DNA from: Curtobacterium sp. MCPF17_002
GTDB taxonomy: Bacteria > Actinomycetota > Actinomycetes > Actinomycetales > Microbacteriaceae
Length of the DNA: 64,000 bases
NCBI RefSeq assembly: GCF_003234115.2
Contig: NZ_CP126251.1
Span: 2,542,001 to 2,606,000, forward strand
Direction: 5' to 3'
Positions 1 through 64,000 of this stretch are shown one piece after another (within the stretch, counting starts at the first letter, position 1; each line of letters starts with the position of its first letter). The notes beneath the pieces are model-generated. The model ran no database searches and was not told the origin of the DNA. It saw only the letters and a list, made by a program, of their open reading frames with translations. The position numbers were made by a program, and so were the translations under genes.

Positions 1-177
1 CTCCGGATCGCCGACACGAACTTCGGCACCGGCAAGTACTTCATCAACGTGTCGATGATGGACTCCGCGGGACGGCACCTCCACGACCTGCCCGAGTGCG
101 ACTCGTTCGAGGTCCCCTCGTTCGGCGACGCCGTCGGCAGCGTCTACGCGAAGCCCTCCATCGAGGAGCTCGACTGA
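1..177 (+). CDS. C-terminal end of a Wzt-type polysaccharide ABC transporter ATPase (partial)
   Basis: The frame is open from the window edge and ends at TGA 175-177, giving the last 58 residues of a protein. The pattern, a beta-rich stretch containing NFGTGKYFINVSMMDS, then CDSFEV and a final GSVYAKP, resembles the C-terminal carbohydrate-binding domain of Wzt proteins. In that family this domain recognises the finished glycan so that the Wzm/Wzt transporter can export it. The ATPase domain lies outside the window. Placement at the head of a run of glycosyltransferase genes supports the call. A different beta-sandwich domain cannot be excluded from so short a fragment. Confidence 0.55.
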   Translation, partial: LRIADTNFGTGKYFINVSMMDSAGRHLHDLPECDSFEVPSFGDAVGSVYAKPSIEELD

Positions 178-1247
178 CCCCGACGGGCGACGCCACCCGC
201 ACCGCGGTCGTCGTCGTCAACTGGAACCGCGCCGACCTCACCACCCGTGCGGTGCGCGCCGTCCTCGACGACGGCGCGGCCGACCAGGTGATCGTGGTCG
301 ACAACGGCTCCACCGACGACTCCGTGACGGTGCTCCGGCGTGACCTGCCGGAGGCCACGGTGCTCGCGCGGGACACCAACGGCGGGTTCGCGGTCGGGGC
401 GAACGCCGGCATCCGGCACACGGACGCCGAGATCGTCGTCCTGCTCAACAACGACGCCGAGCCCGCTCCCGGGTTCGTCGCGGCCCTCCGCGACCACCTC
501 GTCGCCGCCCCTGCGGCCGTCGCAGCGGTGACGGGCCGCATCGTGCTCGCCGGACGCTGGTCGCGCCTCCAGGCCGGAACCCCGGCAGCCGACGGTCGTG
601 CACGGCGCGACGACGACAGCCGGACACCCGACGGACGCGCGCTGCGCGACCACGACGGCCACCTCTGGGTGCCGTCGCCGGACGGCGAGGTCCGGCTCAA
701 CTCGACGGGCGTCCGCATCGACCGTGACGGCAACGGCATGGACCGCGACTGGTTCGCCCCGGCCGACCGCGTCGCCGACACCGCCGTCTTCGGCTTCTCC
801 GGCGGCGCGTCCGCGCTCCGCCGCGCCGCACTCGACGACGTCGGACTGCTCGATGAGTCCTTCTTCATGTACTACGAGGACACCGAACTCGCCTGGCGGC
901 TCCGTCGCCGCGGCTGGCGCGTCGAGTACGCGGCCGACGCGGTGGTCGTGCACGACCACTCGGCGTCCTCCGGCGTCCGGAGTGACCTCTTCGTCTTCCG
1001 CAACGCGCGGAACCGGCTGGTCGTCGCCCTCTGGCACGCGCCGTGGCCGACGGTGCTCCGGGCCGCCGCACGCACCCTGGCACGCGGCCTGCGCGGACTG
1101 GCCGACGGTCCCACCCGCCGGGAGGCGCGGCTCGTCCTGGCAGCGCTGGCCGACGCGGTCGGACACCTCCCCGCGCACCTCGCGCACCGCGCCCGACAGT
1201 CGCGGGTCGCGTCGGTCCCACGCCGTGCCGTGGACCCGAGCGCATGA
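174..1247 (+). CDS. GT2 family glycosyltransferase (rhamnosyltransferase-like)
   Basis: About 357 residues with a GT-A fold: VVVVNWNRADLT at the N-terminus, VVDNGSTDDS, the metal-binding NNDAEP motif, and the acceptor-side GLLDESFFMYYEDTELAWRL block. It probably adds a sugar to a lipid-linked polysaccharide precursor at the cytoplasmic membrane. The start is a decision: the frame contains only GTG 96 (82-bp overlap with the upstream gene) and CTG 174. CTG overlaps the upstream stop as CTGA and has GAGGAG at 163-168, five bases away, so I choose CTG. Around residues 125-150 there is extra sequence relative to relatives I know, carrying the CGCGCCTCCAG repeat motif. Confidence 0.85.
   Translation: MTPTGDATRTAVVVVNWNRADLTTRAVRAVLDDGAADQVIVVDNGSTDDSVTVLRRDLPEATVLARDTNGGFAVGANAGIRHTDAEIVVLLNNDAEPAPGFVAALRDHLVAAPAAVAAVTGRIVLAGRWSRLQAGTPAADGRARRDDDSRTPDGRALRDHDGHLWVPSPDGEVRLNSTGVRIDRDGNGMDRDWFAPADRVADTAVFGFSGGASALRRAALDDVGLLDESFFMYYEDTELAWRLRRRGWRVEYAADAVVVHDHSASSGVRSDLFVFRNARNRLVVALWHAPWPTVLRAAARTLARGLRGLADGPTRREARLVLAALADAVGHLPAHLAHRARQSRVASVPRRAVDPSA
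562..577. repeat. Half copy of the CTGGAGGCGCG repeat, inside a GT2 gene
   Basis: CGCGCCTCCAGGCCGG lies in frame inside the glycosyltransferase gene. The same 11-base core (CGCGCCTCCAG or its complement) recurs at 5261-5271, 21938-21948, 25442-25452, 35750-35785 and 52304-52314, sometimes as a complete hairpin. Confidence 0.5.
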
Positions 1248-1321
1248 GCGGGTCGGGCTATCCTGGTCACTCCCCCGTCGACGGTCCCGGCCGCGGCGTC
1301 CCCGCACGGAAGGAACCACGC

Positions 1322-2500
1322 GTGCCGCAGCTCACCGTCCTCATCGACGGGACCGCGGTACCGGAGAACCTCGGCGGTGTCGGGCGCTACGTCGAAGGGG
1401 TCGTGTCGCACCTGACGGAACCGTCGCTCGACGTGCACCTCGTGGTCCGGCCGGTCCACGCCGCGCACTTCCGTGCGATCGCCCCGCACGTGCGCGTGCA
1501 CACGGCGCCGGCGTGGACGGAGTCCGTCCCACTGCGCTTCCTCTGGGAGCAGAGCGGGCTGCCCGCGCTCGGCCGACGACTCGGGGCCGCGGTGCTGCAC
1601 TCACCGCACTACACGTTCCCGTTCGCCTGGCACCGGGGTTCCGTCGTGACGCTCCACGACGCCACGTTCTTCTCCAACCCGGAGTGGCACTCGCGGCTCA
1701 AGCGCACGTTCTTCACGTGGTGGAGCCGCCGGTCGCTCCGCACCCGCCCCGTCGTGATCGTCCCGAGTGCCGCCACCGGGTCCGAGGCCGCACGGGTCGT
1801 CAGCGGCATCCGCGCCGACGTCCGCGTCGCGCCGCTCGGGGTCGACCGCACCCGGTTCCACGAGCCGAGCACCGCCGAGGTCGAGGACGCCCGGATCGCC
1901 GCCGGCCTGCCCGACGACGCCGCGTGGATCGCGTTCCTCGGCACGATCGAGCCGCGCAAGAACGTCACCGCGCTGCTCGACGCCTACGCCGCCGTCCGGG
2001 GCGCCCGCGACGCCACCGGCTCCCCCACGCCGTGGCTCGTGCTCTCCGGCGCCCGCGGCTGGGACGACGAGGCGATCGAGCGGCTCGACGCCCTGCAGGA
2101 CGCGGACCACGTCGTCGAGGCCGGCTACCTGCCGCTCGAGGACCTCTCCGGTTTCCTCGGCGGCGCGGAGTTCGTCGTCTACCCCTCGCTCGGCGAGGGC
2201 TTCGGCCTGCCGGTCGTCGAGGCGATGGCGACCGGCGCGTGCGTCCTCACCACCCGGCGCCTGTCGCTGCCCGAGGTCGGCGGGGACGCGGCCGTCTACG
2301 CGGAGCCCGACGCGTCGGCGCTGGCCGCGGCGATCGCGCAGCTGCTCGACGAGCCCTCGACCGTGTCCTCGCACCGTGCCGCCGCGCTCCGGCGCGCCGA
2401 GGACTTCACGTGGGACGCCACCGCGGCCGTGCACGTCGCCGCGTACCAGGACGCCGCAGGTGGGACTCCTGCCGGCCGTGGCGCCGGGGGTGCCCGATGA
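1322..2500 (+). CDS. GT4 family glycosyltransferase (GT-B fold)
   Basis: 392 residues. The N-terminal GGVGRYVEGVV loop binds the acceptor side; LGTIEPRKNVTALLDAYA and YPSLGEGFGLPVVEAMATG are the nucleotide-sugar-binding motifs of the C-terminal Rossmann domain, including the EX7E-type glutamates. It would transfer a sugar from a nucleotide donor during surface polysaccharide assembly. GTG 1322 is chosen because GGAAGGAA at 1308-1315 is a strong ribosome binding site at the right distance and the GT4 domain starts directly after it. The stop overlaps the next gene (ATGA at 2497-2500), so the two are translationally coupled. The donor sugar cannot be read from the sequence. Confidence 0.9.
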   Translation: MPQLTVLIDGTAVPENLGGVGRYVEGVVSHLTEPSLDVHLVVRPVHAAHFRAIAPHVRVHTAPAWTESVPLRFLWEQSGLPALGRRLGAAVLHSPHYTFPFAWHRGSVVTLHDATFFSNPEWHSRLKRTFFTWWSRRSLRTRPVVIVPSAATGSEAARVVSGIRADVRVAPLGVDRTRFHEPSTAEVEDARIAAGLPDDAAWIAFLGTIEPRKNVTALLDAYAAVRGARDATGSPTPWLVLSGARGWDDEAIERLDALQDADHVVEAGYLPLEDLSGFLGGAEFVVYPSLGEGFGLPVVEAMATGACVLTTRRLSLPEVGGDAAVYAEPDASALAAAIAQLLDEPSTVSSHRAAALRRAEDFTWDATAAVHVAAYQDAAGGTPAGRGAGGAR

Positions 2501-3351
2501 CCCGCGTCGCGGTGCTGACCGTCACCTACAACACCGGTGAGACGATCCGGCCGTTCCTCGCGAGCATCGAGGCCGCATCGTCCTCACCGGTCGCCGTCGT
2601 CATCGCCGACAACGGGTCCGCCGACATAGACGCACTCCGGGCGATCGGCGAGTCCTACGGGGCCGTCGTGGTGTCCTCCGGCGGCAACCGCGGGTACGGC
2701 GGCGGGATCGACGCCGCACTCGCCGCGCTCGACGACGTCCTGCCCGACGTCCGTCCGGAGTTCCTGCTCGTCACGAACCCCGACGTCGTCCTCGAGCCGG
2801 GCTCGATCGACGAGCTCGTCGCCGCCGCCGACCGCCTGCCCGACGGCGGGTCGTTCGGTCCGCGGATCCTCGACGACCAGGGCGAGACCTACCCGTCGGC
2901 CCGGCGGCTCCCCTCGCTCCGCACCGGCCTCGGCCACGCGGCGTTCTCCCGCTTCTGGCCGGCGAACCCCTGGAGCCAGCGGTACTGGTCGACCACGCAG
3001 GTCGTCGAGCGTGAGGCCGGCTGGCTCTCCGGTGCGTGCTTCCTCATCCGCACCGACCTGTTCCGGCAGCTCGGGGGCTTCGACGAGTCGTACTTCATGT
3101 ACTTCGAGGACGTCGACCTCGGGCAGCGCGTCGGGCTCGCCGGGCACGCGAACCTCTACGTGCCGACCGCCGTGGTCACGCACACCGGGGCCCACTCGAC
3201 GTCGTCGAACCGGCGCCGGATGGAGATCGAGCACCACCGGAGCGCCTACCGGTTCCTGTCGCGGAAGTACCGGGCGTGGTGGCTGTGGCCGCTCCGGCTC
3301 GTGCTGCGCTTCGGCCTGGCCGTCCGTGCCCGCTGGGTGACGCGCAAGTAG
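2497..3351 (+). CDS. wbbL: WbbL-type rhamnosyltransferase
   Basis: 284 residues, GT2 family. The order of blocks is that of mycobacterial WbbL: TVTYNTGETIRPFLASI, ADNGSADID, TNPDVVLEPGSID, YPSARRLPSLRTGL, FWPANPW, GWLSGACFLIRTDLF, GFDESYFMYFEDVDLG and a basic C-terminus. WbbL transfers rhamnose from dTDP-L-rhamnose to decaprenyl-diphosphate-GlcNAc; in mycobacteria this builds the arabinogalactan linker. Outside that group the product is likely a rhamnose-containing wall glycan, an inference supported by all four rml genes within 10 kb. The gene overlaps the preceding GT4 by four bases. Confidence 0.9.
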   Translation: MTRVAVLTVTYNTGETIRPFLASIEAASSSPVAVVIADNGSADIDALRAIGESYGAVVVSSGGNRGYGGGIDAALAALDDVLPDVRPEFLLVTNPDVVLEPGSIDELVAAADRLPDGGSFGPRILDDQGETYPSARRLPSLRTGLGHAAFSRFWPANPWSQRYWSTTQVVEREAGWLSGACFLIRTDLFRQLGGFDESYFMYFEDVDLGQRVGLAGHANLYVPTAVVTHTGAHSTSSNRRRMEIEHHRSAYRFLSRKYRAWWLWPLRLVLRFGLAVRARWVTRK

Positions 3352-3411
3352 CTCGGGCGGGTGGTGCGGGCGCCGAGTGCGGGCGCGGTCCGTCGTCGGC
3401 GCGCGTGCCGC

Positions 3412-3473
3412 CGCACAACCGAAGTCATCGCGAACCGTGCGATCGCGCGGTTCGGCGGAACTGTGGTTGTGCG
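3412..3473. repeat. 62-bp palindromic repeat, copy A
   Basis: The arms start CGCACAACC and end GGTTGTGCG. The 30-bp arms pair imperfectly around a two-base centre. Two further copies of exactly the same length occur at 38012-38073 and 39142-39203. This copy lies between convergent genes and may double as a transcription terminator. Confidence 0.8.
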
Positions 3474-3507
3474 CAGCTCCCGCGGGTCCGGCTCGGAGTC
3501 GCGCCGG

Positions 3508-5343
3508 TCAGGAGCGCAGGCGGCTGCGCTCGGCGCGTGCGGCGTCGAGCAGGACCCGGGCGCGGGCGTCGAACGAGTGCTCGGCGGCGATCCGGGTCGC
3601 GATCGCCGTGCGCTCCGCCGGCGACGGCCACGGGCGCGCTGGATCGAGCAGGGTGGCGAGCTCGTGCCGCGACGCGGCGACCGCCACCGTGGGGACGTCG
3701 AGCACGTCGGCGAGCCCGGCGACCACGTCCGTGACGACGACGCCCCCGGACGCCAGCACGTCGAACACCCGGTTCGACACGAAGCCGCCCGCCGCCATGT
3801 CCGGCCAGTGGTCGTTCAGCACCACCCGGGCCGACGCGTAGGCCCGGGCGACCTCGTCGCGCGACAGCGACGGCGACCCGAGCGACGACGACGGCACGAG
3901 CGACTCCCAGCCCGGACCGTGCACCCGGAGGTCGGCCCCGAGTGCGACGGCGTCGGCCACCACCGGGCGAGACGCTCCGCGGGTGGACCCGACGAAGACC
4001 ACGTGCCCGGCGTCCTCGGTCGTCGCGGAGGCCGCCGCCGGCCGGAACACCGTCGGGTCCGTCGCCTGCAACAGGGTGCGCACCGGCACGCCGGAGCGCT
4101 CCGCGGCATCGGCGGCCCACACCGGACCGGCCGCGAACGCCCGGTCGAACGACCGGAGCTCGGTGTCGGTGACGTCGTCCGGGTGGCTGATCACCCAGAG
4201 CAGGTTCACCGAGGCCGGGTTCGGCGGCACCCGGTCGAGGCCGCGGATCACGAGGGTGACGTCGTCGGTGCCGTCGTCGTCGCGCACGTGGGCGTCCCGC
4301 CGGTCGATCCGGACGTGTTGGCCGAGCCGCTCCAGCGCCCCGGCGAGCTCGGCGGCGAAGTGCACGTCGCCCCAGCCGTCGCCCTCGGGTCCGGCGGGTG
4401 CGGCGATCTTGATCGACCACGCCAGCTGGCCACCGGGGTCCGACGACCGCTTCGTCGGCGACACCGGCCGTGCACCCCACGGCGGCAGTGGTGGACCGGC
4501 GACCACGTCGGACCCGAGCCGGCCGGCGGTCATCCGGGCCCGGTCACGCCACCGCACGACGACGTCGACCGTCGCCTGGTCCACGGTGCGGCCGGGCTCG
4601 ACGACCCGGACGACGTCGCCCACGTCACGGGTGCGGACCGCCGTCTCGATCGCCTCGGCGGCAGACGCGGTCCAGGCGGTCAGGGTCGTGCGTTCGTCCG
4701 GGAGGCACGGGGCCGGCACGACCGCCCACTGCGGCATCGTGACCACCGGCTGATCCGCACCGAACACGAGGTCGTCCGGCGTGGCGGCCCGGTCGTCGGA
4801 CCACGGCAGGGCTCCCGGGCGCAGGAGGCGTGCCCCGTTCCGCCATGCGCCGTCGGCGGTGCGGACACGGGCCGTCGTCGGTCGTCCGACGTCGCGGGCG
4901 AACGCGACGAGCGCGCCGGCACCGAGCTCGACCGAGGTGTCGACGACGACGAGCGTCCGCCCGACCCCGGGCGCGACGCCCGCGTTGATCGCCGAACCGA
5001 GACCGTCGACCGGGTCCGACCGGACCCAGGGCAGGCGCGGGTCGAAGGCGTCCCGGGGTGCGGCGTCCGCGACGTAGCTGACGACACGCACGTCGGCGTC
5101 GACGCCGAAGGCCAGCTGGGCGGTGTCCACGAGTCGGGGAACCTCGGCGTGCCGGTCCGACCGTGTGGTGACGACCACGGTGACCGCGCGGTCGAGGTGC
5201 GGCAGGGGGCCGTCGAACCCGGCCACGCGCACGGCCGGCGGCGGCGTCACCGACGCGGGGCGCGCCTCCAGGCCGGACACCGGACCGGCGGACGCGCCGT
5301 CGCGACGGCGACGTCCACCGAGCCAGCGCGGGACCGACGCCAC
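3508..5343 (-). CDS. Two-domain glycosyltransferase-like protein
   Basis: 611 residues from GTG 5343. Residues about 40-230 look like a degenerate GT-A domain (VTVVVTTRSDRH, a DTSVELGAG block in the DXD region). Residues about 300-611 resemble a CgeB/glyco_trans_1_2 GT-B domain, with INLLWVISHP-like strands, VVFVGSTRG, and VLNDHWPDMAAGGFVSNRVFDVLASGGVVVTD near the end. It probably acts in the same polysaccharide pathway. The stop lies 157 bp from wbbL in convergent orientation. The start is seven bases downstream of the rmlA stop, so it is probably co-transcribed with rmlC and rmlA. A half copy of the CGCGCCTCCAG repeat (5261-5276) lies in its N-terminal coding region. Confidence 0.75.
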   Translation of the reverse strand: MASVPRWLGGRRRRDGASAGPVSGLEARPASVTPPPAVRVAGFDGPLPHLDRAVTVVVTTRSDRHAEVPRLVDTAQLAFGVDADVRVVSYVADAAPRDAFDPRLPWVRSDPVDGLGSAINAGVAPGVGRTLVVVDTSVELGAGALVAFARDVGRPTTARVRTADGAWRNGARLLRPGALPWSDDRAATPDDLVFGADQPVVTMPQWAVVPAPCLPDERTTLTAWTASAAEAIETAVRTRDVGDVVRVVEPGRTVDQATVDVVVRWRDRARMTAGRLGSDVVAGPPLPPWGARPVSPTKRSSDPGGQLAWSIKIAAPAGPEGDGWGDVHFAAELAGALERLGQHVRIDRRDAHVRDDDGTDDVTLVIRGLDRVPPNPASVNLLWVISHPDDVTDTELRSFDRAFAAGPVWAADAAERSGVPVRTLLQATDPTVFRPAAASATTEDAGHVVFVGSTRGASRPVVADAVALGADLRVHGPGWESLVPSSSLGSPSLSRDEVARAYASARVVLNDHWPDMAAGGFVSNRVFDVLASGGVVVTDVVAGLADVLDVPTVAVAASRHELATLLDPARPWPSPAERTAIATRIAAEHSFDARARVLLDAARAERSRLRS

Positions 5344-5350
5344 GGGCGGA

Positions 5351-6214
5351 TCAGGCGGCGAGCAGTCGCTGCAGGTACACGCCGTAGCCGCCCTTGACGA
5401 GCGGTGCGGCGAGGTCGGCGAGCTGTGCGTCGTCGATCCAGCCGTTGCGCCAGGCGATCTCCTCGATGCAGCCGATCTTGAAGCCCTGACGGTCCTCGAT
5501 GACCTTCACGTACTCCGACGCCTGCATCATCGACTCGAACGTGCCGGTGTCGAGCCAGGCGGTCCCGCGGTCGAGGACCTGGACGCCGAGTTCCCCCGCC
5601 TCGAGGTAGCGCTCGTTGACGGTCGAGATCTCGAGCTCGCCACGGGCGCTCGGCTCGATCGTCTTCGCGATCTCGATGACCTTGTTGTCGTAGAAGTACA
5701 GGCCGGGAACGGCGTAGTTCGACTTCGGCTCGGTCGGCTTCTCCTCGATGGAGACCGCGGAGAAGGCGTCGTCGAACTCGACGACGCCGTACGCCTTCGG
5801 GTCGGCCACGTGGTACGCGAAGATCGTCGCGCCGTCGACCTCGGTGTTCTTCCGGAGGTTCGTGCCGAGCCCCGTGCCGTGGAAGATGTTGTCGCCGAGG
5901 ACCAGGGCGACGCTGTCGTCGCCGATGAACTCCTCACCGATGACGAACGCCTGCGCCAGGCCGTCCGGGCTCGGCTGCACGGCGTACTGGATCTCCATGC
6001 CGAGGGCCGAGCCGTCGCCGAGCAGCGCCCGGAACTGGTCGTTGTACTCCGGCGTCGTGATGACGAGGACCTCGCGGATGCCCGCCATCATGAGGGTCGA
6101 CAGGGGGTAGTAGACCATCGGCTTGTCGTAGATCGGCATGAGCTGCTTGCTGATGCCCTTGGTGATCGGCCAGAGGCGCGTGCCGGAACCGCCGGCGAGG
6201 ATGATGCCCTTCAT
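5351..6214 (-). CDS. rmlA: Glucose-1-phosphate thymidylyltransferase RmlA
   Basis: 287 residues, the usual length. The nucleotidyltransferase signature [20 protein letters not shown] is at residues 8-27, followed by LGDNIFHG and [15 protein letters not shown]. It makes dTDP-glucose from glucose-1-phosphate and dTTP, the first step of dTDP-L-rhamnose synthesis, in the cytoplasm. It follows rmlC by 22 bp on the same strand. Confidence 0.97.
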
Positions 6215-6236
6215 CGGGATCGTCTTCCTTCGTTCG

Positions 6237-6845
6237 TTACTTGTTCGTGCGGAGGGACTCGGTGTAGGCGACGCACTCCTCGTACGTCGGCAGCAGCCCC
6301 TGTGCGGCGGCTTCCTCGAGCGTCGGCGCGGTGGTGTCCTTCTCGGAGAGGACGGGCTCGCCGAGTCCGTCCGGCAGGGTGAGCCCCACGGTCGGGTCGA
6401 GGATGGTGATCCCCTTCTCGCGCTCCGGGTCGTAGTGGGCGCTCACGAGGTAGTTCACGGTCGACTGGTCCTCGAGCGCGACGATCGCGTGGCCGAGACC
6501 CTCGGACAGGTAGACGGCCTTGCGGTCGACGTCGTCGATCCGGACCGAGTCCCACTGCCCGAACGTCGGCGAGCCGACGCGGATGTCGATGATGTAGTCG
6601 ATGAACGCGCCACGGACGGCGGTCACGTACTTGGCCTGGCTCGGCGCGACGAGGGCGTAGTGGATGCCCCGGGCGACACCGGCCGCGGAGATCGACATGT
6701 TCACCTGACGGAGGTCAAGCGGGTGACCGACGGTCTGCTCGAGGACGTCGGCCCGGTACGCCTCGAGGAATGCTCCTCGTGCGTCGCCGTGCTGGACGGG
6801 CGTGAACTCCCACGCGCCGGGGATCTTCAGTTCGCGGATCTGCAC
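6237..6845 (-). CDS. rmlC: dTDP-4-dehydrorhamnose 3,5-epimerase RmlC
   Basis: 202 residues, cupin fold. Typical motifs are [40 protein letters not shown] (which holds the catalytic His) and [15 protein letters not shown]. It epimerises dTDP-4-keto-6-deoxyglucose at C3 and C5. The GTG start at 6845 lies six bases downstream of a TAGGCT -10 box, which predicts a leaderless mRNA and supports this start. It is first in the rmlC-rmlA-GT transcript and divergent from the GT2 gene at 6986. Confidence 0.96.
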
Positions 6846-6851
6846 CGGAGC

Positions 6852-6857
6852 AGCCTA
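6852..6857 (-). promoter_or_regulatory. -10 box for leaderless rmlC transcript
   Basis: TAGGCT on the minus strand, six bases before the rmlC GTG. The spacing matches the TANNNT-N6-start pattern of actinobacterial leaderless genes. No clear -35 box is visible. Confidence 0.5.
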
Positions 6858-6864
6858 GCAAGCC

Positions 6865-6880
6865 GTGTGGTACACCACAC
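6865..6880. promoter_or_regulatory. Possible operator between divergent promoters
   Basis: GTGTGGTACACCACAC has 7-bp inverted arms around a 2-bp centre. It sits just upstream of the rmlC -10 box in the divergent region, where a regulator could control both directions. Confidence 0.35.
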
Positions 6881-6929
6881 ATCGGGAGCGACACGGGGAC
6901 CCTCGGCGGTACCGGACACCCCGGTCGCG

Positions 6930-6935
6930 TAGGCT
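6930..6935 (+). promoter_or_regulatory. Candidate -10 box for the GT2/YfhO pair
   Basis: TAGGCT lies 50 bp before GTG 6986, giving a leader of about 45 nt. There is no convincing -35 box. Confidence 0.3.
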
Positions 6936-6985
6936 GTGCTGGTTTCGAGCACGTGCCGACTCCCTGAAACGAGACACCGCGACCC

Positions 6986-7927
6986 GTGAAGCTATTCGTC
7001 CAGATCCCCTGCCTCAACGAGGAGAACACCCTCGCCAGCGTCATCGACTCGATCCCGCGCCAGATCGACGGCATCGACGAGATCGAGATCCTGGTGATCA
7101 ACGACGGCAGCACCGACCGCACGGTCGAGGTCGCCAAGGAGCACGGCGTCAAGCACTTCGTGCACCACACCACGAACATGGGGCTCGCGCGTTCGTTCCG
7201 GGACGGCGTCGACTACGCGCTGCTGCACGGCGCCGACATCGTCGTGAACACCGACGGTGACAACCAGTACCCGCAGTCGCAGATCACCGAGCTCGTCCAG
7301 CCGATCCTCCGCAAGGAAGCGGAGATCGTCATCGGCGACCGGCAGACCCGGACGATCGAGCACTTCTCCGGCTTCAAGAAGCTCATGCAGCGCTTCGGCT
7401 CCTGGGTCGCGTCCCGTGCCGCCGGGCTCGACCTGCCCGACGCCGCGAGCGGGTTCCGCGCCTACTCGAAGTACTCGCTCATCCGGCTCAACATCGTCAC
7501 GCGCTTCAGCTACTGCATGGAGACCATCGTGCAGGCCGGCTACAAGCGGCTCGCGATCGCGTCGATCCCGATCACGACCAACCCGAAGACCCGCGAGTCC
7601 CGGCTGTTCAAGAACATCTGGCAGCACATGTTCCAGTCCGGCTCGGCGATCGCCCGGGTGTACCTCATGTACCGGCCGATGGCGCTGTTCCTCTGGGTCG
7701 CGGCCGTCCTCGGTGTCCTGGGCCTCTGGCCGCTCGTCCGCTACCTCGTGCTCCTCGCGATGCAGACCGGCGGCAACCACCTGCAGTCGATCATCCTCGG
7801 GGTGGTCCTCCTCATCACGGCGGTGCTCGCGATCGTGATCGGCGTCGTCGCGGACCTGACCCGGTTGAACCGCACCCTCGCCGAGGAGCAGCTCGACCTG
7901 CAGAAGCTGCAGCGGTATGGCGACTGA
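6986..7927 (+). CDS. Polyprenyl-phosphate GT2 with C-terminal membrane helices
   Basis: 313 residues. The GT-A domain is of the dolichol-phosphate-mannose-synthase type: IPCLNEENTL, INDGSTDRT, NTDGDNQYP (DXD) and ASGFRAYSKYSL. Two membrane helices follow at about residues 230-255 and 265-290. Proteins of this build (CsbB, GtrB) charge polyprenyl-phosphate with a sugar on the inner face of the membrane. The last codons overlap the YfhO gene by 11 bp, so the two products are probably partners: this enzyme makes the lipid-linked sugar and the YfhO protein uses it outside. Confidence 0.88.
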   Translation: MKLFVQIPCLNEENTLASVIDSIPRQIDGIDEIEILVINDGSTDRTVEVAKEHGVKHFVHHTTNMGLARSFRDGVDYALLHGADIVVNTDGDNQYPQSQITELVQPILRKEAEIVIGDRQTRTIEHFSGFKKLMQRFGSWVASRAAGLDLPDAASGFRAYSKYSLIRLNIVTRFSYCMETIVQAGYKRLAIASIPITTNPKTRESRLFKNIWQHMFQSGSAIARVYLMYRPMALFLWVAAVLGVLGLWPLVRYLVLLAMQTGGNHLQSIILGVVLLITAVLAIVIGVVADLTRLNRTLAEEQLDLQKLQRYGD

Positions 7928-10802
7928 GCGCGACGCGTCCGTGCTCGACCGGCGGACGCGCTTCGCGCTCTGGCTGCGGCGCCCCGGCAGCTGGGTGGAG
8001 ATCGCGGCCTGGGCCGGTCTCGCCGCCTTCGTGGTCTGGACGCTCGGCCCGGCACTGATCGGCCACGGCACCTTCCTCAACACCGGGCTCCTCAGCCGGT
8101 ACACGCCGTGGGGCGAGTCGCTCCGCTCGATGACGAACTCGACGAACATCCTCAACAGCGACACGATCGACACCGTCGCCCCGCAGACCTCGCTCCTCAC
8201 CCGGCTGGCACACGAGGGCGTCTTCGCCGCCTGGAACCCCTACGTCGCCGGTGGCGCCGAGCTCGGCGGCATCCCCGACTCCGGCGCCTGGTCGCCGCTC
8301 TCGCTGCCCTGGTGGATCCTCCCCCTCGCCTACGCCCCCGGCATGGTGAAGCTGCTCGAGATCGTCGTCGTCACCGTCGGCATGTCGCTCCTGCTGCGCC
8401 GCTGGGGTGTCCCCCGCGCCGGCTGGGCGATCGCGGCCCTCGTCTACTCGTCGTCCGGCTTCATGGTCGCCTGGTCGAACTGGCCTCAGACCCGCGTCGC
8501 GGCGTTCATCCCGCTGCTCTTCTGGGCGATCGACCGCGCCGCGGTGGAACTCCGTGCGCGGGACGTCATCGCGGTGGCCGTGCCCCTCGCGTCGATGCTG
8601 CTCGGCGGGTTCCCGGCGATCGTCGGGTACGCGCTCTTCATCGGCGGCCTGTACTTCCTCGTCCGCACGATCGTCGCGCACCGCCGGTGGTTGCCGGTCG
8701 TGGGCAGCGGCGTCATCGCGGTCGGCGGCATCGTGTTCGGGTTGCTGCTGTCGGCGTGGCAGCTCGTCCCCTTCGCGATCAACGCCACGAGCCTGGTCGA
8801 CTTCAGCGGCCGCGGGCAGAGCGGCCCGAACGGCCTCGGGGTCCCGCCGCTCGTCAGCGCGTGGGTGCCGGACATCTCGTTCGTGCAGAGCACCGGGCCG
8901 GCATGGGGCATCCGCAACCCGGTCGAGGAGTACTCGTACCTCGGGGTCGCGGCGGTCGTGCTCATCGCGGCGGCGGTCCTCATCCGGCCGGCGGTGCGGA
9001 ACAGGACGGCCCGCACGCACGGCGTCGTCGCCATCGTCGCGTCGATGCTCGCCCTCGCCGTCGTCATCGTCTACCTGGGCGGCCCCGTCCTCTCCGCCGT
9101 CCGCGAGCTCCCGGTCTTCGACACCAACCCGATCGGGCGCGCCCGCGTCGTCGTGATGTTCCTCGCGGCCGCGATGGCCGGTGTCGGCTTCGGGCGCCTC
9201 GTGCAGCCCGAGAACCTCCGCGACGAACTCGCGCGCTTCCGGTCGGCCGGTCCCCTCCGCCGCACCGGACGGGTCCTCGCGATCGCCGTGGTGCTGTTCG
9301 TCGCCGTCGGCGTCGGGGTGCAGACCCTGCTGGCGATCGCCCCGATCTCCGAGCAGTACGTGCACCGCACGAAGGTCGAGATCCTCACGGTGGGCGTGCT
9401 CGGCATCGCCACCGTGGTGCTCGTCGTGCTCGTCTGGGTGCTGCGCTCGCGCGTGCTCACCACGATCGCCTCGGTCGGCGTGGTCGCGCTCGTCGCCGCA
9501 CCCGCCGTCGTGGTCACGCTCCCCTGGTGGCCGATCGCGTCGACCTCGACGTTCTACCCGACCACCCCGGCGATCGACTACCTGAAGGAGCACGTCTCCG
9601 ACCAGGACCGCTACGCCACCACCGGCAGCGCCATGCTCCCGGGGTCCTCGTCCTACTGGCAGATCCGTGAGACCACGGGCCACGCGTTCCAGACGAGCGA
9701 GTGGAAGACCCTCATGCGGGCCGTCGACCCGGACACGTACCCGACGGCGACCTACCTCACCTTCGAGCCGAACCTCATGCCGTCGCTCGCCACGTCGGGG
9801 ATCCTCGACCGGCTCAGCACGAAGTACCTCGTGGCCGACCCGTCCGCCCCGCTCGCCGGCACCGCCGAACCGGGCGCTGCGCAGACGAAGTGGTCGGACC
9901 TGACGGCCGCGAACCCGTCGGTCGACTCGGCCAGCCACACCGGCCCGGTCAACGGCATCACGTTCACCGGACCGCCGGCACCGACGACGTCCGCGAAGGG
10001 CATGACCCTGCGCGTCGAGATCGTCGCGGACGGCTCCGGCAAGACGCTCGCGTCCACGTCGAGCTGGGTCCCCGGCCTGGGCGGACCGCGGAACGTCGCG
10101 CTCGAGGGGTCGACCATCCCCGCATCGACGTCGTGGCACATCCGCATCAGCGTCACCGGGCAGGACAAGCTCGTGCCGATCGGCACGGACGACGCCGGCG
10201 ACGCCGTGATGAGCATCACCCGACCGGTCAGCGGCGACGGGGTCTCCGTCGTGCACACCGGCGACGCGACGATCTACGAGCGCGGCGACGCCCTGCCCCG
10301 CGTGCGCTGGGCGTCCGACCAGGTCGTCGAGCGGACCCAGACCGCACGGGTCCGGACCCTCGCCGAGCAGTCGCTGCCGGACTCCACCGTCGTGCTCAGC
10401 GCTCCGTCGACGCACACGGCCGACCCGGACGGCACCGCGACGATCAGGCTGCAGGGCGACGACGTCAACCGGACCGTCGCGAAGGTGGACGCCACCGCCG
10501 GTGGTTGGGTGGTCGTCGCCGACTCGCTCCAGCGTTCCGGGTGGACGGCGACCGTCGACGGCGAGCCGACCCGTCTCGTCGCGGCCGACGACGCCGGCGC
10601 CGCCGTGTGGGTCCCCGCGGGCGAGCACACCGTGGCGCTGCAGTACGCCGTGCCCGGCGCCCGGGCCGGGTACCTGCTGAGCGGCGCCGCCGTCGTCGTC
10701 GCGGTGCTCACCTGCATCGTCGTCACCGTGCTCGTCCGGCGCCGCCGGAAGCGCCGGGGCCGAGGGGCCGCGAGCCCCGCACCGGCGGAACCGCAGGCAT
10801 GA
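7917..10802 (+). CDS. YfhO-family GT-C membrane glycosyltransferase
   Basis: 961 residues. About a dozen membrane helices occupy residues 30-540, followed by a large extracytoplasmic C-terminal part and a final helix near residue 925 with a basic RRRRKRRGRG tail. The N-terminal block GHGTFLNTGLLSRYTPWGESL, then WNPYVAGGAELGGIPDSGAWSPL and YSSSGFMVAWSNWPQTR, are features of the YfhO family, whose members transfer sugars from polyprenyl-phosphate carriers to wall polymers such as teichoic acids. Start ATG 7917 lies inside the end of the GT2 gene. The acceptor here is unknown; the rhamnose glycan of the same locus is the obvious candidate. Confidence 0.82.
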   Translation: MATERDASVLDRRTRFALWLRRPGSWVEIAAWAGLAAFVVWTLGPALIGHGTFLNTGLLSRYTPWGESLRSMTNSTNILNSDTIDTVAPQTSLLTRLAHEGVFAAWNPYVAGGAELGGIPDSGAWSPLSLPWWILPLAYAPGMVKLLEIVVVTVGMSLLLRRWGVPRAGWAIAALVYSSSGFMVAWSNWPQTRVAAFIPLLFWAIDRAAVELRARDVIAVAVPLASMLLGGFPAIVGYALFIGGLYFLVRTIVAHRRWLPVVGSGVIAVGGIVFGLLLSAWQLVPFAINATSLVDFSGRGQSGPNGLGVPPLVSAWVPDISFVQSTGPAWGIRNPVEEYSYLGVAAVVLIAAAVLIRPAVRNRTARTHGVVAIVASMLALAVVIVYLGGPVLSAVRELPVFDTNPIGRARVVVMFLAAAMAGVGFGRLVQPENLRDELARFRSAGPLRRTGRVLAIAVVLFVAVGVGVQTLLAIAPISEQYVHRTKVEILTVGVLGIATVVLVVLVWVLRSRVLTTIASVGVVALVAAPAVVVTLPWWPIASTSTFYPTTPAIDYLKEHVSDQDRYATTGSAMLPGSSSYWQIRETTGHAFQTSEWKTLMRAVDPDTYPTATYLTFEPNLMPSLATSGILDRLSTKYLVADPSAPLAGTAEPGAAQTKWSDLTAANPSVDSASHTGPVNGITFTGPPAPTTSAKGMTLRVEIVADGSGKTLASTSSWVPGLGGPRNVALEGSTIPASTSWHIRISVTGQDKLVPIGTDDAGDAVMSITRPVSGDGVSVVHTGDATIYERGDALPRVRWASDQVVERTQTARVRTLAEQSLPDSTVVLSAPSTHTADPDGTATIRLQGDDVNRTVAKVDATAGGWVVVADSLQRSGWTATVDGEPTRLVAADDAGAAVWVPAGEHTVALQYAVPGARAGYLLSGAAVVVAVLTCIVVTVLVRRRRKRRGRGAASPAPAEPQA

Positions 10803-10851
10803 CACCCACGGCCGCGGGCCCCGCACCGGCGCCGCCGCAGGCGTGACACCC
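10774..10851 (+). repeat. 34-bp imperfect direct repeat at the end of the YfhO gene
   Basis: 10774-10807 and 10818-10851 match at 30 of 34 positions; both begin GCCCCGCACCGGCG and end TGACACCC. The first copy encodes the C-terminus and stop of the YfhO protein. The second lies directly before the rmlB -10 box. Confidence 0.75.
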
Positions 10852-10857
10852 TAGTAT
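10852..10857 (+). promoter_or_regulatory. Candidate -10 box for rmlB
   Basis: TAGTAT lies 45 bp before GTG 10903. It directly abuts the second copy of the 34-bp repeat, so the duplication has supplied the upstream promoter sequence. Confidence 0.4.
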
Positions 10858-10902
10858 CGTCAATCGATCCAACGTCCCGACTCCGAAAAGGAACCAGACC
10901 TC

Positions 10903-11889
10903 GTGAAGATCCTCGTCACCGGCGGAGCCGGCTTCATCGGCTCGAACTTCGTCCGACGCACCCTGCAGGACGCGTACCCCGGGCTCGAGGGCGCCGAGGT
11001 CGTCGTGTACGACGCACTCACCTACTCGGGCAACCTCGAGAACCTCGCACCCGTCTCGGACTCGCCGCGCTACACCTTCGTGCAGGGCGACATCCGCGAC
11101 GCCGAGAAGCTCGACGAGGTCATCCCCGGCATCGACGCGATCGTGCACTTCGCCGCCGAGTCCCACGTCGACCGGTCGGTCCGCGACTCCGGCATCTTCG
11201 TCGAGACGAACGTGGTCGGCACCCAGCGTCTGCTCGACGCGGCGCTCCGGCACGGCACCGAGCGGTTCGTGCACGTCTCGACCGACGAGGTCTACGGGTC
11301 GATCAGCGAGGGCTCGTGGGACGAGGAGCGCCCGCTCGAGCCGAACTCGCCGTACTCGGCGTCGAAGGCCGGCAGCGACCTGCTCGCCCGCAGCTACCAC
11401 CGCACCCACGGGCTGAACCTCTCGATCACGCGCTGCTCGAACAACTACGGGCCGTACCACTTCCCCGAGAAGGTCATCCCGCTCTTCGTCACGAACCTGA
11501 TCGACGACGTGCACGTCCCGCTGTACGGCGAGGGCAACAACATCCGCGACTGGCTGCACGTCGACGACCACACCCGCGGCATCGCGCTCGTGCTCACCAA
11601 GGGCCGCGCGGGCGAGATCTACAACATCGGCGGCGGCACCGAGCTGACGAACAAGGAGCTCACGCAGCTCCTCCTCGACGCGACCGGCAAGGACTGGTCG
11701 TACGTCGACCGCGTCGCCGACCGCCTCGGACACGACCTCCGCTACTCGGTGGACATCTCGAAGATCCAGGCCGAGCTGGGCTACGAGCCGCAGGTGCCGT
11801 TCGAGCAGGGCCTCGCCGACGTCGTGCAGTGGTACCGCGACAACCGCTCCTGGTGGGAGCCGCTCAAGGAGCGCGCCGCCCTCTCCTGA
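10903..11889 (+). CDS. rmlB: dTDP-glucose 4,6-dehydratase RmlB
   Basis: 328 residues, extended SDR fold. The NAD-binding GGAGFIGSNFV is at residues 7-17; the catalytic YSASKAG (YxxxK) and the RCSNNYGPYHFPEK block are family hallmarks. It converts dTDP-glucose to dTDP-4-keto-6-deoxyglucose, the second step to dTDP-rhamnose. GTG 10903 has AAAAGGAA at 10886-10893 as ribosome binding site. rmlD follows after 41 bp on the same strand. Confidence 0.97.
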   Translation: MKILVTGGAGFIGSNFVRRTLQDAYPGLEGAEVVVYDALTYSGNLENLAPVSDSPRYTFVQGDIRDAEKLDEVIPGIDAIVHFAAESHVDRSVRDSGIFVETNVVGTQRLLDAALRHGTERFVHVSTDEVYGSISEGSWDEERPLEPNSPYSASKAGSDLLARSYHRTHGLNLSITRCSNNYGPYHFPEKVIPLFVTNLIDDVHVPLYGEGNNIRDWLHVDDHTRGIALVLTKGRAGEIYNIGGGTELTNKELTQLLLDATGKDWSYVDRVADRLGHDLRYSVDISKIQAELGYEPQVPFEQGLADVVQWYRDNRSWWEPLKERAALS

Positions 11890-11930
11890 GCGAGCACCCG
11901 GACGACCACCACCGACACGGAAGCGACACC

Positions 11931-12782
11931 ATGACCCGGTACCTCATCACCGGCGCTGCCGGCATGCTCGGCCACGACCTCCAGCACGCCCTCGCCGGCC
12001 GTGACGTCACCGCACGTTCCCGTGCCGAGCTCGACATCACCGACCCGGCAGCCGTGGACGCCGCGGTCGCCGGGCACGACGTCGTCATCAACTCGGCCGC
12101 CTACACGAAGGTGGACGACGCGGAGACCCACGAGGACGACGCCCAGTCGGTCAACGCCACGGGCCCGGCGCTGCTCGCCGAGGCCGCGGTCCGGCACGGC
12201 GCCAAGCTCGTGACGATCTCGACGGACTACGTGTTCGACGGCAACGGGACGGCGCCGTACGCCGAGGACGCCCCGACCGACCCGCTCAACGCCTACGGGC
12301 GGACCAAGGCGGCGGGCGAGGCCCTGGTGCGCGAGATCGCCCCGGACTCGTCGTACGTCGTCCGCACCGCGTGGATCTACGGCGCGCACGGGCCGAACTT
12401 CGCGGCGACGATGCTCCGGCTCGCGGCGACGCACGACACCGTCAGCGTCGTGACGGACCAGGTGGGGCAGCCCACGTGGACCGGGGACCTCGCGGCGCGG
12501 ATCGTCGAGATGCTCGACGCCGACGCCCCGGCCGGCACCTACCACGGCACGAACAGCGGGCAGGGCTCCTGGTACGACTTCACCCGCGCGATCTTCTCCG
12601 AGAACGGGCTCGACCCGGAGCGGGTGCTCCCCACCGACAGCGCGGCCTTCGTCCGTCCGGCGCCGCGCCCGGCGTACAGCGTGCTCGGCCACGACGGTTG
12701 GTCCCGCGCGGGCCTGGCACCGATGCGGGACTGGCGCGAGGCGCTGCACGCGGCGACCGCTGCCGGGGTCTTCAGCGCGTGA
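11931..12782 (+). CDS. rmlD: dTDP-4-dehydrorhamnose reductase RmlD
   Basis: 283 residues. The cofactor motif is GAAGMLGHDL; ISTDYVFDGNG, YGRTKAAGE (catalytic Tyr/Lys) and RTAWIYG are typical of RmlD. It reduces the 4-keto group with NAD(P)H to yield dTDP-L-rhamnose. The stop overlaps the start of the next gene as GTGA (12779-12782). Confidence 0.96.
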   Translation: MTRYLITGAAGMLGHDLQHALAGRDVTARSRAELDITDPAAVDAAVAGHDVVINSAAYTKVDDAETHEDDAQSVNATGPALLAEAAVRHGAKLVTISTDYVFDGNGTAPYAEDAPTDPLNAYGRTKAAGEALVREIAPDSSYVVRTAWIYGAHGPNFAATMLRLAATHDTVSVVTDQVGQPTWTGDLAARIVEMLDADAPAGTYHGTNSGQGSWYDFTRAIFSENGLDPERVLPTDSAAFVRPAPRPAYSVLGHDGWSRAGLAPMRDWREALHAATAAGVFSA

Positions 12783-13726
12783 CGGACCCGTCCACGCTGG
12801 TGGTCGGCGCCGGGGGGTTCCTCGGCGGTGCCGTCCACCGCTCGCTCACGGCGCGGGGTACCGACCCCGTGGCCGCGCGCGTGCCGTGGGACGACCAGGA
12901 CGCCGCCGTGTCGGCGCTCGTCCACGCCGTCCGCGGGCTCCGTTCCGGTCCGGCTCCCTGGCGGCTCCTCTGGTGCGCGGGCACCGGGGTCGTCGCGACC
13001 GGGGCCGAGGTCTTCGACGAGGAGCAGCGGCTGATCGCCCGGGTCCTCGACGCGACCCGTGACGACCGGTCCGGTCCGGGCACGGTGTTCTTCGCGTCCT
13101 CCGCCGGAGCGGTGTACGCCGGCAGCGACGCGCCACCCTTCGACGAGGGCACCGAGCCCGCTCCGCTCGCGCCGTACGGTCACGCGAAGCTGGCGGCGGA
13201 GGCGCAGTTCCGCGGATGGGCGGACGCCACCGGCGCACGGCTCGTGGTCGGTCGGATCTCGAACCTGTACGGTCCCGGCGCGAACCTCCGGAAGCCGCAG
13301 GGGCTCGTGTCGCAGCTCACCCTCGCGCACCTCGAGGGTCGTCCGTCGTCGATCTACGTCCCGATGTCCACCACCCGCGACTACCTCTACATCGACGACG
13401 CGGTGGACATGGTCCTGCAGACCCTCGACCTCGTCGAGCAGGGCCCGTCGCCCGCGGCGGTGACGAAGATCCTCTCCTCGGGGCAGCCCGCGACCATCGC
13501 CGACGTCATCGACGCCGTCGAGCAGGCCATCGGCACGCGTCTCGACATCCGCGAGGGCGCGGACCCCTCGGCCACCTTCCAGGGACTCGACCTCCGGATG
13601 CGGTCCGCGGTGCTGCCGCAGGTCGGCGACCGCACCTTCGTCCCGTTCCGGCAGGGCGTCGCGACGACCGTCGACGCCATCCGCGCACACCGCGCACCCA
13701 TCGAGACCGACAGCTCCGAGCAGTAG
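12779..13726 (+). CDS. NAD-dependent epimerase/dehydratase (nucleotide-sugar SDR)
   Basis: 315 residues, extended SDR. GAGGFLGGAVH binds the cofactor, FFASSAGAVYAG holds the catalytic Ser, APYGHAKLAAE supplies YxxxK, and GRISNLYGPGANL and STTRDYLYIDDAVDMV are GalE-like substrate-domain motifs. The product is probably another modified nucleotide sugar for the same glycan; whether it epimerises, dehydrates or reduces cannot be decided. GTG 12779 overlaps the rmlD stop, so translation is coupled. Confidence 0.85.
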   Translation: MTDPSTLVVGAGGFLGGAVHRSLTARGTDPVAARVPWDDQDAAVSALVHAVRGLRSGPAPWRLLWCAGTGVVATGAEVFDEEQRLIARVLDATRDDRSGPGTVFFASSAGAVYAGSDAPPFDEGTEPAPLAPYGHAKLAAEAQFRGWADATGARLVVGRISNLYGPGANLRKPQGLVSQLTLAHLEGRPSSIYVPMSTTRDYLYIDDAVDMVLQTLDLVEQGPSPAAVTKILSSGQPATIADVIDAVEQAIGTRLDIREGADPSATFQGLDLRMRSAVLPQVGDRTFVPFRQGVATTVDAIRAHRAPIETDSSEQ

Positions 13727-13729
13727 GAT
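13724..13729 (+). promoter_or_regulatory. -10 box for leaderless acyltransferase transcript
   Basis: TAGGAT lies six bases before ATG 13736 and overlaps the stop codon of the upstream gene. Confidence 0.45.
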
Positions 13730-13735
13730 CACGGC

Positions 13736-14893
13736 ATGCGTGATCGACCCGCGGGCCGCATCGGGTCGTTGGACGGACTCCGCGGCGTCGCCGCCGCCGT
13801 CGTCCTGGTCCACCACGGACTGCTCGTCGTGCCGACCCTCTCCGACGGCAACAACGGCCAACCGATCCCGGCGAACCGCGCCTGGCTCGTCGACACACCC
13901 CTGCACCTCTTCTGGGCCGGTGGCGAGGCCGTGTTCGTCTTCTTCGTGCTGAGCGGGTTCGTGCTGACGCTCCCGGCGCTCCGGCGCGCGCAGGACTGGT
14001 TCGCGTACTACCCGAGCAGGATGCTCCGGCTCTACATCCCGGTGATCGCCTCGGTCGCGCTGGCGCTCGCCCTGTTCCTGCTCGTCCCGCGCACCTCCGA
14101 GCCCGGCGCCTCCGGTTGGCTGCTCCGGCACGTCGAGCCCCTCACCGCCGGCGGTCTGCTCGGCGACGTGACCCTGATCTCCCCGACGCGGCTGAACAGT
14201 CCGCTGTGGTCCCTGACGTGGGAGGTCGCGTTCTCGCTCCTGCTCCCGCTCTTCGTCCTCATCGCGAAGGCGACCCGACGTGTCTGGTGGCTCACCGCGA
14301 TCGCCGCGCTCGTGCTCTCGGCGCTCGGCCGGCAGACCCACGACGACTGGCTCATGTACCTGCCGATGTTCCTGCTCGGCTCGGCGCTGGCCGCCGGGTG
14401 GGAGCGGATCCCGGAGATCCGTCGTGGTCCGGGATGGGTCCTCGCCGGGCTGGCCGTGCTCGGCATCACGTTCGAGTGGTGGATCCCCCGCTCCCTGGTC
14501 GGCATCCACGTCCCGATGGTGGTCGTCGCCTCGGCGGGGCTCATCGTCCTGCTGTGCGGCAAGTGGCTGCCGGCCGAACGGGTGATGCTCGGACCGATCC
14601 CGCGGGCCCTGGGCCGACTCTCGTTCAGCCTCTACCTCGTGCACGAACCGATCACGGTGTCGGTCGCGTACCTGCTGCCGACGTCCGTGCCGTGGCTCAC
14701 GCCGATCATCGCGATCCCGATCGCCGTCGTCGTCGCGGGGCTCTTCGCCCGGCTCGTGGAACTGCCCGCGCACCGGCTCGCGAAACGGGTGGCCCGTTCC
14801 ATCACCGTGCGCCGGGGACGGGTCGGCGGAACGCCGCCGCAGGGCGGCGTCGAGCACGCGCGTCTGCCCGACGACGACCGTCGGGCTGCCTGA
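13736..14893 (+). CDS. Acyltransferase-3 family membrane protein
   Basis: 385 residues, about ten membrane helices. The N-terminal block SLDGLRGVAAAVVLVHHGL, with the conserved His, and FFVLSGFVLTLP are standard for acyltransferase family 3 (OatA/OafA). Such proteins O-acetylate or succinylate surface sugars from acyl-CoA across the membrane. The location after the rhamnose genes suggests decoration of this polysaccharide. There is no C-terminal SGNH domain, so it would act alone or with a partner elsewhere. Confidence 0.88.
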   Translation: MRDRPAGRIGSLDGLRGVAAAVVLVHHGLLVVPTLSDGNNGQPIPANRAWLVDTPLHLFWAGGEAVFVFFVLSGFVLTLPALRRAQDWFAYYPSRMLRLYIPVIASVALALALFLLVPRTSEPGASGWLLRHVEPLTAGGLLGDVTLISPTRLNSPLWSLTWEVAFSLLLPLFVLIAKATRRVWWLTAIAALVLSALGRQTHDDWLMYLPMFLLGSALAAGWERIPEIRRGPGWVLAGLAVLGITFEWWIPRSLVGIHVPMVVVASAGLIVLLCGKWLPAERVMLGPIPRALGRLSFSLYLVHEPITVSVAYLLPTSVPWLTPIIAIPIAVVVAGLFARLVELPAHRLAKRVARSITVRRGRVGGTPPQGGVEHARLPDDDRRAA

Positions 14894-14933
14894 CCGCCCA
14901 CTCCGCGCGTCGGGGTGCGTCGGTGGGCGGTCA
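14891..14933. terminator. Bidirectional terminator hairpin
   Basis: TGACCGCCCAC and its complement GTGGGCGGTCA are separated by 21 bases, between convergent genes. The left arm includes the acyltransferase stop codon. Confidence 0.6.
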
Positions 14934-14999
14934 CCACTCGGGCACGAGCCGCGGCCGGATCCGATGCGACCGGCCACGTCGCGGCCCGGTCCGACACGG

Positions 15000-16178
15000 T
15001 CAGCGCCGCGCCGCCGCCAGCAGTTCGCGGTACCGGTCGCCGACGGCGTCGACGGTGTGCGCGGCCGCCGTCTGCGCGGCGGCACGGCCGAGCCGCTCGG
15101 CCAGCGCCGGGTCGGCGAGCAGCCGGTCGACCGCTGCGGCCAGCGCACCGGCGTCCCCGGGTGCGACGAGCAGGCCGTTCACGCCGTCCTCGATGACGTC
15201 GACGATGCCGGGCACCGCCGACGCGACGATCGCGCACCCGGCGGACATCGCCTCGAGGAGCGCCACCGGCAGGCCGTCACGGTCACCGTTGGCGGCCGGG
15301 ACGGACGGGTACAGCGCGATGGCGGCCTTCGCGTACTCCGACGCGAGGTCCTCTTTCCCGCGAGCGCCGAGGAACGTGACCGCGGCGCCCGCACGGGCCT
15401 CGAGCGGCGCGCGGAGCGGCCCGTCACCGACGATCGCGACCTCAGCCGGCTGACGGCTCATCCGGTCGAGCGCGTCGATGAGGACGATCGCGCCCTTCTT
15501 CTCGACGAGCCGCCCGACGAACAGCACGCGTCCGGGGACCCGCGTCTCGCGCTCGACGGCACGGGTGATCGGCTCGAGGTCGACGCCCATCGGCACCACG
15601 TGCACCTGGTCCTCGCGGGCACCGAGCTTCCCGAGTTCCCGCGCCATGTCCGTGCTCATGCAGGTCACCGACGCGGCGCTGCGGATCACGGATCGCTTCA
15701 CCGCCTGGAGGAGCGGGTTGCGCAGGGCGTACAGGTCGCCGCCCAGCGTGGTCACGACGCGCGGCAGGTCGCCGAGGACGAGCTGGCCGACGGCCCCCTG
15801 CGGGATGATCCAGTGCAGGAGGGCGACGTCCGGCCGGGAGCGGCGACGCTCGCGACGGAGCGCCGCGGCCATCGACACGAAGAAGAACGGCACCTGCAGC
15901 CAGCGGGTCTTGTCCGCCTTGAGGTTGTCCACGATGGCGCCGTCGGCGAGGTCGCGCCAGCGCGCCGGGAAGTACCCGTAGCGGCGGACCTCGACGTCGC
16001 CGATCCGCTGGTGGGCGCGGGCACCCTTCGTCATCGGCGCGACGACCACGACGCGGTACTCGTCCGACAGGGCGATCGCGAGGTCGAGCACGAACCCGGG
16101 TGTGCCGTCACCGGCCTCGGCGGGGAAGGTCGACGCGGCGACGAGCAGGGTCGGACGGAGGTCCTGATCGGGTCGCAT
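15000..16178 (-). CDS. GT4 family glycosyltransferase
   Basis: 392 residues. N-terminal ASTFPAEAGDGTPGFVLDLAIAL, then VLFVGRLVEKKGAIVLIDAL and the donor-site block DGLPVALLEAMSAGCAIVAS. Family members transfer hexoses in exopolysaccharide or glycolipid synthesis. ATG 16178 is chosen over an upstream ATG at 16217 because GGGAG lies eight bases before it and the longer form would run past the divergent start at 16208. Confidence 0.88.
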   Translation of the reverse strand: MRPDQDLRPTLLVAASTFPAEAGDGTPGFVLDLAIALSDEYRVVVVAPMTKGARAHQRIGDVEVRRYGYFPARWRDLADGAIVDNLKADKTRWLQVPFFFVSMAAALRRERRRSRPDVALLHWIIPQGAVGQLVLGDLPRVVTTLGGDLYALRNPLLQAVKRSVIRSAASVTCMSTDMARELGKLGAREDQVHVVPMGVDLEPITRAVERETRVPGRVLFVGRLVEKKGAIVLIDALDRMSRQPAEVAIVGDGPLRAPLEARAGAAVTFLGARGKEDLASEYAKAAIALYPSVPAANGDRDGLPVALLEAMSAGCAIVASAVPGIVDVIEDGVNGLLVAPGDAGALAAAVDRLLADPALAERLGRAAAQTAAAHTVDAVGDRYRELLAAARR

Positions 16179-16207
16179 CCAGCGCGCTCCCTTAGAGTTG
16201 TCGGTCG

Positions 16208-17263
16208 ATGGACGCACAACAGCCTACGGGGTCGCCCGCAGGGTCCCCGGACCCGCTCGACACCTCCGCCGACCCCGCCACGGCCGCCGTGCCGACCACC
16301 GGTCGGCGCGCTCGCGTGCTCACCGCGGTGAAGTGGGTGGCGGCCGTCGTGGCCGTGGCGTTCCTCGTCTGGAGCGTCGCGAAGCAGTGGGACAAGATCG
16401 TCCACGACTTCGCCAGCCTCGACGCGGTCACGGTCGTCGTCGGCATCGTCTTCACGCTCGTCGCGCTCGTGGCCAACATGCTGTCCTGGCGAGCGATGAT
16501 GGCGGCGAGCGGGTACCGCGTGCGCCTCGCGGCCGCGTCCTCGATCTTCTTCGTCGGCCAGCTCGGCAAGTACATCCCCGGCGGCGTCTGGTCGATCGCC
16601 GCCCAGGCCGAGCTCGGCCGCGCGCACGGCCTGCAGCGCACCGGCAGCGCCGTGGCGGCCCTGGCCTCGATGCTCGTGAGCATCGTCACAGCAGCACTCG
16701 TCGGCATCGTCGCCGTCCTGCTCGCGTCGTCGACCGGCTTCGCGACCTTCTGGTGGCTCATCCCGCTCATCGTCATCGGGCTCGTCTGCCTCACCCCGCC
16801 CGTCCTCGGTCGGCTCATCGCCATCGCGTTCCGGGTGCTCCGTCGTCCCCCGCAGGACACCACGCTCACCTGGTCCGGCACCGTGATGTCGCTCGTCTGG
16901 TCCCTCGTCATGTGGGTGGCCTACGGCGTGCAGGCGTCCGTCGTGCTGCGGGCGTTCGGCGCCGACTCGCCCGCGCTCTTCCCGGTGGCCGTCGGCGCCT
17001 ACGCGGTGGCGTGGTTGGTCGGCTTCGTGGTGATCATCGCCCCGGCCGGCATCGGTCCGCGCGAGGGCATCCTCGTCCTGCTCCTGGGCAGCGTCGCCGG
17101 GGGGTCCGCACCGCTCGCCCTCGCCGTGATCAGCCGCGTCTTCATGACCATCGGCGACGTCGTCCTCGCCGGTGTCGGGGCGGTCCTCGCTGCACGGCAC
17201 CGCCGGGTCACCGCCGCGACGGCGCCCCGCGGGAGCACCCCGGTTCCTCCCCGTGCCGACTGA
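16208..17263 (+). CDS. Flippase-like membrane protein (LPG synthase TM / UPF0104 family)
   Basis: 351 residues. A soluble N-terminus of about 35 residues is followed by eight or so helices, with FFVGQLGKYIPGGVWSIAAQ and FVVIIAPAGIGPREG as the conserved family blocks. Relatives such as AglD and the MprF membrane half act on polyprenyl- or phospholipid-linked substrates, and a lipid-sugar flippase role is often proposed. Between two GT4 genes, a part in polysaccharide assembly is likely but not shown. A TAGAGT box at 16193-16198 would give a nearly leaderless mRNA. Confidence 0.8.
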   Translation: MDAQQPTGSPAGSPDPLDTSADPATAAVPTTGRRARVLTAVKWVAAVVAVAFLVWSVAKQWDKIVHDFASLDAVTVVVGIVFTLVALVANMLSWRAMMAASGYRVRLAAASSIFFVGQLGKYIPGGVWSIAAQAELGRAHGLQRTGSAVAALASMLVSIVTAALVGIVAVLLASSTGFATFWWLIPLIVIGLVCLTPPVLGRLIAIAFRVLRRPPQDTTLTWSGTVMSLVWSLVMWVAYGVQASVVLRAFGADSPALFPVAVGAYAVAWLVGFVVIIAPAGIGPREGILVLLLGSVAGGSAPLALAVISRVFMTIGDVVLAGVGAVLAARHRRVTAATAPRGSTPVPPRAD

Positions 17264-17320
17264 TATGGTCGGTTTCCGACCGAGCCGTGCGCACGGCAGC
17301 ACCACGAGGAGGCGCACCGC

Positions 17321-18463
17321 ATGACAACACTCCACGTCGTCGTCGACCAGGTCGTCGCCCCCGTCCCGGGTGGCATCGGTCGCTACGCGGAGGAACTCAC
17401 GCGGCACCTGATCGACAACGCGCCGGCAGGCTGCGACGTCGCCGGCATCGTGTCCGCCGTGAGCAAGGACGAGCTCGCCCACATCCGGACGCTGCTGCCC
17501 GGACTCGCCGACCTCGACCGGCTGGCGCTCCCCCGCCGTGAGCTCTCGCTCGCATGGCAGGGCGGCTTCGTCGGCAACGTCGGCCGCGGCATGGTGCACT
17601 CGCCGAGCGTGCTCGCGCCGCTCGTCAAGCACGACCGCTTCAGCGACCCCGGCCGCCAGACCGTCGTCACGGTGCACGACACCGTGCCGTGGACCCACCC
17701 CGAGACCCTGACCGCCCGCGGGGTGCAGTTCCACCGCGCCATGGTGAAGCGGGCGTGGAAGCACGCCGACGCCGTGGTGGTGCCGACGCACGCGGTCGCC
17801 GGTGCCCTCAACCAGATCCACCGCTTCGACGACCGACTCCGGGTCATCGGCGGCGCGCCGAGCGGTCGGCTTCGGACCCCGGTCGACGCCGACCTCCGTG
17901 CCGAACGGCTCGGGCTGCCGGACCGCTACGTGCTGGCCGTGGGGACGCTCGAGCCGCGCAAGGGTCTCACCTACCTCATCGAGGCGATGGCGCACCCCGA
18001 TGCGCCCGCCGACATCCCGCTCGTCGTCTCCGGGCCGGACGGGTGGGGCGACGTCGACGTGTACGGCACCGCCGAGCGCGCCGGACTCGCCCGCGACCGG
18101 GTGAAGGTGCTCGGACGGATCGACGACGCCGACCTCGCCGTGGCCTACGACCGGGCGACGGTGTTCGTGTTCCCGAGTCTCGCCGAGGGCTTCGGCCTCC
18201 CCGTGATCGAGGCGATGAGCTTCGGCACCCCGGTCATCCACTCGGACGACGACGCCGTGCGCGAGGTCGCCTCGGACGCCGGTGTCACCGTCGCCCGTGA
18301 CCCGCGCGACTCCTACCCGGAGCGACTGGCGCAGGCGGTCTACCAGGTCGTCAACGACCCGCTGCTCGCCGGGCAGCTCGCGGTCGCCGGACCGGACCGT
18401 GCGCGGATGTTCGACTGGAAGGACTCCGCTGCCGAGACCTGGCAGCTGCACGCCGACCTCTGA
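17321..18463 (+). CDS. GT4 family glycosyltransferase
   Basis: 380 residues. PGGIGRYAEELTRHL at the N-terminus, VGTLEPRKGLTYLIEAM and FPSLAEGFGLPVIEAMSFGTPVI in the donor domain. The motifs are close to the GT4 at 1322-2500, so the two may be paralogues acting on the same glycan. The start has GAGGAGGCGC before ATG 17321. It follows the flippase-like gene after 57 bp and is convergent with purE. Confidence 0.9.
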   Translation: MTTLHVVVDQVVAPVPGGIGRYAEELTRHLIDNAPAGCDVAGIVSAVSKDELAHIRTLLPGLADLDRLALPRRELSLAWQGGFVGNVGRGMVHSPSVLAPLVKHDRFSDPGRQTVVTVHDTVPWTHPETLTARGVQFHRAMVKRAWKHADAVVVPTHAVAGALNQIHRFDDRLRVIGGAPSGRLRTPVDADLRAERLGLPDRYVLAVGTLEPRKGLTYLIEAMAHPDAPADIPLVVSGPDGWGDVDVYGTAERAGLARDRVKVLGRIDDADLAVAYDRATVFVFPSLAEGFGLPVIEAMSFGTPVIHSDDDAVREVASDAGVTVARDPRDSYPERLAQAVYQVVNDPLLAGQLAVAGPDRARMFDWKDSAAETWQLHADL

Positions 18464-18469
18464 TCGGGT

Positions 18470-18486
18470 CGGCCCTGGCCGGGCCG
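18470..18486. terminator. Short hairpin between convergent genes
   Basis: CGGCCC and GGGCCG flank five bases, directly after the GT4 stop and before the purE end. The stem is only 6 bp, so it is a weak candidate. Confidence 0.3.
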
Positions 18487-18510
18487 CCCTGACCAGGTCG
18501 GCCGCGTCCG

Positions 18511-19023
18511 TCAGAGCGAGTCGCGCAGGCGCTGTGCCTTCTCCTCGACGAGCTGCTCGAGTCCGTCGGCGTACTCCGCCAGCCGTGCCGCGACCGCTGC
18601 GTCGGACGAGCCGATGATGCGCGCCGCGAGGAGCCCCGCGTTCGCCGCACCGTTGATCGCCATCGTCGCGACGGGGATGCCGGCCGGCATCTGCACGATC
18701 GAGAGCAGCGAGTCGAGACCGTCGAGTCGCGCCAGCTGCACCGGGACGCCGATCACGGGGAGCGTCGTCATCGAGGCGACCATGCCGGGCAGGTGCGCCG
18801 CTCCCCCGGCACCGGCGATCACGACGCGGATGCCACGGGCCGCCGCACCGCGAGCGAAGCGGGTCATCTTGTCCGGGGTGCGGTGCGCGGAGACGACGTC
18901 GGCCTCGAAGGGGATGCCGAGCTCGGTGAGCATCTCGGCCGCCGCACGCATCGTCGGCCAGTCGGAGTCCGACCCCATGATGATCGAGACGAGCGGCTGG
19001 ACGGGGGCTGCGGTGTCGGTCAC
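18511..19023 (-). CDS. purE: N5-carboxyaminoimidazole ribonucleotide mutase PurE
   Basis: 170 residues. [13 protein letters not shown] and SAHRTPDKM hold the active-site Ser and His, and [14 protein letters not shown] completes the fold. It converts N5-CAIR, made by PurK, to CAIR in purine synthesis. GTG 19023 sits six bases after a TAGGCT box, so it can be transcribed alone as a leaderless mRNA. purK lies 3 kb away on the same strand, with two unrelated genes between. Confidence 0.97.
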
Positions 19024-19029
19024 GGCACG

Positions 19030-19035
19030 AGCCTA
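19030..19035 (-). promoter_or_regulatory. -10 box for leaderless purE transcript
   Basis: TAGGCT on the minus strand, six bases before the purE GTG, overlapping the stop codon of the glycosyltransferase gene. Confidence 0.45.
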
Positions 19036-20166
19036 GCCGAGCAGGGCGGACCGCCAGGTGTCGCCGTCGTCGCCGATCACGCGCTCGGCACGCACCCACT
19101 CCGCCGCGGCCGGGTCGGCCCGGCCGGACTCGACCGCGGCGCGCACGGCGTCACGCCAGGCGCCGACGTCGTCGGGGACGGCGACGACGCCGTGGTCGGC
19201 CGCGCCCCGGTAGGACGGCCGGTCGGACACCACGGCGGGGAGCCCGAGCGCGGTGTACTCGATGGCCTTCAGGTCGCTCTTCGCCCGGTTGAACTCCTCG
19301 TCGCGGAGCGGGGCCACGCCGGCACGCCAGCGCTGCCGGTGGTCGACGAGCCAGCGGGAGAACGCCGGGTAGTGGCCGTCCGGCACCTCGACCCGGCGGT
19401 ACCAGGCGGGTCCGTCCGGGTCCTCGGTGACGCCGATGACCTCGAGGCGGATCGGCACCCCGGCCGAGTCGGTCAGGTCGGTGAAGACGTCGCGGAGGAG
19501 CGCGAGGTCCGCGCCGTGGGTGAGCGTCCCCATGTAGAGGACGCGGTGCTCGTCCGCGGGGAGGTCGTCGTCGACGACCGGCTCCCCCGGCAGCCAGATC
19601 GTCGGGTCGAGGGCGTTCCGGACCATGACGACACGACGGGCGATCGGACGGACCACGGCGGCGAGCTCCTCGGTGCTCACCACCACCAGGTCGGCCCCGC
19701 GCACGAGCGCGTCGATCGAGGCGAGCCGGTCCGGGTCGTACTCGGCGCGGGCCAGGCGGTCGCGTCCGGAGTCCGTGAAGAAGTCGTCGTCGACCTCAGC
19801 CGCGACCCGGATGCCACGCGAGGCCGCGGCGGCGAGGAACGGCCCCACGAGGTCCCGCGGCAGGATGTCCCGCTGCACGAGGAGTGCCGCGTACGGGGTC
19901 TCGTCCGTGCCGTCGACGAACGCGGCGGGGTCGGCCTGCCGGACCTCCGCGCGGCCGCTCCGGGCCAGGTGCTCGATCCGGCGGACGACCCGCACGTGCG
20001 CGGACGCGGGGTGCGCTCCACCGCCGCCGGCCACCACGTAGCCGAGCACGGGGAGCGGCGCGGGTTCCGGCAGCGGCGCGGGCCGGGGTGCGGGTACCGC
20101 CGCCGGTGTCCCGGTCACGGCACGACGCAGCCGTCCGGCTGCACGACGGAGGAGATGACGCGGCAT
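19033..20166 (-). CDS. GT-B glycosyltransferase
   Basis: 377 residues. A Pro/Ala-rich stretch at residues 20-40 is followed by SAHVRVVRRIEHLA, a VAAEVDDDFFTD motif and VVSTEELAAVVRP, then RVLYMGTLTHGADLALL and KSDLKAIEYTALGLPAVVSD in the donor half. The AEVDDD block is characteristic of a group of GT4-like enzymes found with O-antigen genes. The substrate is unknown. GGGAGG lies ahead of ATG 20166. The gene lies between the GH6 gene and purE on the same strand. Confidence 0.75.
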   Translation of the reverse strand: MPRHLLRRAAGRLRRAVTGTPAAVPAPRPAPLPEPAPLPVLGYVVAGGGGAHPASAHVRVVRRIEHLARSGRAEVRQADPAAFVDGTDETPYAALLVQRDILPRDLVGPFLAAAASRGIRVAAEVDDDFFTDSGRDRLARAEYDPDRLASIDALVRGADLVVVSTEELAAVVRPIARRVVMVRNALDPTIWLPGEPVVDDDLPADEHRVLYMGTLTHGADLALLRDVFTDLTDSAGVPIRLEVIGVTEDPDGPAWYRRVEVPDGHYPAFSRWLVDHRQRWRAGVAPLRDEEFNRAKSDLKAIEYTALGLPAVVSDRPSYRGAADHGVVAVPDDVGAWRDAVRAAVESGRADPAAAEWVRAERVIGDDGDTWRSALLG

Positions 20167-20195
20167 GCGGCCATCCTCCCGCACCCGCAGCCCCC

Positions 20196-21770
20196 TCAGC
20201 GCACGGTGAGGGTCTTGCAGCCCATCGACGTGTTCCCGCCGCCGCCGATGCCGATCGCGGTCAGGCAGACGCTGCGCCGGCCGCTGGGGACGGCGACGGT
20301 GGCGGCGACGCCGTGGTTCCGGCCCACGTGGTAGACGCGGTCGACGTCGGGCCGCAGGACGTTCGCCGTGGCGGTGCCGACGGTCTTGCCCGCCACCGTC
20401 ACGCGCACCGAGACGGGCTTCGTGAGGTCGTCGCGGTCGAACACCCAGCCGCGGACGGTGACGCGACGGGTCGTGCCGGACGCCACCGATTCGAAGTGCA
20501 CCTGCGGGGCCACGGCCGGCGCCTTGACCGTCGGCTTCGCCGTGGCGGTCGGGGTCGGGGTCGGGGTCGGCTTCGGCGAGGCCGATGCGGTCGGGGTCGC
20601 CGTCGCGGTCGGGGTCGGCTTGGGCGACGCGGTCGCCGTCGCGGTCGCAGCCGGCGTCGGCACAGCCGTCGGCACCGCCGTCGGCACAGCCGTCGGCGCC
20701 ACCGCAGCAGGCGCAGCCGGCGCCGCGACCGCCGGGGTCCCGAGCCGCGCGTTCGCCACGAGTGCCTGTGCGAACGTCGACCACCACTTGCCCGCCGCCG
20801 GCGCGCCGCCGCACGTGCCGTCGCTCGCTCCCGGCGTCTTCACCCACAGCAGCGCGTCGAGGCCGGTGCCGTCCGACACGGTCCGGGGCGAGGTACCGAG
20901 CCCGGACCCCGGACCGTTGCACCAGGTCCCGCGCCAGCCCTGCCCGTTGCGGGAGGTGTCGATCACGTAGTGCGAGCCGCCCGTCGCCGCGGAGACCTTC
21001 TCGGCGTACGCCTGCTCCTGCGCGGTCGGGTAGTAGTTCGCGACGTTCGTGAAGAACCCGCGGGCGTTCTGCACGCCGGCGCTGGTGAGGCGCGCGGCGA
21101 TCGTGGCGGGGGCCACCCAGTTCGAGTTGCCGGCGTCGAGGTACGCCGGGATGCCCGCCGCGGTGAAGGCGGCGACCTCGCGGGACAGGATCCGGTAGCG
21201 CTGCTGGTCGAGGACGTCGCTGCACGCCGCGTTGCTCAACATCGCGAGCGAGTCCGGCTCGACGACCACGGCCGCGCGGTGCCCGGCGAGGCGCGCGACG
21301 ATCTGGTCGACCCACGCGTCGTACGTCGCCTCGTCGAAGCCGCCGGCGGAGTACCCGCCGCAGTCGCGCTGCGGGATGGCGTAGGTGACGAAGACGGGGG
21401 TGGTGCCGGCGCGCTCGGCCCCGGCGACGGCCGCGTCGATCGTCTTGGTGAGGGTCGCGCCCTGCGTCCAGTCGCCGAGCCAGATCGCGACGGGGTACTC
21501 GGCGATGGTCGTCGCGGCGGCTGCGCCGGCCGGGTCGCTCGTGGCGAGGGCGGTCACCTGCTTCGCGGCCTCGCTGGTGTCCGACCGGTACGGGCCGGCG
21601 CCGTAGAGGGTCGTGGACGATGCCGCCCGCAGCGCCGTGGCACTGGTCGCCGCGGTGGCGACGCCGGGTGTGAGCGCGCCCGCGGCGAGCGTGCCCGCGG
21701 CGATCGCGACGAGGGCGCCGACGGCGCCGAAGACGGTGGTGTTCGTGGTGCGGCGCGGTGCGCGGCGCAT
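20196..21770 (-). CDS. Secreted GH6 endoglucanase with Pro-Thr linker and C-terminal domain
   Basis: 524 residues. Signal peptide at residues 1-45 (RR motif, hydrophobic VFGAVGALVAIAAGTLAAGAL, Ala-x-Ala). The GH6 domain runs to about residue 340, with YPVAIWLGDW, FVTYAIPQRDCGGYSAGG (catalytic-loop Asp region), VVVEPDSLAMLSN, YLDAGNSNW and NGQGWRGTWCNGPG. A linker of PT/AT/SP repeats covers about 350-420. The last 95 residues form a beta domain (GWVFDRDDLTKPVSV, NHGVAAT, SMGCKTLTV) seen on other actinobacterial secreted proteins. It cleaves beta-1,4-glucan outside the cell and suits a plant-associated lifestyle. ATG 21770 has GGAG eight bases upstream. Confidence 0.92.
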   Translation of the reverse strand: MRRAPRRTTNTTVFGAVGALVAIAAGTLAAGALTPGVATAATSATALRAASSTTLYGAGPYRSDTSEAAKQVTALATSDPAGAAAATTIAEYPVAIWLGDWTQGATLTKTIDAAVAGAERAGTTPVFVTYAIPQRDCGGYSAGGFDEATYDAWVDQIVARLAGHRAAVVVEPDSLAMLSNAACSDVLDQQRYRILSREVAAFTAAGIPAYLDAGNSNWVAPATIAARLTSAGVQNARGFFTNVANYYPTAQEQAYAEKVSAATGGSHYVIDTSRNGQGWRGTWCNGPGSGLGTSPRTVSDGTGLDALLWVKTPGASDGTCGGAPAAGKWWSTFAQALVANARLGTPAVAAPAAPAAVAPTAVPTAVPTAVPTPAATATATASPKPTPTATATPTASASPKPTPTPTPTATAKPTVKAPAVAPQVHFESVASGTTRRVTVRGWVFDRDDLTKPVSVRVTVAGKTVGTATANVLRPDVDRVYHVGRNHGVAATVAVPSGRRSVCLTAIGIGGGGNTSMGCKTLTVR

Positions 21771-21911
21771 GTGGTGCTCCCTGCGGCTGACGGTCCCCTG
21801 ACCCGTCCATGGGAGCACGTGCTCCGACGCCCCGTACACACGCCAGATCGGGTGCCACCCGACCGGGTGTCCGCCCTTCGGTGGACCAGCGCGTCACCGG
21901 CCACGGGCGGA

Positions 21912-21948
21912 CTGGAGGCGCGTGGCGGCGCCGTCACGCGCCTCCAGG
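21912..21948. repeat. Complete CTGGAGGCGCG hairpin repeat
   Basis: CTGGAGGCGCGTG and its exact complement CACGCGCCTCCAG flank 11 bases. It lies 30 bp downstream of the purK stop, where it may also terminate transcription. Confidence 0.65.
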
Positions 21949-21977
21949 CCGGCAGCGACCGCGTCGTGACCGCAGCG

Positions 21978-23114
21978 TCAGTCGTCGAAGTGCGCTGCGG
22001 CGGACCGGGCCCGGTAGGTGACGTCGTCGACGTCGTCACCGATGACGGTGACGTGACCGATCTTCCGGCCCGGCCGCGGGGCCTTGCCGTAGAAGTGGTA
22101 CTTCGCCTCGGGGAAGGCCTCGAGCGCTGCCGGGTAGCGGGCGGCGAGGTCGCCGTCCGCCGGACCGCCGAGCACGTTGACCATCACGGCGGCGGGAGCG
22201 TGCACGCCGGTGGCGCCGAGCGGCAGGTCGAGCACGGCGCGGAGGTGCTGCTCGAACTGGCTCGTGGTCGCACCGTCGATGGTCCAGTGCCCGGTGTTGT
22301 GCGGCCGCATGGCGAGCTCGTTGATGAGGATGCGCTCGTCGTCGGTCTGGAAGAGCTCCACCGCGAGCACCCCGGTGACCCCGAGCTCGGTCGCGATGCG
22401 GACGGCGATGTCCTCGGCGGCGTCGGCGAGCCGGCCGGCGCTGTCCGGCGCCGGGGCGAACACCTCGGCGCAGACCCCGTCGCGCTGCACCGTCTCGACG
22501 AGCGGCCAGGCGACGACCTCGCCGGAGGGGCGACGGGCCACCGACTGCGCGAGCTCGCGGGTGAAGGCCACGAGTTCCTCGACGAGGAGCGCCTGCCCGC
22601 CGCCGGTCTCGGCCACGGCGATGAACCAGTCGGCGACGTCGGCCGGGTCGGAGACGACGCGGACGCCCTTGCCGTCGTACCCGCCGCGCGGGGTCTTCAC
22701 GACGGCACGTCCGCCGTGGTCGTCGAGGAACGCCTGCAGCTCGTCGGGGTCCTGCACGGCGGCCCAGTCCGGCACCGGCAGGCCGAGCTCGGTGAGGCGG
22801 GTGCGCATCGTGATCTTGTCCTGGGCGACGGCGAGCGCCTCCGGTCCGGGGCGCACGGCGACGCCGGCCTCGACGAGTGCGCGGAGGACGTCCTGCGGCA
22901 CGTGCTCGTGGTCGAAGGTGACGACGTCGACCCCGCGCGCGAAGGCCAGGACGGTGTCGACGTCGTGGTAGTCGCCCTCGGCGGTGGCGGCGATCGCGGC
23001 GGACATGTCCGGTCCCTCGGCGAGCACCCGGATGTCGAGACCGAGCTCGACCGCGGCGGGCACCATCATCCGTGCCAGCTGTCCTCCACCGATGACCCCG
23101 ACGCGCAACGCCAT
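21978..23114 (-). CDS. purK: N5-carboxyaminoimidazole ribonucleotide synthase PurK
   Basis: 378 residues, ATP-grasp fold. GVIGGGQLARMMVPAA at the N-terminus, VKTPRGGYDGKGVRVV, LLVEELVAFTRELAQS, NELAMRPHNTGHWTIDG and the final LGGP and HFYGKAPRPGRKIGHV blocks. It makes N5-CAIR from AIR, bicarbonate and ATP. ATG 23114 is preceded by GGAAGGAA about ten bases away. Divergent from GtrA. Confidence 0.97.
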   Translation of the reverse strand: MALRVGVIGGGQLARMMVPAAVELGLDIRVLAEGPDMSAAIAATAEGDYHDVDTVLAFARGVDVVTFDHEHVPQDVLRALVEAGVAVRPGPEALAVAQDKITMRTRLTELGLPVPDWAAVQDPDELQAFLDDHGGRAVVKTPRGGYDGKGVRVVSDPADVADWFIAVAETGGGQALLVEELVAFTRELAQSVARRPSGEVVAWPLVETVQRDGVCAEVFAPAPDSAGRLADAAEDIAVRIATELGVTGVLAVELFQTDDERILINELAMRPHNTGHWTIDGATTSQFEQHLRAVLDLPLGATGVHAPAAVMVNVLGGPADGDLAARYPAALEAFPEAKYHFYGKAPRPGRKIGHVTVIGDDVDDVTYRARSAAAHFDD

Positions 23115-23163
23115 GCTGTGTGTTCCTTCCGTCGTTCTCACCGTGCCGGGAGAGCGTCCTGTC

Positions 23164-23169
23164 TACAAT
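23164..23169 (+). promoter_or_regulatory. Candidate -10 box for the GtrA gene
   Basis: TACAAT, preceded by TGTC, lies 84 bp before GTG 23254. The -35 region is not convincing. Confidence 0.35.
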
Positions 23170-23253
23170 CGCTGTTCGGGTCGCACCTTCGCGCGATCCG
23201 CTCGAGACGTGCAGTGCACGACCAGCGACAACTCTACGGACCATGGAGAACCC

Positions 23254-23823
23254 GTGCGGCGACTGATAGCCCAACTGGCCCGCTTCGGCGTGGTCGGCGC
23301 CGTCGGCTTCGTCGTCGACACCGCGATCTTCAACGTGCTCCGTGCGACGGTCTTCAACCCCGACGACGTCCACTCCGGCCCGTTCTGGGCGAAGGTCGTC
23401 TCCACCGTGGTCGCGATCTTCGTGAACTGGATGGGCAACCGCTACTGGACCTTCCGCGACCAGCGCCGTTCGGTCGCCACCCGCGAGGGCGTGGAGTTCG
23501 TCATCGTGTCCCTCGGCGGCATGGTCATCTCGCTCGGCTGCCTGGCGGTGTCCCACTACGTGCTCGGGTTGACCTCGGCGCTGGCGGACAACGTCTCCGG
23601 CAACGTGATCGGCCTGCTGCTCGGCACCGCGTTCCGGTTCTGGCTGTACAAGGTCTGGGTCTACCACCCGGAGCGCAGCGGGCAGGGCGAGCCGGTCGGC
23701 GCGCAGCGGTCGACGGGCGTGTCCCGGGCGCCCGAGCCGTCCGGGGTGTCGGAACCGTCCGGGGTGTCCGAGCCGTCCGGGGTGTCCGAACCGTCCGAGG
23801 TGTCCGAGGTCTCCGGCCAGTAG
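23254..23823 (+). CDS. GtrA-family membrane protein
   Basis: 189 residues. Four membrane helices lie within residues 5-135, with RFGVVGAVGFVVDTAIFNVL, VNWMGNRYWTFRD and FRFWLYKVWVYHP as GtrA motifs. GtrA proteins are thought to flip polyprenyl-phosphate sugars or otherwise serve GtrB/GT-C systems. It could supply the lipid-sugar flippase for the GT2/YfhO pair at 6986-10802. GTG 23254 has GGAG at 23245-23248. The C-terminal tail is a tandem repeat of the SEPSGV unit encoded by near-identical 18-bp units, a likely site of copy-number change. M. tuberculosis also has a GtrA-like gene beside purK. Confidence 0.85.
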   Translation: MRRLIAQLARFGVVGAVGFVVDTAIFNVLRATVFNPDDVHSGPFWAKVVSTVVAIFVNWMGNRYWTFRDQRRSVATREGVEFVIVSLGGMVISLGCLAVSHYVLGLTSALADNVSGNVIGLLLGTAFRFWLYKVWVYHPERSGQGEPVGAQRSTGVSRAPEPSGVSEPSGVSEPSGVSEPSEVSEVSGQ

Positions 23824-23874
23824 GCTCGTCGAGCCGCTCGCCCGGTGGCACCGCCGTCCCGAGGAGCCCCGTCG

Positions 23875-25482
23875 ATGCCGCCCGCCCCGCACCCCGCCGT
23901 CACCCGACGCGAGGGACTGGGCGTCGCGCTCCTGACCGCGGTGTTCGGCCTGTGGCTCGTGCTCTGGGCGCTCGTCGTCCCCGCGTTCCAGGCGCCTGAC
24001 GAACCGGCGCACTTCGACGCCGCCGTGCACGTCGCGACGGGCAGCGGCTGGCCCGCGCCGGGCACGCTGCACGTGTCGAACGCCGTGGTCGCGGCGCAGC
24101 AGGAGCAGGCGTCGCAGCCTGCGTCCGGCACCTCCGGCACGTCCGGCGCGGACGGCACGTCCGGCGCGGACGGCTGGTCGACCGTCGGAGCACTGCTCGC
24201 CGCCCACCCCGGGGACTCGGCCACGGTCGACCAGATGACGCAGCACCCGCCGACGGCCTACGCCGTCGACGCGCTGGTGCTCCGCGCCGTCCACTTCGGT
24301 TCCCTGCGCTGGGACCACGCCGTCCTGGCGCTGCGGCTCGCGGACGCCGCGCTGGTCATGCCCCTCGCACTCCTCGCCTGGGCCGCCGTCCGCCGGGCCA
24401 CCCGGTCACCCCGGGCCGCGCTCGTCGCCCCGCTGGCACTGTTCGCGACGCCGCAGCTCGCGTCGATCGGCGCGTCGGTGACGAACGACGCACCGGTCCT
24501 GCTGCTCGGCGGCGCGGTGGTCTGGCTGGCCGTCCGGCTCCTCACCGGGGACCTCCGCACCCGCACGCTCGTCGCGCTCGGCGTCGTCACCGCCGCGCTC
24601 GTCTGGACGAAGGGCACCGGGTTGCCGGCGGTGCCGTTCGTCGGGCTCGTCGCGGTCGTCGCCGGAGCCGGGGTACTGCCCCTCGCCCGGAGGCTGGTCC
24701 GCACGGTCGTCGTGCTCGGCACCACGGCCGTGCTCGGGTCGTGGTGGTGGCTGCACAACCTCGTCGCGTACCACCGCCTGCAGCCGGACGGCTACGCGTC
24801 GATCCGGCCGCCGGCCGACTTCCCGCCGGGTGAGCACCCGTCGGTGCTGCACTTCGCCGACGTCAGCTGGGGCACGATCGCCCGCACGTTCTGGGGCAGC
24901 CCGGGCCAGCGTGCGCAGGTCAGCATCGGCGACCTGCTCACCGCCGTGCTGACGGTCGTCGCGGTCGTGGTGGTCCTCGGATGGGCGTTCCGTCGCCCCC
25001 GCTCCGGCCCCGACACGCGTCCGATGGCCTGGTGCCTCGCCGTGTTCCCGGTGCTGCTCCTCGCGCTGCAGACGGCCAGCAGCGCCCGCGCCTACCTCGA
25101 CACCACACAGGTCGCCGGCACCCAGGGCCGGTACCTGTTCCCCGCGCTCCTCGCCCTCGTCGTGCTCAGCGCGCTCGCGTGGCGTCGGATCCCGGGCACT
25201 CCGGCAGGCCGTCGCGCCCTCGCCACCGCCGTCGCCGTCACCGCCCCCGGCATCGGCGTCTACGGGCTCGCCGTCGTCGCGGCCTGGTTCTGGAACGGCG
25301 CCCGGTCCCCGGTCACGGCCGAGGGCATCGACCGGTACGCCGCCACCGGTCCGGTGCCGTTCGCCGTCGTGCTCGTCGTCGCGGGGCTCGTCGCGGTGGG
25401 CCTGGTCGTCGCGGTCGTGCAGGTGGCCCGGTGGCACCAGTCTGGAGGCGCGGCTCGCCCCGCTCCGTCGGCCAACGTCTGA
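23875..25482 (+). CDS. DUF2142-family membrane protein (GT-C-like)
   Basis: 535 residues, about 11 helices. The FQAPDEPAHFDAAVHVA block after the first helix is typical of DUF2142. A low-complexity Ser-Gly-Thr-Asp stretch lies near residues 80-105. Members sit in polysaccharide loci and have the topology of GT-C transferases; the reaction is unknown. ATG 23875 is preferred because GAGGAG is at 23861-23866; a GTG at 23845 is possible. A half copy of the CTGGAGGCGCG repeat (25442-25452) lies in the last codons. Confidence 0.75.
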   Translation: MPPAPHPAVTRREGLGVALLTAVFGLWLVLWALVVPAFQAPDEPAHFDAAVHVATGSGWPAPGTLHVSNAVVAAQQEQASQPASGTSGTSGADGTSGADGWSTVGALLAAHPGDSATVDQMTQHPPTAYAVDALVLRAVHFGSLRWDHAVLALRLADAALVMPLALLAWAAVRRATRSPRAALVAPLALFATPQLASIGASVTNDAPVLLLGGAVVWLAVRLLTGDLRTRTLVALGVVTAALVWTKGTGLPAVPFVGLVAVVAGAGVLPLARRLVRTVVVLGTTAVLGSWWWLHNLVAYHRLQPDGYASIRPPADFPPGEHPSVLHFADVSWGTIARTFWGSPGQRAQVSIGDLLTAVLTVVAVVVVLGWAFRRPRSGPDTRPMAWCLAVFPVLLLALQTASSARAYLDTTQVAGTQGRYLFPALLALVVLSALAWRRIPGTPAGRRALATAVAVTAPGIGVYGLAVVAAWFWNGARSPVTAEGIDRYAATGPVPFAVVLVVAGLVAVGLVVAVVQVARWHQSGGAARPAPSANV

Positions 25483-25510
25483 CGACGGTCGGCTCCGAGT
25501 GCATGACGAA

Positions 25511-25532
25511 GGCCGCGCCCGTGGGCGCGGCC
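25511..25532. terminator. Bidirectional terminator hairpin
   Basis: GGCCGCGCCC and GGGCGCGGCC flank two bases between convergent genes. Confidence 0.7.
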
Positions 25533-25557
25533 TCCGTGGTCGGTGCAGCGGCTGCGG

Positions 25558-26865
25558 TCAGCGCCCCATGCCGCGGTAGGTGAAGCCAGCAGCGGTCCAC
25601 GCGTCGCGGTCGAGGCAGTTGCGCCCGTCGACGACGACCGGGACCGACATCAGGGTCGCCGCCGTGGTGGCGTCGAGTTCGCGGAACTCGTTCCACTCGG
25701 TGAGCACGAGCACGATGTCGGCATCGCGGAGGGCGTCCGTCGCATGCTCGACGTACTCGAGCTCCGGGTGGATGCGACGAGCGGTGACGACGGCCTCGGG
25801 GTCGTAGGCGGCGACGGCGGCGCCGAGCTCGTGGAGCCGCGCCGCGATGTCGAGCGCCGGCGAGTCACGGACGTCGTCGGAGTTCGGCTTGAAGGCGAGC
25901 CCGAGCACGGCCACGCGCTTGCCGGTGACCGCACCGCCGAGGAGCTCCTGTGCGAGCTCGACCACGTGCGCGCGACGGCGGAGGTTGGTGGCGTCGACGT
26001 CGGCGAGGAACGCCAGCGACTCCCCCACCCCGAGCTCGTTCGCCCGGGCCTGGAACGCCCGGATGTCCTTCGGCAGGCACCCGCCGCCGAAGCCGAGCCC
26101 GGCGTTCAGGAACTTCCGGCCGATGCGGGCGTCGTGCCCGATCGCGTCGGCGAGCGCCGTGACGTCGGCGCCGGACACCTCGGCGATCTCGGCCATCGAG
26201 TTGATGAACGAGATCTTCGTCGCGAGGAACGCGTTCGCGCTGATCTTCACGAGCTCGGCGGTGGGCAGGTTCACCACGAGACGGGGCGTGCCGGTGGCGA
26301 GCGCCTCGGCGTAGACCTCGTCGAGGGTGTCCACGGCGCGCTGGCCGGCCTCGCCGTCGGGCACGCCGTACACGAAGCGGTCCGGGGAGATCGTGTCCTG
26401 GACCGCGAAGCCCTCACGGAGGAACTCGGGGTTCCACACGAGCGTCGCGCCCGGCACGGCGGCGTCGACCTCGGCGGCGAGCCGCGCGGCGGTGCCCACG
26501 GGGACCGTCGACTTGCCGACCACGAAGTCGTCCGCGGACAGGTACGGGGTGAGCGCGGCCACCGCGGCGTCGACGTAGGTGAGGTCCGCGGCGCCGGTCG
26601 GGCCCTGCGGGGTGCCGACGGCGAGGAAGTGCACGCGGGCACCGGCGACCTCGGACATGTCCGTCGTGAAGCGGATCCGCCCGAAGGCGAGGGCCTCGCT
26701 GAGGATCTCGGGGAGACCGGGCTCGAAGAACGGGGCCTCGCCCGCCGCGAGCCGTTCGATCTTCACCGGATCGACGTCGACGGCGACGACGTCGTGTCCG
26801 AGCTTGGCCATGGATGCGGCGTGCACGGCACCGAGGTACCCGCAGCCGATGACAGAGATTCGCAC
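25558..26865 (-). CDS. ugd: UDP-glucose 6-dehydrogenase
   Basis: 435 residues. VIGCGYLGAVHAASMA binds NAD, PGATLVWNPEFLREG and GFGGGCLPKDIRAF (catalytic Cys) are diagnostic, and LAFKPNSDDVRDSPAL closes the C-terminal domain. It oxidises UDP-glucose to UDP-glucuronate, so the surface polymer may contain uronic acid. The GTG at 26865 lies six bases after a TAGCGT box, consistent with a leaderless transcript. Confidence 0.95.
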   Translation of the reverse strand: MRISVIGCGYLGAVHAASMAKLGHDVVAVDVDPVKIERLAAGEAPFFEPGLPEILSEALAFGRIRFTTDMSEVAGARVHFLAVGTPQGPTGAADLTYVDAAVAALTPYLSADDFVVGKSTVPVGTAARLAAEVDAAVPGATLVWNPEFLREGFAVQDTISPDRFVYGVPDGEAGQRAVDTLDEVYAEALATGTPRLVVNLPTAELVKISANAFLATKISFINSMAEIAEVSGADVTALADAIGHDARIGRKFLNAGLGFGGGCLPKDIRAFQARANELGVGESLAFLADVDATNLRRRAHVVELAQELLGGAVTGKRVAVLGLAFKPNSDDVRDSPALDIAARLHELGAAVAAYDPEAVVTARRIHPELEYVEHATDALRDADIVLVLTEWNEFRELDATTAATLMSVPVVVDGRNCLDRDAWTAAGFTYRGMGR

Positions 26866-26871
26866 GGGGAG

Positions 26872-26877
26872 ACGCTA
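26872..26877 (-). promoter_or_regulatory. -10 box for leaderless ugd transcript
   Basis: TAGCGT on the minus strand, six bases before GTG 26865. Confidence 0.45.
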
Positions 26878-26918
26878 CCGGGTTCTCGTCGAACTTCCAC
26901 CGTGCGGGAGTCGGCGGG

Positions 26919-27467
26919 TCAGGGCCGGACGTCGCCCCACTGCGGGCGGTCGGCACGGCCGACGATCTCGTCCCAGTCGGGCTCGCGGTGGCGCCGACGG
27001 GCTTCGTGGGCCTCGACCATGTCGTGCAGCACGGCCACGACGAGGTCGGCGTGCGGGACGTCCGCCAGCACCACGGCCGGCTCGTCGCCCGGGAACACGA
27101 GGACGTCCCCGGACCGGAACATGCCCTGCAGGCCCCGCCGACGGACCGTGACGTCGTAGCCCCGCGAGTGCAGGAGCTCCCGCCGGGTCCGCGTGCCGAG
27201 GCCGTGCACGACGACGAGGCGCCGCGTGGTGACCACGTACCGCTCGGACATCCACCGGAACAGGGGCATCGCGCCGCCGAGGAACAGCAGGACGAGGACG
27301 AGGCCGGCCACCACGGCGTTGAGCCACGCGAGCTGGGCCTGGAAGACGCCGAAGCCGAAGCCGCCGGCCGCCATGACGACCACCACGAAGACCGCGGGCC
27401 GCACGAGCCGGCGCGCGTGCGGCCGCAGGCGTGCGACGACGCGTTCGGGCGGGGGCTCGTCGGTCAT
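26919..27467 (-). CDS. PH-domain membrane protein
   Basis: 182 residues. Two helices at about 22-42 and 47-68 are followed by a bacterial PH-like domain (SERYVVTTRRLVVVHGLGTRTRRELLHSR, DVLVFPG). The function is unknown. A comparable protein lies next to birA in M. tuberculosis (Rv3278c), so the pairing is conserved. ATG 27467 lies five bases after the birA stop; an alternative ATG at 27479 would overlap birA. Confidence 0.8.
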   Translation of the reverse strand: MTDEPPPERVVARLRPHARRLVRPAVFVVVVMAAGGFGFGVFQAQLAWLNAVVAGLVLVLLFLGGAMPLFRWMSERYVVTTRRLVVVHGLGTRTRRELLHSRGYDVTVRRRGLQGMFRSGDVLVFPGDEPAVVLADVPHADLVVAVLHDMVEAHEARRRHREPDWDEIVGRADRPQWGDVRP

Positions 27468-27471
27468 GTCG

Positions 27472-28290
27472 TCATGCATACCGCAGGTGGGTGACGTCCC
27501 CCACGGCGACGCCCCTGGAGACACCCGCTCGATCCCGGATCGTGATGCGCCCGTCGTCGTCGATGCCGGTGGCCTCCGCCTCCAGGTGCGTGCCGTCCGG
27601 CAGCTCGATCCGGACGCGCTGCCCGATCGTGCCGCAGGCCGACCGGACGTGGGACCGGACCGTCTCGGCGGCCGCACCGCCCGCGACCAGGGCGGCCACT
27701 GCCTCCAGGACGGCGCCGTGGAAGGCGACCAGCACCGCGTCGGCGAGCTCGGCGGCGGACCCGTGCGCACCCGCGACGGCCAGCGAGGTGGACGTGGGCG
27801 TCGGGAGCCGGTCCGCGGGGATCGTGAGGTTCACGCCGGCGCCGACCACGACGCTGCCGTCGGAGGCGACCTGGCAGAGGATGCCGCACACCTTGCGGCC
27901 GTCGATCTGGACGTCGTTCGGCCACTTCACGAGCACGGCGCCGTCGGTTTCGGCCGATCCCTCGTCGCCGAGCGCCCGGTGGATCGCATCGCGCATCGCC
28001 GCGCCCGCGACGAGCGGGAGCCAGCCGCGGTCGCGCTCGTCGAGGTCCGCGCGGACGAGCAGGCTCACCGCGAGCGTCTCACCGGCCGGCGCCGACCAGG
28101 AGCGGTCCAGGCGACCACGCCCGGCGGTCTGGTCGAGCGTCACGAGCACACTGCCGTGGGGCTGCTCCGGGGCGAGCCCGAGGAGGTCGGCGTTCGTCGA
28201 CCCCGTCGTCGTCGGGGCGGTGAACACCGCGCCGACCGCGGTCGTGGCCGCTCGGCTCTGCGGGAACGACGGCGACGCGGGTGTGGACAT
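27472..28290 (-). CDS. birA: Biotin-[acyl-CoA carboxylase] ligase BirA
   Basis: 272 residues. There is no N-terminal DNA-binding domain, so this is the ligase-only form. AGRGRLDRSW is the biotinyl-adenylate loop (GRGRxxxxW); KWPNDVQIDGRKVCGIL and GAGVNLTIP follow, and an SH3-like C-terminal domain ends the protein. It attaches biotin to the EAMKM lysine of the AccA3 protein encoded at 36215-37993. ATG 28290 lies seven bases after a TACATT box (leaderless). Confidence 0.95.
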   Translation of the reverse strand: MSTPASPSFPQSRAATTAVGAVFTAPTTTGSTNADLLGLAPEQPHGSVLVTLDQTAGRGRLDRSWSAPAGETLAVSLLVRADLDERDRGWLPLVAGAAMRDAIHRALGDEGSAETDGAVLVKWPNDVQIDGRKVCGILCQVASDGSVVVGAGVNLTIPADRLPTPTSTSLAVAGAHGSAAELADAVLVAFHGAVLEAVAALVAGGAAAETVRSHVRSACGTIGQRVRIELPDGTHLEAEATGIDDDGRITIRDRAGVSRGVAVGDVTHLRYA

Positions 28291-28297
28291 GCACGCA

Positions 28298-28303
28298 AAT
28301 GTA
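28298..28303 (-). promoter_or_regulatory. -10 box for leaderless birA transcript
   Basis: TACATT on the minus strand, seven bases before ATG 28290. It faces the divergent accD promoter. Confidence 0.45.
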
Positions 28304-28352
28304 CGGCCAGGAACCGTGGGGGTCCTCCAACCGACCGCGTGGCCGCCGCCGG

Positions 28353-28358
28353 TAGGGT
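28353..28358 (+). promoter_or_regulatory. -10 box for leaderless accD transcript
   Basis: TAGGGT, six bases before GTG 28365. Confidence 0.45.
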
Positions 28359-28364
28359 GAGCGG

Positions 28365-29960
28365 GTGACTTCAGGAGACACCCCCGATCTCTCGACGACG
28401 GCCGGCCGGCTCGCCGACCTCCGCGAGCGGTACCACGAAGCAGTGACCGCCGCGGGCGAGGCCGCGATCGCGAAGCAGCACGCCAAGGGCAAGGGCACGG
28501 CGCGCGAACGGATCGAGCAGCTGCTCGACGAGAACTCGTTCGTCGAGTTCGACGAGTTCGTCCGCCACCGCACCCACGCCTTCGGGATGGAGGCCAAGCG
28601 CCCCTACGGGGACGCGGTCGTCACCGGCGTCGGCACCATCCACGGCCGGAACGTCGCCGTGTACGCGCAGGACTTCACCGTCTTCGGCGGGTCCCTCGGC
28701 GAGGTCGCCGGCGAGAAGATCATCAAGGTGATGGAACACGCCATCAAGACCGGCGTGCCGATCATCGGCATCCTCGACTCCGGCGGCGCACGCATCCAGG
28801 AAGGCGTGGTCGCGCTCGGCAAGTACGGCGAGATCTTCCGCCTCAACACGCAGGCGTCCGGGGTCATCCCGCAGCTCTCGATCGTGATGGGCCCGGCAGC
28901 GGGCGGCGCCGTGTACTCCCCCGCGCTCACCGACTTCGTGATCATGGTCGACAAGACCAGCCACATGTTCGTCACCGGCCCCGACGTCATCAAGACCGTG
29001 ACCGGTGAGGACGTCGGCTTCGAGGAACTCGGCGGCGCCCAGACGCACAACGCCGTCTCCGGTGTCGCGCACTACCTCGCCGAGGACGAGACCGACGCCC
29101 TCGACTACGCCCGGTCGCTCATCGGGTTCCTGCCGGACAACAACCTCTCCGACCCGCCCGCGTACGACGTCGCCCCGGAGCTCGAGACCACCGACGCCGA
29201 CCGCGAGCTCGACGTCGTCATCCCGGACTCCGCGAACCAGCCGTACGACGTCACGACGATCATCGAGCACCTCGTCGACGACGGCGAGTTCCTCGAGGTC
29301 CAGCCACTCTTCGCGCCGAACATCCTCATCGGCTTCGGCCGGATCGAGGGTCGCACCGTCGGCATCATCGCGAACCAGCCGCAGGCCATGGCCGGCACGC
29401 TCAACATCGACGCCGGCGAGAAGGCCGCACGCTTCGTGCGGTTCTGCGACGCGTTCGGGATCCCGATCCTCACCCTCGTCGACGTCCCCGGCTACCTGCC
29501 CGGCACCGACCAGGAGTGGACCGGCGTGATCCGCCGCGGCGCGAAGCTCCTCTACGCCTACGCCGAGGCCACCGTCCCGCTGGTCACCGTCATCACCCGC
29601 AAGGCCTACGGCGGCGCCTACATCGTGATGGGGTCGAAGCAGCTCGGCGCCGACATCAACCTGGCGTGGCCGACCGCCGAGATCGCGGTCATGGGCGGTC
29701 AGGGCGCCGTCAACATCCTGTACCGCGCCGAGATCAAGCGCGCCGAGGAATCGGGCGAGGACGTCGCCGCGGTGCGGGCCAAGCTCGCGAACGAGTACAC
29801 CTACAACGTCGCGTCGCCGTACCTCGCCGCCGAGCGCGGTGAGCTCGACGGGATCATCCAGCCGCACGCCACCCGCGTGTCGGTCATCAAGGCGCTGCGG
29901 GCCCTCCGCGGCAAGCGCGCCTCGGTGCCGCCGAAGAAGCACGGGAACATCCCACTGTGA
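28365..29960 (+). CDS. accD: Acyl-CoA carboxylase beta subunit (carboxyltransferase)
   Basis: 531 residues, the standard length for AccD5/PccB. The N-terminal half has [27 protein letters not shown] and the [15 protein letters not shown] oxyanion loop; the C-terminal half has [31 protein letters not shown] and [13 protein letters not shown]. It transfers carboxylate from carboxybiotin to acetyl- or propionyl-CoA. It partners with the alpha subunit at 36215 and the epsilon subunit immediately downstream. The acyl-chain preference cannot be read reliably here. Confidence 0.95.
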
Positions 29961-30021
29961 GTGCGCTGCACCTGCAACTGCGCTCGGGCTCGCGCTCGGG
30001 CTCGGGCATGGTGGCCGCCTG

Positions 30022-30279
30022 ATGGGCCGCCACGCCGCTGCGGTCCCCGCCGAGGAGCCCGTCTCGGTCGGGGCAGCCGTCCGCGTCGTGTCGGGCGACC
30101 CCACACCCGAGGAGCTCGCAGCCGTCATCGCCGTGCTGCAGCGTCAGGCCGACGAGGCCGCGTCGCTCGGCCGGCCCGAGGCCATCGTCTCGCCGCGCAC
30201 CGGCTGGGACGCCTCGGCCCGAGGGCTCCGGCGTCCGCTCGAGCACGGTGCGGGTGCCTGGACGCGTTCGCTCCGCTGA
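30022..30279 (+). CDS. accE: Acyl-CoA carboxylase epsilon subunit
   Basis: 85 residues. The core VRVVSGDPTPEELAAVIAVL is the signature of the small actinobacterial AccE subunit, which stabilises the alpha-beta carboxylase complex; the C-terminus is Arg/Trp-rich as usual. It follows accD by 61 bp. That gap contains a CGGGCTCG direct repeat (about 29983-30005). ATG 30022 has no clear ribosome binding site. Confidence 0.85.
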   Translation: MGRHAAAVPAEEPVSVGAAVRVVSGDPTPEELAAVIAVLQRQADEAASLGRPEAIVSPRTGWDASARGLRRPLEHGAGAWTRSLR

Positions 30280-30310
30280 TCCGTGTTGCGCAGGGCCGCG
30301 CGTCGCGTGG

Positions 30311-30350
30311 TGACGGGCTCTTGCGCGCGCTGACGGGCTCTTGCGCGCGC
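30311..30350 (+). repeat. 20-bp tandem direct repeat, two copies
   Basis: TGACGGGCTCTTGCGCGCGC occurs twice head to tail, 31 bp after the accE stop. Confidence 0.85.
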
Positions 30351-30643
30351 TGCCGGCAACGGGCGACCATGTACCCCTGGGTATCGAGTCATCCGCTGCG
30401 TTGCAGGGTGCACTTCCCGGTCGGTCTCCCCTCAGACGGGGGACATCACCGGTCGACCGGGTCTGAAAACGCCTGATTTGTCCCCCATAATGACGACTGA
30501 CAGACCAGTTGGCGGCAGGCATAGTAGTTGTTGTTCGGTGTCCTTCAACGAAGAACATCGCAGGCGGTGGCCGACTAGGGTACGAAGCCACCACCAGCTA
30601 CGAGTCAGGGCGATATTCGGGTTGTCGCTCAGATTCGGGTCGT

Positions 30644-30676
30644 GAACGGGCCGGTCGGATTCCGACCGGCCCGTTC
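30644..30676. terminator. Strong intrinsic-type hairpin
   Basis: GAACGGGCCGGTCGGA pairs perfectly with TCCGACCGGCCCGTTC around one base. It lies 137 bp beyond the end of the minus-strand kinase operon. On the plus strand it would end any transcript starting near 30480-30520. Confidence 0.65.
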
Positions 30677-30715
30677 CCCGTTTCCGGGCGGCGTTCGTGT
30701 CGAACGACCGAGCCA

Positions 30716-30753
30716 GTACGACATCGCCGACGTCGTACGACATCGCCGACGTC
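30716..30753 (+). repeat. 19-bp tandem direct repeat, two copies
   Basis: GTACGACATCGCCGACGTC occurs twice without a gap, flanked by CGAACGAC on both sides, just downstream of the kinase-like gene. Confidence 0.85.
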
Positions 30754-30812
30754 GAACGACAACGACGATGCCGTTCCCCTGCGCCCGCCGGCACCAGCAG
30801 CAGCGCCCAGCC

Positions 30813-31862
30813 CTACGCGGGGACGTGCCGCGGGATCTCCAGCCAGATCACGACGGAGTCGTCCGCGTCGCCGTCGTCGTCGTCGAGCCCCGCCCCGAGC
30901 GCCGCCGACTCGCTCGCCGCCAGGTCCAGCCGGAGGCCGACGACGGTCACGGCCGAGTCGGAGCCCTCGGAGACGGTGCGGACGATGACGTTGTCGGCCT
31001 CGCGGGCCTGGCGCAGCGCCTCGGCGATCCGGACGTGCACACGACGCAGGTCCTCGATCTCGAGGTCGTCGAGGCCGCCGTCGTCGTGCAGCTGCACCGT
31101 GGCGCCGCGACGTCGGAGGTGCATGACCTCCTCGCGCACCTCCTCGGAGAGCAGGGACCGGCCGCGGATCTCGTCACGGATGGCCTGCTCGAGGTGCAGG
31201 CACTCGTCACGCTCGGCGGCGTCGAGGTCTCCCCCGGTGTCGATGATCCGCTGCAGCATCGGCAGCGCCATCCGTGTCGTCTGGCTGAGGCGGAACTGCC
31301 GCTCGAACACGTGCGCGTCCTGCGCCGCCTGCCAGTCCGCGGTCTCCTGCTCGGCACGGATGAAGTCGCGCGTGACCCGTGTGGCACGGTTCATCGCGAC
31401 GGCGAACCCGGTGGCGATCGCGACCCACGACACGCTGCCGACCACCCCGAGGGACCCGAGCGCGCCGAGCCCCGCCCACGCGACGGTGTGCACGGCGAGG
31501 AAGCCGACGCCGATCCACGCGAAGGGTCCGCGCCCACGGACGACGAGCACCACCATCAGCGTGCCCACGGCGGCGATCCACCACGTGTTGTAGCCGGGGC
31601 CGGAGCGGAGCTCCACCACCGGGGACGCGACGATCGGCATGACGACCGCGGTCGCGAGCGCGAAGCACGTCGCCCAGATCGGCAGCGTCCGGCCGGGGAC
31701 GAAGAGCGCCGCACCCGTCGCGGCGGCGTAGAGGACCATGCACGCGAGCACCGGTCCGGCGTCGAGGACCCGCGGCAGCGTCGTGGCGGCGAGGAGCAGG
31801 TGGTAGACGGAGAACAGCGCGGCGAGCCCGATCGCGACGCCGGCGGGGATCGAGACCTTCAC
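30813..31862 (-). CDS. Membrane protein with degenerate histidine-kinase-like cytoplasmic part
   Basis: 349 residues. Five or so helices lie in residues 5-150. A helical segment follows (RDFIRAEQETADWQAAQDAHVFERQF), then a C-terminal part resembling a degenerate kinase ATPase region (LHLEQAIRDEIRGRSLL, LRRRGATVQLHDDGG) that lacks readable N, G1 and G2 boxes. The C-terminus has an acidic DDDDGDADD run. GTG 31862 overlaps the kinase stop as GTGA, so it is coupled to the two-component system. It may be an accessory sensor or modulator of that kinase. No phospho-acceptor His could be assigned. Confidence 0.6.
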   Translation of the reverse strand: MKVSIPAGVAIGLAALFSVYHLLLAATTLPRVLDAGPVLACMVLYAAATGAALFVPGRTLPIWATCFALATAVVMPIVASPVVELRSGPGYNTWWIAAVGTLMVVLVVRGRGPFAWIGVGFLAVHTVAWAGLGALGSLGVVGSVSWVAIATGFAVAMNRATRVTRDFIRAEQETADWQAAQDAHVFERQFRLSQTTRMALPMLQRIIDTGGDLDAAERDECLHLEQAIRDEIRGRSLLSEEVREEVMHLRRRGATVQLHDDGGLDDLEIEDLRRVHVRIAEALRQAREADNVIVRTVSEGSDSAVTVVGLRLDLAASESAALGAGLDDDDGDADDSVVIWLEIPRHVPA

Positions 31863-33193
31863 CGGTCGCCCTCCGTCCGCGGCGTCCAGTCGAGCCGGAC
31901 ACGGGTTCCGGTGCCGGGAGCGGTGACCACCTCGGCGTGACCGTCGACCGCGACCACGCGCTCGACGATCGACCGTCGGACCCCGAGCCGCTCGGCCGGG
32001 ATCGCGTCGAGGTCGAAGCCGGCCCCGTCGTCGCCGACCTCGATCCGCACCCCGGCGCCGTGCTGCTCGACGACGATCCAGCGGTCGACCTCGGGCCCAC
32101 CGGCGTGCTGCACGCTGTTCACGGCCGCCTGCAGCGCCGCGGAGGCCAGGGCGTCGGCGACGGTCGCCGGCACCCGGGTGCTGCCGACCTGTTGTCCCTG
32201 CACCCGCACGGGCGCGGCGAGCGCGCCGACCGCATCGGTGATCCGGGCACGGAGGTCGGCGAGCGACACGGGTGGAGCGCCCGCCGGGTCGTCGGACGCC
32301 GCCGCCTCGAGGTGGTCGATCGCGTTCCGCGCCATCCGCGCGGCGAGCCGTTCGGCGTCGACCGTCTCGGCACGGGCCGCGGACAGCAGCGTCGTGAGCA
32401 CGCTGTCGTGCACGATCGCGTCGACCTGGACGCGCTCGACCTCGGTCGCGTGCTCCCGGATGGCGTGCGAGTAGCGGCGGACGGCGGTGGCCTGGGCGGC
32501 GTCGACGGCGGTGGCCGCTCGACGGAGGACGACCGCGATGACGAGGACGGCACCACTGAGGATCGCCGTGTACACGCCGTCGAGGAGCGCCCGGACACCG
32601 GCGTCCCCACCGACGGGAGTGAGCCGGATGACCACGTACACGGTGGGCACGAGCGCCGTGTAGACCGTCGCCCGCCACGGCGCGAAGCCCATCGCGGCGG
32701 CCGTCGAGCCGACGGTGCAGAGCCACCACGGCCACGGCACCTGGTCGGACGGGATCGGTTCCCGGACGGTCAGCGGCCACGTGACCAGCGCGACGAGGAA
32801 CAGCAGCGCGCAGACGATCTGCGCCAGCTGGGCCACCGGACGGATGAACACCGACGCGCCGACGAACAGGAACGACGCCGCGAGCCCGCACGCCACGACC
32901 GGGCCCCAGAACGGGTCGAGGAACGGCAGCTGCGCGAGGACGGCGGGCACCGTGGTCGCGCCGAAGCCCAGCGCCGCCACGGCGATGAGGATCGCGAACG
33001 CGCGCTCGACGGACGCCTGGGTGATCGTCGCACGGACGATCCGCGACGGGTCCGCGCCGAAGGGCGCCTGCTCGGAGCCCCTGGGCCCGGAACCACTCCG
33101 AGCGACCGGACGGGAGCGCGCCGCGCCGGAAGCACCAGCCACCCCGCCCGATCGCGACGGACCGGACGTGGGTGCCGCGTCAGCCGCAGCCAT
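31859..33193 (-). CDS. Sensor histidine kinase (NarL-partner type)
   Basis: 444 residues. A disordered Ser/Gly/Arg-rich N-terminus of about 45 residues is followed by about six helices (60-215). The dimerisation helix is VQVDAIVHDSVLTTLLSAARAE, with the likely phospho-His in IVHDSV. The ATPase domain has ALQAAVNSVQHAGG (N box), VGDDGAGFDLDAI (G1) and GTGTRVRLDW (G2). It signals to the response regulator whose stop is five bases upstream of ATG 33193. The stimulus is unknown; the large membrane part suggests envelope sensing. Confidence 0.85.
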   Translation of the reverse strand: MAAADAAPTSGPSRSGGVAGASGAARSRPVARSGSGPRGSEQAPFGADPSRIVRATITQASVERAFAILIAVAALGFGATTVPAVLAQLPFLDPFWGPVVACGLAASFLFVGASVFIRPVAQLAQIVCALLFLVALVTWPLTVREPIPSDQVPWPWWLCTVGSTAAAMGFAPWRATVYTALVPTVYVVIRLTPVGGDAGVRALLDGVYTAILSGAVLVIAVVLRRAATAVDAAQATAVRRYSHAIREHATEVERVQVDAIVHDSVLTTLLSAARAETVDAERLAARMARNAIDHLEAAASDDPAGAPPVSLADLRARITDAVGALAAPVRVQGQQVGSTRVPATVADALASAALQAAVNSVQHAGGPEVDRWIVVEQHGAGVRIEVGDDGAGFDLDAIPAERLGVRRSIVERVVAVDGHAEVVTAPGTGTRVRLDWTPRTEGDR

Positions 33194-33198
33194 GCTGC

Positions 33199-33912
33199 TC
33201 AGCGACCGTCGCCGTCGGGGTCGATGCCCGAGTCGAGCCCCGGGAGGATCCCGTCCTCCACCGCACGCCGGAGGAGGTCGACCTTCGTCGGAGCCGGACG
33301 ACCGACCTCGACGTACTTCACACGAATCCGGTCGAGGTACTCCCGCGCCGTCGAGTACCCGATGCCGAGCTGCTGCGCGGCGAGCTTGAGCGGCAGGCCC
33401 GAGGCGTAGAGGTGGAGGATCTCGCGCTCACGTCGGCCGAGCTGCGCCTTCGCGAACTCGCGGTCGGCGTCGATCGCGCTCGCCCACTCGAGGTTGTTGA
33501 GCACGTCGCCGCGTGCGACGGTCGCGACGGCCGCCATCACGGTCTTCGTCGCGGAGGACTTCGGGATCACACCGGCTGCCCCGGCGGCGAGTGCCTCGCG
33601 GACGTTCGCGACGCGGTCGGCGATCGAGTGCACGAGGACCGCGGAACCGGTGCCCTGCACACCCTTCACGTTCGCGGTCACGGTCGAGCCGTCGCCGAGC
33701 GACAGGTCGAGGACGACGACGTCGACCTCACGCCCGTCGAGGTGCTCGATGTAGTCCGGCACGCTCGCGGCGGTGAGGACCACCTCGAACCCCTCGTTCT
33801 GGCACGCAGCCTGGATCCCGAGTCGCACGGACTCGTGGTCGTCGACGATCGCGACACGGACGGGCTTGGTCGCCTGTTCGGTCGCTCCGGTGGTGGTCGT
33901 GTCGTTTGCCAC
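33199..33912 (-). CDS. Response regulator, NarL/LuxR family
   Basis: 237 residues. The receiver domain has VAIVDDHESVRLG (acidic pair), VVVLDLSLGDGS (phospho-acceptor Asp), and a Lys in GVIPKSS. The C-terminal LuxR-type HTH is LGRREREILHLYASGLPLKLAAQQLGIGYSTAREYLDRIRVKY, quoted here as two adjoining blocks: LGRREREILHLYASGLPL and KLAAQQLGIGYSTAREYL. It probably regulates envelope or polysaccharide genes, which is an inference from context only. It starts at GTG 33912 and leads a three-gene operon. The leader contains a CCCCGG/CCGGGG hairpin at 33938-33958. Confidence 0.9.
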   Translation of the reverse strand: MANDTTTTGATEQATKPVRVAIVDDHESVRLGIQAACQNEGFEVVLTAASVPDYIEHLDGREVDVVVLDLSLGDGSTVTANVKGVQGTGSAVLVHSIADRVANVREALAAGAAGVIPKSSATKTVMAAVATVARGDVLNNLEWASAIDADREFAKAQLGRREREILHLYASGLPLKLAAQQLGIGYSTAREYLDRIRVKYVEVGRPAPTKVDLLRRAVEDGILPGLDSGIDPDGDGR

Positions 33913-34045
33913 GGTGGCCTCTCTCGTCGATGCGCACCCCCGGCCCCTGAAACCGGGGAGCCATCACCGACCAAGGATACCCAGGTCGGACTCAGGCAGC
34001 GGCGCGGATCGGTCGCGACACGGCGAACCCGACCCGCGACCACCG

Positions 34046-35305
34046 TCAGCCGACGGGCACCAGGCGCGCCACGGCCTCCAGGTGGTGGGTGTGCGGGAAG
34101 AGGTCGAACGCGCGCAGTGCCTCCAGGCGGTACCCGAGGTCCGCGAAGGTCGCGACGTCGCGGGCCAACGCGACCGGGTCGCAGGCGACGTAGACGACCT
34201 GTGCGGGCTGGAGCGCGGCGATCTGCACGACGCCTTCGCGGCCGGCGCCGGAGCGCGGCGGGTCGAGCACGATCGTGCCGGCGCGGTACCGCTGCCGTTC
34301 CGACGGCGACAGGGTGGCGGCGGTCCGCTGCAGCCAGCGGTCGACGCGGCCGGTCTCGGCGCGCGCGCCGATCCACTCGACGAGGTTCTCCTGCGCGTGC
34401 TCGGTGGCGCGGGGCGCGCTCTCGACGCTGGTGAGCCGCGCCTTCGGTCCGACGAGGTCGCCGAGTGCGGCGGCGAGCAGGCCGACGCCGCCGTAGAGGT
34501 CGAGGTGCTGGCCCTCGGGGTCGAGCCGGTCCCGGTCGACGAGGTCCTGCACGGCCGCGGTGAGCACGGCCGGCGCGGCGCGGTGCACCTGCCAGAAGCC
34601 GTTGTCGTCGACGGCGAACGAGCGCTCCCCGACGACCTCGGTGACGACGGTGGGCTTCTGCTCGTCGATGACGAGGCGGGCCCCTTCGGAGCCGCTCGGC
34701 GCCAGGACGTCGACGACGGACGCACCGGGCATCAGGCCGCGGCCGAGGGGTGCGCTGTCCTGCACGACGCGGCTCGCGAGCGGGAGCGACGTGACCGGCA
34801 CGACGGTGTGCGAGCGGGCCGCGAAGGGTCCGGCGGTACCGGACTCGTCGACGTGCAGCCGGACGCGGGTGCGCCAGCCGAGGCCGTTCGCCGCGTCGTC
34901 GCCGGGCGCCGCCTCGACGAGGACGTCGTGGCCGAGCACCTCCGCGAGGTCGGTGTGGGCGAACCGCGCGAACGAGTCCACCAGGACGTCGTGCTTCAGG
35001 GTGCGCTGGTGTGCGAGGGCGATGTGCCCGAACTCGGCGCCGCCGGGGCGGACGTCGGGGTCGCGGTCGAGTGCCGCCTCGGGCCAGACGTGGTCGACGC
35101 GGTGCTCGCTCGGCGTCTCGACCGAGACCGTGTCGGCGCGCCAGAACGACTTCTTGCGGTCCTCCGTCACCCGGGCCACGACCCGCTCGCCGGGCACCGC
35201 GTCCGACACGAACACCACCCGCCCCTCGTGCCGTGCGACCGAGATCCCGCCGTGGGCGATCCCGGTGACGTCGAGTTCGAGCAGCGTTCCGACCGATTCA
35301 CCCAT
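34046..35305 (-). CDS. TRAM-domain class I SAM-dependent RNA methyltransferase (TrmA/RlmD type)
   Basis: 419 residues. An N-terminal TRAM domain (LELDVTGIAHGGISVARHEGRVVFV) precedes the methyltransferase fold with HLDLYGGVGLLAAAL (SAM binding), TIVLDPPRSGAGREGV and the catalytic-Cys block VVYVACDPVALARD. It methylates a uridine (m5U) in rRNA or tRNA; which one cannot be told. The four Cys residues of an N-terminal Fe-S cluster, present in RlmD, are not seen. The start is 14 bp from the divergent maf gene. Confidence 0.9.
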   Translation of the reverse strand: MGESVGTLLELDVTGIAHGGISVARHEGRVVFVSDAVPGERVVARVTEDRKKSFWRADTVSVETPSEHRVDHVWPEAALDRDPDVRPGGAEFGHIALAHQRTLKHDVLVDSFARFAHTDLAEVLGHDVLVEAAPGDDAANGLGWRTRVRLHVDESGTAGPFAARSHTVVPVTSLPLASRVVQDSAPLGRGLMPGASVVDVLAPSGSEGARLVIDEQKPTVVTEVVGERSFAVDDNGFWQVHRAAPAVLTAAVQDLVDRDRLDPEGQHLDLYGGVGLLAAALGDLVGPKARLTSVESAPRATEHAQENLVEWIGARAETGRVDRWLQRTAATLSPSERQRYRAGTIVLDPPRSGAGREGVVQIAALQPAQVVYVACDPVALARDVATFADLGYRLEALRAFDLFPHTHHLEAVARLVPVG

Positions 35306-35319
35306 GGTTCGATGTTCCC

Positions 35320-36135
35320 ATGCGTCTGTACCTTGCGAGTACCTCCCCCGCCCGCCGAGCCCTCCTCGCCCAGTCCGGGATCGAGCCGGTGCACGTCGCG
35401 CCGGGGGTCGACGAGGATGCTGCGGTCGCCGCCGTGGCGTCGGCCCTCGGTCGGGACCTGACCGGTCCGGAGCTCGTCGCGATGCTCGCGATCGAGAAGG
35501 CGGCTGCGGTCGCGGACGCACCGCTCGCGGACGACGCTGCTGCTCCGGCTGCCGGCGCGCCGATCGACGGGTTCGTGTTCGGCGGGGACTCTGCGTTCGA
35601 GGTCGACGGCGTCCTGTACGGCAAGCCCCACGACCCCGCCGTGGCCCGCGACCGGTGGCGGCAGATGCTCGCCGCCGGCGGCGGCACGCTGTGGAGCGGA
35701 CACTGCGTGATCGACCGGCGCCGCGCCCTGGACACGACCGACGACCGGCCTGGAGGCGCGGGGCGGGCCCGCACCGCGCCTCCAGTCCGCACCGTGGACG
35801 CGTCGGGCGGCGGGCCGCTCGGCCTGGCCGGCTCCGTCGCGGACGTCGCGCCCGGCGGATCGGGGCTCGTCGCCGACGGCGACCGCGTCGTCGCGGTCGA
35901 CAGCGCGGTGCTCACCTTCGCCGAGGACATGTCGCCCGAGGAGATCGACGCGTACGTCGCGACGGGTGAACCGCTCGAGGTCGCCGGGGCCTTCACCATC
36001 GACGGCCGGGCCGCCGCGTACATCACCCGGATCGACGGCGCCCCCTCCGCCGTCGTCGGGTTGTCGCTGCCGGTCCTCCGTTCGATGCTGTTGCGGGGCT
36101 TCGGCATCGCCTGGCACGACCTCTGGGCACTGTAG
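35320..36135 (+). CDS. maf: Maf-family nucleotide pyrophosphatase with an internal insertion
   Basis: 271 residues, against roughly 200-220 for typical Maf proteins. LYLASTSPARRALLAQSGI is the nucleotide-binding N-terminus; FGGDSAFEVDG and KPHDPAVARDRWRQML follow, and MSPEEIDAYVATGEPLEVAGAF, IDGRAAAYI and GLSLPVLRSMLLRG close the fold. Between GHCVID and LTFAED lie about 60 extra residues, in the middle of which sits a complete CTGGAGGCGCG hairpin repeat translated in frame. Maf hydrolyses dTTP/UTP or modified nucleotides to limit their incorporation. It precedes accA3, as in mycobacteria. Confidence 0.9.
   Translation: MRLYLASTSPARRALLAQSGIEPVHVAPGVDEDAAVAAVASALGRDLTGPELVAMLAIEKAAAVADAPLADDAAAPAAGAPIDGFVFGGDSAFEVDGVLYGKPHDPAVARDRWRQMLAAGGGTLWSGHCVIDRRRALDTTDDRPGGAGRARTAPPVRTVDASGGGPLGLAGSVADVAPGGSGLVADGDRVVAVDSAVLTFAEDMSPEEIDAYVATGEPLEVAGAFTIDGRAAAYITRIDGAPSAVVGLSLPVLRSMLLRGFGIAWHDLWAL
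35750..35785. repeat. CTGGAGGCGCG hairpin repeat inside maf
   Basis: CTGGAGGCGCG and CGCGCCTCCAG flank 14 bases. The element keeps the maf frame open and falls inside the segment that other Maf proteins lack. Confidence 0.75.
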
Positions 36136-36214
36136 ACAACCGCACCTGTTCCGGGTGGTTCTTTGTGGGTGCCATTCAATTCACACCCCCGCCGCACGAA
36201 TACGCTGATGTGTC

Positions 36215-37993
36215 ATGCCCCGTATCAGCAAGGTCCTCATCGCGAACCGCGGCGAGATCGCCGTCCGCATCATCCGCGCGGCCCGCGACGCAGGCAAGGC
36301 ATCGGTCGCGGTCTACGCCGACCAGGACCGTGACGCCCTCCACGCTCGCCTCGCTGACGAGGCCTACGCGCTGAACGGCACCACGAGCGCCGACACCTAC
36401 CTCGTCATCGACAAGATCATCTCGGTCGCCAGGCGATCCGGCGCCGACGCCGTGCACCCCGGGTACGGGTTCCTCGCCGAGAACGCCGACTTCGCCCGCG
36501 CCGTCATCGACGCCGGGCTCACCTGGATCGGCCCGTCGCCCGAGTCGATCGAGCGCCTGGGCGACAAGGTGTCCGCGCGCCACGTCGCCGAGAAGGTCGG
36601 CGCACCGCTCGCGCCGGGCACCATCGAGCCCGTGCAGGACGTCTCCGAGGTCGTCGACTTCGTCGACCAGGTCGGTCTGCCCGTCGCGATCAAGGCGGCG
36701 TTCGGCGGTGGCGGTCGTGGTCTGAAGGTCGTCCGCGACCGTGCCTCGGTCGAGGAGCTCTTCGAGTCCGCCACGCGTGAGGCGATCGCCGCGTTCGGTC
36801 GGGGCGAGTGCTTCGTCGAGAAGTACCTGGACAAGCCGCGCCACGTCGAGACCCAGTGCCTGGCGGACGAGCACGGCAACGTCGTCGTGGTCTCCACCCG
36901 CGACTGCTCCCTGCAGCGTCGTCACCAGAAGCTCGTCGAGGAAGCCCCGGCGCCCTACCTGACGCCCGAGCAGCAGACCGCGCTGTACGAGTCGTCGAAG
37001 GCGATCCTCCGCGAGGTCGGCTACGTCGGTGCCGGCACCTGCGAGTTCCTCATCGGCGCCGACGGCACCGTGTCCTTCCTCGAGGTGAACACCCGCCTGC
37101 AGGTCGAGCACTGCGTGTCCGAGGAGGTCACCGGCATCGACCTCGTGCGCGAGCAGTTCCGCATCGCCGAGGGCGGCGTGCTCGACTACGCCGACCCGAC
37201 GCCGCGCGGGCACTCGTTCGAGTTCCGCATCAACGGCGAGGACCCGGGTCGCAACTTCTTCCCGGCGCCCGGCCCCGTGCACGCGTTCAACGCACCGTCC
37301 GGCCCCGGCGTCAGGGTCGACTCCGGTGTCGTCTCCGGCGACGTCGTGTCCGGATCGTTCGACTCGATGCTCGCGAAGCTCATCGTCACCGGTGCCACGC
37401 GCGCCGAAGCGCTCGAGCGTTCGCGCCGTGCGCTGGCCGAGTTCGAGGTGACGGGGCTGCCGACCGTGCTGCCCTTCCACCGCGCGGTCGTGTCCGACCC
37501 GGCGTTCGCCACGTCCGACGAGACGCCGTTCAGCATCTACACGCAGTGGATCGAGACCGAGTTCCAGAACGACATCCCGGCGTGGAGCGGCTCCCCCGAG
37601 GAACTCCCGGAGCCGGCGGCGCGCGACTCGGTCGTCGTCGAGGTGCAGGGCAAGCGCATCGAGGTCACCATGCCGTCGATCGTCGGAGGCGGCGCTGCCG
37701 GTGCCGCCGGTCGTCGTCCGGCCGGCCCCACCGCTCCCCCGAAGCGCCGCGCCTCGGGCGTCCGCGGCGGGCTGGCGTCGTCCGGTTCGGTCACGTCGCC
37801 GATGCAGGCCACCGTGGTGAAGCTCGCGGTCGCCGAGGGTGACACCGTGGTGAAGGGCGACCTGCTCGTCGTGCTCGAGGCCATGAAGATGGAGCAGCCC
37901 GTGCAGGCCCCGCGCGACGGCGTCGTCACCGGGCTGAACGCCCCCGTCGGTCAGACGGTCTCGTCCGGGCACGTGTTGCTCGAGCTGGCGTAG
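36215..37993 (+). CDS. accA3: Acyl-CoA carboxylase alpha subunit (biotin carboxylase + BCCP)
   Basis: 592 residues. The biotin carboxylase domain (1-450) has [47 protein letters not shown] and [13 protein letters not shown] Gly/Ala/Pro linker at about 490-520 leads to the biotinyl domain with EAMKMEQP near residue 558, whose Lys is biotinylated by BirA. It carboxylates biotin for the AccD/AccE complex feeding fatty-acid and methyl-branched acyl synthesis. A TACGCT box at 36201-36206 would give a leader of only about two bases. Confidence 0.97.
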
Positions 37994-38011
37994 GCCCCCG
38001 GGCGGGCGCAT

Positions 38012-38073
38012 CGCACAACCAAAGTCACCGCGAACCGCGTCTTTGCGCGATTCACGGTGAGTTTCGTTGTGCG
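38012..38073. repeat. 62-bp palindromic repeat, copy B
   Basis: The outer arm CGCACAACCAAAGTC faces accA3; the inner arm ends GTTTCGTTGTGCG. It lies 18 bp after the accA3 stop and 22 bp from the end of the next gene. It is inverted relative to copy C. Confidence 0.85.
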
Positions 38074-38095
38074 CCGGCCCACCCACCATTGCGGG

Positions 38096-39037
38096 TCAGC
38101 GCATGTGGACGAACGAGCGAGGAACGATCGGAAGGCCAACGCTCCGCAGCACACCCCGGAGCGCGTCCGCGTCGTGTGCCTCTCGCCAGCCGAATCGTCC
38201 GAGCGCTCGGACGTCGGGATGCCGACGAAGGCGGTCTTCTCGACGTTTCTCGGCCACGACGACGTCGGCCGCTGTCGAACCGGCAGCGCGCAGTGCTGGG
38301 TCGAGGTACTTCGCGCGACCGTCGAACTCAAGGACGATCCCCTGCTCGGGGTACCAGAAGTCCACGCGCCCGATGAGGCCCGCTGCGTCGCGGAACTCCT
38401 GCTGGAGGACGGGCCGCGGTGCACCCAGCTCGTCGAGCGCGACCCTTCCGATCGACTCACCCGGCGACCCGCTCGCAGGATCAGCGAGCTCGATGGCGGT
38501 CAGCGCTCTGCGACGGCCGTGCACGGCGTTCCGCTGCTCGACTTCGCCGGTCAGTTCGCGGGAGGTGAGCCCGATCTGCATGGCGGCGTCCAGCGCCGGA
38601 ACCGAGACCCGCAGCTCGTAGGAGATGGCCAGGTCAGCGGCCGTCGTGACGAGGTCCGTGAGCAGTCGTCCGTTCGCGACCATGGAGTCCGTGCGGAGCG
38701 TTCGGCCGGCGCCCGGACGCTTCCGGACGTGTGCGAGCCCCTGGGAAGTCGTCCGCCGGGGATCGATGACGTCGACCGTCTCGGGGAACTCACCAGACCA
38801 GGGCAACCCGTGCAGGGCCGCGGCCGAAGCATGTGAGACTACGAGACGGTCGTGGACGGCCTTGATGCGAGCGATGTGCCGCTCCCCCGGAGTCGCACGG
38901 CGCCACTCATCCGCGTCGACGAAGCGTCCCGGAACCAGTCGGACGAGGGTTCCTGCATCTGCGCGCTGACGAAGCGTTCGTCCACGGCGACCACTCGGGT
39001 CCGCTCGGCCACCGGTGATGATCGTGAGTCGCGCCAT
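38096..39037 (-). CDS. AbiEi-like/DUF559-like protein of unknown function
   Basis: 313 residues. The N-terminal 60 residues (SGRRGRTLRQRADAGTLVRLVPGRF, quoted in pieces: SGRRGRTLRQRADAG and TLVRLVPGRFVD) look like the winged-helix start of AbiEi-type antitoxins. VSHASAAALHGLPW follows. The C-terminal third has VDFWYPEQGIVLEFDGRAKY, a Vsr/DUF559-type endonuclease core with the D...EFDGxxKY pattern, then RREDRLRRHP. Such proteins are common and uncharacterised in Actinobacteria. No AbiEii nucleotidyltransferase partner is nearby, so a toxin-antitoxin role is unlikely. ATG 39037 was chosen as the first Met of the conserved part. Flanked by inverted 62-bp palindromes. Confidence 0.65.
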   Translation of the reverse strand: MARLTIITGGRADPSGRRGRTLRQRADAGTLVRLVPGRFVDADEWRRATPGERHIARIKAVHDRLVVSHASAAALHGLPWSGEFPETVDVIDPRRTTSQGLAHVRKRPGAGRTLRTDSMVANGRLLTDLVTTAADLAISYELRVSVPALDAAMQIGLTSRELTGEVEQRNAVHGRRRALTAIELADPASGSPGESIGRVALDELGAPRPVLQQEFRDAAGLIGRVDFWYPEQGIVLEFDGRAKYLDPALRAAGSTAADVVVAEKRREDRLRRHPDVRALGRFGWREAHDADALRGVLRSVGLPIVPRSFVHMR

Positions 39038-39141
39038 GCCCGGATCATCTCGGGCTGCGCTTCGAGATCTGCCGCTCGCCGGCCCGGATGTGGATGGAGC
39101 AGCACGGAACGCTCCATGTGGAGGAGAGCGCGCAGTGCCGT

Positions 39142-39203
39142 CGCACAACGAAAGTCGCCCCGAGCCGCGCGAATGCGTGGTTCGGGGCGACTTTGGTTGT
39201 GCG
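39142..39203. repeat. 62-bp palindromic repeat, copy C
   Basis: Starts CGCACAACGAAAGTC and ends GACTTTGGTTGTGCG, with near-perfect arms through CCCCGA...TCGGGG. It lies between the DUF559-like gene and the end of the phosphohexomutase gene. Confidence 0.85.
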
Positions 39204-39257
39204 ACGTGCGCGGGAGCGTGCGCGGCGAGCGCGTGCGCCGCGCGGGCGGGACGCGCC

Positions 39258-40934
39258 CTACGAGACGAGGGGGCGCACGGCCGCGGCGAGGGCGTCGACG
39301 AGCGACTGGGCCTCGGCGGGGGTGGACGCCACCGTGTCGATGTAGACCTTCACCTTGGGCTCGGTGCCGCTCGGGCGGACGATCACGCGCGCCTCGCCGG
39401 TCAGGTCGTAGCGCAGGATGTCCGACGGCGGGAAGCCCTCGACCCCGTCGAGGTAGTCCGTCGTGGACACGACGGACAGGTCGCCGAGCGACGACGGCGG
39501 CGACGTGCGCAACGACTGCATGATCGTGCCGATGCGGCTGAGGTCGTCCACGCGGGTCGAGACCTGCCCGGAGGCGAACGCGCCGAACTCCGCGGCGAAG
39601 GCGTCGAGGTGGTCGGCGATCGTCGAACCGGCAGCCGCGAGCTCGTCGGCAAGGGACAGCAGGTCGAGCGCCGCCGAGATGCCGTCCTTGTCGCGGACGA
39701 CCGACGGGTCGACCAGGTAGCCGAGCGCCTCCTCGTAGCCGAACAGCAGGTCCGGCACGCGCGACACCCACTTGAAGCCGGTCAGGGTGTCCCGGTACTC
39801 CAGGCCGTGACGGGCGGCGACGCGCGAGAGCGCCGGCGACGACACGATCGACGCTGCGAGGGTGCCGGTGACCCCGGCCGCGACGGCACGGGTCGCAGCA
39901 CGCCACCCGAGCAACCAGCCCACCTCGTTGCCGGACAGCCGACGGAACGACGGCGCGTCCGACCCGGACACGACCGGGATCGCGAGCGCCAGCCGGTCGG
40001 CGTCGGGGTCGTTCGCGATGACGAGGTCCGCCCCGACCGCGATCCCGCGGGCGATCGACAGGTCCATCGCCCCCGGCTCCTCGGGGTTCGGGAACGACAC
40101 GGTCGGGAAGGCCCCGTCCGGCTCGATCTGCTCCGGCACCACCACCGGCGGAGCGAACCCGGCTGCGGCGAACACCGCGCGCGCGGTCTCCCACCCGACG
40201 CCGTGCATGGCCGTGTACACGACCTTCGGCTGCGCATCCGGTGCGAGTACCGGCGCGGGCACGGTCGCGGCCGTGGCGGCCACGTACGCGTCGAGGAGGG
40301 CCGACGTGGCGACGGTGTAGTCGGTGGCGCGCGGCAGGTCGGTGATCGACCCGGCAGCGACGGCGTCGATGGCCGTGGCGATCTCGCCGTCGACCGGCGG
40401 CACGATCTGGGAGCCCTCGTCCTCACCGCCGAGGTAGACCTTGTAGCCGTTGTCCCGCGGCGGGTTGTGGCTCGCCGTGACCATGACGCCCGCGCCGACC
40501 CCGAGGTGCCGCACCGCGAACGCGAGCACGGGCGTGGGGAGCGCCGACGGCAGCAGGGTGACCTCGAGCCCGAGGCCGCGCATCACCTCGGCGGAGTCGC
40601 GGGCGAAGACGTCGGAGTTGACCCGGCCGTCGTAGCCGATGACGACACTCTGCTGTCGCCCGGTGTCGATGAGGAAGCGCGCGAGCCCCGCCGCCGCCTG
40701 CGTGACGACGACCCGGTTCATCCGGAGCGGCCCGTACCCGAGCTCGGCGCGGAGTCCGGCCGTGCCGAACGCCAGGCGACCGGAGAAGCGGGCGGCGAGC
40801 GCCTGCACCTCGGGCCCGGAACCGTCGGCAGCCGCGGCGATCGCGGCCTCGAGCTCCGACCGGGTGACGGGGTCGGGGTCCTGCGCGAGCCAGGAACGAG
40901 CCGTCGTCAGCAGGGCGTCGAGCGCGATCTTCAC
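39258..40934 (-). CDS. Phosphohexomutase-family enzyme, probable phosphopentomutase
   Basis: 558 residues, the length of the PGM2/PgcA branch. SGRLAFGTAGLRAELGYG and VIGYDGRVNSDVFA at the N-terminus, the phosphoserine loop VMVTASHNPPRDNGYKVYL, the metal site ANDPDADRLALAI, and the C-terminal VRPSGTEPKVKVYI phosphate site. Its start overlaps the purine nucleoside phosphorylase stop (ATGA), and M. tuberculosis has the same deoD-pmmB pairing. PGM2-type enzymes isomerise ribose-1-phosphate to ribose-5-phosphate, which would complete the salvage operon in which no deoB is visible. A phosphomannomutase role for the manC pathway is the alternative. Confidence 0.85.
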   Translation of the reverse strand: MKIALDALLTTARSWLAQDPDPVTRSELEAAIAAAADGSGPEVQALAARFSGRLAFGTAGLRAELGYGPLRMNRVVVTQAAAGLARFLIDTGRQQSVVIGYDGRVNSDVFARDSAEVMRGLGLEVTLLPSALPTPVLAFAVRHLGVGAGVMVTASHNPPRDNGYKVYLGGEDEGSQIVPPVDGEIATAIDAVAAGSITDLPRATDYTVATSALLDAYVAATAATVPAPVLAPDAQPKVVYTAMHGVGWETARAVFAAAGFAPPVVVPEQIEPDGAFPTVSFPNPEEPGAMDLSIARGIAVGADLVIANDPDADRLALAIPVVSGSDAPSFRRLSGNEVGWLLGWRAATRAVAAGVTGTLAASIVSSPALSRVAARHGLEYRDTLTGFKWVSRVPDLLFGYEEALGYLVDPSVVRDKDGISAALDLLSLADELAAAGSTIADHLDAFAAEFGAFASGQVSTRVDDLSRIGTIMQSLRTSPPSSLGDLSVVSTTDYLDGVEGFPPSDILRYDLTGEARVIVRPSGTEPKVKVYIDTVASTPAEAQSLVDALAAAVRPLVS

Positions 40935-41758
40935 AGTGCCGCCACCACGCGGGCGAGCAGGTCCGCGAGGACCGGCTCGGCCTGCTTGCCGGCCTCGAGC
41001 ACCTCGGTGTGCGACAGCGGGGTCTTCTGGATGCCCGCGGCGAGGTTCGTGATGAGCGAGAAGCCGAGGACCTCCATGCCGGCCTGACGCGCGGCGATGG
41101 CCTCGAGTGCCGTGGACATGCCGACGATGTGGCCGCCGATGACCTTCGCCATCTGGACCTCTGCCGGGGTCTCGTAGTGCGGGCCGCGGAACTGCGTGTA
41201 GACGCCCTCGTCGAGCGACGGGTCGACGCCGTGGGCGACCGCGCGCAGCCGGGAGGAGTACAGGTCGGTCAGGTCGACGAACGTCGCGCCCTCGAGCGGG
41301 CTGTCCGCCGTGAGGTTGATGTGGTCGCTGATGAGGACCGGAGTACCCGGCGTCCAGTGCTCCTTGATGCCACCGGCACCGTTCGTGAGGACCATGATCG
41401 AGGCGCCGGTCGCGGCCGCGGTCCGGACGCTGTGCACGACCCGACGGACGCCGTGGCCCTCGTAGTAGTGCGTGCGTGCTCCGATGACGAGCGCGTGGCG
41501 GCCGTCGGGCATGCGGATGGAACGAACCGTGCCCGAGTGTCCGGGGACGGCCGATGCGCTGAAGCCGGGGACGTCCGACGCGGGGATCTCGGACACCGTC
41601 TCACCGACGAGGTCCGCCGCCTTGCCCCAGCCGGAGCCGAGGGTCAGGGCGATGTCGTGGCGCTCGATGCCGGACCGGTCGGCGATGACTGCGGCGGCGG
41701 CGCGCGCGACCTCGAAGGGGTCGGCGGCGGGGTCGTTCAGCGGGTTCTCCGTGCTCAT
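40931..41758 (-). CDS. punA: Purine-nucleoside phosphorylase
   Basis: 275 residues, trimeric PNP class. LGSGWGKAADLVGE, THYYEGHGVRRVVHSVRTAAA, VLTNGAGGIKEHWTPG, GPHYETPAEVQM and GMSTALEAIAARQAGMEVLG are standard motifs (phosphate, base and ribose sites). It splits inosine and guanosine (and deoxy forms) to base and (deoxy)ribose-1-phosphate. ATG 41758 lies six bases after TAGAGT, so besides operon read-through it has its own leaderless promoter. Confidence 0.95.
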   Translation of the reverse strand: MSTENPLNDPAADPFEVARAAAAVIADRSGIERHDIALTLGSGWGKAADLVGETVSEIPASDVPGFSASAVPGHSGTVRSIRMPDGRHALVIGARTHYYEGHGVRRVVHSVRTAAATGASIMVLTNGAGGIKEHWTPGTPVLISDHINLTADSPLEGATFVDLTDLYSSRLRAVAHGVDPSLDEGVYTQFRGPHYETPAEVQMAKVIGGHIVGMSTALEAIAARQAGMEVLGFSLITNLAAGIQKTPLSHTEVLEAGKQAEPVLADLLARVVAAL

Positions 41759-41764
41759 GCCCCA

Positions 41765-41770
41765 ACTCTA
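41765..41770 (-). promoter_or_regulatory. -10 box for leaderless punA transcript
   Basis: TAGAGT on the minus strand, six bases before ATG 41758. Confidence 0.5.
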
Positions 41771-41786
41771 AAGGGCGGCTGAGCGC

Positions 41787-42065
41787 TCAGTGCTCCCCGA
41801 GCGCCCGGTCCACCGCCGCCGTGATCTCACCCTGGTCGAAGTGGTTCCGGATGACGATGACCTCGGCGTAGGTCTCCCCGATCGCCTCGACGAACTCCTG
41901 GCTGGTGAGGATGACGTTCGCGTCGTCGGACACCTTCTGCACCGATGCCACGTCCGCCGCCACGACCGACGCCGTCAGCCCCAGCGTGGCGAGCGCCTTC
42001 TCGGCGTTCACCTTGAGGATCGCGCTCGCACCGATCCCGGCACCGCAGATGGTCACGATCTTCAC
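41787..42065 (-). CDS. PTS EIIB component (ascorbate/lactose-like type)
   Basis: 92 residues. MKIVTICGAGIGASAILKVN has the phospho-accepting Cys in the P-loop-like CGAGIGAS, as in UlaB/SgcB-type IIB proteins. The C-terminus is VIVIRNHFDQGEITAAV. It would pass phosphate from EIIA to a sugar entering through an EIIC protein, but no EIIC gene is in the window. The start overlaps the IIA stop (42062-42065). Confidence 0.88.
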   Translation of the reverse strand: MKIVTICGAGIGASAILKVNAEKALATLGLTASVVAADVASVQKVSDDANVILTSQEFVEAIGETYAEVIVIRNHFDQGEITAAVDRALGEH

Positions 42066-42508
42066 GCTGACACTCCCATGATGGCGCGGACCTCGTCCGC
42101 CGTCGTGGCCGCCGCGAGCCGTCCGGTCACGGTGGCGTCGTTGAACAGGTTGGCGATCTCGCCGATGGACTCGAGGTGTGTCCCGACCCCGGCCACCGCG
42201 AGCCCGAGCACGACCCGGACGGGGTCGTTGTGCGGGTGCCCGAACGCGACCGGCGACGCGAGCGTCACGACGGACAACCCGTCACGGAGGACCGCCGGCC
42301 CCGGTCGGGCGTGCGCGAACGCGAGCCCCGGGGAGATGACGATGTACGGTCCGTGCTCGTCCACCAGGGCGATCATGGCCTCGGTGTAGGGGTCGGTGGT
42401 CGCCCCAGAAGCGACGAGGGCACCGCCGGCCAGCCGGAGCGCCTCGCGCCACGAGGACGCGGAGGCCCCGAGCACGACGGCGTCGTCCGGCAGTGGCGGC
42501 AACGGCAT
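42062..42508 (-). CDS. PTS EIIA component (fructose/mannitol superfamily)
   Basis: 148 residues. SWREALRLAGGALVASGATTDPYTEAM leads to the active-site block YIVISPGLAFAHARP with the phospho-His, then VAFGHPHNDPVRVVLGLA, as in UlaC. (The first block spans adjoining segments SWREALRLAGGALVASG and ATTDPYTEAM.) It takes phosphate from HPr. It lies three bases after adenosine deaminase and four bases over EIIB, inside a nucleoside salvage operon. The substrate or regulatory target is unknown. Confidence 0.88.
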   Translation of the reverse strand: MPLPPLPDDAVVLGASASSWREALRLAGGALVASGATTDPYTEAMIALVDEHGPYIVISPGLAFAHARPGPAVLRDGLSVVTLASPVAFGHPHNDPVRVVLGLAVAGVGTHLESIGEIANLFNDATVTGRLAAATTADEVRAIMGVSA

Positions 42509-42511
42509 GCG

Positions 42512-43624
42512 TCAGGCCTCCTGGTGCCCGGCCGTGATCGTGGCGATGATCTCCTCGCGGTCCTCGAGCGGCAGGAACGAGCCGAGGGCCGCGTTGATCT
42601 GGAACGCCGCGAGGTCGTCGAGGTCGTAGCCGAAGGTGCCGGCCAGCAGCGCCAGTTCGCGCGTCAGCGAGGTGCCGCTCATGAGGCGGTTGTCGGTGTT
42701 CACCGTGACGCGGAACCCGAGCTGGTAGAGCACGTCGAACGGGTGGTCGGCGAGGTCGTCGCCCCACGCCGCGACGGCACCGGTCTGCAGGTTCGACGAG
42801 GGCGAGACCTCGAGCGGGATCTCACGGTCGCGCACCCAGGCCGCGACCTCGCCGAGGGAAGCGAGCGTCGAACCGTCGCCGGCGTCGGAGAGGGTGACGT
42901 CCTCGAAGATGCGGACGCCGTGGCCGAGGCGCAGCGCACGGCCGTCGACGAGCGCGGAACGGATCGATGCGAGCCCGTCCGCCTCGCCCGCGTGGACGGT
43001 GACGGGGAAGAGCTCGGAGGCGAGGTAGTCGAAGGCGGCACGGTGGTTCGACGCCGGGAACCCGGCCTCGGCACCGGCGATGTCGAAGCCGACGACGCCA
43101 CGGTCGCGGTGACGGACGGCGAGTTCGGCGATCTCGAGGGACCGGTCGGCGTGGCGCATGGCGGTGACGAGCTGTCCGACGCGGATGCGTCCGTCGGCGG
43201 CGTCGACCGCTTCCTCGATGCCGGCCTGCACGGCCTCGACCGTCTCGTCGAGCGTGAGCCCGCCCTGCAGGTGCTGCTCGGGCGCCCAGCGGATCTCGCC
43301 GTAGACGACGCCGTCCGTGACGAGGTCCTCGACGAACTCGCGGCCGACCCGGCGGAGCTGCTCGGCCGTCTGCATCACCGAGGTGGTGACGTCGAACGTC
43401 TTGAGGTACTCGACGAGCGAGCCGGAGTTCGACTGGTCGGCGAACCACTGCCCGAGCTCGGCCGGGTCGGTGGTCGGCAGCGTCACGCCGGACTCTGCCG
43501 CGAGCTCGATGATCGTCGCCGGACGGAGGCCACCGTCGAGGTGGTCGTGCAGCGAGACCTTCGGCAGGTCGTTGATGACCGCTCCGGCGTCGGGCAGGCG
43601 GTGGGTCGTGGCGTCGGCGCTCAT
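42512..43624 (-). CDS. add: Adenosine deaminase
   Basis: 370 residues. Zinc ligands in KVSLHDHLDGGLRP, VVGFDIAGAEAGFP, TVHAGEADG (His/catalytic Glu), LRLGHGVRI and the C-terminal NTDNRLMSGTSLTREL (Asp). It converts adenosine and deoxyadenosine to inosine forms for the phosphorylase downstream. ATG 43624 lies six bases after TAGCCT, so it also has its own promoter inside the operon. Confidence 0.96.
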   Translation of the reverse strand: MSADATTHRLPDAGAVINDLPKVSLHDHLDGGLRPATIIELAAESGVTLPTTDPAELGQWFADQSNSGSLVEYLKTFDVTTSVMQTAEQLRRVGREFVEDLVTDGVVYGEIRWAPEQHLQGGLTLDETVEAVQAGIEEAVDAADGRIRVGQLVTAMRHADRSLEIAELAVRHRDRGVVGFDIAGAEAGFPASNHRAAFDYLASELFPVTVHAGEADGLASIRSALVDGRALRLGHGVRIFEDVTLSDAGDGSTLASLGEVAAWVRDREIPLEVSPSSNLQTGAVAAWGDDLADHPFDVLYQLGFRVTVNTDNRLMSGTSLTRELALLAGTFGYDLDDLAAFQINAALGSFLPLEDREEIIATITAGHQEA

Positions 43625-43630
43625 GCCCCC

Positions 43631-43636
43631 AGGCTA
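43631..43636 (-). promoter_or_regulatory. -10 box for leaderless add transcript
   Basis: TAGCCT on the minus strand, six bases before ATG 43624, in the 121-bp gap after deoA. Confidence 0.5.
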
Positions 43637-43745
43637 TCGGTGGTCACCGACCACGCGCAGGCACCTGTGCACAACAGACGCGTCGGCTGACTGGAGGCTC
43701 CCCACAGGGACCCGACGGGCGGTCGCGCCCGCAGGGTGGCCGGGT

Positions 43746-45035
<1,290 letters not shown>

Positions 45036-45039
45036 GTGA

Positions 45040-45519
45040 TCAGTGCTCCTGCTGGTAGGTGACGAGGGTGCGCGGCCCGAACGCGTCCGGCAGGACCTCG
45101 TCGATGGTGCGGATGCCGGAGACGGTCTCGAGGAGCATCCCCTCGGCCGAGTGCTCGAACAGCAGTTGACGGCAGCGCCCGCACGGCATCAGGGTCGCCC
45201 CGTCGCCGTCGACGCACGCGAAGGCCACGAGCTTCCCGCCGCCGGTCATGTGCAACTGCGAGACGAGCGAGCACTCGGCGCACAGCGTCACCCCGTACGA
45301 CGCGTTCTCGACGTTGCAGCCGGAGACGATCCGGCCGTCGTCGGTGAGCGCCGCAGCGCCCACCGGGAACGACGAGTACGGCACGTAGGCGTGTCGCATC
45401 GCGGCGGTCGCTGCGGTCCGCAGGGCGGTCCAGTCCACATCGGACGGGAGGCGCGGGGCGGCGTCCGCCCCGGCGGTGGCGGTGACCGCCTGGTCACCCG
45501 AAGCGTGCGTGTCGGTCAT
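45040..45519 (-). CDS. cdd: Cytidine deaminase
   Basis: 159 residues including about 30 N-terminal residues of Ala/Thr-rich extension. YVPYSSFPVGAAAL, GCNVENASYGVTLCAE (zinc Cys and catalytic Glu) and PCGRCRQLL (two zinc Cys) are the family motifs. It deaminates cytidine and deoxycytidine to uridines for DeoA. It follows the permease gene by 32 bp. Confidence 0.96.
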   Translation of the reverse strand: MTDTHASGDQAVTATAGADAAPRLPSDVDWTALRTAATAAMRHAYVPYSSFPVGAAALTDDGRIVSGCNVENASYGVTLCAECSLVSQLHMTGGGKLVAFACVDGDGATLMPCGRCRQLLFEHSAEGMLLETVSGIRTIDEVLPDAFGPRTLVTYQQEH

Positions 45520-45551
45520 GTGCCGTGCCTCCAGGCCGTGGTCGTGCGGGG

Positions 45552-46841
45552 TCAACTCTTGATGTAGGGCTTGCCGGAGGCGGCGGGACCGCGCGACTGC
45601 CCGACCAGGCCGGCCACCGCGAAGATCGTCACCACGTAGGGCAGCATCAGCAGGAACTCGCTCGGCACGGGCGAGTTGATCGCACCGAGGGTGTTCTGCA
45701 GGTTCGACGCGAAGCCGAACAGCAGCGCCGCGAGCGTCGCCTTGATCGGGTCCCAGCGGCCGAAGATGACCGCCGCGAGCGCGATGTAGCCCGCGCCGGC
45801 GGTCATGTCCTTCGTGAACGGACCGACCGCGTCGAGCGTGAAGTAGGCACCACCGAGACCGGCGATCGCGCCGGCGAGCGAGACGTTCCAGAACCGGGTG
45901 CTGGTGACGTTGATGCCCACCGTGTCGGCGGCCTGCGGGTGCTCGCCGACCGCGCGGAGGCGGAGGCCCCAGCGGGTCTTGAACAGCGCGAAGGTGACGA
46001 CGGCGACCGCGATGTAGGCCAGGTAGACGACGACCGTCTGCTCGAAGAAGATCGGGCCGATCACCGGGATCTGGTGCAGGAGCGGGATCTCGATCCGTGG
46101 GAACCGGATGCCGACGTTGAGCGATTCCTCGTTCGGGGAGAGCACCTGCGAGTACAGGAAGCCGGTGAGCCCCGAGATGAACGCGTTGATGACGACACCG
46201 ACGATGACCTGGTCGACGAGGTACTTGATGCTGAACGCCGCGAGGACGAACGACACCAGGACACCGGCGACGAGCGCACCGACGAGGCCGACCCAGGGCG
46301 AACCGGAGATCGACGCGATGAGCGCCGAGGTGAACGCGCCGGCGAGGAACTGGCCCTCGATCGCGATGTTCACGACGCCGACCCGCTCCGAGATGACCCC
46401 GCCGAGGGCACCGAACACGAGCGGCACGCTGAGGCCGAGGGCGCCGACGAGCAGACCCGGCAGCGGGATCGTCGCGCCGGCGGCTGCCCACGTGAGGAAG
46501 CCGATGACGAACACGATCGCGAACACCGACGTCACCCAGAGCGGGACGCTCCGCGACGCGCGGACCTCGACGACGGCGTACACGGTGGCGATCGCCAGCA
46601 GGAGCACGACCACGATGCCGGTCGCGGTGGCGGGCAGCGGCACGTCCGGCAGCGCGAAGAAGTCGCCGGGGTTCGCCAGGCGGAACGTCGTCGTGCCGGC
46701 GCGCTGCAGCAGGATGAAGAAGACCAGGGCGACGACGGTGAACACCGCGTACCCGATCGGCAGCTTCCAGCTGCGGGTGGTCTCGACCGGACGGTCGGTG
46801 AGGGGCGACGCAGGGGCCGCCGTGGGGCTGAGGGTGCTCAC
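45552..46841 (-). CDS. Nucleoside ABC transporter permease (second)
   Basis: 429 residues, about nine helices. The block GVINIAIEG-like VGVVNIAIEGQFLAGAF and VGINVTSTRFWNVSLAGAIAGLGGAYFTL are typical of BPD_transp_2 permeases paired with BMP lipoproteins. It forms the membrane channel together with the next permease. GTG 46841 overlaps the first permease's stop as GTGA. Confidence 0.92.
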   Translation of the reverse strand: MSTLSPTAAPASPLTDRPVETTRSWKLPIGYAVFTVVALVFFILLQRAGTTTFRLANPGDFFALPDVPLPATATGIVVVLLLAIATVYAVVEVRASRSVPLWVTSVFAIVFVIGFLTWAAAGATIPLPGLLVGALGLSVPLVFGALGGVISERVGVVNIAIEGQFLAGAFTSALIASISGSPWVGLVGALVAGVLVSFVLAAFSIKYLVDQVIVGVVINAFISGLTGFLYSQVLSPNEESLNVGIRFPRIEIPLLHQIPVIGPIFFEQTVVVYLAYIAVAVVTFALFKTRWGLRLRAVGEHPQAADTVGINVTSTRFWNVSLAGAIAGLGGAYFTLDAVGPFTKDMTAGAGYIALAAVIFGRWDPIKATLAALLFGFASNLQNTLGAINSPVPSEFLLMLPYVVTIFAVAGLVGQSRGPAASGKPYIKS

Positions 46842-48193
46842 GCGGCGACCGCCTTCTTGCTGGTCTTCGTGCTGACGCGTCGACGCGCGCCCGGCTGCGG
46901 GATCCGGAAGATCGCGCGGACGAGCGGCGGGGCCGCGATGAAGAGGACGATGAGGGCCTGGATGACCCCGACGATGTCGATCGGGATGCCGTTGGCTGCC
47001 TGCATGGCGTAGCCACCGTTCTTCAGGACGCCGAACAGGATCGCCGCCCAGAACACGCCCCACGGCTTGGAGCGGCCGAGGAGTGCGACGGTGATGGCGT
47101 CGAAGCCGATGCCGGCGTCGATGTTCGACGTGAAGCCGGACGTCACCGCGCCCTGCACCTGGTACGCGCCGGCGATGCCGACCAGCGCACCGGAGAGGAC
47201 CAGCACCCAGATCGTCAGGGCGGGGACGCTCATGCCGGCGACCCGCGCCGCGCGGGGGTTCTCACCGATCGTGCGGAAGCGGAAGCCGAGGGAGGACTTG
47301 TTGACGAGCCACCACACGACGACCACGGCGATGATCGCGACGACGAACCCGAGGTCGACGCCGTACCGCGGACCGAACAGTGCCGGCAGCACCGCGCTGT
47401 CCTTCGTCGCGGGCGAGATCGGGTTCGTGCTGCCCGGTGCCTGCAGGAGGCCCGGGGTGCGGAGGAGGTAGCTCACGAGGTAGAGCGCGACGTAGTTGAG
47501 CATGATCGTGACGATCACCTCGTGCGCACCCGTCCGCGCCTTGAGCACGCCGACGATGCCGCCCCACACCGCACCGCCGACGATGCCGGCGATGATCGTG
47601 AGCGGGATGTGGACCGCAGCGGGCAGGTCGAACGAGAAGCCGACCCAGCCGGCCGCCGCGGCGCCCATCAGGATCTGCCCCTGGCCGCCGATGTTGAACA
47701 GGCCCGCACGGAACGCGAGCGCGACACCGAGGCCGGCCGCGACGAGCGGCACCGCGTAGTCGATCGACCGCGTGAGCGGCACGATCGCCTGCTGGAACGA
47801 GTCGGCGCCGAAGTTGATCACGGAGCCCTGGAACAGCGAGGAGTACGAACCGCCGACCGCCGTACCCACCGCACGGAGCATGTCGCCGGGACGGGCGAAG
47901 AAGTACCCGGCGGTGGCGCGGACGTTCTCGTCGGTGATCGCGATGAGGATGCCGCAGGCGACCAGGGCGAGGACGACGGCGAGGACCGTGACGAGGGCGG
48001 AGCCGTTGAGGATGCCCTGCATCGCGGCCTGCCAGCGGTCGCCGCCGTCGCGGCGCTCGGTGTCCTCTGCGGAGTCGGTCATGAGGTGCGGGGTCGACTC
48101 GACGTCCTGCAGGCGGTCGTCGGTGGGTGCCTCGGCGGGAGCCTCGGTCGGTGCCTCGGTCGGCTGCGTGTTCTCGGGCGTGGGGGTGCTCAC
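46838..48193 (-). CDS. Nucleoside ABC transporter permease (first)
   Basis: 451 residues. A Pro/Glu/Thr-rich cytoplasmic N-terminus (about 45 residues) precedes ten or so helices. FRAGLFNIGGQGQILMGAAAAG, HEVIVTIMLNYVALYLVSYLL and ENPRAARVAGMSVPALT are permease motifs of the RbsC/PnrC group (first and second blocks read as FRAGLFNIGGQGQILMG and EVIVTIMLNYVALYL). GTG 48193 overlaps the ATPase stop by four bases. Confidence 0.92.
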   Translation of the reverse strand: MSTPTPENTQPTEAPTEAPAEAPTDDRLQDVESTPHLMTDSAEDTERRDGGDRWQAAMQGILNGSALVTVLAVVLALVACGILIAITDENVRATAGYFFARPGDMLRAVGTAVGGSYSSLFQGSVINFGADSFQQAIVPLTRSIDYAVPLVAAGLGVALAFRAGLFNIGGQGQILMGAAAAGWVGFSFDLPAAVHIPLTIIAGIVGGAVWGGIVGVLKARTGAHEVIVTIMLNYVALYLVSYLLRTPGLLQAPGSTNPISPATKDSAVLPALFGPRYGVDLGFVVAIIAVVVVWWLVNKSSLGFRFRTIGENPRAARVAGMSVPALTIWVLVLSGALVGIAGAYQVQGAVTSGFTSNIDAGIGFDAITVALLGRSKPWGVFWAAILFGVLKNGGYAMQAANGIPIDIVGVIQALIVLFIAAPPLVRAIFRIPQPGARRRVSTKTSKKAVAA

Positions 48194-49710
48194 GCTGCCA
48201 GCTCCGTTCCTTCTGGGATCTCCCCGGCCATCATGAGGCCGAGGACGTCCCGCGGGGTGTCCGCGGGGACGATGCCGACGATCCCGCCGCGGTACATCAC
48301 GGCGATCCGGTCGGCGAGCGCCGCGACCTCGTCGAGCTCCGTGGAGACGACGATGACCGGGACGCCGGTGTCGCGGGTGGCGACGATGCGCTTGTGCACG
48401 AACTCGATCGACCCGACGTCGATGCCGCGCGTGGGCTGCGCCGCGACGAAGAGGCGCAGTTCGCGGCTCAGTTCGCGGGCGAGGACGATCTTCTGCTGGT
48501 TGCCGCCGGACAGCCGGCCGGCCGCGGTGGTGCGACCCGGCGTCCGGATGTCGAACTCGGCGATCTTCTCGTCGGCGAACGCGTCGCGCTCCGCGGCACG
48601 GATGGTGCCGGCGCGGACGAACTCGGCGTGGTCGGCGCGGTCGAGCATGAGGTTCTCGGCGATGGTGAACTCGCCGACCAGCCCGTCCTCTTTCCGGTCC
48701 TCCGGCACGAAGCCGACCCCGACGTCGAGGATCTGCTTGACGCTGCGCCCGGTGAGCTCGCGCCCGTCGAGCGTGATCCGTCCGGCGTGCACCGGCTCGA
48801 GGCCCATGATCGCCTCGGTGAGCTCGGTCTGGCCGTTGCCCTGCACGCCGGCGATGGCGAGGACCTCGCCGCGGCGGACGGTGAAGGACACGTCGTCGAC
48901 GAGCACGATGCCGTTCGTGTCGGTGACGGTGACGTTCTCGACGACGAGCGCGTCCTCGCCCCCGGTCGCGGGTGCCTTGTCGACGACGAGCGAGACGGCG
49001 CGGCCGACCATGAGCGCGGCGAGCTCGTTGTTGGTCGCGGTGGGCGAGGCCTCGCCGACGACCTTGCCGAGCCGGATCACGGTGATGCGGTCGGCGACCT
49101 CGCGGACCTCGCGGAGCTTGTGGGTGATGAAGACGATCGCGGTGCCGGCTTCGCGGAGCTGGCGCATGATGCCCATCAGCTCGTCGGTCTCCTGCGGGGT
49201 GAGGACGGCCGTCGGCTCGTCGAACACCAGCACGGAGGCGTCGCGGGACAGCGCCTTGATGATCTCGACGCGCTGCTGCACGCCGACGGGGAGGTCCTCG
49301 ACCTTGGCGTCGGGGTCGACGTCGAACCCGAAGCGGTCGGAGATCTCGCGGACGCGCGCGCGGGCTCCGGCGAGGTCGAGCCGACCGCCGAAGGTGGTCT
49401 GCTCCTGACCCAGCATGACGTTCTCGGCGACGGTGAACACCGGCACGAGCATGAAGTGCTGGTGCACCATGCCGATACCGGCACGCATGGCGTCACCGGG
49501 TCCGTCGAAGTCCTGGACGACGTCGTCGAGGAGGATCTCGCCCTCGTCGGCCTGGTACAGGCCGTAGAGGACGTTCATCAGGGTCGACTTGCCGGCGCCG
49601 TTCTCGCCGAGCAGGCAGTGGACCTCACCCGGCTCGACGGTGAGCGAGATGTGGTCGTTGGCGACGAGGGGGCCGAACCGCTTCGTGATGCCGCGGAGTT
49701 CGAGCTTCAT
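48190..49710 (-). CDS. Nucleoside ABC transporter ATPase (tandem RbsA-type)
   Basis: 506 residues with two ABC cassettes. The first has LLGENGAGKSTLMNVLYGL (Walker A), LPVGVQQRVEIIKAL (signature variant) and VLVFDEPTAVLT (Walker B). The second has IAGVQGNGQTELTEAIMGL, a degenerate Walker A without GKS, and LSGGNQQKIVLARELSR (signature). This asymmetry is normal for the family. It powers import by the two permeases. ATG 49710 is taken because MKLELRGITKRFG is the domain start; an upstream GTG-type start is not needed. Confidence 0.94.
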   Translation of the reverse strand: MKLELRGITKRFGPLVANDHISLTVEPGEVHCLLGENGAGKSTLMNVLYGLYQADEGEILLDDVVQDFDGPGDAMRAGIGMVHQHFMLVPVFTVAENVMLGQEQTTFGGRLDLAGARARVREISDRFGFDVDPDAKVEDLPVGVQQRVEIIKALSRDASVLVFDEPTAVLTPQETDELMGIMRQLREAGTAIVFITHKLREVREVADRITVIRLGKVVGEASPTATNNELAALMVGRAVSLVVDKAPATGGEDALVVENVTVTDTNGIVLVDDVSFTVRRGEVLAIAGVQGNGQTELTEAIMGLEPVHAGRITLDGRELTGRSVKQILDVGVGFVPEDRKEDGLVGEFTIAENLMLDRADHAEFVRAGTIRAAERDAFADEKIAEFDIRTPGRTTAAGRLSGGNQQKIVLARELSRELRLFVAAQPTRGIDVGSIEFVHKRIVATRDTGVPVIVVSTELDEVAALADRIAVMYRGGIVGIVPADTPRDVLGLMMAGEIPEGTELAA

Positions 49711-49756
49711 GTTCGGGAGTCTATTTCTGTCTCGCGCGCGCCACACGGGCGCACGA

Positions 49757-49791
49757 GAACGCGGGCGAGGGAGGATCCCTCGCCCGCGTTC
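49757..49791. terminator. Perfect 16-bp hairpin between the BMP and ATPase genes
   Basis: GAACGCGGGCGAGGGA pairs with TCCCTCGCCCGCGTTC around three bases, directly after the lipoprotein stop. It probably reduces read-through into the ATPase, so the binding protein is made in excess. Confidence 0.75.
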
Positions 49792-49797
49792 ATCGGG

Positions 49798-50862
49798 TTA
49801 GGACTGCGTCTTGACCTTGATCGAGCCGTCGATGATGCCCGCCTTGATCGTGTCGAGTTCCTTCTGCAGGCCCTTGTCGACCTTGTCGGCGAAGTCGTGG
49901 AACGGCGCGATGCCGACGCCGTCGTTCTTCAGCGTGCCGACGTACGGCGTGTTGGAGAACTTCTTGTCGGCGGCCTGCTCGACGACGTCCTTCGTGGCGG
50001 GGCGCATGCCCTTCTCGACCGACGTGAAGGCGATGTCCTTGTAGCGCGGGTCGGCCTCGTAGAGGTCGCTGTCCGCACCGATCAGGACGGAACCGTTGTC
50101 GGCGTCCTTGATCGCCTCGGCGGCCGACTGGTAGATCGGGCCACCGACGGGGAGGATGACGTCGGCGTCCTGGTCGATGAGGGTCTGCGCGACGGCCTTG
50201 GCCTGCGTGCCCGCCTCGAACCCACCGGTGAACGAGCCCTTGCCGGTGTCGACGTTCCAGCCGACGACCTTGACGTTCTTCGACTTCTGCTCGTTGTAGT
50301 ACTTCACGCCGTCCGCGAAGCCGTCCATGAAGATGGTGACGGTCGGGATCTGCATGCCGCCGAAGGTGCCGACGACGCCGGACTTCGAGTAGGACGCGGC
50401 CGCGTAGCCGGCGAGGAACGCCGCCTGCGAGGTGTCGAACGTGATCGGCTTGACGTTCTTCGCGTCGATCGAGTTGTCGTCGATGATGGCGAAGTCGGTG
50501 TCGGGGTTCGCCGCGGCCTGCTTCTTCGTGGCGTCGGCGAGGTTGAAGCCGACGGTGACGATGAGGTTGCAGTTCTGGCCGACGAGCTGCTCGATGTTCG
50601 AGTCGTAGACGGTGGCGTCCTTCGACTCGGCCTGCTTGTAGGTGGCGCCGAGGTCGGCGGCGGCGTCCTTCATGCCCTCGAACCCGAGCTGGTTGAACGA
50701 CTTGTCGTCGAACCCGCCGGCGTCGGAGACCATGCAGGGGCGGAAGTCGGTCTTCTTGGCCGAGGCGTTGTCGGACGGGGCGGCCGAGCAGCCTGCGAGG
50801 ACGGCGGCGGTGCCGGCGAGCGCGAGGGCGCTCAGCAGGACCTGACGGGTACGAGATGTCAC
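49798..50862 (-). CDS. BMP-family substrate-binding lipoprotein
   Basis: 354 residues. The lipoprotein signal VLLSALALAGTAAVLAGCS has its lipobox Cys near residue 25. FRPCMVSDAGGFDDKSFNQ (start of the PnrA/BMP fold), IIDDNSIDAKNVKPITFDTSQAAFLAGY and GFEAGTQAKA are typical (middle block: FDTSQAAFLAGYAAA). BMP proteins bind purine and pyrimidine nucleosides outside the membrane. GTG 50862 has GGAGGA eight bases upstream. It is the first gene of the salvage operon. Confidence 0.94.
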   Translation of the reverse strand: MTSRTRQVLLSALALAGTAAVLAGCSAAPSDNASAKKTDFRPCMVSDAGGFDDKSFNQLGFEGMKDAAADLGATYKQAESKDATVYDSNIEQLVGQNCNLIVTVGFNLADATKKQAAANPDTDFAIIDDNSIDAKNVKPITFDTSQAAFLAGYAAASYSKSGVVGTFGGMQIPTVTIFMDGFADGVKYYNEQKSKNVKVVGWNVDTGKGSFTGGFEAGTQAKAVAQTLIDQDADVILPVGGPIYQSAAEAIKDADNGSVLIGADSDLYEADPRYKDIAFTSVEKGMRPATKDVVEQAADKKFSNTPYVGTLKNDGVGIAPFHDFADKVDKGLQKELDTIKAGIIDGSIKVKTQS

Positions 50863-51019
50863 GGGTGGGTTCCTCCGGGGAGCGTGCCCGGACCACGTGC
50901 GTTCCGGGCGATCGTGGCGACAGTACACGACCGCCCGGCCGGTACAGGACGACCTCGGAGGGGTCTGTGGATCAGTTACGGGATCGCGACCGCGCGGAAA
51001 CGCGCCCGTAACGCGGAGT

Positions 51020-51049
51020 CACGTCCTGGCCCCCAGTTCGGGGGACGTC
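51020..51049 (-). terminator. Hairpin after manC
   Basis: CCCCC and GGGGG around AGTTC, extended by outer ACGTCC/GGACGT pairing, lie 23 bp past the manC stop. A second palindrome (GTTACGGG at 50975 and CCCGTAAC at 51005) follows within the bmp upstream region. Confidence 0.5.
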
Positions 51050-51071
51050 AAGCGCTTTTCGTGATGGAGCG

Positions 51072-52187
51072 CTACAGGACGTCGCCGCGACCGCTGATCT
51101 TCAGTGCATCCACCACACTCTTGACGCGCTGGGCGTTCGCACCGGTGGTCACGAGCAGGGCGTCGGGGGTGTCCACGACGACGATGTCCTCGACGCCGAT
51201 GAGCGAGATGAGCCGCTGGCTGTGCGAGACCACGATGCCGCTCGACGAGTCCGCGAGGATGCGGGCGCCGTCGCCGAGCACGGCGAGGTTGTTCGTCCGG
51301 CCGCCGGACTGCAGCTTGGCGAGGGACGCGAAATCGCCGACGTCGTCCCAGTCGAAGTCGCCGGGGATGACCGCCATGCGTCCGGCAGCGGCAGCGGGTT
51401 CGGCCACCGTGTAGTCGATCGCGATCTTCTCGAGCCCGGGCCACACCGCGTCGACGACGGCGCCGCGCGCCGAGGTGTCCCAGGCGTCGGCGAGTTCCTC
51501 GATGCCGGCGAGCAGCGCGGGCTTGGTCCGGCCGATCTCGGCGAGGAGCACGTCGGCGCGGGCGATGAACATGCCGGCGTTCCAGAGGTAGGTGCCCTGT
51601 TCGACGTAGGAGCGCGCGGTGTCCAGGTCGGGCTTCTCGACGAAGGAGCGAACGGCGTGCGCGGTCGGTGCACCCTCGATGCCGAGGGTCTCGCCGTGCG
51701 CGTGGATGTACCCGAAGCCGATGGCGGGCTCGGTCGGCGTGATGCCGATCGTCGTGACGTACCCGGCGCGGGCGGCGGCGACGGCCTCGCGCACGGAGCG
51801 ACGGAAGCCGCGGGCGTCGCCGATGACGTGGTCGGCGGCGAAGGAGCCGATGACGACGTCCGGTTCGCGGCGGACGAGGATGGCCGCGGCCAGGCCGATG
51901 GCCGCCGTGGAGTCCTTCGGCTCGCTCTCGAGCACGACGTTGTGGTCCTCGACGCCCGGCAGCTGCGACTCGACGGCGACCCGGTGGGCACGGCCGGTGA
52001 CGACCATGATCCGCTGGTCCCCGGCGAGCGGCGCCAGCCGGTCCCACGTCTGCCGGAGCAGCGAGGTGCCGGAACCGGTGAGGTCGTGCAGGAACTTGGG
52101 CGCATCCGCGCGCGACAACGGCCAGAGCCGCGATCCGATGCCGCCGGCGGGGATGATCGCGTAGAAGTCCTCGAGTGCGTCTGCCAC
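51072..52187 (-). CDS. manC: Mannose-1-phosphate guanylyltransferase
   Basis: 371 residues. IIPAGGIGSRLWPLSRADAPK is the nucleotidyltransferase loop (core GGIGSRLWPLSR); FVEKPDLDTARSYVEQGTYLWNAGMF and DFDWDDVGDFASL are family motifs (first part FVEKPDLDTARSYVEQG). No C-terminal cupin isomerase domain is present. It makes GDP-mannose, the donor for the divergent mannosyltransferase at 52386. The GTG at 52187 lies six bases after TACGGT, a leaderless start. Confidence 0.94.
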   Translation of the reverse strand: MADALEDFYAIIPAGGIGSRLWPLSRADAPKFLHDLTGSGTSLLRQTWDRLAPLAGDQRIMVVTGRAHRVAVESQLPGVEDHNVVLESEPKDSTAAIGLAAAILVRREPDVVIGSFAADHVIGDARGFRRSVREAVAAARAGYVTTIGITPTEPAIGFGYIHAHGETLGIEGAPTAHAVRSFVEKPDLDTARSYVEQGTYLWNAGMFIARADVLLAEIGRTKPALLAGIEELADAWDTSARGAVVDAVWPGLEKIAIDYTVAEPAAAAGRMAVIPGDFDWDDVGDFASLAKLQSGGRTNNLAVLGDGARILADSSSGIVVSHSQRLISLIGVEDIVVVDTPDALLVTTGANAQRVKSVVDALKISGRGDVL

Positions 52188-52193
52188 GTGCTC

Positions 52194-52199
52194 ACCGTA
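52194..52199 (-). promoter_or_regulatory. -10 box for leaderless manC transcript
   Basis: TACGGT on the minus strand, six bases before GTG 52187. Confidence 0.45.
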
Positions 52200-52303
52200 C
52201 CGGTGCCGCCGGGCACGACCTGGGTGCTTCCCGCAGGCTTCCCGCACGGGCTCGGTGCGGAAGTCCGCACGCGCCCACCGCGGGCGGTCCGCCGGGCGCT
52301 GAC

Positions 52304-52314
52304 CGCGCCTCCAG
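52304..52314. repeat. Half copy of the CTGGAGGCGCG repeat
   Basis: CGCGCCTCCAG followed by TCCG, the same flank as in maf, in the manC-glycosyltransferase intergenic region. No opposite arm was found. Confidence 0.4.
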
Positions 52315-52385
52315 TCCGCCTGTTCACCACCTGCGTGCTCGGCGTTCACGTCGACGGCCCCGCGGGGCCACGCGGCACGCGGACC

Positions 52386-53636
52386 ATGGACCTCGCCATG
52401 AACGCACGCAGCGTGGAGCGTGGCACGTCCCAACGGACCGTCGCCGTCGTGACCGAGAGCTTCCTGCCCACCCTCAACGGCGTGACCACCAGCGTCCTGG
52501 CGGTCCTCGACCACCTGGAACGCCGTGGCCACCGCGCGGTCGTCATCGCGCCGGACACCCCGGGCCTCGCCCGGTTCCGCTCCCGCACCGAGGTGGAGCG
52601 CTACCGCTCCTTCGACGTCCACCGCATCCCGGCCGTGGCGTACCGCCAGTTCCCGGTCGCCCTCCCCCACCCCGTCCTCGACACGATCCTCGCCGCCTCC
52701 GGCGCCGACGTGCTCCACGCCGCGAGTCCGTTCCTGCTGGGTGGGCGTGCGATCACGGCAGCCGGGAGGCTCGGCATCCCCTCCGTCGCCGTCTTCCAGA
52801 CCGACGTGGCCGGGTTCGCCCGCCGCAACGGCTTGACGGCGACCGTCCCGCTGGTCAGGAGGATCCTCGGCCGGATCCACGCCGGAGCGTCGCTGACCCT
52901 CGCGCCGTCCACGGCCACGGCGTCGATGCTGGCGGAGGACGGCGTCCCCCGTGTCGCGCGCTGGGGGCGCGGCGTGGACACCGAGCTCTTCCACCCCTCC
53001 CGCCGTGGGTCGGCGCACGTCCGTGCGCTCCGCCATCGGATCGCGCCCGGCGGCGAGACGATCGTCGGGTACGTGGGCAGGCTCGCACCGGAGAAGGAGG
53101 TCGAGCGGCTCGCGGAGCTCGGCGGCATCCCGGGCATCCGGATCGTCGTCGCCGGGGGCGGTCCCTCCCGGTCGCTGCTCGAGCGGCGCCTGCGCCACCT
53201 CGACGTGACGTTCACCGGTCCGCTCCGCGGCGACGCGCTGGCGGACGCGTACGCGGCGCTCGACCTGTTCGTGCACACCGGCCCGGCCGAGACCTTCGGG
53301 CAGACCCTGCAGGAGGCGCACGCCAGCGGCCTGCCCGTGATCGCACCGGCGTCGGGCGGACCGCTCGACCTGGTCGCGCCCGGCCTGGACGGCGAGCTCT
53401 ACGACCCGGACGTCCCGCAGGCGCTCCGTCGCGCGGTCCTTCGCCTGCACCACGACCGGGCCCTCGCCGACCGGATGGGGTCGGCCGGACGGCTGCGCGT
53501 CGAGGGGACCACGTGGGAAGCGGTGGGCGACCAGCTCCTCGGACACCACCAAACGGCACGCACGATCGGCGCCCCGCCCGCCACGGCGCGTGGTGCCCGG
53601 GCCGACTGGCACGAGAAGGTCAGCGCGCGCGCATAG
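52386..53636 (+). CDS. GT4 glycosyltransferase, probable GDP-mannose-dependent mannosyltransferase
   Basis: 416 residues. VAVVTESFLPTLNGVTTSV at the N-terminus is typical of MgtA/PimB-like mannosyltransferases; VGYVGRLAPEKEVERLAEL, FTGPLRGDALADAYAALD and GPAETFGQTLQEAHASGLPVI form the donor site. It probably mannosylates a membrane glycolipid, using GDP-mannose from ManC encoded divergently. The start is ATG 52386 or ATG 52398; neither has a strong ribosome binding site. Confidence 0.85.
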   Translation: MDLAMNARSVERGTSQRTVAVVTESFLPTLNGVTTSVLAVLDHLERRGHRAVVIAPDTPGLARFRSRTEVERYRSFDVHRIPAVAYRQFPVALPHPVLDTILAASGADVLHAASPFLLGGRAITAAGRLGIPSVAVFQTDVAGFARRNGLTATVPLVRRILGRIHAGASLTLAPSTATASMLAEDGVPRVARWGRGVDTELFHPSRRGSAHVRALRHRIAPGGETIVGYVGRLAPEKEVERLAELGGIPGIRIVVAGGGPSRSLLERRLRHLDVTFTGPLRGDALADAYAALDLFVHTGPAETFGQTLQEAHASGLPVIAPASGGPLDLVAPGLDGELYDPDVPQALRRAVLRLHHDRALADRMGSAGRLRVEGTTWEAVGDQLLGHHQTARTIGAPPATARGARADWHEKVSARA

Positions 53637-53639
53637 GAT
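53634..53639 (+). promoter_or_regulatory. Candidate -10 box for sdhCDAB
   Basis: TAGGAT overlaps the mannosyltransferase stop codon, 75 bp before sdhC. The -35 region is poor. Confidence 0.3.
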
Positions 53640-53669
53640 GGTCGTGTTCGACACGAACACGAACGGCAA

Positions 53670-53692
53670 GGGCTCGCCGATCGGGCGAGCCC
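53670..53692 (+). terminator. Leader hairpin before sdhC
   Basis: GGGCTCGCC and GGCGAGCCC flank five bases, 21 bp upstream of ATG 53714. It may terminate the upstream gene or shape the sdh leader. Confidence 0.4.
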
Positions 53693-53713
53693 GTCCTATG
53701 GGAGGACGAGCTC

Positions 53714-54157
53714 ATGGCCGAGCAGACCGGTACGGCAACCGCTGTGCCCAGCGTGACGATCGAGGCACCGCGTGCCTCTCGGAAGCTCGAGGGAACCCTC
53801 TACCGCGGTTCCACGGGCATGTGGTCGTGGGTCCTCCACCGCATCACCGGCGTCGCGATCTACTTCTTCCTGCTGGTGCACATCCTCGACACCGCGCTGG
53901 TGCGGCTCTCGCCCGAGGCCTACAACGCGGTCATCGGCACCTACAAGACGCCGATCATGAACCTCGGCGAGATCGCCCTCGTCATGGCCATCGTGTTCCA
54001 CGCGTTCAACGGGCTCCGGATCATCCTCATCGACTTCTGGTCGAAGGGCCCGAAGTACCAGCGCGCGATGTTCTGGATCGTGATCGTCCTCTGGGCCATC
54101 GCCATCGCCGGCTTCCTGCCGCGCCAGCTCATGAACCTCGTCGCGGACTTCAACTAA
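53714..54157 (+). CDS. sdhC: Succinate dehydrogenase cytochrome b subunit SdhC
   Basis: 147 residues, three membrane helices. WVLHRITGVAIYFFLLVHILDT holds the quinone-site and haem-ligand region (core HRITGVAIYFFLLVH) and VFHAFNGLRIILID the third-helix motif. It anchors the dehydrogenase and binds haem b and menaquinone. GGAGGACGAG precedes ATG 53714. Confidence 0.94.
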   Translation: MAEQTGTATAVPSVTIEAPRASRKLEGTLYRGSTGMWSWVLHRITGVAIYFFLLVHILDTALVRLSPEAYNAVIGTYKTPIMNLGEIALVMAIVFHAFNGLRIILIDFWSKGPKYQRAMFWIVIVLWAIAIAGFLPRQLMNLVADFN

Positions 54158-54168
54158 GGGGCGCCCGG

Positions 54169-54615
54169 ATGACCACGCAGACCGTCGAGCCCCCGCGCTC
54201 AGCAGCAGCAGCCCGCCGCACCACGAACTGGGAGAAGTGGGGCTGGATCTACATGCGCGGATCGGGCGTCCTGCTCGTCGTGCTGATCTTCGGCCACCTG
54301 TTCGTCAACATGGTGGCGGGCGAGGGCGTCAAGCAGATCGACTTCGCGTTCGTCGCCGGCAAGTGGGCGTCGCCGTTCTGGCAGGTGTGGGACTCGCTCA
54401 TGCTCGTCCTCGCCCTGATCCACGGTTCCAACGGCATGCGGACGATCGTCAACGACTACGTGTCGAAGCCGGGCATCCGGAAGACCCTCCTCGTCGCGAT
54501 CCTCATCGCGTGCGTCGTGCTCGTCGTCCTCGGCCTCCTCGTGTGCTGGACGTTCGATCCCTGCCCGGCCGGCGCCGCCGCTGCCGACCTGCCGTCGTTC
54601 TGCCCCGCGCAGTAG
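54169..54615 (+). CDS. sdhD: Succinate dehydrogenase membrane anchor SdhD
   Basis: 148 residues, three helices. MRGSGVLLVVLIFGHLFVNM provides the haem-ligand His region, and VLALIHGSNGMRTIVNDYV is the conserved SdhD block. It starts 11 bp after sdhC. The C-terminus ends in a Cys/Pro/Ala-rich tail. The 124-bp gap to sdhA has repeated AGCAGTAGCACC-like units but no gene. Confidence 0.93.
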   Translation: MTTQTVEPPRSAAAARRTTNWEKWGWIYMRGSGVLLVVLIFGHLFVNMVAGEGVKQIDFAFVAGKWASPFWQVWDSLMLVLALIHGSNGMRTIVNDYVSKPGIRKTLLVAILIACVVLVVLGLLVCWTFDPCPAGAAAADLPSFCPAQ

Positions 54616-54739
54616 CACCAACAGCAGTAGCACCGACAGCAGGACCGAGCAGCAGCCACCGGGCCGCAGCGCCCGCGCACTCCGACTCGCCCGCCGACCA
54701 CACCACCGCCGGCGCGGCCACCTCCCCTGAAAGGCCCCA

Positions 54740-56533
54740 GTGACCGAGACCACCGTTCACCACCACCAGTTCGACATCGTCATCATCGGCGCGGGCGGTG
54801 CCGGCATGCGTGCCGCCATCGAAGCCGGCCCGAAGGCGAAGACGGCCGTCATCTCGAAGCTGTACCCGACGCGTTCGCACACCGGTGCGGCGCAGGGCGG
54901 GATGGCCGCGGCGCTCGCGAACGTCGAAGAGGACTCGTGGGAGTGGCACACCTTCGACACGATCAAGGGCGGTGACTACCTCGTCGACCAGGACGCCGCC
55001 GAGATCCTCGCGAAGGAAGCCATCGACGCGGTCATCGACCTCGAGAACATGGGGCTGCCGTTCAACCGCACGCCCGAGGGCAAGATCGACCAGCGACGCT
55101 TCGGCGGCCACACCCGCGACCACGGCAAGGCGCCCGTGCGCCGGGCCTGCTACGCCGCGGACCGCACCGGCCACATGATCCTGCAGACCCTGTTCCAGAA
55201 CTGCGTGAAGCTCGGCGTCGAGTTCTACAACGAGTTCTACGCACTCGACCTCATCATGGTCGACGTCGTCGGCGAGGACGGCGTCACCCGCAAGCAGCCC
55301 GTCGGCGTCGTCGCCTTCGAGCTCGCCACCGGTGAGCTGCACGTCTTCCACGCGAAGGCGATGATCTTCGCCACCGGCGGCTTCGGCAAGATGTACAAGA
55401 CCACCTCGAACGCGCACACCCTGACCGGCGACGGTGTCGGCATCGTGTGGCGCACGGGCCTCCCGCTCGAGGACATGGAGTTCTTCCAGTTCCACCCGAC
55501 CGGGCTCGCCGGCCTCGGCATCCTCCTCACCGAGGGTGCACGCGGCGAGGGCGCGATCCTCCGCAACGCCTCCGGTGAACGGTTCATGGAGCGCTACGCA
55601 CCGACCATCAAGGACCTCGCACCGCGTGACATCGTCGCCCGGTGCATGGTGCAGGAAGTCGCCGAGGGCCGCGGCGCCGGTCCGAACAAGGACTACGTCC
55701 TGCTGGACTGCACGCACCTCGGTGCCGAGGTGCTCGAGACGAAGCTCCCGGACATCACCGAGTTCGCCCGCACCTACCTCGGGGTCGACCCGGTGGTGGA
55801 GCCCGTCCCCGTGATGCCGACCGCGCACTACGCGATGGGTGGCATCCCGACGAACACCGACGCGCAGGTGCTGTACGACAACACCACCGTCGTCCCCGGC
55901 CTCTACGCCGCGGGCGAGTGCGCGTGCGTGTCCGTGCACGGCTCGAACCGTCTCGGCACGAACTCCCTGCTCGACATCAACGTGTTCGGCAAGCGCTCCG
56001 GCAACAACGCCGCCGAGTGGGTCAAGACCGCCGAGTTCATCCCGCTGCCGGAGGACCCCGCGGCCGGCGTCCGGGCGATGCTCGAGCAGCTCCGCGCCTC
56101 AACCGGCACCGAGCGGGTCTCCGCCCTGCGCAAGGAACTGCAGGACGAGATGGACAAGAACGCGCAGGTGTTCCGCACCGACGAGTCCCTCGCCCGCGTC
56201 ACCGAGACGATCCACACGCTCCGCAACCGTTTCATGCAGGTCTCCGTGCAGGACAAGGGCAAGCGGTTCAACACCGACCTGCTCGAGGCCGTCGAGCTCG
56301 GGTTCCTGCTCGACCTCGCCGAGGTCGTCGTCTACTCCGCACGGAACCGCAAGGAGTCCCGCGGCGGCCACATGCGCGACGACTTCCCGAAGCGCGACGA
56401 CGAGAACTACATGCAGCACACCATGGCGTACCTGACGGGCGATCCGCACTCGTCACTCGCCGACGACCACATCACCCTCGACTGGAAACCAGTCGTCGTG
56501 ACGCGGTACCAGCCGATGGAGAGGAAGTACTGA
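54740..56533 (+). CDS. sdhA: Succinate dehydrogenase flavoprotein SdhA
   Basis: 597 residues. [16 protein letters not shown] binds [21 protein letters not shown] contains the His that carries FAD covalently; [12 protein letters not shown] and [18 protein letters not shown] form the active site and the C-terminal flavin block. It oxidises succinate to fumarate on the inner membrane face. It starts at GTG 54740. sdhB follows one base after the stop. Confidence 0.97.
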
Positions 56534-56534
56534 G

Positions 56535-57308
56535 ATGACCGACACCCTGGTCTCCGACGCACCCCGTACGGACACGGTGCAGGACGCCCCTCCCGGATCG
56601 TTCCCGGTCACGGTGATCGTCCGCCGCTTCGACCCGGACGTCGACGACGAGCCGCGCTGGCAGGACTTCGACGTCATGATGCTGCCGACCGACCGCATCC
56701 TCGACGCCCTGCACAAGATCAAGTGGGAGCAGGACGGGTCCCTGACCTTCCGCCGCTCGTGCGCGCACGGCGTGTGCGGGTCCGACGCGATGCGCATCAA
56801 CGGGCGCAACCGTCTGGCGTGCAAGACCCTCATCAAGGACCTCGACGTGTCGAAGCCGATCTACGTCGAGGCGATCAAGGGTCTGCCGCTCGAGAAGGAC
56901 CTCATCGTGGACATGGAGCCCTTCTTCAAGTCCTTCCGCGAGGTCCAGCCGTTCCTGCAGCCGAAGTCGGCTCCGGAGAAGGGCAAGGAGCGCGTGCAGT
57001 CCGTCGCCGAACGCGCCCGTTTCGACGACACCACGAAGTGCATCCTCTGCGCGGCGTGCACCTCGTCGTGCCCGGTGTTCTGGACCGACGGCCAGTACTT
57101 CGGCCCCGCGGCGATCGTCAACGCGCACCGCTTCATCTTCGACTCGCGCGACGACGCGGCGGACGTGCGCCTCGACATCCTCAACGACAAGGAAGGCGTC
57201 TGGCGCTGCCGCACGACCTTCAACTGCACCGACGCCTGCCCGCGCGGCATCCAGGTGACCAAGGCGATCTCCGAGGTCAAGCAGGCGCTGATGCGGGGTC
57301 GAGCCTGA
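56535..57308 (+). CDS. sdhB: Succinate dehydrogenase iron-sulfur protein SdhB
   Basis: 257 residues. The [2Fe-2S] ligands are in RRSCAHGVCGSDAM and NRLACKT; the [4Fe-4S] and [3Fe-4S] ligands are in CILCAACTSSCPV and FNCTDACPRGI. It carries electrons from SdhA to the quinone site. Last gene of the sdh operon; its stop lies in the first unit of a hairpin array. Confidence 0.97.
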   Translation: MTDTLVSDAPRTDTVQDAPPGSFPVTVIVRRFDPDVDDEPRWQDFDVMMLPTDRILDALHKIKWEQDGSLTFRRSCAHGVCGSDAMRINGRNRLACKTLIKDLDVSKPIYVEAIKGLPLEKDLIVDMEPFFKSFREVQPFLQPKSAPEKGKERVQSVAERARFDDTTKCILCAACTSSCPVFWTDGQYFGPAAIVNAHRFIFDSRDDAADVRLDILNDKEGVWRCRTTFNCTDACPRGIQVTKAISEVKQALMRGRA

Positions 57309-57374
57309 TCCAGGGGTCAGGCCTGTTCCAGGGTCAGGCCTGATCCAGGAATCAGGCCTGATCCAGGGGTCAGG
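57304..57374 (+). repeat. Four tandem 17-18-bp palindromic units after sdhB
   Basis: CCTGATCCAGGGGTCAGG occurs at 57304-57321 and 57357-57374, with the variants CCTGTTCCAGGGTCAGG and CCTGATCCAGGAATCAGG between. Each unit can fold on itself (CCTGA/TCAGG), so the array gives several alternative hairpins right at the end of the sdh mRNA. Confidence 0.85.
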
Positions 57375-57418
57375 GGCGACGCTCGGCGTCGTCCAAGGCT
57401 CGCCAGAGACACCACCGA

Positions 57419-57424
57419 TAGGCT
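57419..57424 (+). promoter_or_regulatory. -10 box for the TNT-like gene
   Basis: TAGGCT, seven bases before ATG 57432. Confidence 0.45.
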
Positions 57425-57431
57425 CCGCTCC

Positions 57432-58082
57432 ATGACGTTCGCGGACACCCGCCCCATCCTCGACCAGCTCGGCTACACGATCCGGTACGTGCAGCTCCCC
57501 GGCGAGACCCTGCACGAGCCGCCCGTCGAGGGCGCGCTCCGCATCGTCCCCTCGGACACGAACGGCTCGGGTGACTTCGCGCTCGAGGTGGTCGACTACG
57601 GCACCGCTCGTCGGATCGCCACCGCCCGCGGTGAAGAGGACGCGGTCGAGATGCTCCGCCGCTTCCTCAACCGTCCCTTCCCCGCGCCGCGGGACATCCC
57701 CCAGCACGAGCTCGACGGGCTCCGCGACCGTGCGGCGTCGACGTACCCGCAGCTCGCGCAGCAGGTCGCCCAGGCCGGCGAGCAAGGGCTCACCATCCAG
57801 ATCCCCGCGGGCGTCCCCGTGGACCGCATCGGTGGTCCGGACGGGTACCTCCTGCACCCGCTCGACACCCCGGCCCCGAGCCGGTCGCTGCCGCCGCACG
57901 TGGCTGCGGCTCCGGAAACGCACCGGTACCTGGTCGAGCGGCCGTTCCTGGTGACGGTCCGGTTCGTCCAGCCCTGGTTCGACCAGCCCGGAGGCGCACT
58001 CCGCTTCCAGACGGCGGATCCGTCCGTCACGGTGCGGGACCTCGTCGTTGACGGCTCGCTCTCCCGCCTCCGGGTGGTCTGA
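57432..58082 (+). CDS. Stand-alone protein with a TNT-like (NAD+ glycohydrolase toxin) domain
   Basis: 216 residues, no signal peptide or membrane segment. Residues about 120-200 follow the TNT (tuberculosis necrotizing toxin) pattern: IPAGVPVDRIGGPDGYLLHP (R132, Y139), a SRSLPP block (151-155), HRYLVERPFLV and a final PWFDQPGGALRF. The position of the catalytic Gln of active TNT domains (GGGxQ) appears to be R191, so it may be inactive or bind rather than hydrolyse NAD. The first 90 residues are unrecognised. It is transcribed alone with no immunity gene next to it. Basis: motif reading only. Confidence 0.6.
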   Translation: MTFADTRPILDQLGYTIRYVQLPGETLHEPPVEGALRIVPSDTNGSGDFALEVVDYGTARRIATARGEEDAVEMLRRFLNRPFPAPRDIPQHELDGLRDRAASTYPQLAQQVAQAGEQGLTIQIPAGVPVDRIGGPDGYLLHPLDTPAPSRSLPPHVAAAPETHRYLVERPFLVTVRFVQPWFDQPGGALRFQTADPSVTVRDLVVDGSLSRLRVV

Positions 58083-58101
58083 ACGGGTCGCTGACGCGAC
58101 A

Positions 58102-58147
58102 CACGACGAAGCGGCCCTCCCCTGTCGGGGAGGGCCGCTTCGTCGTG
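58102..58147. terminator. Perfect 21-bp bidirectional terminator
   Basis: CACGACGAAGCGGCCCTCCC begins the left arm; the complement runs 58127-58147 after a four-base TGTC loop. It separates two convergent genes. Confidence 0.85.
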
Positions 58148-58182
58148 CGTGGTGGTGCGAGTCCGGTCAGCGCTGCTCGGTG

Positions 58183-58974
58183 TCAGCGCTGCTCGGGGCG
58201 GTCGAACTGCGCTCCGCTCGGGCTCGGCGGGAGGCAGCCGAAGACGATCGACGCGACGCCGGTGACCAGGGACAGCAGCCAGAGCGGACCGGGCAGGTTG
58301 GCGTCGTGGAGACGGCGCCAGCCGAGCGCGATGGTCGGCACGATCGTCGCGAGCCACCAGAGTCCGTAGAGCCCGAGGAGGGTCAGCCCGAGGACCGGCG
58401 GCGTGTTCGCCGTGTACTCGTTGCCGTACGCATCGACGCGGGATGCCGAGGCGGCCCAGGAGATCATCGCAGCGATGTACCCGCCGAAGAGGACCACGGT
58501 CACGATGGCGTTCGCGAGGAACCAGTACCAGTACTCGCTGCGGCTGGCTCGGCCGTCGAACCGGGCGTACTTCTTGAAGAACCGGGTGAAGGCATCGAGG
58601 AACCCGATGCCGTACCAGGGCGCCCACAGCGGTGGCGCACCGTCCGGACCCACCGGGATCGGCTGGGCGTACTGCGGGTACGGCTGGCCGTACGGCTGCT
58701 GCGGCTGAGCGTACTGGGGCTGCTGCCCGTACTGGTTCGGCTGCCCGTACTGCGGTGCCTGACCGTAGGGGTTGGGCTGCTGGCCGTACTGCGGTTGCTG
58801 CCCGTACTGCGGCGGCTGCCCGTAGGGGTTGGGCTGCTGGCCGTCTTGCGGCTGCTGCTGTCCGTACGGGTTCTGCTGACTGTCCTGCGGCTGTTGCTGG
58901 TCGGACGGCTGCTGGCCCTGCGGTTCCTGGTCGCCGCCGGCGGGCGGTCCCCACTGCGGGGTGTCGTTGCTCAT
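58183..58974 (-). CDS. DUF805 membrane protein with long YGQ-rich N-terminus (paralogue 4)
   Basis: 263 residues. Residues 1-110 are low-complexity Gln/Tyr/Gly/Pro with many PQYGQ and NPYGQ units. The conserved core follows: PPLWAPWYGIGFLDAFTRFF, KKYARFDGRASRSEYWYWFL, four helices, LGWRRLHDANLPGPLW and GAQFDRPE. The DUF805 function is unknown. Last of four paralogues on this strand; its start overlaps the previous stop (ATGA). The N-terminal repeats are the longest of the four. Confidence 0.88.
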   Translation of the reverse strand: MSNDTPQWGPPAGGDQEPQGQQPSDQQQPQDSQQNPYGQQQPQDGQQPNPYGQPPQYGQQPQYGQQPNPYGQAPQYGQPNQYGQQPQYAQPQQPYGQPYPQYAQPIPVGPDGAPPLWAPWYGIGFLDAFTRFFKKYARFDGRASRSEYWYWFLANAIVTVVLFGGYIAAMISWAASASRVDAYGNEYTANTPPVLGLTLLGLYGLWWLATIVPTIALGWRRLHDANLPGPLWLLSLVTGVASIVFGCLPPSPSGAQFDRPEQR

Positions 58975-59534
58975 CGGGCTCCCTCGGGTCGATCGAAACG
59001 TGCGCCGGCGGGGTTCGGCGAGAGGCAGGCGAAGACGACCATGACGGGCCAGAAGACCAGGCTCACCAGGCTCAACGCCCCGGGCAGGTTGACGTCGTGC
59101 ATCCGTCGCCAGATGAGCGCCAGGTTCGGGACGACGGTCGCGAGCCACCACAAGCCGAACAGCCCCAGGAGGACGAAGGCGAACGGCGACGGCGCACCAC
59201 TCACCCGACTCGAGAAGCCGTTGTCGTCGACCACCGTCGTCGTGGGGCTCGTCGCGAAGAGCACGACGAAGAAGCTCCCGTAGAGCACGACCGTCACGAT
59301 GGCGTTCGTGAGCACCCAGTACCAGTACTCGCTCCGGCTCGCGCGACCGTCGAAGCGCGCGTACTTCTTGAAGAACCGGGTGACGGCGTCGACGGGACCG
59401 ATGCCGTACCACGGAGCCCAGAGCGGCGGCTTGCCATCCGGACCCACCGGGACCTGCTGGGCGTACTGCGGGAACGGCTGACCGTACTGCTGCTGCTCGG
59501 TCGGCGGCGCCCACTGGGGCATGCCGTTGCTCAT
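58971..59534 (-). CDS. DUF805 membrane protein (paralogue 3)
   Basis: 187 residues. A short Gln-rich N-terminus (PPTEQQQYGQPFPQYAQQ) is followed by the same core as its neighbours: PPLWAPWYGIGPVDAVTRFF, GRASRSEYWYWVL, IWRRMHDVNLPGAL and GARFDRPEGAR. It overlaps both neighbours by four bases (ATGA), so translation of paralogues 2, 3 and 4 is coupled. Confidence 0.88.
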   Translation of the reverse strand: MSNGMPQWAPPTEQQQYGQPFPQYAQQVPVGPDGKPPLWAPWYGIGPVDAVTRFFKKYARFDGRASRSEYWYWVLTNAIVTVVLYGSFFVVLFATSPTTTVVDDNGFSSRVSGAPSPFAFVLLGLFGLWWLATVVPNLALIWRRMHDVNLPGALSLVSLVFWPVMVVFACLSPNPAGARFDRPEGAR

Positions 59535-60040
59535 CGAGCGCCCTCGGGCCGGTCGAAGCGAGCACCCTCGGGGTTCGACGGCAGCAGACCGTAGACGATC
59601 CCGACGATGCCGATGAACAGCGCGATGAACCAGAGCGGCCCGGCGAGGTTCGCGTCGTGCAGGCGACGCCAGCCGAGGGCGAGCGTCGGCACGAGGATCG
59701 CGAGGCCCCAGAGGAGCGAGATCACGGCGATGATCCAGTAAAGCGCACTGAAGCCGCCCGACATCTGCCCCGTGTACGAGTCCACCCGGAGGTCCGACGT
59801 GGCCGCGCCGATGCCGGCGAGGATGCCGAGCACGATGCCGATGATCCCGTTGGCGAGGTACCACCACCAGAACTCACTCCGGCTGGCGCGACCGCTGAAG
59901 GTCGCGTACTTCTTGAAGAACCGTGAGACGGCCCCACCGAACGAGATGCCGTAGTACGGAGCCCACAGCGGCGGTTCACCCCCGGGTCCGGCCGGTGCCG
60001 GCTGCTGACTGTACGGATTCGGCGGGTACTGGTCGCTCAC
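59531..60040 (-). CDS. DUF805 membrane protein (paralogue 2)
   Basis: 169 residues. The N-terminus is short (SDQYPPNPYSQQPAPAG); the core is PPLWAPYYGISFGGAVSRFF, GRASRSEFWWWYL, LGWRRLHDANLAGPLW and GARFDRPEGAR. GTG 60040 was chosen because MSDQYPP matches the start of paralogue 1. The gap of 107 bp to paralogue 1 holds a hairpin. Confidence 0.87.
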   Translation of the reverse strand: MSDQYPPNPYSQQPAPAGPGGEPPLWAPYYGISFGGAVSRFFKKYATFSGRASRSEFWWWYLANGIIGIVLGILAGIGAATSDLRVDSYTGQMSGGFSALYWIIAVISLLWGLAILVPTLALGWRRLHDANLAGPLWFIALFIGIVGIVYGLLPSNPEGARFDRPEGAR

Positions 60041-60093
60041 GGGGTCCCCCAGGTGTGTCGGCTGATGTGTCGGCTCAGATTCAACCAGAACAC

Positions 60094-60127
60094 CGACACC
60101 CCCGTCAGCGTGTGACCGGGGGTGTCG
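60094..60127. terminator. Hairpin between DUF805 paralogues 1 and 2
   Basis: CGACACCCCCG and CGGGGGTGTCG flank 12 bases, directly after the stop of paralogue 1. Confidence 0.6.
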
Positions 60128-60147
60128 ACGGGTGGAGCGATCGGGCT

Positions 60148-60726
60148 TCAGCTGCGGTCCGGACGGTCGAACCGCTGCCCCTGCGGGTTCGTGCCGAGCA
60201 GGCCGACGATGAGCGAGAACAGGATGCCGATCGGCGGGATGATGAAGAACAGGGCGAAGTAACCGCTGAGGTCCACGTCGTGCAGGCGTCGCATGGTCAG
60301 GGCGATGAACCCGATGAAGCACGCGAGCGCCCAGAGCCGGACGATGCCGTCGTCCGCGTTGCCGATGAACGGCAGGACGTTGAAGACCGACCCGACGATC
60401 CCGGCCGCGACGTTGCCGATCACGTACCAGAGCACCCAGAACCAGTACTCGCTCTTGCTCGCACGACCGTCGAAGCGCACGTACTTCTTCCAGAAGCGCA
60501 GGAACGCCTGGGGGAACGGGATGCCGTACCAGGGTGCCCAGAGCGGCGGCTGCCCCTGCTGCTGGCCGTTCGGCGTCGGCTGACCGTACGGGTTCTGCGC
60601 GCCGTACGGCTGCTGTCCGTACGGGTTCTGGCCGTACGGGTTCTGGCCGTAGTGCTGCTGTCCGTACGGGTTCTGCGGGCGCGGGTTCTGCGCGTACGGG
60701 TCCTGGGGCGGGTACTGGTCGCTCAC
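60148..60726 (-). CDS. DUF805 membrane protein (paralogue 1)
   Basis: 192 residues from GTG 60726. Residues 1-60 are NPYGQ repeats; the core reads PPLWAPWYGIPFPQAFLRFW, GRASKSEYWFWVL, TMRRLHDVDLSGYFALFF and GQRFDRPDRS. It is the most divergent of the four (LTMRRLHD instead of LGWRRLHD). A hairpin follows it, so it may be transcribed apart from the other three. Confidence 0.87.
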   Translation of the reverse strand: MSDQYPPQDPYAQNPRPQNPYGQQHYGQNPYGQNPYGQQPYGAQNPYGQPTPNGQQQGQPPLWAPWYGIPFPQAFLRFWKKYVRFDGRASKSEYWFWVLWYVIGNVAAGIVGSVFNVLPFIGNADDGIVRLWALACFIGFIALTMRRLHDVDLSGYFALFFIIPPIGILFSLIVGLLGTNPQGQRFDRPDRS

Positions 60727-60832
60727 TGGTTCGTTCCTTCCGGCGGCCGCGTGGGTGTGCACGCTGTCGATGCGCACAGAGTCAAGCACGACCGGGTCCG
60801 CTTCCGCGTCACTCCAGCGGAGGACGTCTCCC

Positions 60833-61765
60833 CTACGGGACGAGCGCGAGCTTGCCGCCCGGGTGCTGCGACTCCAGGACCTCGGCTGCCTGTTTGGCAT
60901 CGCCCATCGGGAAGGTGCGCGCGACCGGCACCTCGAGCTGCCCCACCGCGGCGAGGTCGATCAGCCGCTGCCGGACCGAGTCCCGGAACGCCTTGCTCTC
61001 CGGTTGCCCACCGCCGACGGCCGGGAAGCCGTCGTGCGCAGCGCGACCCTGAGCGGCGATCGTCACGATGCGGTTCCGGTCCGCGACCAACGCGAGCGAG
61101 ACGTCGACGGCCTCGTCGGTGCCCACGCAGTCCAGTGCCACGTCGACACCGGACGGTGCGAGGTCACGGATGCGCGCCTCCAGGCCGTCGCCGTACGCGA
61201 CCCACTCGCCACCGAAGCGTCGGACGGTGTCGGCGTTCAGCTCGGACGCGGTGCCGATGATCCGCGCACCCAGCGGCCGGAGCAACTGCAGGAGGCTGAC
61301 GCCCACTGCGCCGGAGGCGCCGTGGACCACGATCGTGTCGCGGCCCTCCGCGCGGGTGACCCGGATCATGTCGGCGGCGGTCGAGCCGGCGAGGAGCAGG
61401 TTGGCCGCTGCCGGGAAGTCGAGCGACGCGGGCTTCGCGAAGACGTCGGACGCGGGGACCGTGATGCGCTCCGCCCAGCCGCCGGAGACGCGGAAGGCGA
61501 GGACCTCGTCACCGACGGCTCCCCCGCCGGAGGCGATCTCGGTGTCCGGACCCACGGCGCTCAGGATGCCGGCGACCTCGTAACCGATCGGGATCGGCAG
61601 GTCGGACGGGTCGCCCTGCCGGGTGTGCTTCGTGTCGGCGGGGTTGACGCCGGCGGCGCGGACGTCGATCGTGACCTCGCCGGGGCCGGGCGCTGGCACC
61701 TCGGTGTCGACGTACTCGAGGACTTCGCTGCCGCCGAACCGCGGGGCCACCCAGTGCTTCGTCAT
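60833..61765 (-). CDS. Zinc-independent quinone oxidoreductase-like NADPH dehydrogenase
   Basis: 310 residues, MDR superfamily. The N-terminal GroES-like part has AAGVNPADTKHTRQG and GYEVAGILSAVG; the Rossmann half has VVHGASGAVGVSLLQLLRPLG and VDVALDCVGTDEAV. No structural-zinc Cys cluster is seen, which places it with QOR/zeta-crystallin-type enzymes. It reduces quinones or enones with NADPH. ATG 61765 lies seven bases after TACCGT. Divergent from the gene at 61797. Confidence 0.9.
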   Translation of the reverse strand: MTKHWVAPRFGGSEVLEYVDTEVPAPGPGEVTIDVRAAGVNPADTKHTRQGDPSDLPIPIGYEVAGILSAVGPDTEIASGGGAVGDEVLAFRVSGGWAERITVPASDVFAKPASLDFPAAANLLLAGSTAADMIRVTRAEGRDTIVVHGASGAVGVSLLQLLRPLGARIIGTASELNADTVRRFGGEWVAYGDGLEARIRDLAPSGVDVALDCVGTDEAVDVSLALVADRNRIVTIAAQGRAAHDGFPAVGGGQPESKAFRDSVRQRLIDLAAVGQLEVPVARTFPMGDAKQAAEVLESQHPGGKLALVP

Positions 61766-61772
61766 GCTGGCG

Positions 61773-61778
61773 ACGGTA
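61773..61778 (-). promoter_or_regulatory. -10 box for the oxidoreductase gene
   Basis: TACCGT on the minus strand, seven bases before ATG 61765. Confidence 0.4.
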
Positions 61779-61784
61779 CGCCGG

Positions 61785-61790
61785 TAGCCT
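61785..61790 (+). promoter_or_regulatory. -10 box for the gene at 61797
   Basis: TAGCCT, six bases before GTG 61797. It faces the oxidoreductase promoter with only six bases between the two boxes. Confidence 0.45.
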
Positions 61791-61796
61791 GCTGGC

Positions 61797-62366
61797 GTGA
61801 CGAGCGATGCGCGACCGACGAGCCGTGAAGAGGCGCTCCGATTACGCGCCGACGAAGGCCTGCCCCTGGTCTTGTTCGACGATGATCGGAACCGTGTTGA
61901 CGCAGTCGTCGTCGATCAGCTCGACGATGGCAGCATCGCGGTGTGGAGCACCGGTGAACGCGCCTCCGTGGAAGAGGACAGCACCCGGATGTACAGCGCG
62001 GACAACGAGTCCGCCGCGCTCGATGATGCACTCGATCGCGCGCGGGCATCACGCCGAGTCCACGACATCTCCCGACGCAGGCAAGAAGAAGCCATCGCGG
62101 CCTGGCGAGCGCGTGGCGATGACGCGTGGGTCCACGGCGAGTCCGGCCTGTGGCTCAAGGGTGTCCACCACAGCGCCGGCCCACGGTGGCAGGTGTTCCG
62201 GCGTCAAGAGGACTGGGGGTCAGGAGCGGGCTCCCTCGGGTACATCCGCCAGACCCCCGATGGGTACGTGGCGATGCCGCCGATCGGATTCCTCTCCGAC
62301 GTCTACAGAACCTGCGCGGACGCGGAGCAAGCCCTCCTTGCCGCCGCTGAGCCGCGCACTGAATGA
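61797..62366 (+). CDS. Uncharacterised soluble protein
   Basis: 189 residues, no membrane segment or signal. A charged N-terminal helical half (ARPTSREEALRLRADEGLPL, DDALDRARASRRVHDISRRR) precedes a Trp/Gly-rich half (DAWVHGESGLWLKGVHH, WQVFRRQEDWGSGAGSLGYI). I do not recognise a family. It sits at the edge of the toxin/immunity region and could be an orphan immunity or regulatory protein, but nothing in it shows that. GTG 61797 is supported by the TAGCCT-N6 promoter spacing. Confidence 0.6.
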   Translation: MTSDARPTSREEALRLRADEGLPLVLFDDDRNRVDAVVVDQLDDGSIAVWSTGERASVEEDSTRMYSADNESAALDDALDRARASRRVHDISRRRQEEAIAAWRARGDDAWVHGESGLWLKGVHHSAGPRWQVFRRQEDWGSGAGSLGYIRQTPDGYVAMPPIGFLSDVYRTCADAEQALLAAAEPRTE

Positions 62367-62380
62367 GCCGGTCTGGTCGA

Positions 62381-62611
62381 TCACGACGGGGCGCTCGCAA
62401 TGGTCGTCGCGATACGAGCCGCCAGTTCATCGTCGATCACGTGCGGGTAGTTCAGCCCGTACTCCCACCACGACGAGCAGATGCCGCATCGGTAGAGGTG
62501 GCACTGGTGGTCGAGGCTCACTCCAATCAGCTTCGGCTCGTCGGAAGTGGAGATCCAGAACTCACGGCAGTACTTGCAGCCCTGGTCGTGGAATGGGATC
62601 GTGCGCGACAT
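62381..62611 (-). CDS. Small zinc-ribbon-like protein, candidate immunity protein
   Basis: 76 residues. Two Cys pairs, GCKYCREFW and YRCGICSSWWE, are about 26 residues apart and could bind one zinc. ATG 62611 is chosen because GGAGGAG lies eight bases upstream; a longer form from 62659 has no such site. It is the last gene of the minus-strand series that follows the TNT toxin, and base composition here is less GC-rich than elsewhere. No family name can be given. Confidence 0.55.
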   Translation of the reverse strand: MSRTIPFHDQGCKYCREFWISTSDEPKLIGVSLDHQCHLYRCGICSSWWEYGLNYPHVIDDELAARIATTIASAPS

Positions 62612-62743
62612 GGACGACACTCCTCCCTCGACGACAAACTCTCGTTTTTCGTGGATCACCTAGAAGACCTCACCGCCGGTCCACCATGCGTCCGACTCCG
62701 TCCTCACCCGCAGCGTGTTGCGCGAGGGGCAGAGCTCATCGGT

Positions 62744-63055
62744 TCAGCGCCAATCCCAGGAGAACTTCCACTCGAGCGCGTCGAGCGCGGACGGGTCCAG
62801 CTCTGGATGAAGTCGCGAGAAGCTCTGCTTGAACAGATCCATCCCGCGGATCAAGTCATTGTCGACGGAGGCCCAATCGATCTGTGACTGGGTCCTGTAG
62901 TCGTGCATCATCTCCTCGAGATCACGGTGAACCGCGTCGGGAACCGACTCCACTGCGACCCAGGACTCGCCAGGCGTCGCGCTGCGACCCTTCCCGATCA
63001 GTTGCAACACTGCTTGGCTGAGAGCGACATCTACGACCAACGGTGGTCCTTTCAT
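62744..63055 (-). CDS. Uncharacterised small protein, candidate immunity protein
   Basis: 103 residues, acidic and helical, ending SALDALEWKFSWDWR. No known motif was recognised. ATG 63055 lacks a ribosome binding site. TTG 63040 has AAAGGA six bases upstream and is an alternative start five codons in. Its place between two other small genes downstream of a toxin suggests an immunity gene for a related toxin. Confidence 0.5.
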   Translation of the reverse strand: MKGPPLVVDVALSQAVLQLIGKGRSATPGESWVAVESVPDAVHRDLEEMMHDYRTQSQIDWASVDNDLIRGMDLFKQSFSRLHPELDPSALDALEWKFSWDWR

Positions 63056-63205
63056 GGAGGCCAGATCACCCGGGCGACTGCGCGCGCAACGAACCCGGTG
63101 GCGCCGAACGATACACGGTGCGCTGTCACCCAGGGGTAGCCGTGTGCCCGATCCGCCTGCCCGATCTTCTCCTGATCGCCGGGGTGTTCTTCAGCGCTTC
63201 GAAAT

Positions 63206-63460
63206 TCAGCGGACGACGCCGCTCGCGATCAGTTCCTTCAGGTCACGGAGCAGCACGATGAACATCTCGAGCGCGTCGGACTCGTCATGGTAGTCGCGCG
63301 GACCGATCTCGACCGCCCGCTCGTCCGTCGACACCACCCGGTAGCCACCGCCGACCTCGTAGATCGCCACCGCGTCCGGCTTCCCGGTGGGCTGTTGGAA
63401 CCACACCGCACGCTCGAGGCCCTCGGCAGCGATGATCTCCTTGGCAGTTGCCCGATCCAT
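63206..63460 (-). CDS. Probable immunity protein for the adjacent TNT toxin
   Basis: 84 residues: RATAKEIIAAEGLERAVWFQ, KPDAVAIYEVGGGYRVVSTD and DALEMFIVLLRDLKEL (the first and second blocks nearly adjoin). It begins 29 bp after the toxin stop with a perfect GGAGGAG before ATG 63460, the usual place for a cognate immunity gene. It is shorter than the mycobacterial antitoxin IFT and shows no clear likeness to it, so the assignment rests on position and size. Confidence 0.6.
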   Translation of the reverse strand: MDRATAKEIIAAEGLERAVWFQQPTGKPDAVAIYEVGGGYRVVSTDERAVEIGPRDYHDESDALEMFIVLLRDLKELIASGVVR

Positions 63461-63489
63461 GTTCTCCTCCTTGTGGGACGCCACCGTCG

Positions 63490-64000
63490 TCAGATCTCCT
63501 CGATGAGCCCGAGTCGTTTGAGCAGCTCGACCGTCATCGGCATCTCAACCTGACGCCCGCCCCCGTGGGCGCCGAACCCGGCGGCGATGTCGCCTTGGGA
63601 CGCCCGACCGAGGTCGTCGAACGACGAGTTGAAGCGTCGCATGATCCGGTCGACGTCGGCCTGCACCGACTGGGGCGCAGCGTCGTAGTAGCGCTCGATG
63701 TCCGAGAAGTCTCCGACCACGCGGTACTGGTGGTACTGCGCCGGGTCTTCGAGGTACGGGAGGGACCGCTGGTCGTAGGTGTACGGGCCGGATTCGGGCA
63801 CGGGCGACGTGTACCGACCGTCGGACGGGCCGTACCGGTCGAAGACGTCACCGACGTGCGGAACGAGCGGTTCCTTGACGGGCTGACCGGCGTCGTCGAG
63901 GGTGTACCCGCCCTGCGGCACTTCGTCCCAGTTGATGGTGCCGTCGGGCTTCAGGACTGACGCGTCCTTCGGGATCTGGACGTCGTGGGGCCAGACACCG
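63490..64000 (-). CDS. C-terminal TNT (NAD+ glycohydrolase) domain of a polymorphic toxin (partial)
   Basis: Open frame from the window edge, 169 residues visible. KPDGTINWDEVPQGGYTLDD leads into VGDVFDRYGPSDGRYTSPVP (Arg of DRYG, Tyr of GRY), DQRSLPY, YHQYRV and a C-terminal GGGRQVEMPMTVELLKRLGL. The Arg, the His/Tyr block and the Gln of GGGRQ match the active-site set of TNT/DUF4237 toxins, so it should be active. TNT domains destroy NAD+ in target cells. The N-terminal trafficking region lies beyond 64000. Immunity-like genes follow immediately. Confidence 0.82.
   Translation of the reverse strand, partial: GVWPHDVQIPKDASVLKPDGTINWDEVPQGGYTLDDAGQPVKEPLVPHVGDVFDRYGPSDGRYTSPVPESGPYTYDQRSLPYLEDPAQYHQYRVVGDFSDIERYYDAAPQSVQADVDRIMRRFNSSFDDLGRASQGDIAAGFGAHGGGRQVEMPMTVELLKRLGLIEEI

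Follow-up and report, generated by a model that had tools for sequence, protein, structure and literature searches.

REP palindromes are among the commonest repeats in bacterial genomes, and the HuH-type RAYTs are the only enzyme class that we know to be tied to them. The EDxHD homing endonucleases have a Vsr-like fold, and to our knowledge dispersed palindromes are not among the parts of homing systems. Hydrolytic nucleases of the PD-(D/E)XK class make no covalent DNA intermediate. As described in parts of PMC3116915 and PMC8266576, RAYTs are HuH proteins that act on single-stranded REPs with a GTAG tetranucleotide. I-Bth0305I dimerises on a target of nearly 60 bp, according to a section of PMC3943268; MTES_1575 is classed as a restriction endonuclease of the Vsr fold in a passage of PMC3710099, and a DUF559 protein of Caulobacter is called Vsr-like in a passage of PMC12907096. 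A search of the open-access literature returned no published description of a nuclease–palindrome system, and one may exist elsewhere.

A nuclease-like gene between two palindromes

The window is a stretch of 64,000 nucleotides from the 3.82-Mb chromosome of Curtobacterium sp. MCPF17_002 (genome G000). Palindrome types I to IX are our own labels, assigned by eye from core sequences.

3412..3473, no strand: palindrome A, a dispersed geneless copy of type I
36215..37993, plus strand: left neighbour gene, presumably an acyl-CoA/biotin carboxylase (name recognised by eye), a conserved edge of the cassette site
38012..38073, no strand: palindrome B, type I, the right-hand palindrome flanking the gene on its 3' side
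38096..39037, minus strand: gene P0001, 313 aa from ATG, with an AbiEi-like N-terminal region and a Vsr/MTES_1575/DUF559-like nuclease core
39142..39203, no strand: palindrome C, type I, flanking the gene on its 5' side
39258..40934, minus strand: right neighbour gene, presumably a phosphomannomutase (name recognised by eye), whose C-terminal 200 aa were used to locate the home site

Palindromes B and C have the positions and the 62-bp length given in the original prediction, and its third, geneless copy is found at A. At their outer ends, B and C match as perfect inverted repeats over 15 bases, as had been proposed; the accompanying claim of opposite orientation weighs little, because each palindrome is nearly self-complementary. 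The complementarity of C reaches 39139-39206. A consensus with 28 fixed bases, allowing at most 3 mismatches, matches the window at A, B, and C only and matches nothing in 100 dinucleotide shuffles. Single-strand folding against 200 shuffles gives z-scores of -6.0 (B), -10.2 (C), and -5.1 (A). A plain hairpin scan requiring at least 22 pairs finds B and C alone, and nothing in 5 shuffles; A has more mismatches and falls below that threshold. Throughout the genome, the type I end motif occurs at 25 distinct places, all exactly 58 nt long although 43-68 nt were allowed (B is recovered as G000:C1:2580014-2580071), and a control pattern occurs at none. Chance palindromes are rejected by this control, the folding scores, and the shuffle counts.

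Of the cells in 46 type I elements, 91.9% are paired, and changes on both sides (covarying) occupy 70 cells, compared with 25.5 in shuffles (0 of 500). The free inner positions carry this information and the fixed ends do not, because the elements were chosen by their symmetric end motif. Rfam yields sub-threshold miRNA-type and sRNA matches only, as is typical for any hairpin. Between 37900 and 39300 there is one terminator-like match, inside B (0.3 expected), and none at C, which lacks the T-run that follows the GC-rich hairpin of an intrinsic terminator. A second hairpin family (GGACTGGAGGCGCG...CGCGCCTCCAGTCC) is present in the window at 21908-21951 and 35746-35789 and at many intergenic sites of relatives; no tie to the P0001 gene was noticed.

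The sole gene between B and C is, as predicted, one with an EFDGxxKY motif: the 313-aa minus-strand frame contains EFDGRAKY. An alternative upstream TTG start would extend the protein to 350 aa. In alignment A1, which holds 25 sequences of the P0001 family, residues E194, D226, E237, D239, K243, E263, and K264 are invariant (25/25), and dN/dS is 0.13-0.28 in 7 pairs of family members. The protein is thus kept by purifying selection, and the residues that look catalytic do not vary.

The N-terminal part, and only that part, is matched by PADLOC AbiEi models in 21 of the 25 members (best 3.5e-14). A Pfam scan of the same members up to E 1 gives four families, among them AbiEi_4, which matches 2 of 25 weakly; none is a nuclease model. 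P0001 alone has no match in Pfam, so neither MTES_1575 nor DUF559, and a single match in NCBIfam (0.025), judged to be chance. A profile search of solved structures returns four matches, none of them a nuclease (best E 0.18). The own-genome paralogue L024, however, matches DUF559 at 3.3e-6 (above the cut-off) and MTES_1575 at 3.3e-8 (just under the cut-off). In alignment A3, the seven-member group of L024, MTES_1575 matches 2 and DUF559 matches 1. Profile alignment of A1 with A3 gives a probability of 99.6 over 203 columns, motif region included. It is these L024 matches, combined with the alignment of A1 and A3, that tie P0001 to the nuclease group.

A RAYT or another HuH enzyme finds no support, since Y1_Tnp matches 0 of the 25 members (Pfam, up to E 1) and the H-hydrophobic-H motif is absent from all 25. 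Nor is a phage or plasmid gene supported: 50,697 phage records, 72,556 plasmid records, and viral contigs contain no relative of the family.

Palindrome type goes with protein version

P0001 is matched at E 1e-60 in 29 of 60 Curtobacterium genomes, and 28 loci beyond our own were scanned. Hairpins flank the homologue on both sides in 25 of these 28 loci and on one side in the remaining 3, which bears out the expectation that homologues are flanked by palindromes. Homologues without palindromes, which the original prediction regarded as damaging, are found only among some distant paralogues and loci outside the genus.

The home site was located in every genome of the genus (60/60) by the C-terminal 200 aa of the mutase, and the DNA 3' of the mutase was compared. 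A family gene, at least partial, lies between mutase and carboxylase in 57 of the 60 (only partly matched in G041, G044, G054, and G064). By automatic count, palindromes are present on at least one side in 57/57 and on both sides in 47/57; the two-sided total becomes 51/57 because 4 of the 10 one-sided cases have a second hairpin in a separate listing. The most distant genome, G055, has a 29-nt gap with neither cassette nor palindrome. In G050 the gene is absent and a 194-nt gap (L217) holds one lone, worn type II palindrome, likely the footprint of cassette loss. In G053 the contig ends at the home site, and the gene, flanked by two palindromes, is found on a different contig.

About eight palindrome types are found at the home site, type I in 6 genomes, VI in 11, VII in 17, and the others in fewer; types I, II, and III have CACAAC ends in common. 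Complete data from 46 genomes show that similar proteins go with similar palindromes (partial Mantel 0.42, 0 of 2000 permutations) and that similarity of the neighbour gene counts for little (0.07). Left and right palindromes of one locus have 0.43 of 6-mers in common, compared with 0.12 between loci. The palindrome type therefore goes with the protein version and not with the neighbouring gene. The proteins of G001 and G005 differ by 48% and their neighbour genes by 2.9%; for G071 and G067 the figures are 56% and 4.7%, and in both pairs the palindromes are different. In close pairs, similarity at the home site drops off between the ends of the two neighbour genes. Whole cassettes look as if they had been exchanged between close relatives, an appearance that old alleles with recombining flanks would also produce.

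Away from the home site, three paralogues of the own genome (L023, L024, and L025) are bordered on both sides by their own palindromes, of different types; L019 and L022 show one on a single side, and nothing convincing adjoins L020 or L021. For L231 and L232, from the paralogue search in G010, G018, and G046, no flanking palindrome was found, which counts against a REP-like explanation. Two paralogues at G010:C1:1355704-1356610 and 2165046-2165898 look broken, since the match to each falls into two segments that differ in frame.

For the top 80 of 490 relatives from named genomes, hairpins are enriched near the gene relative to far from it 20.8-fold at 39 Curtobacterium loci (at least one side in 33, both in 22) and 17.2-fold at 41 other loci (at least one side in 24, both in 8). 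The 17 of those 41 loci that have no near palindrome weaken the case for a REP-like system. Family genes in other actinobacteria are accompanied, on one side or on both, by different, locally specific palindromes, for example L110 and its relatives in Rhodococcus, L109, L113, and L118 in Blastococcus and Geodermatophilus, and L105 in Cryobacterium.

Dispersed copies and type turnover at fixed sites

The type I end motif is present in 16 of 39 genomes, all among the 24 that belong to Curtobacterium, and in 0 of the 15 from other families. Allowing at most 3 mismatches, the own genome has 34 type I places (control 0). The six genomes with a type I cassette hold 34, 48, 10, 35, 18, and 36 copies (median 34.5; the 10 come from G009, assembled in 790 contigs), whereas the 54 without one have a median of 1, with zero in 21 (P 8e-5). 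Type VI copies number 7-31 (median 17) in 11 cassette genomes against a median of 0 in 49 (P 4e-7), and type VII copies 1-53 (median 18) in 17 against a median of 2 in 43 (P 3e-6). Reversed-pattern controls are 0 throughout.

Each cassette genome was also paired with its nearest cassette-free genome by the neighbour gene, for the 29 of 34 genomes with distances, and the two flanking copies were subtracted. More copies are found in the cassette genome in 24 of 29 pairs (sign P 2.7e-4), in a comparison that uses some partners repeatedly and a neighbour gene that may differ from whole-genome kinship. Dispersed copies of a type are more numerous where a cassette of that type is present. The expected association of many copies with the gene is thus strong overall for types I, VI, and VII, although abundance without the gene, the feared counterexample, does occur for type I in six genomes (G010 30, G018 25, G046 23, G004 18, G044 16, and G067 14). 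These 14-30 copies in gene-free genomes count against the REP-like explanation; in the three of the six that were examined, no type I cassette lies beside any paralogue found. Type VII copies without a type VII home-site cassette number 18 in the own genome, 24 in G008, 32 in G052, and 18 in G067. The own genome has a type I home cassette, and none of its homologues was found flanked by type VII; its 18 type VII copies likewise tell against a REP-like system, as do the mere 2-5 copies per genome in 6/6 Rhodococcus genomes.

Palindromes do not decay significantly where the gene is absent, a further point against the REP-like explanation. Inner pairing is 10.5/14 in 45 gene-minus copies and 11.2/14 in 44 gene-plus copies (P 0.20), for zero-mismatch copies from 3 gene-plus and 6 gene-minus genomes, leaving out G018 and genomes with one or two listed copies.

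For 13 dispersed sites, the flanking DNA was looked for in 9 genomes, and orthologues of 7 sites were compared. The 33 orthologous places carry type I in 8 cases, another palindrome type in 15, and no typed palindrome in 10. The share of 15/33 rests on 7 of the 13 sites, so that the remaining six could lower it, and the other-type counts are not independent, since S257 (type IX) supplies 8 of the 15. At the place orthologous to that of palindrome A, G052 has type VII, G041 type VI, G018 type IV, and G044 and G001 none. Searching 20 sites of G043 in G068 and G008 allowed 20 of 40 places to be compared. G068, which like G043 carries a type I cassette, has a type I or type-I-like palindrome at 12/12, and G008 has type-I-like at 3, VII at 3 (one weak), IX at 1, and an untyped palindrome at 1. 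Single intergenic sites can therefore hold different palindrome types in different species. Hairpins of comparable strength away from family genes occur at 0.07-0.10 per kb, a rate that is not matched to intergenic DNA.

The original prediction looked to empty sites in close relatives; at the compared dispersed sites, neither a clean empty site with alignable edges nor a target duplication was found. At L008, one of the six sites outside the comparison, short spans in G001, G018, and G048 suggest that the palindrome is absent. At site S254, G052, G044, and G041 (L334, L335, and L336) carry roughly 1 kb that contains another open frame, where other species have a palindrome. This frame, which by eye we take to resemble Abi-type proteins, comes from outside the family, and a P0001-family cassette there is rejected.

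Explanations and known systems

Cognate protein–palindrome cassettes with dispersed copies are strongly supported. We interpret them as a palindrome system that resembles REP but uses a different enzyme, with a probability of about 0.55, and it is the movement of palindromes by the enzyme that we infer. The proposal of REP-like logic with a non-RAYT enzyme accordingly stands for the anatomy, which is widespread, for the protein-specific palindrome type, and for the enzyme, which is not a RAYT; its movement component is conditional. The best reading of the sequences is that the nuclease would move or overwrite palindromes. The cassette would be a chromosomal wHTH-plus-nuclease gene between two palindromes of one type. 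Its AbiEi-like region may recognise the cognate palindrome, and its Vsr-like core may nick or cut either the palindrome itself or the cruciform or hairpin that it could form. Repair of the break could then copy the palindrome into new intergenic places, often ones already occupied by a palindrome. With no covalent DNA intermediate, the palindrome would be copied by the repair machinery of the host, as homing elements are, and not by RAYT-like strand transfer. Tentatively, and with the odds against it, we suggest that the enzyme of a new cassette allele might attack palindromes of other types while its own type overwrites them in place, converting the repertoire gradually.

The palindromes could alternatively be cis sites useful to the host (bidirectional terminators, insulators, or nucleoid sites) that the protein binds without moving anything, site and specificity co-evolving. 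The copies that stay present and symmetric in gene-free genomes fit this idea, as do the type-I-like palindromes shared at all compared sites by G043 and G068 and the stop codons of open frames that face G043 sites from both sides in 17 of 19 cases (a raw, uncontrolled count). We nevertheless consider it unlikely: the cassette region offers the lone terminator-like match in B and no T-run at C, swaps between quite different types at the same site would be hard to achieve via point changes, and the nuclease-like residues are invariant. Lower still is the likelihood of a defence or toxin–antitoxin module in which an AbiEi-like regulator is fused to a nuclease, the palindromes are operators or decoys, and allele diversity reflects an arms race. 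The PADLOC matches and the rapid allele exchange at one site would suit such a module, but the AbiEi likeness is confined to the N-terminal part, no AbiEii-like partner adjoins the gene in the window, the family is absent from the phage, plasmid, and viral collections, and dozens of dispersed copies would go unexplained. A further alternative, in which another transposase moves the palindromes as non-autonomous elements and the nuclease gene is a passenger between two of them, would account for palindromes without the gene; it is very improbable, since one gene family would have to accompany each of about eight types, in other genera too.

Returning to the REP-like reading, a single locus of one genus offers about eight versions of the protein with a palindrome for each, so that swaps could test recognition and spread directly; the turnover of palindrome types at fixed sites is itself unusual. 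Like the free-standing and EDxHD homing endonucleases (I-Bth0305I), the family would consist of selfish nuclease genes; a difference is that its genes are not phage-borne. DUF559/MTES_1575/Vsr-like nucleases resemble it through L024, which matches both models and whose profile aligns with that of the P0001 family (99.6), but the passages cited for them mention no link to palindromes, and 'palindrom' has 0 occurrences in PMC12907096. The N-terminal region resembles AbiEi, the regulator of AbiE (type IV toxin–antitoxin), whereas the C-terminus carries a nuclease-like domain instead of an AbiEii partner, and the neighbours are a carboxylase and a mutase.

The likeness to REP/RAYT (TnpA-REP, 'REPtrons'), as set out in parts of PMC3116915 and PMC8266576, lies in dispersed intergenic palindromes, cognate palindromes that flank the enzyme gene, a palindrome class tied to an enzyme lineage, and a chromosomal location that is neither plasmid- nor phage-borne. 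The Curtobacterium enzyme differs from RAYTs in having no Y1_Tnp match or H-hydrophobic-H motif. Within 14 nt of the ends of 17 own elements, GTAG occurs at 0 and CGTC at 3, so a RAYT-type foot tetranucleotide is not seen. The palindromes are about 60 bp long, exchange type at fixed sites, and number tens per genome, where REPs reach hundreds to thousands. If another class of enzyme, unrelated to RAYTs, has the REP/RAYT architecture, then this arrangement arose twice in evolution. The gradual conversion of palindromes suggested above would, if true, add a third mode of palindrome spread to HuH-based REP/RAYT and classical MITE transposition.
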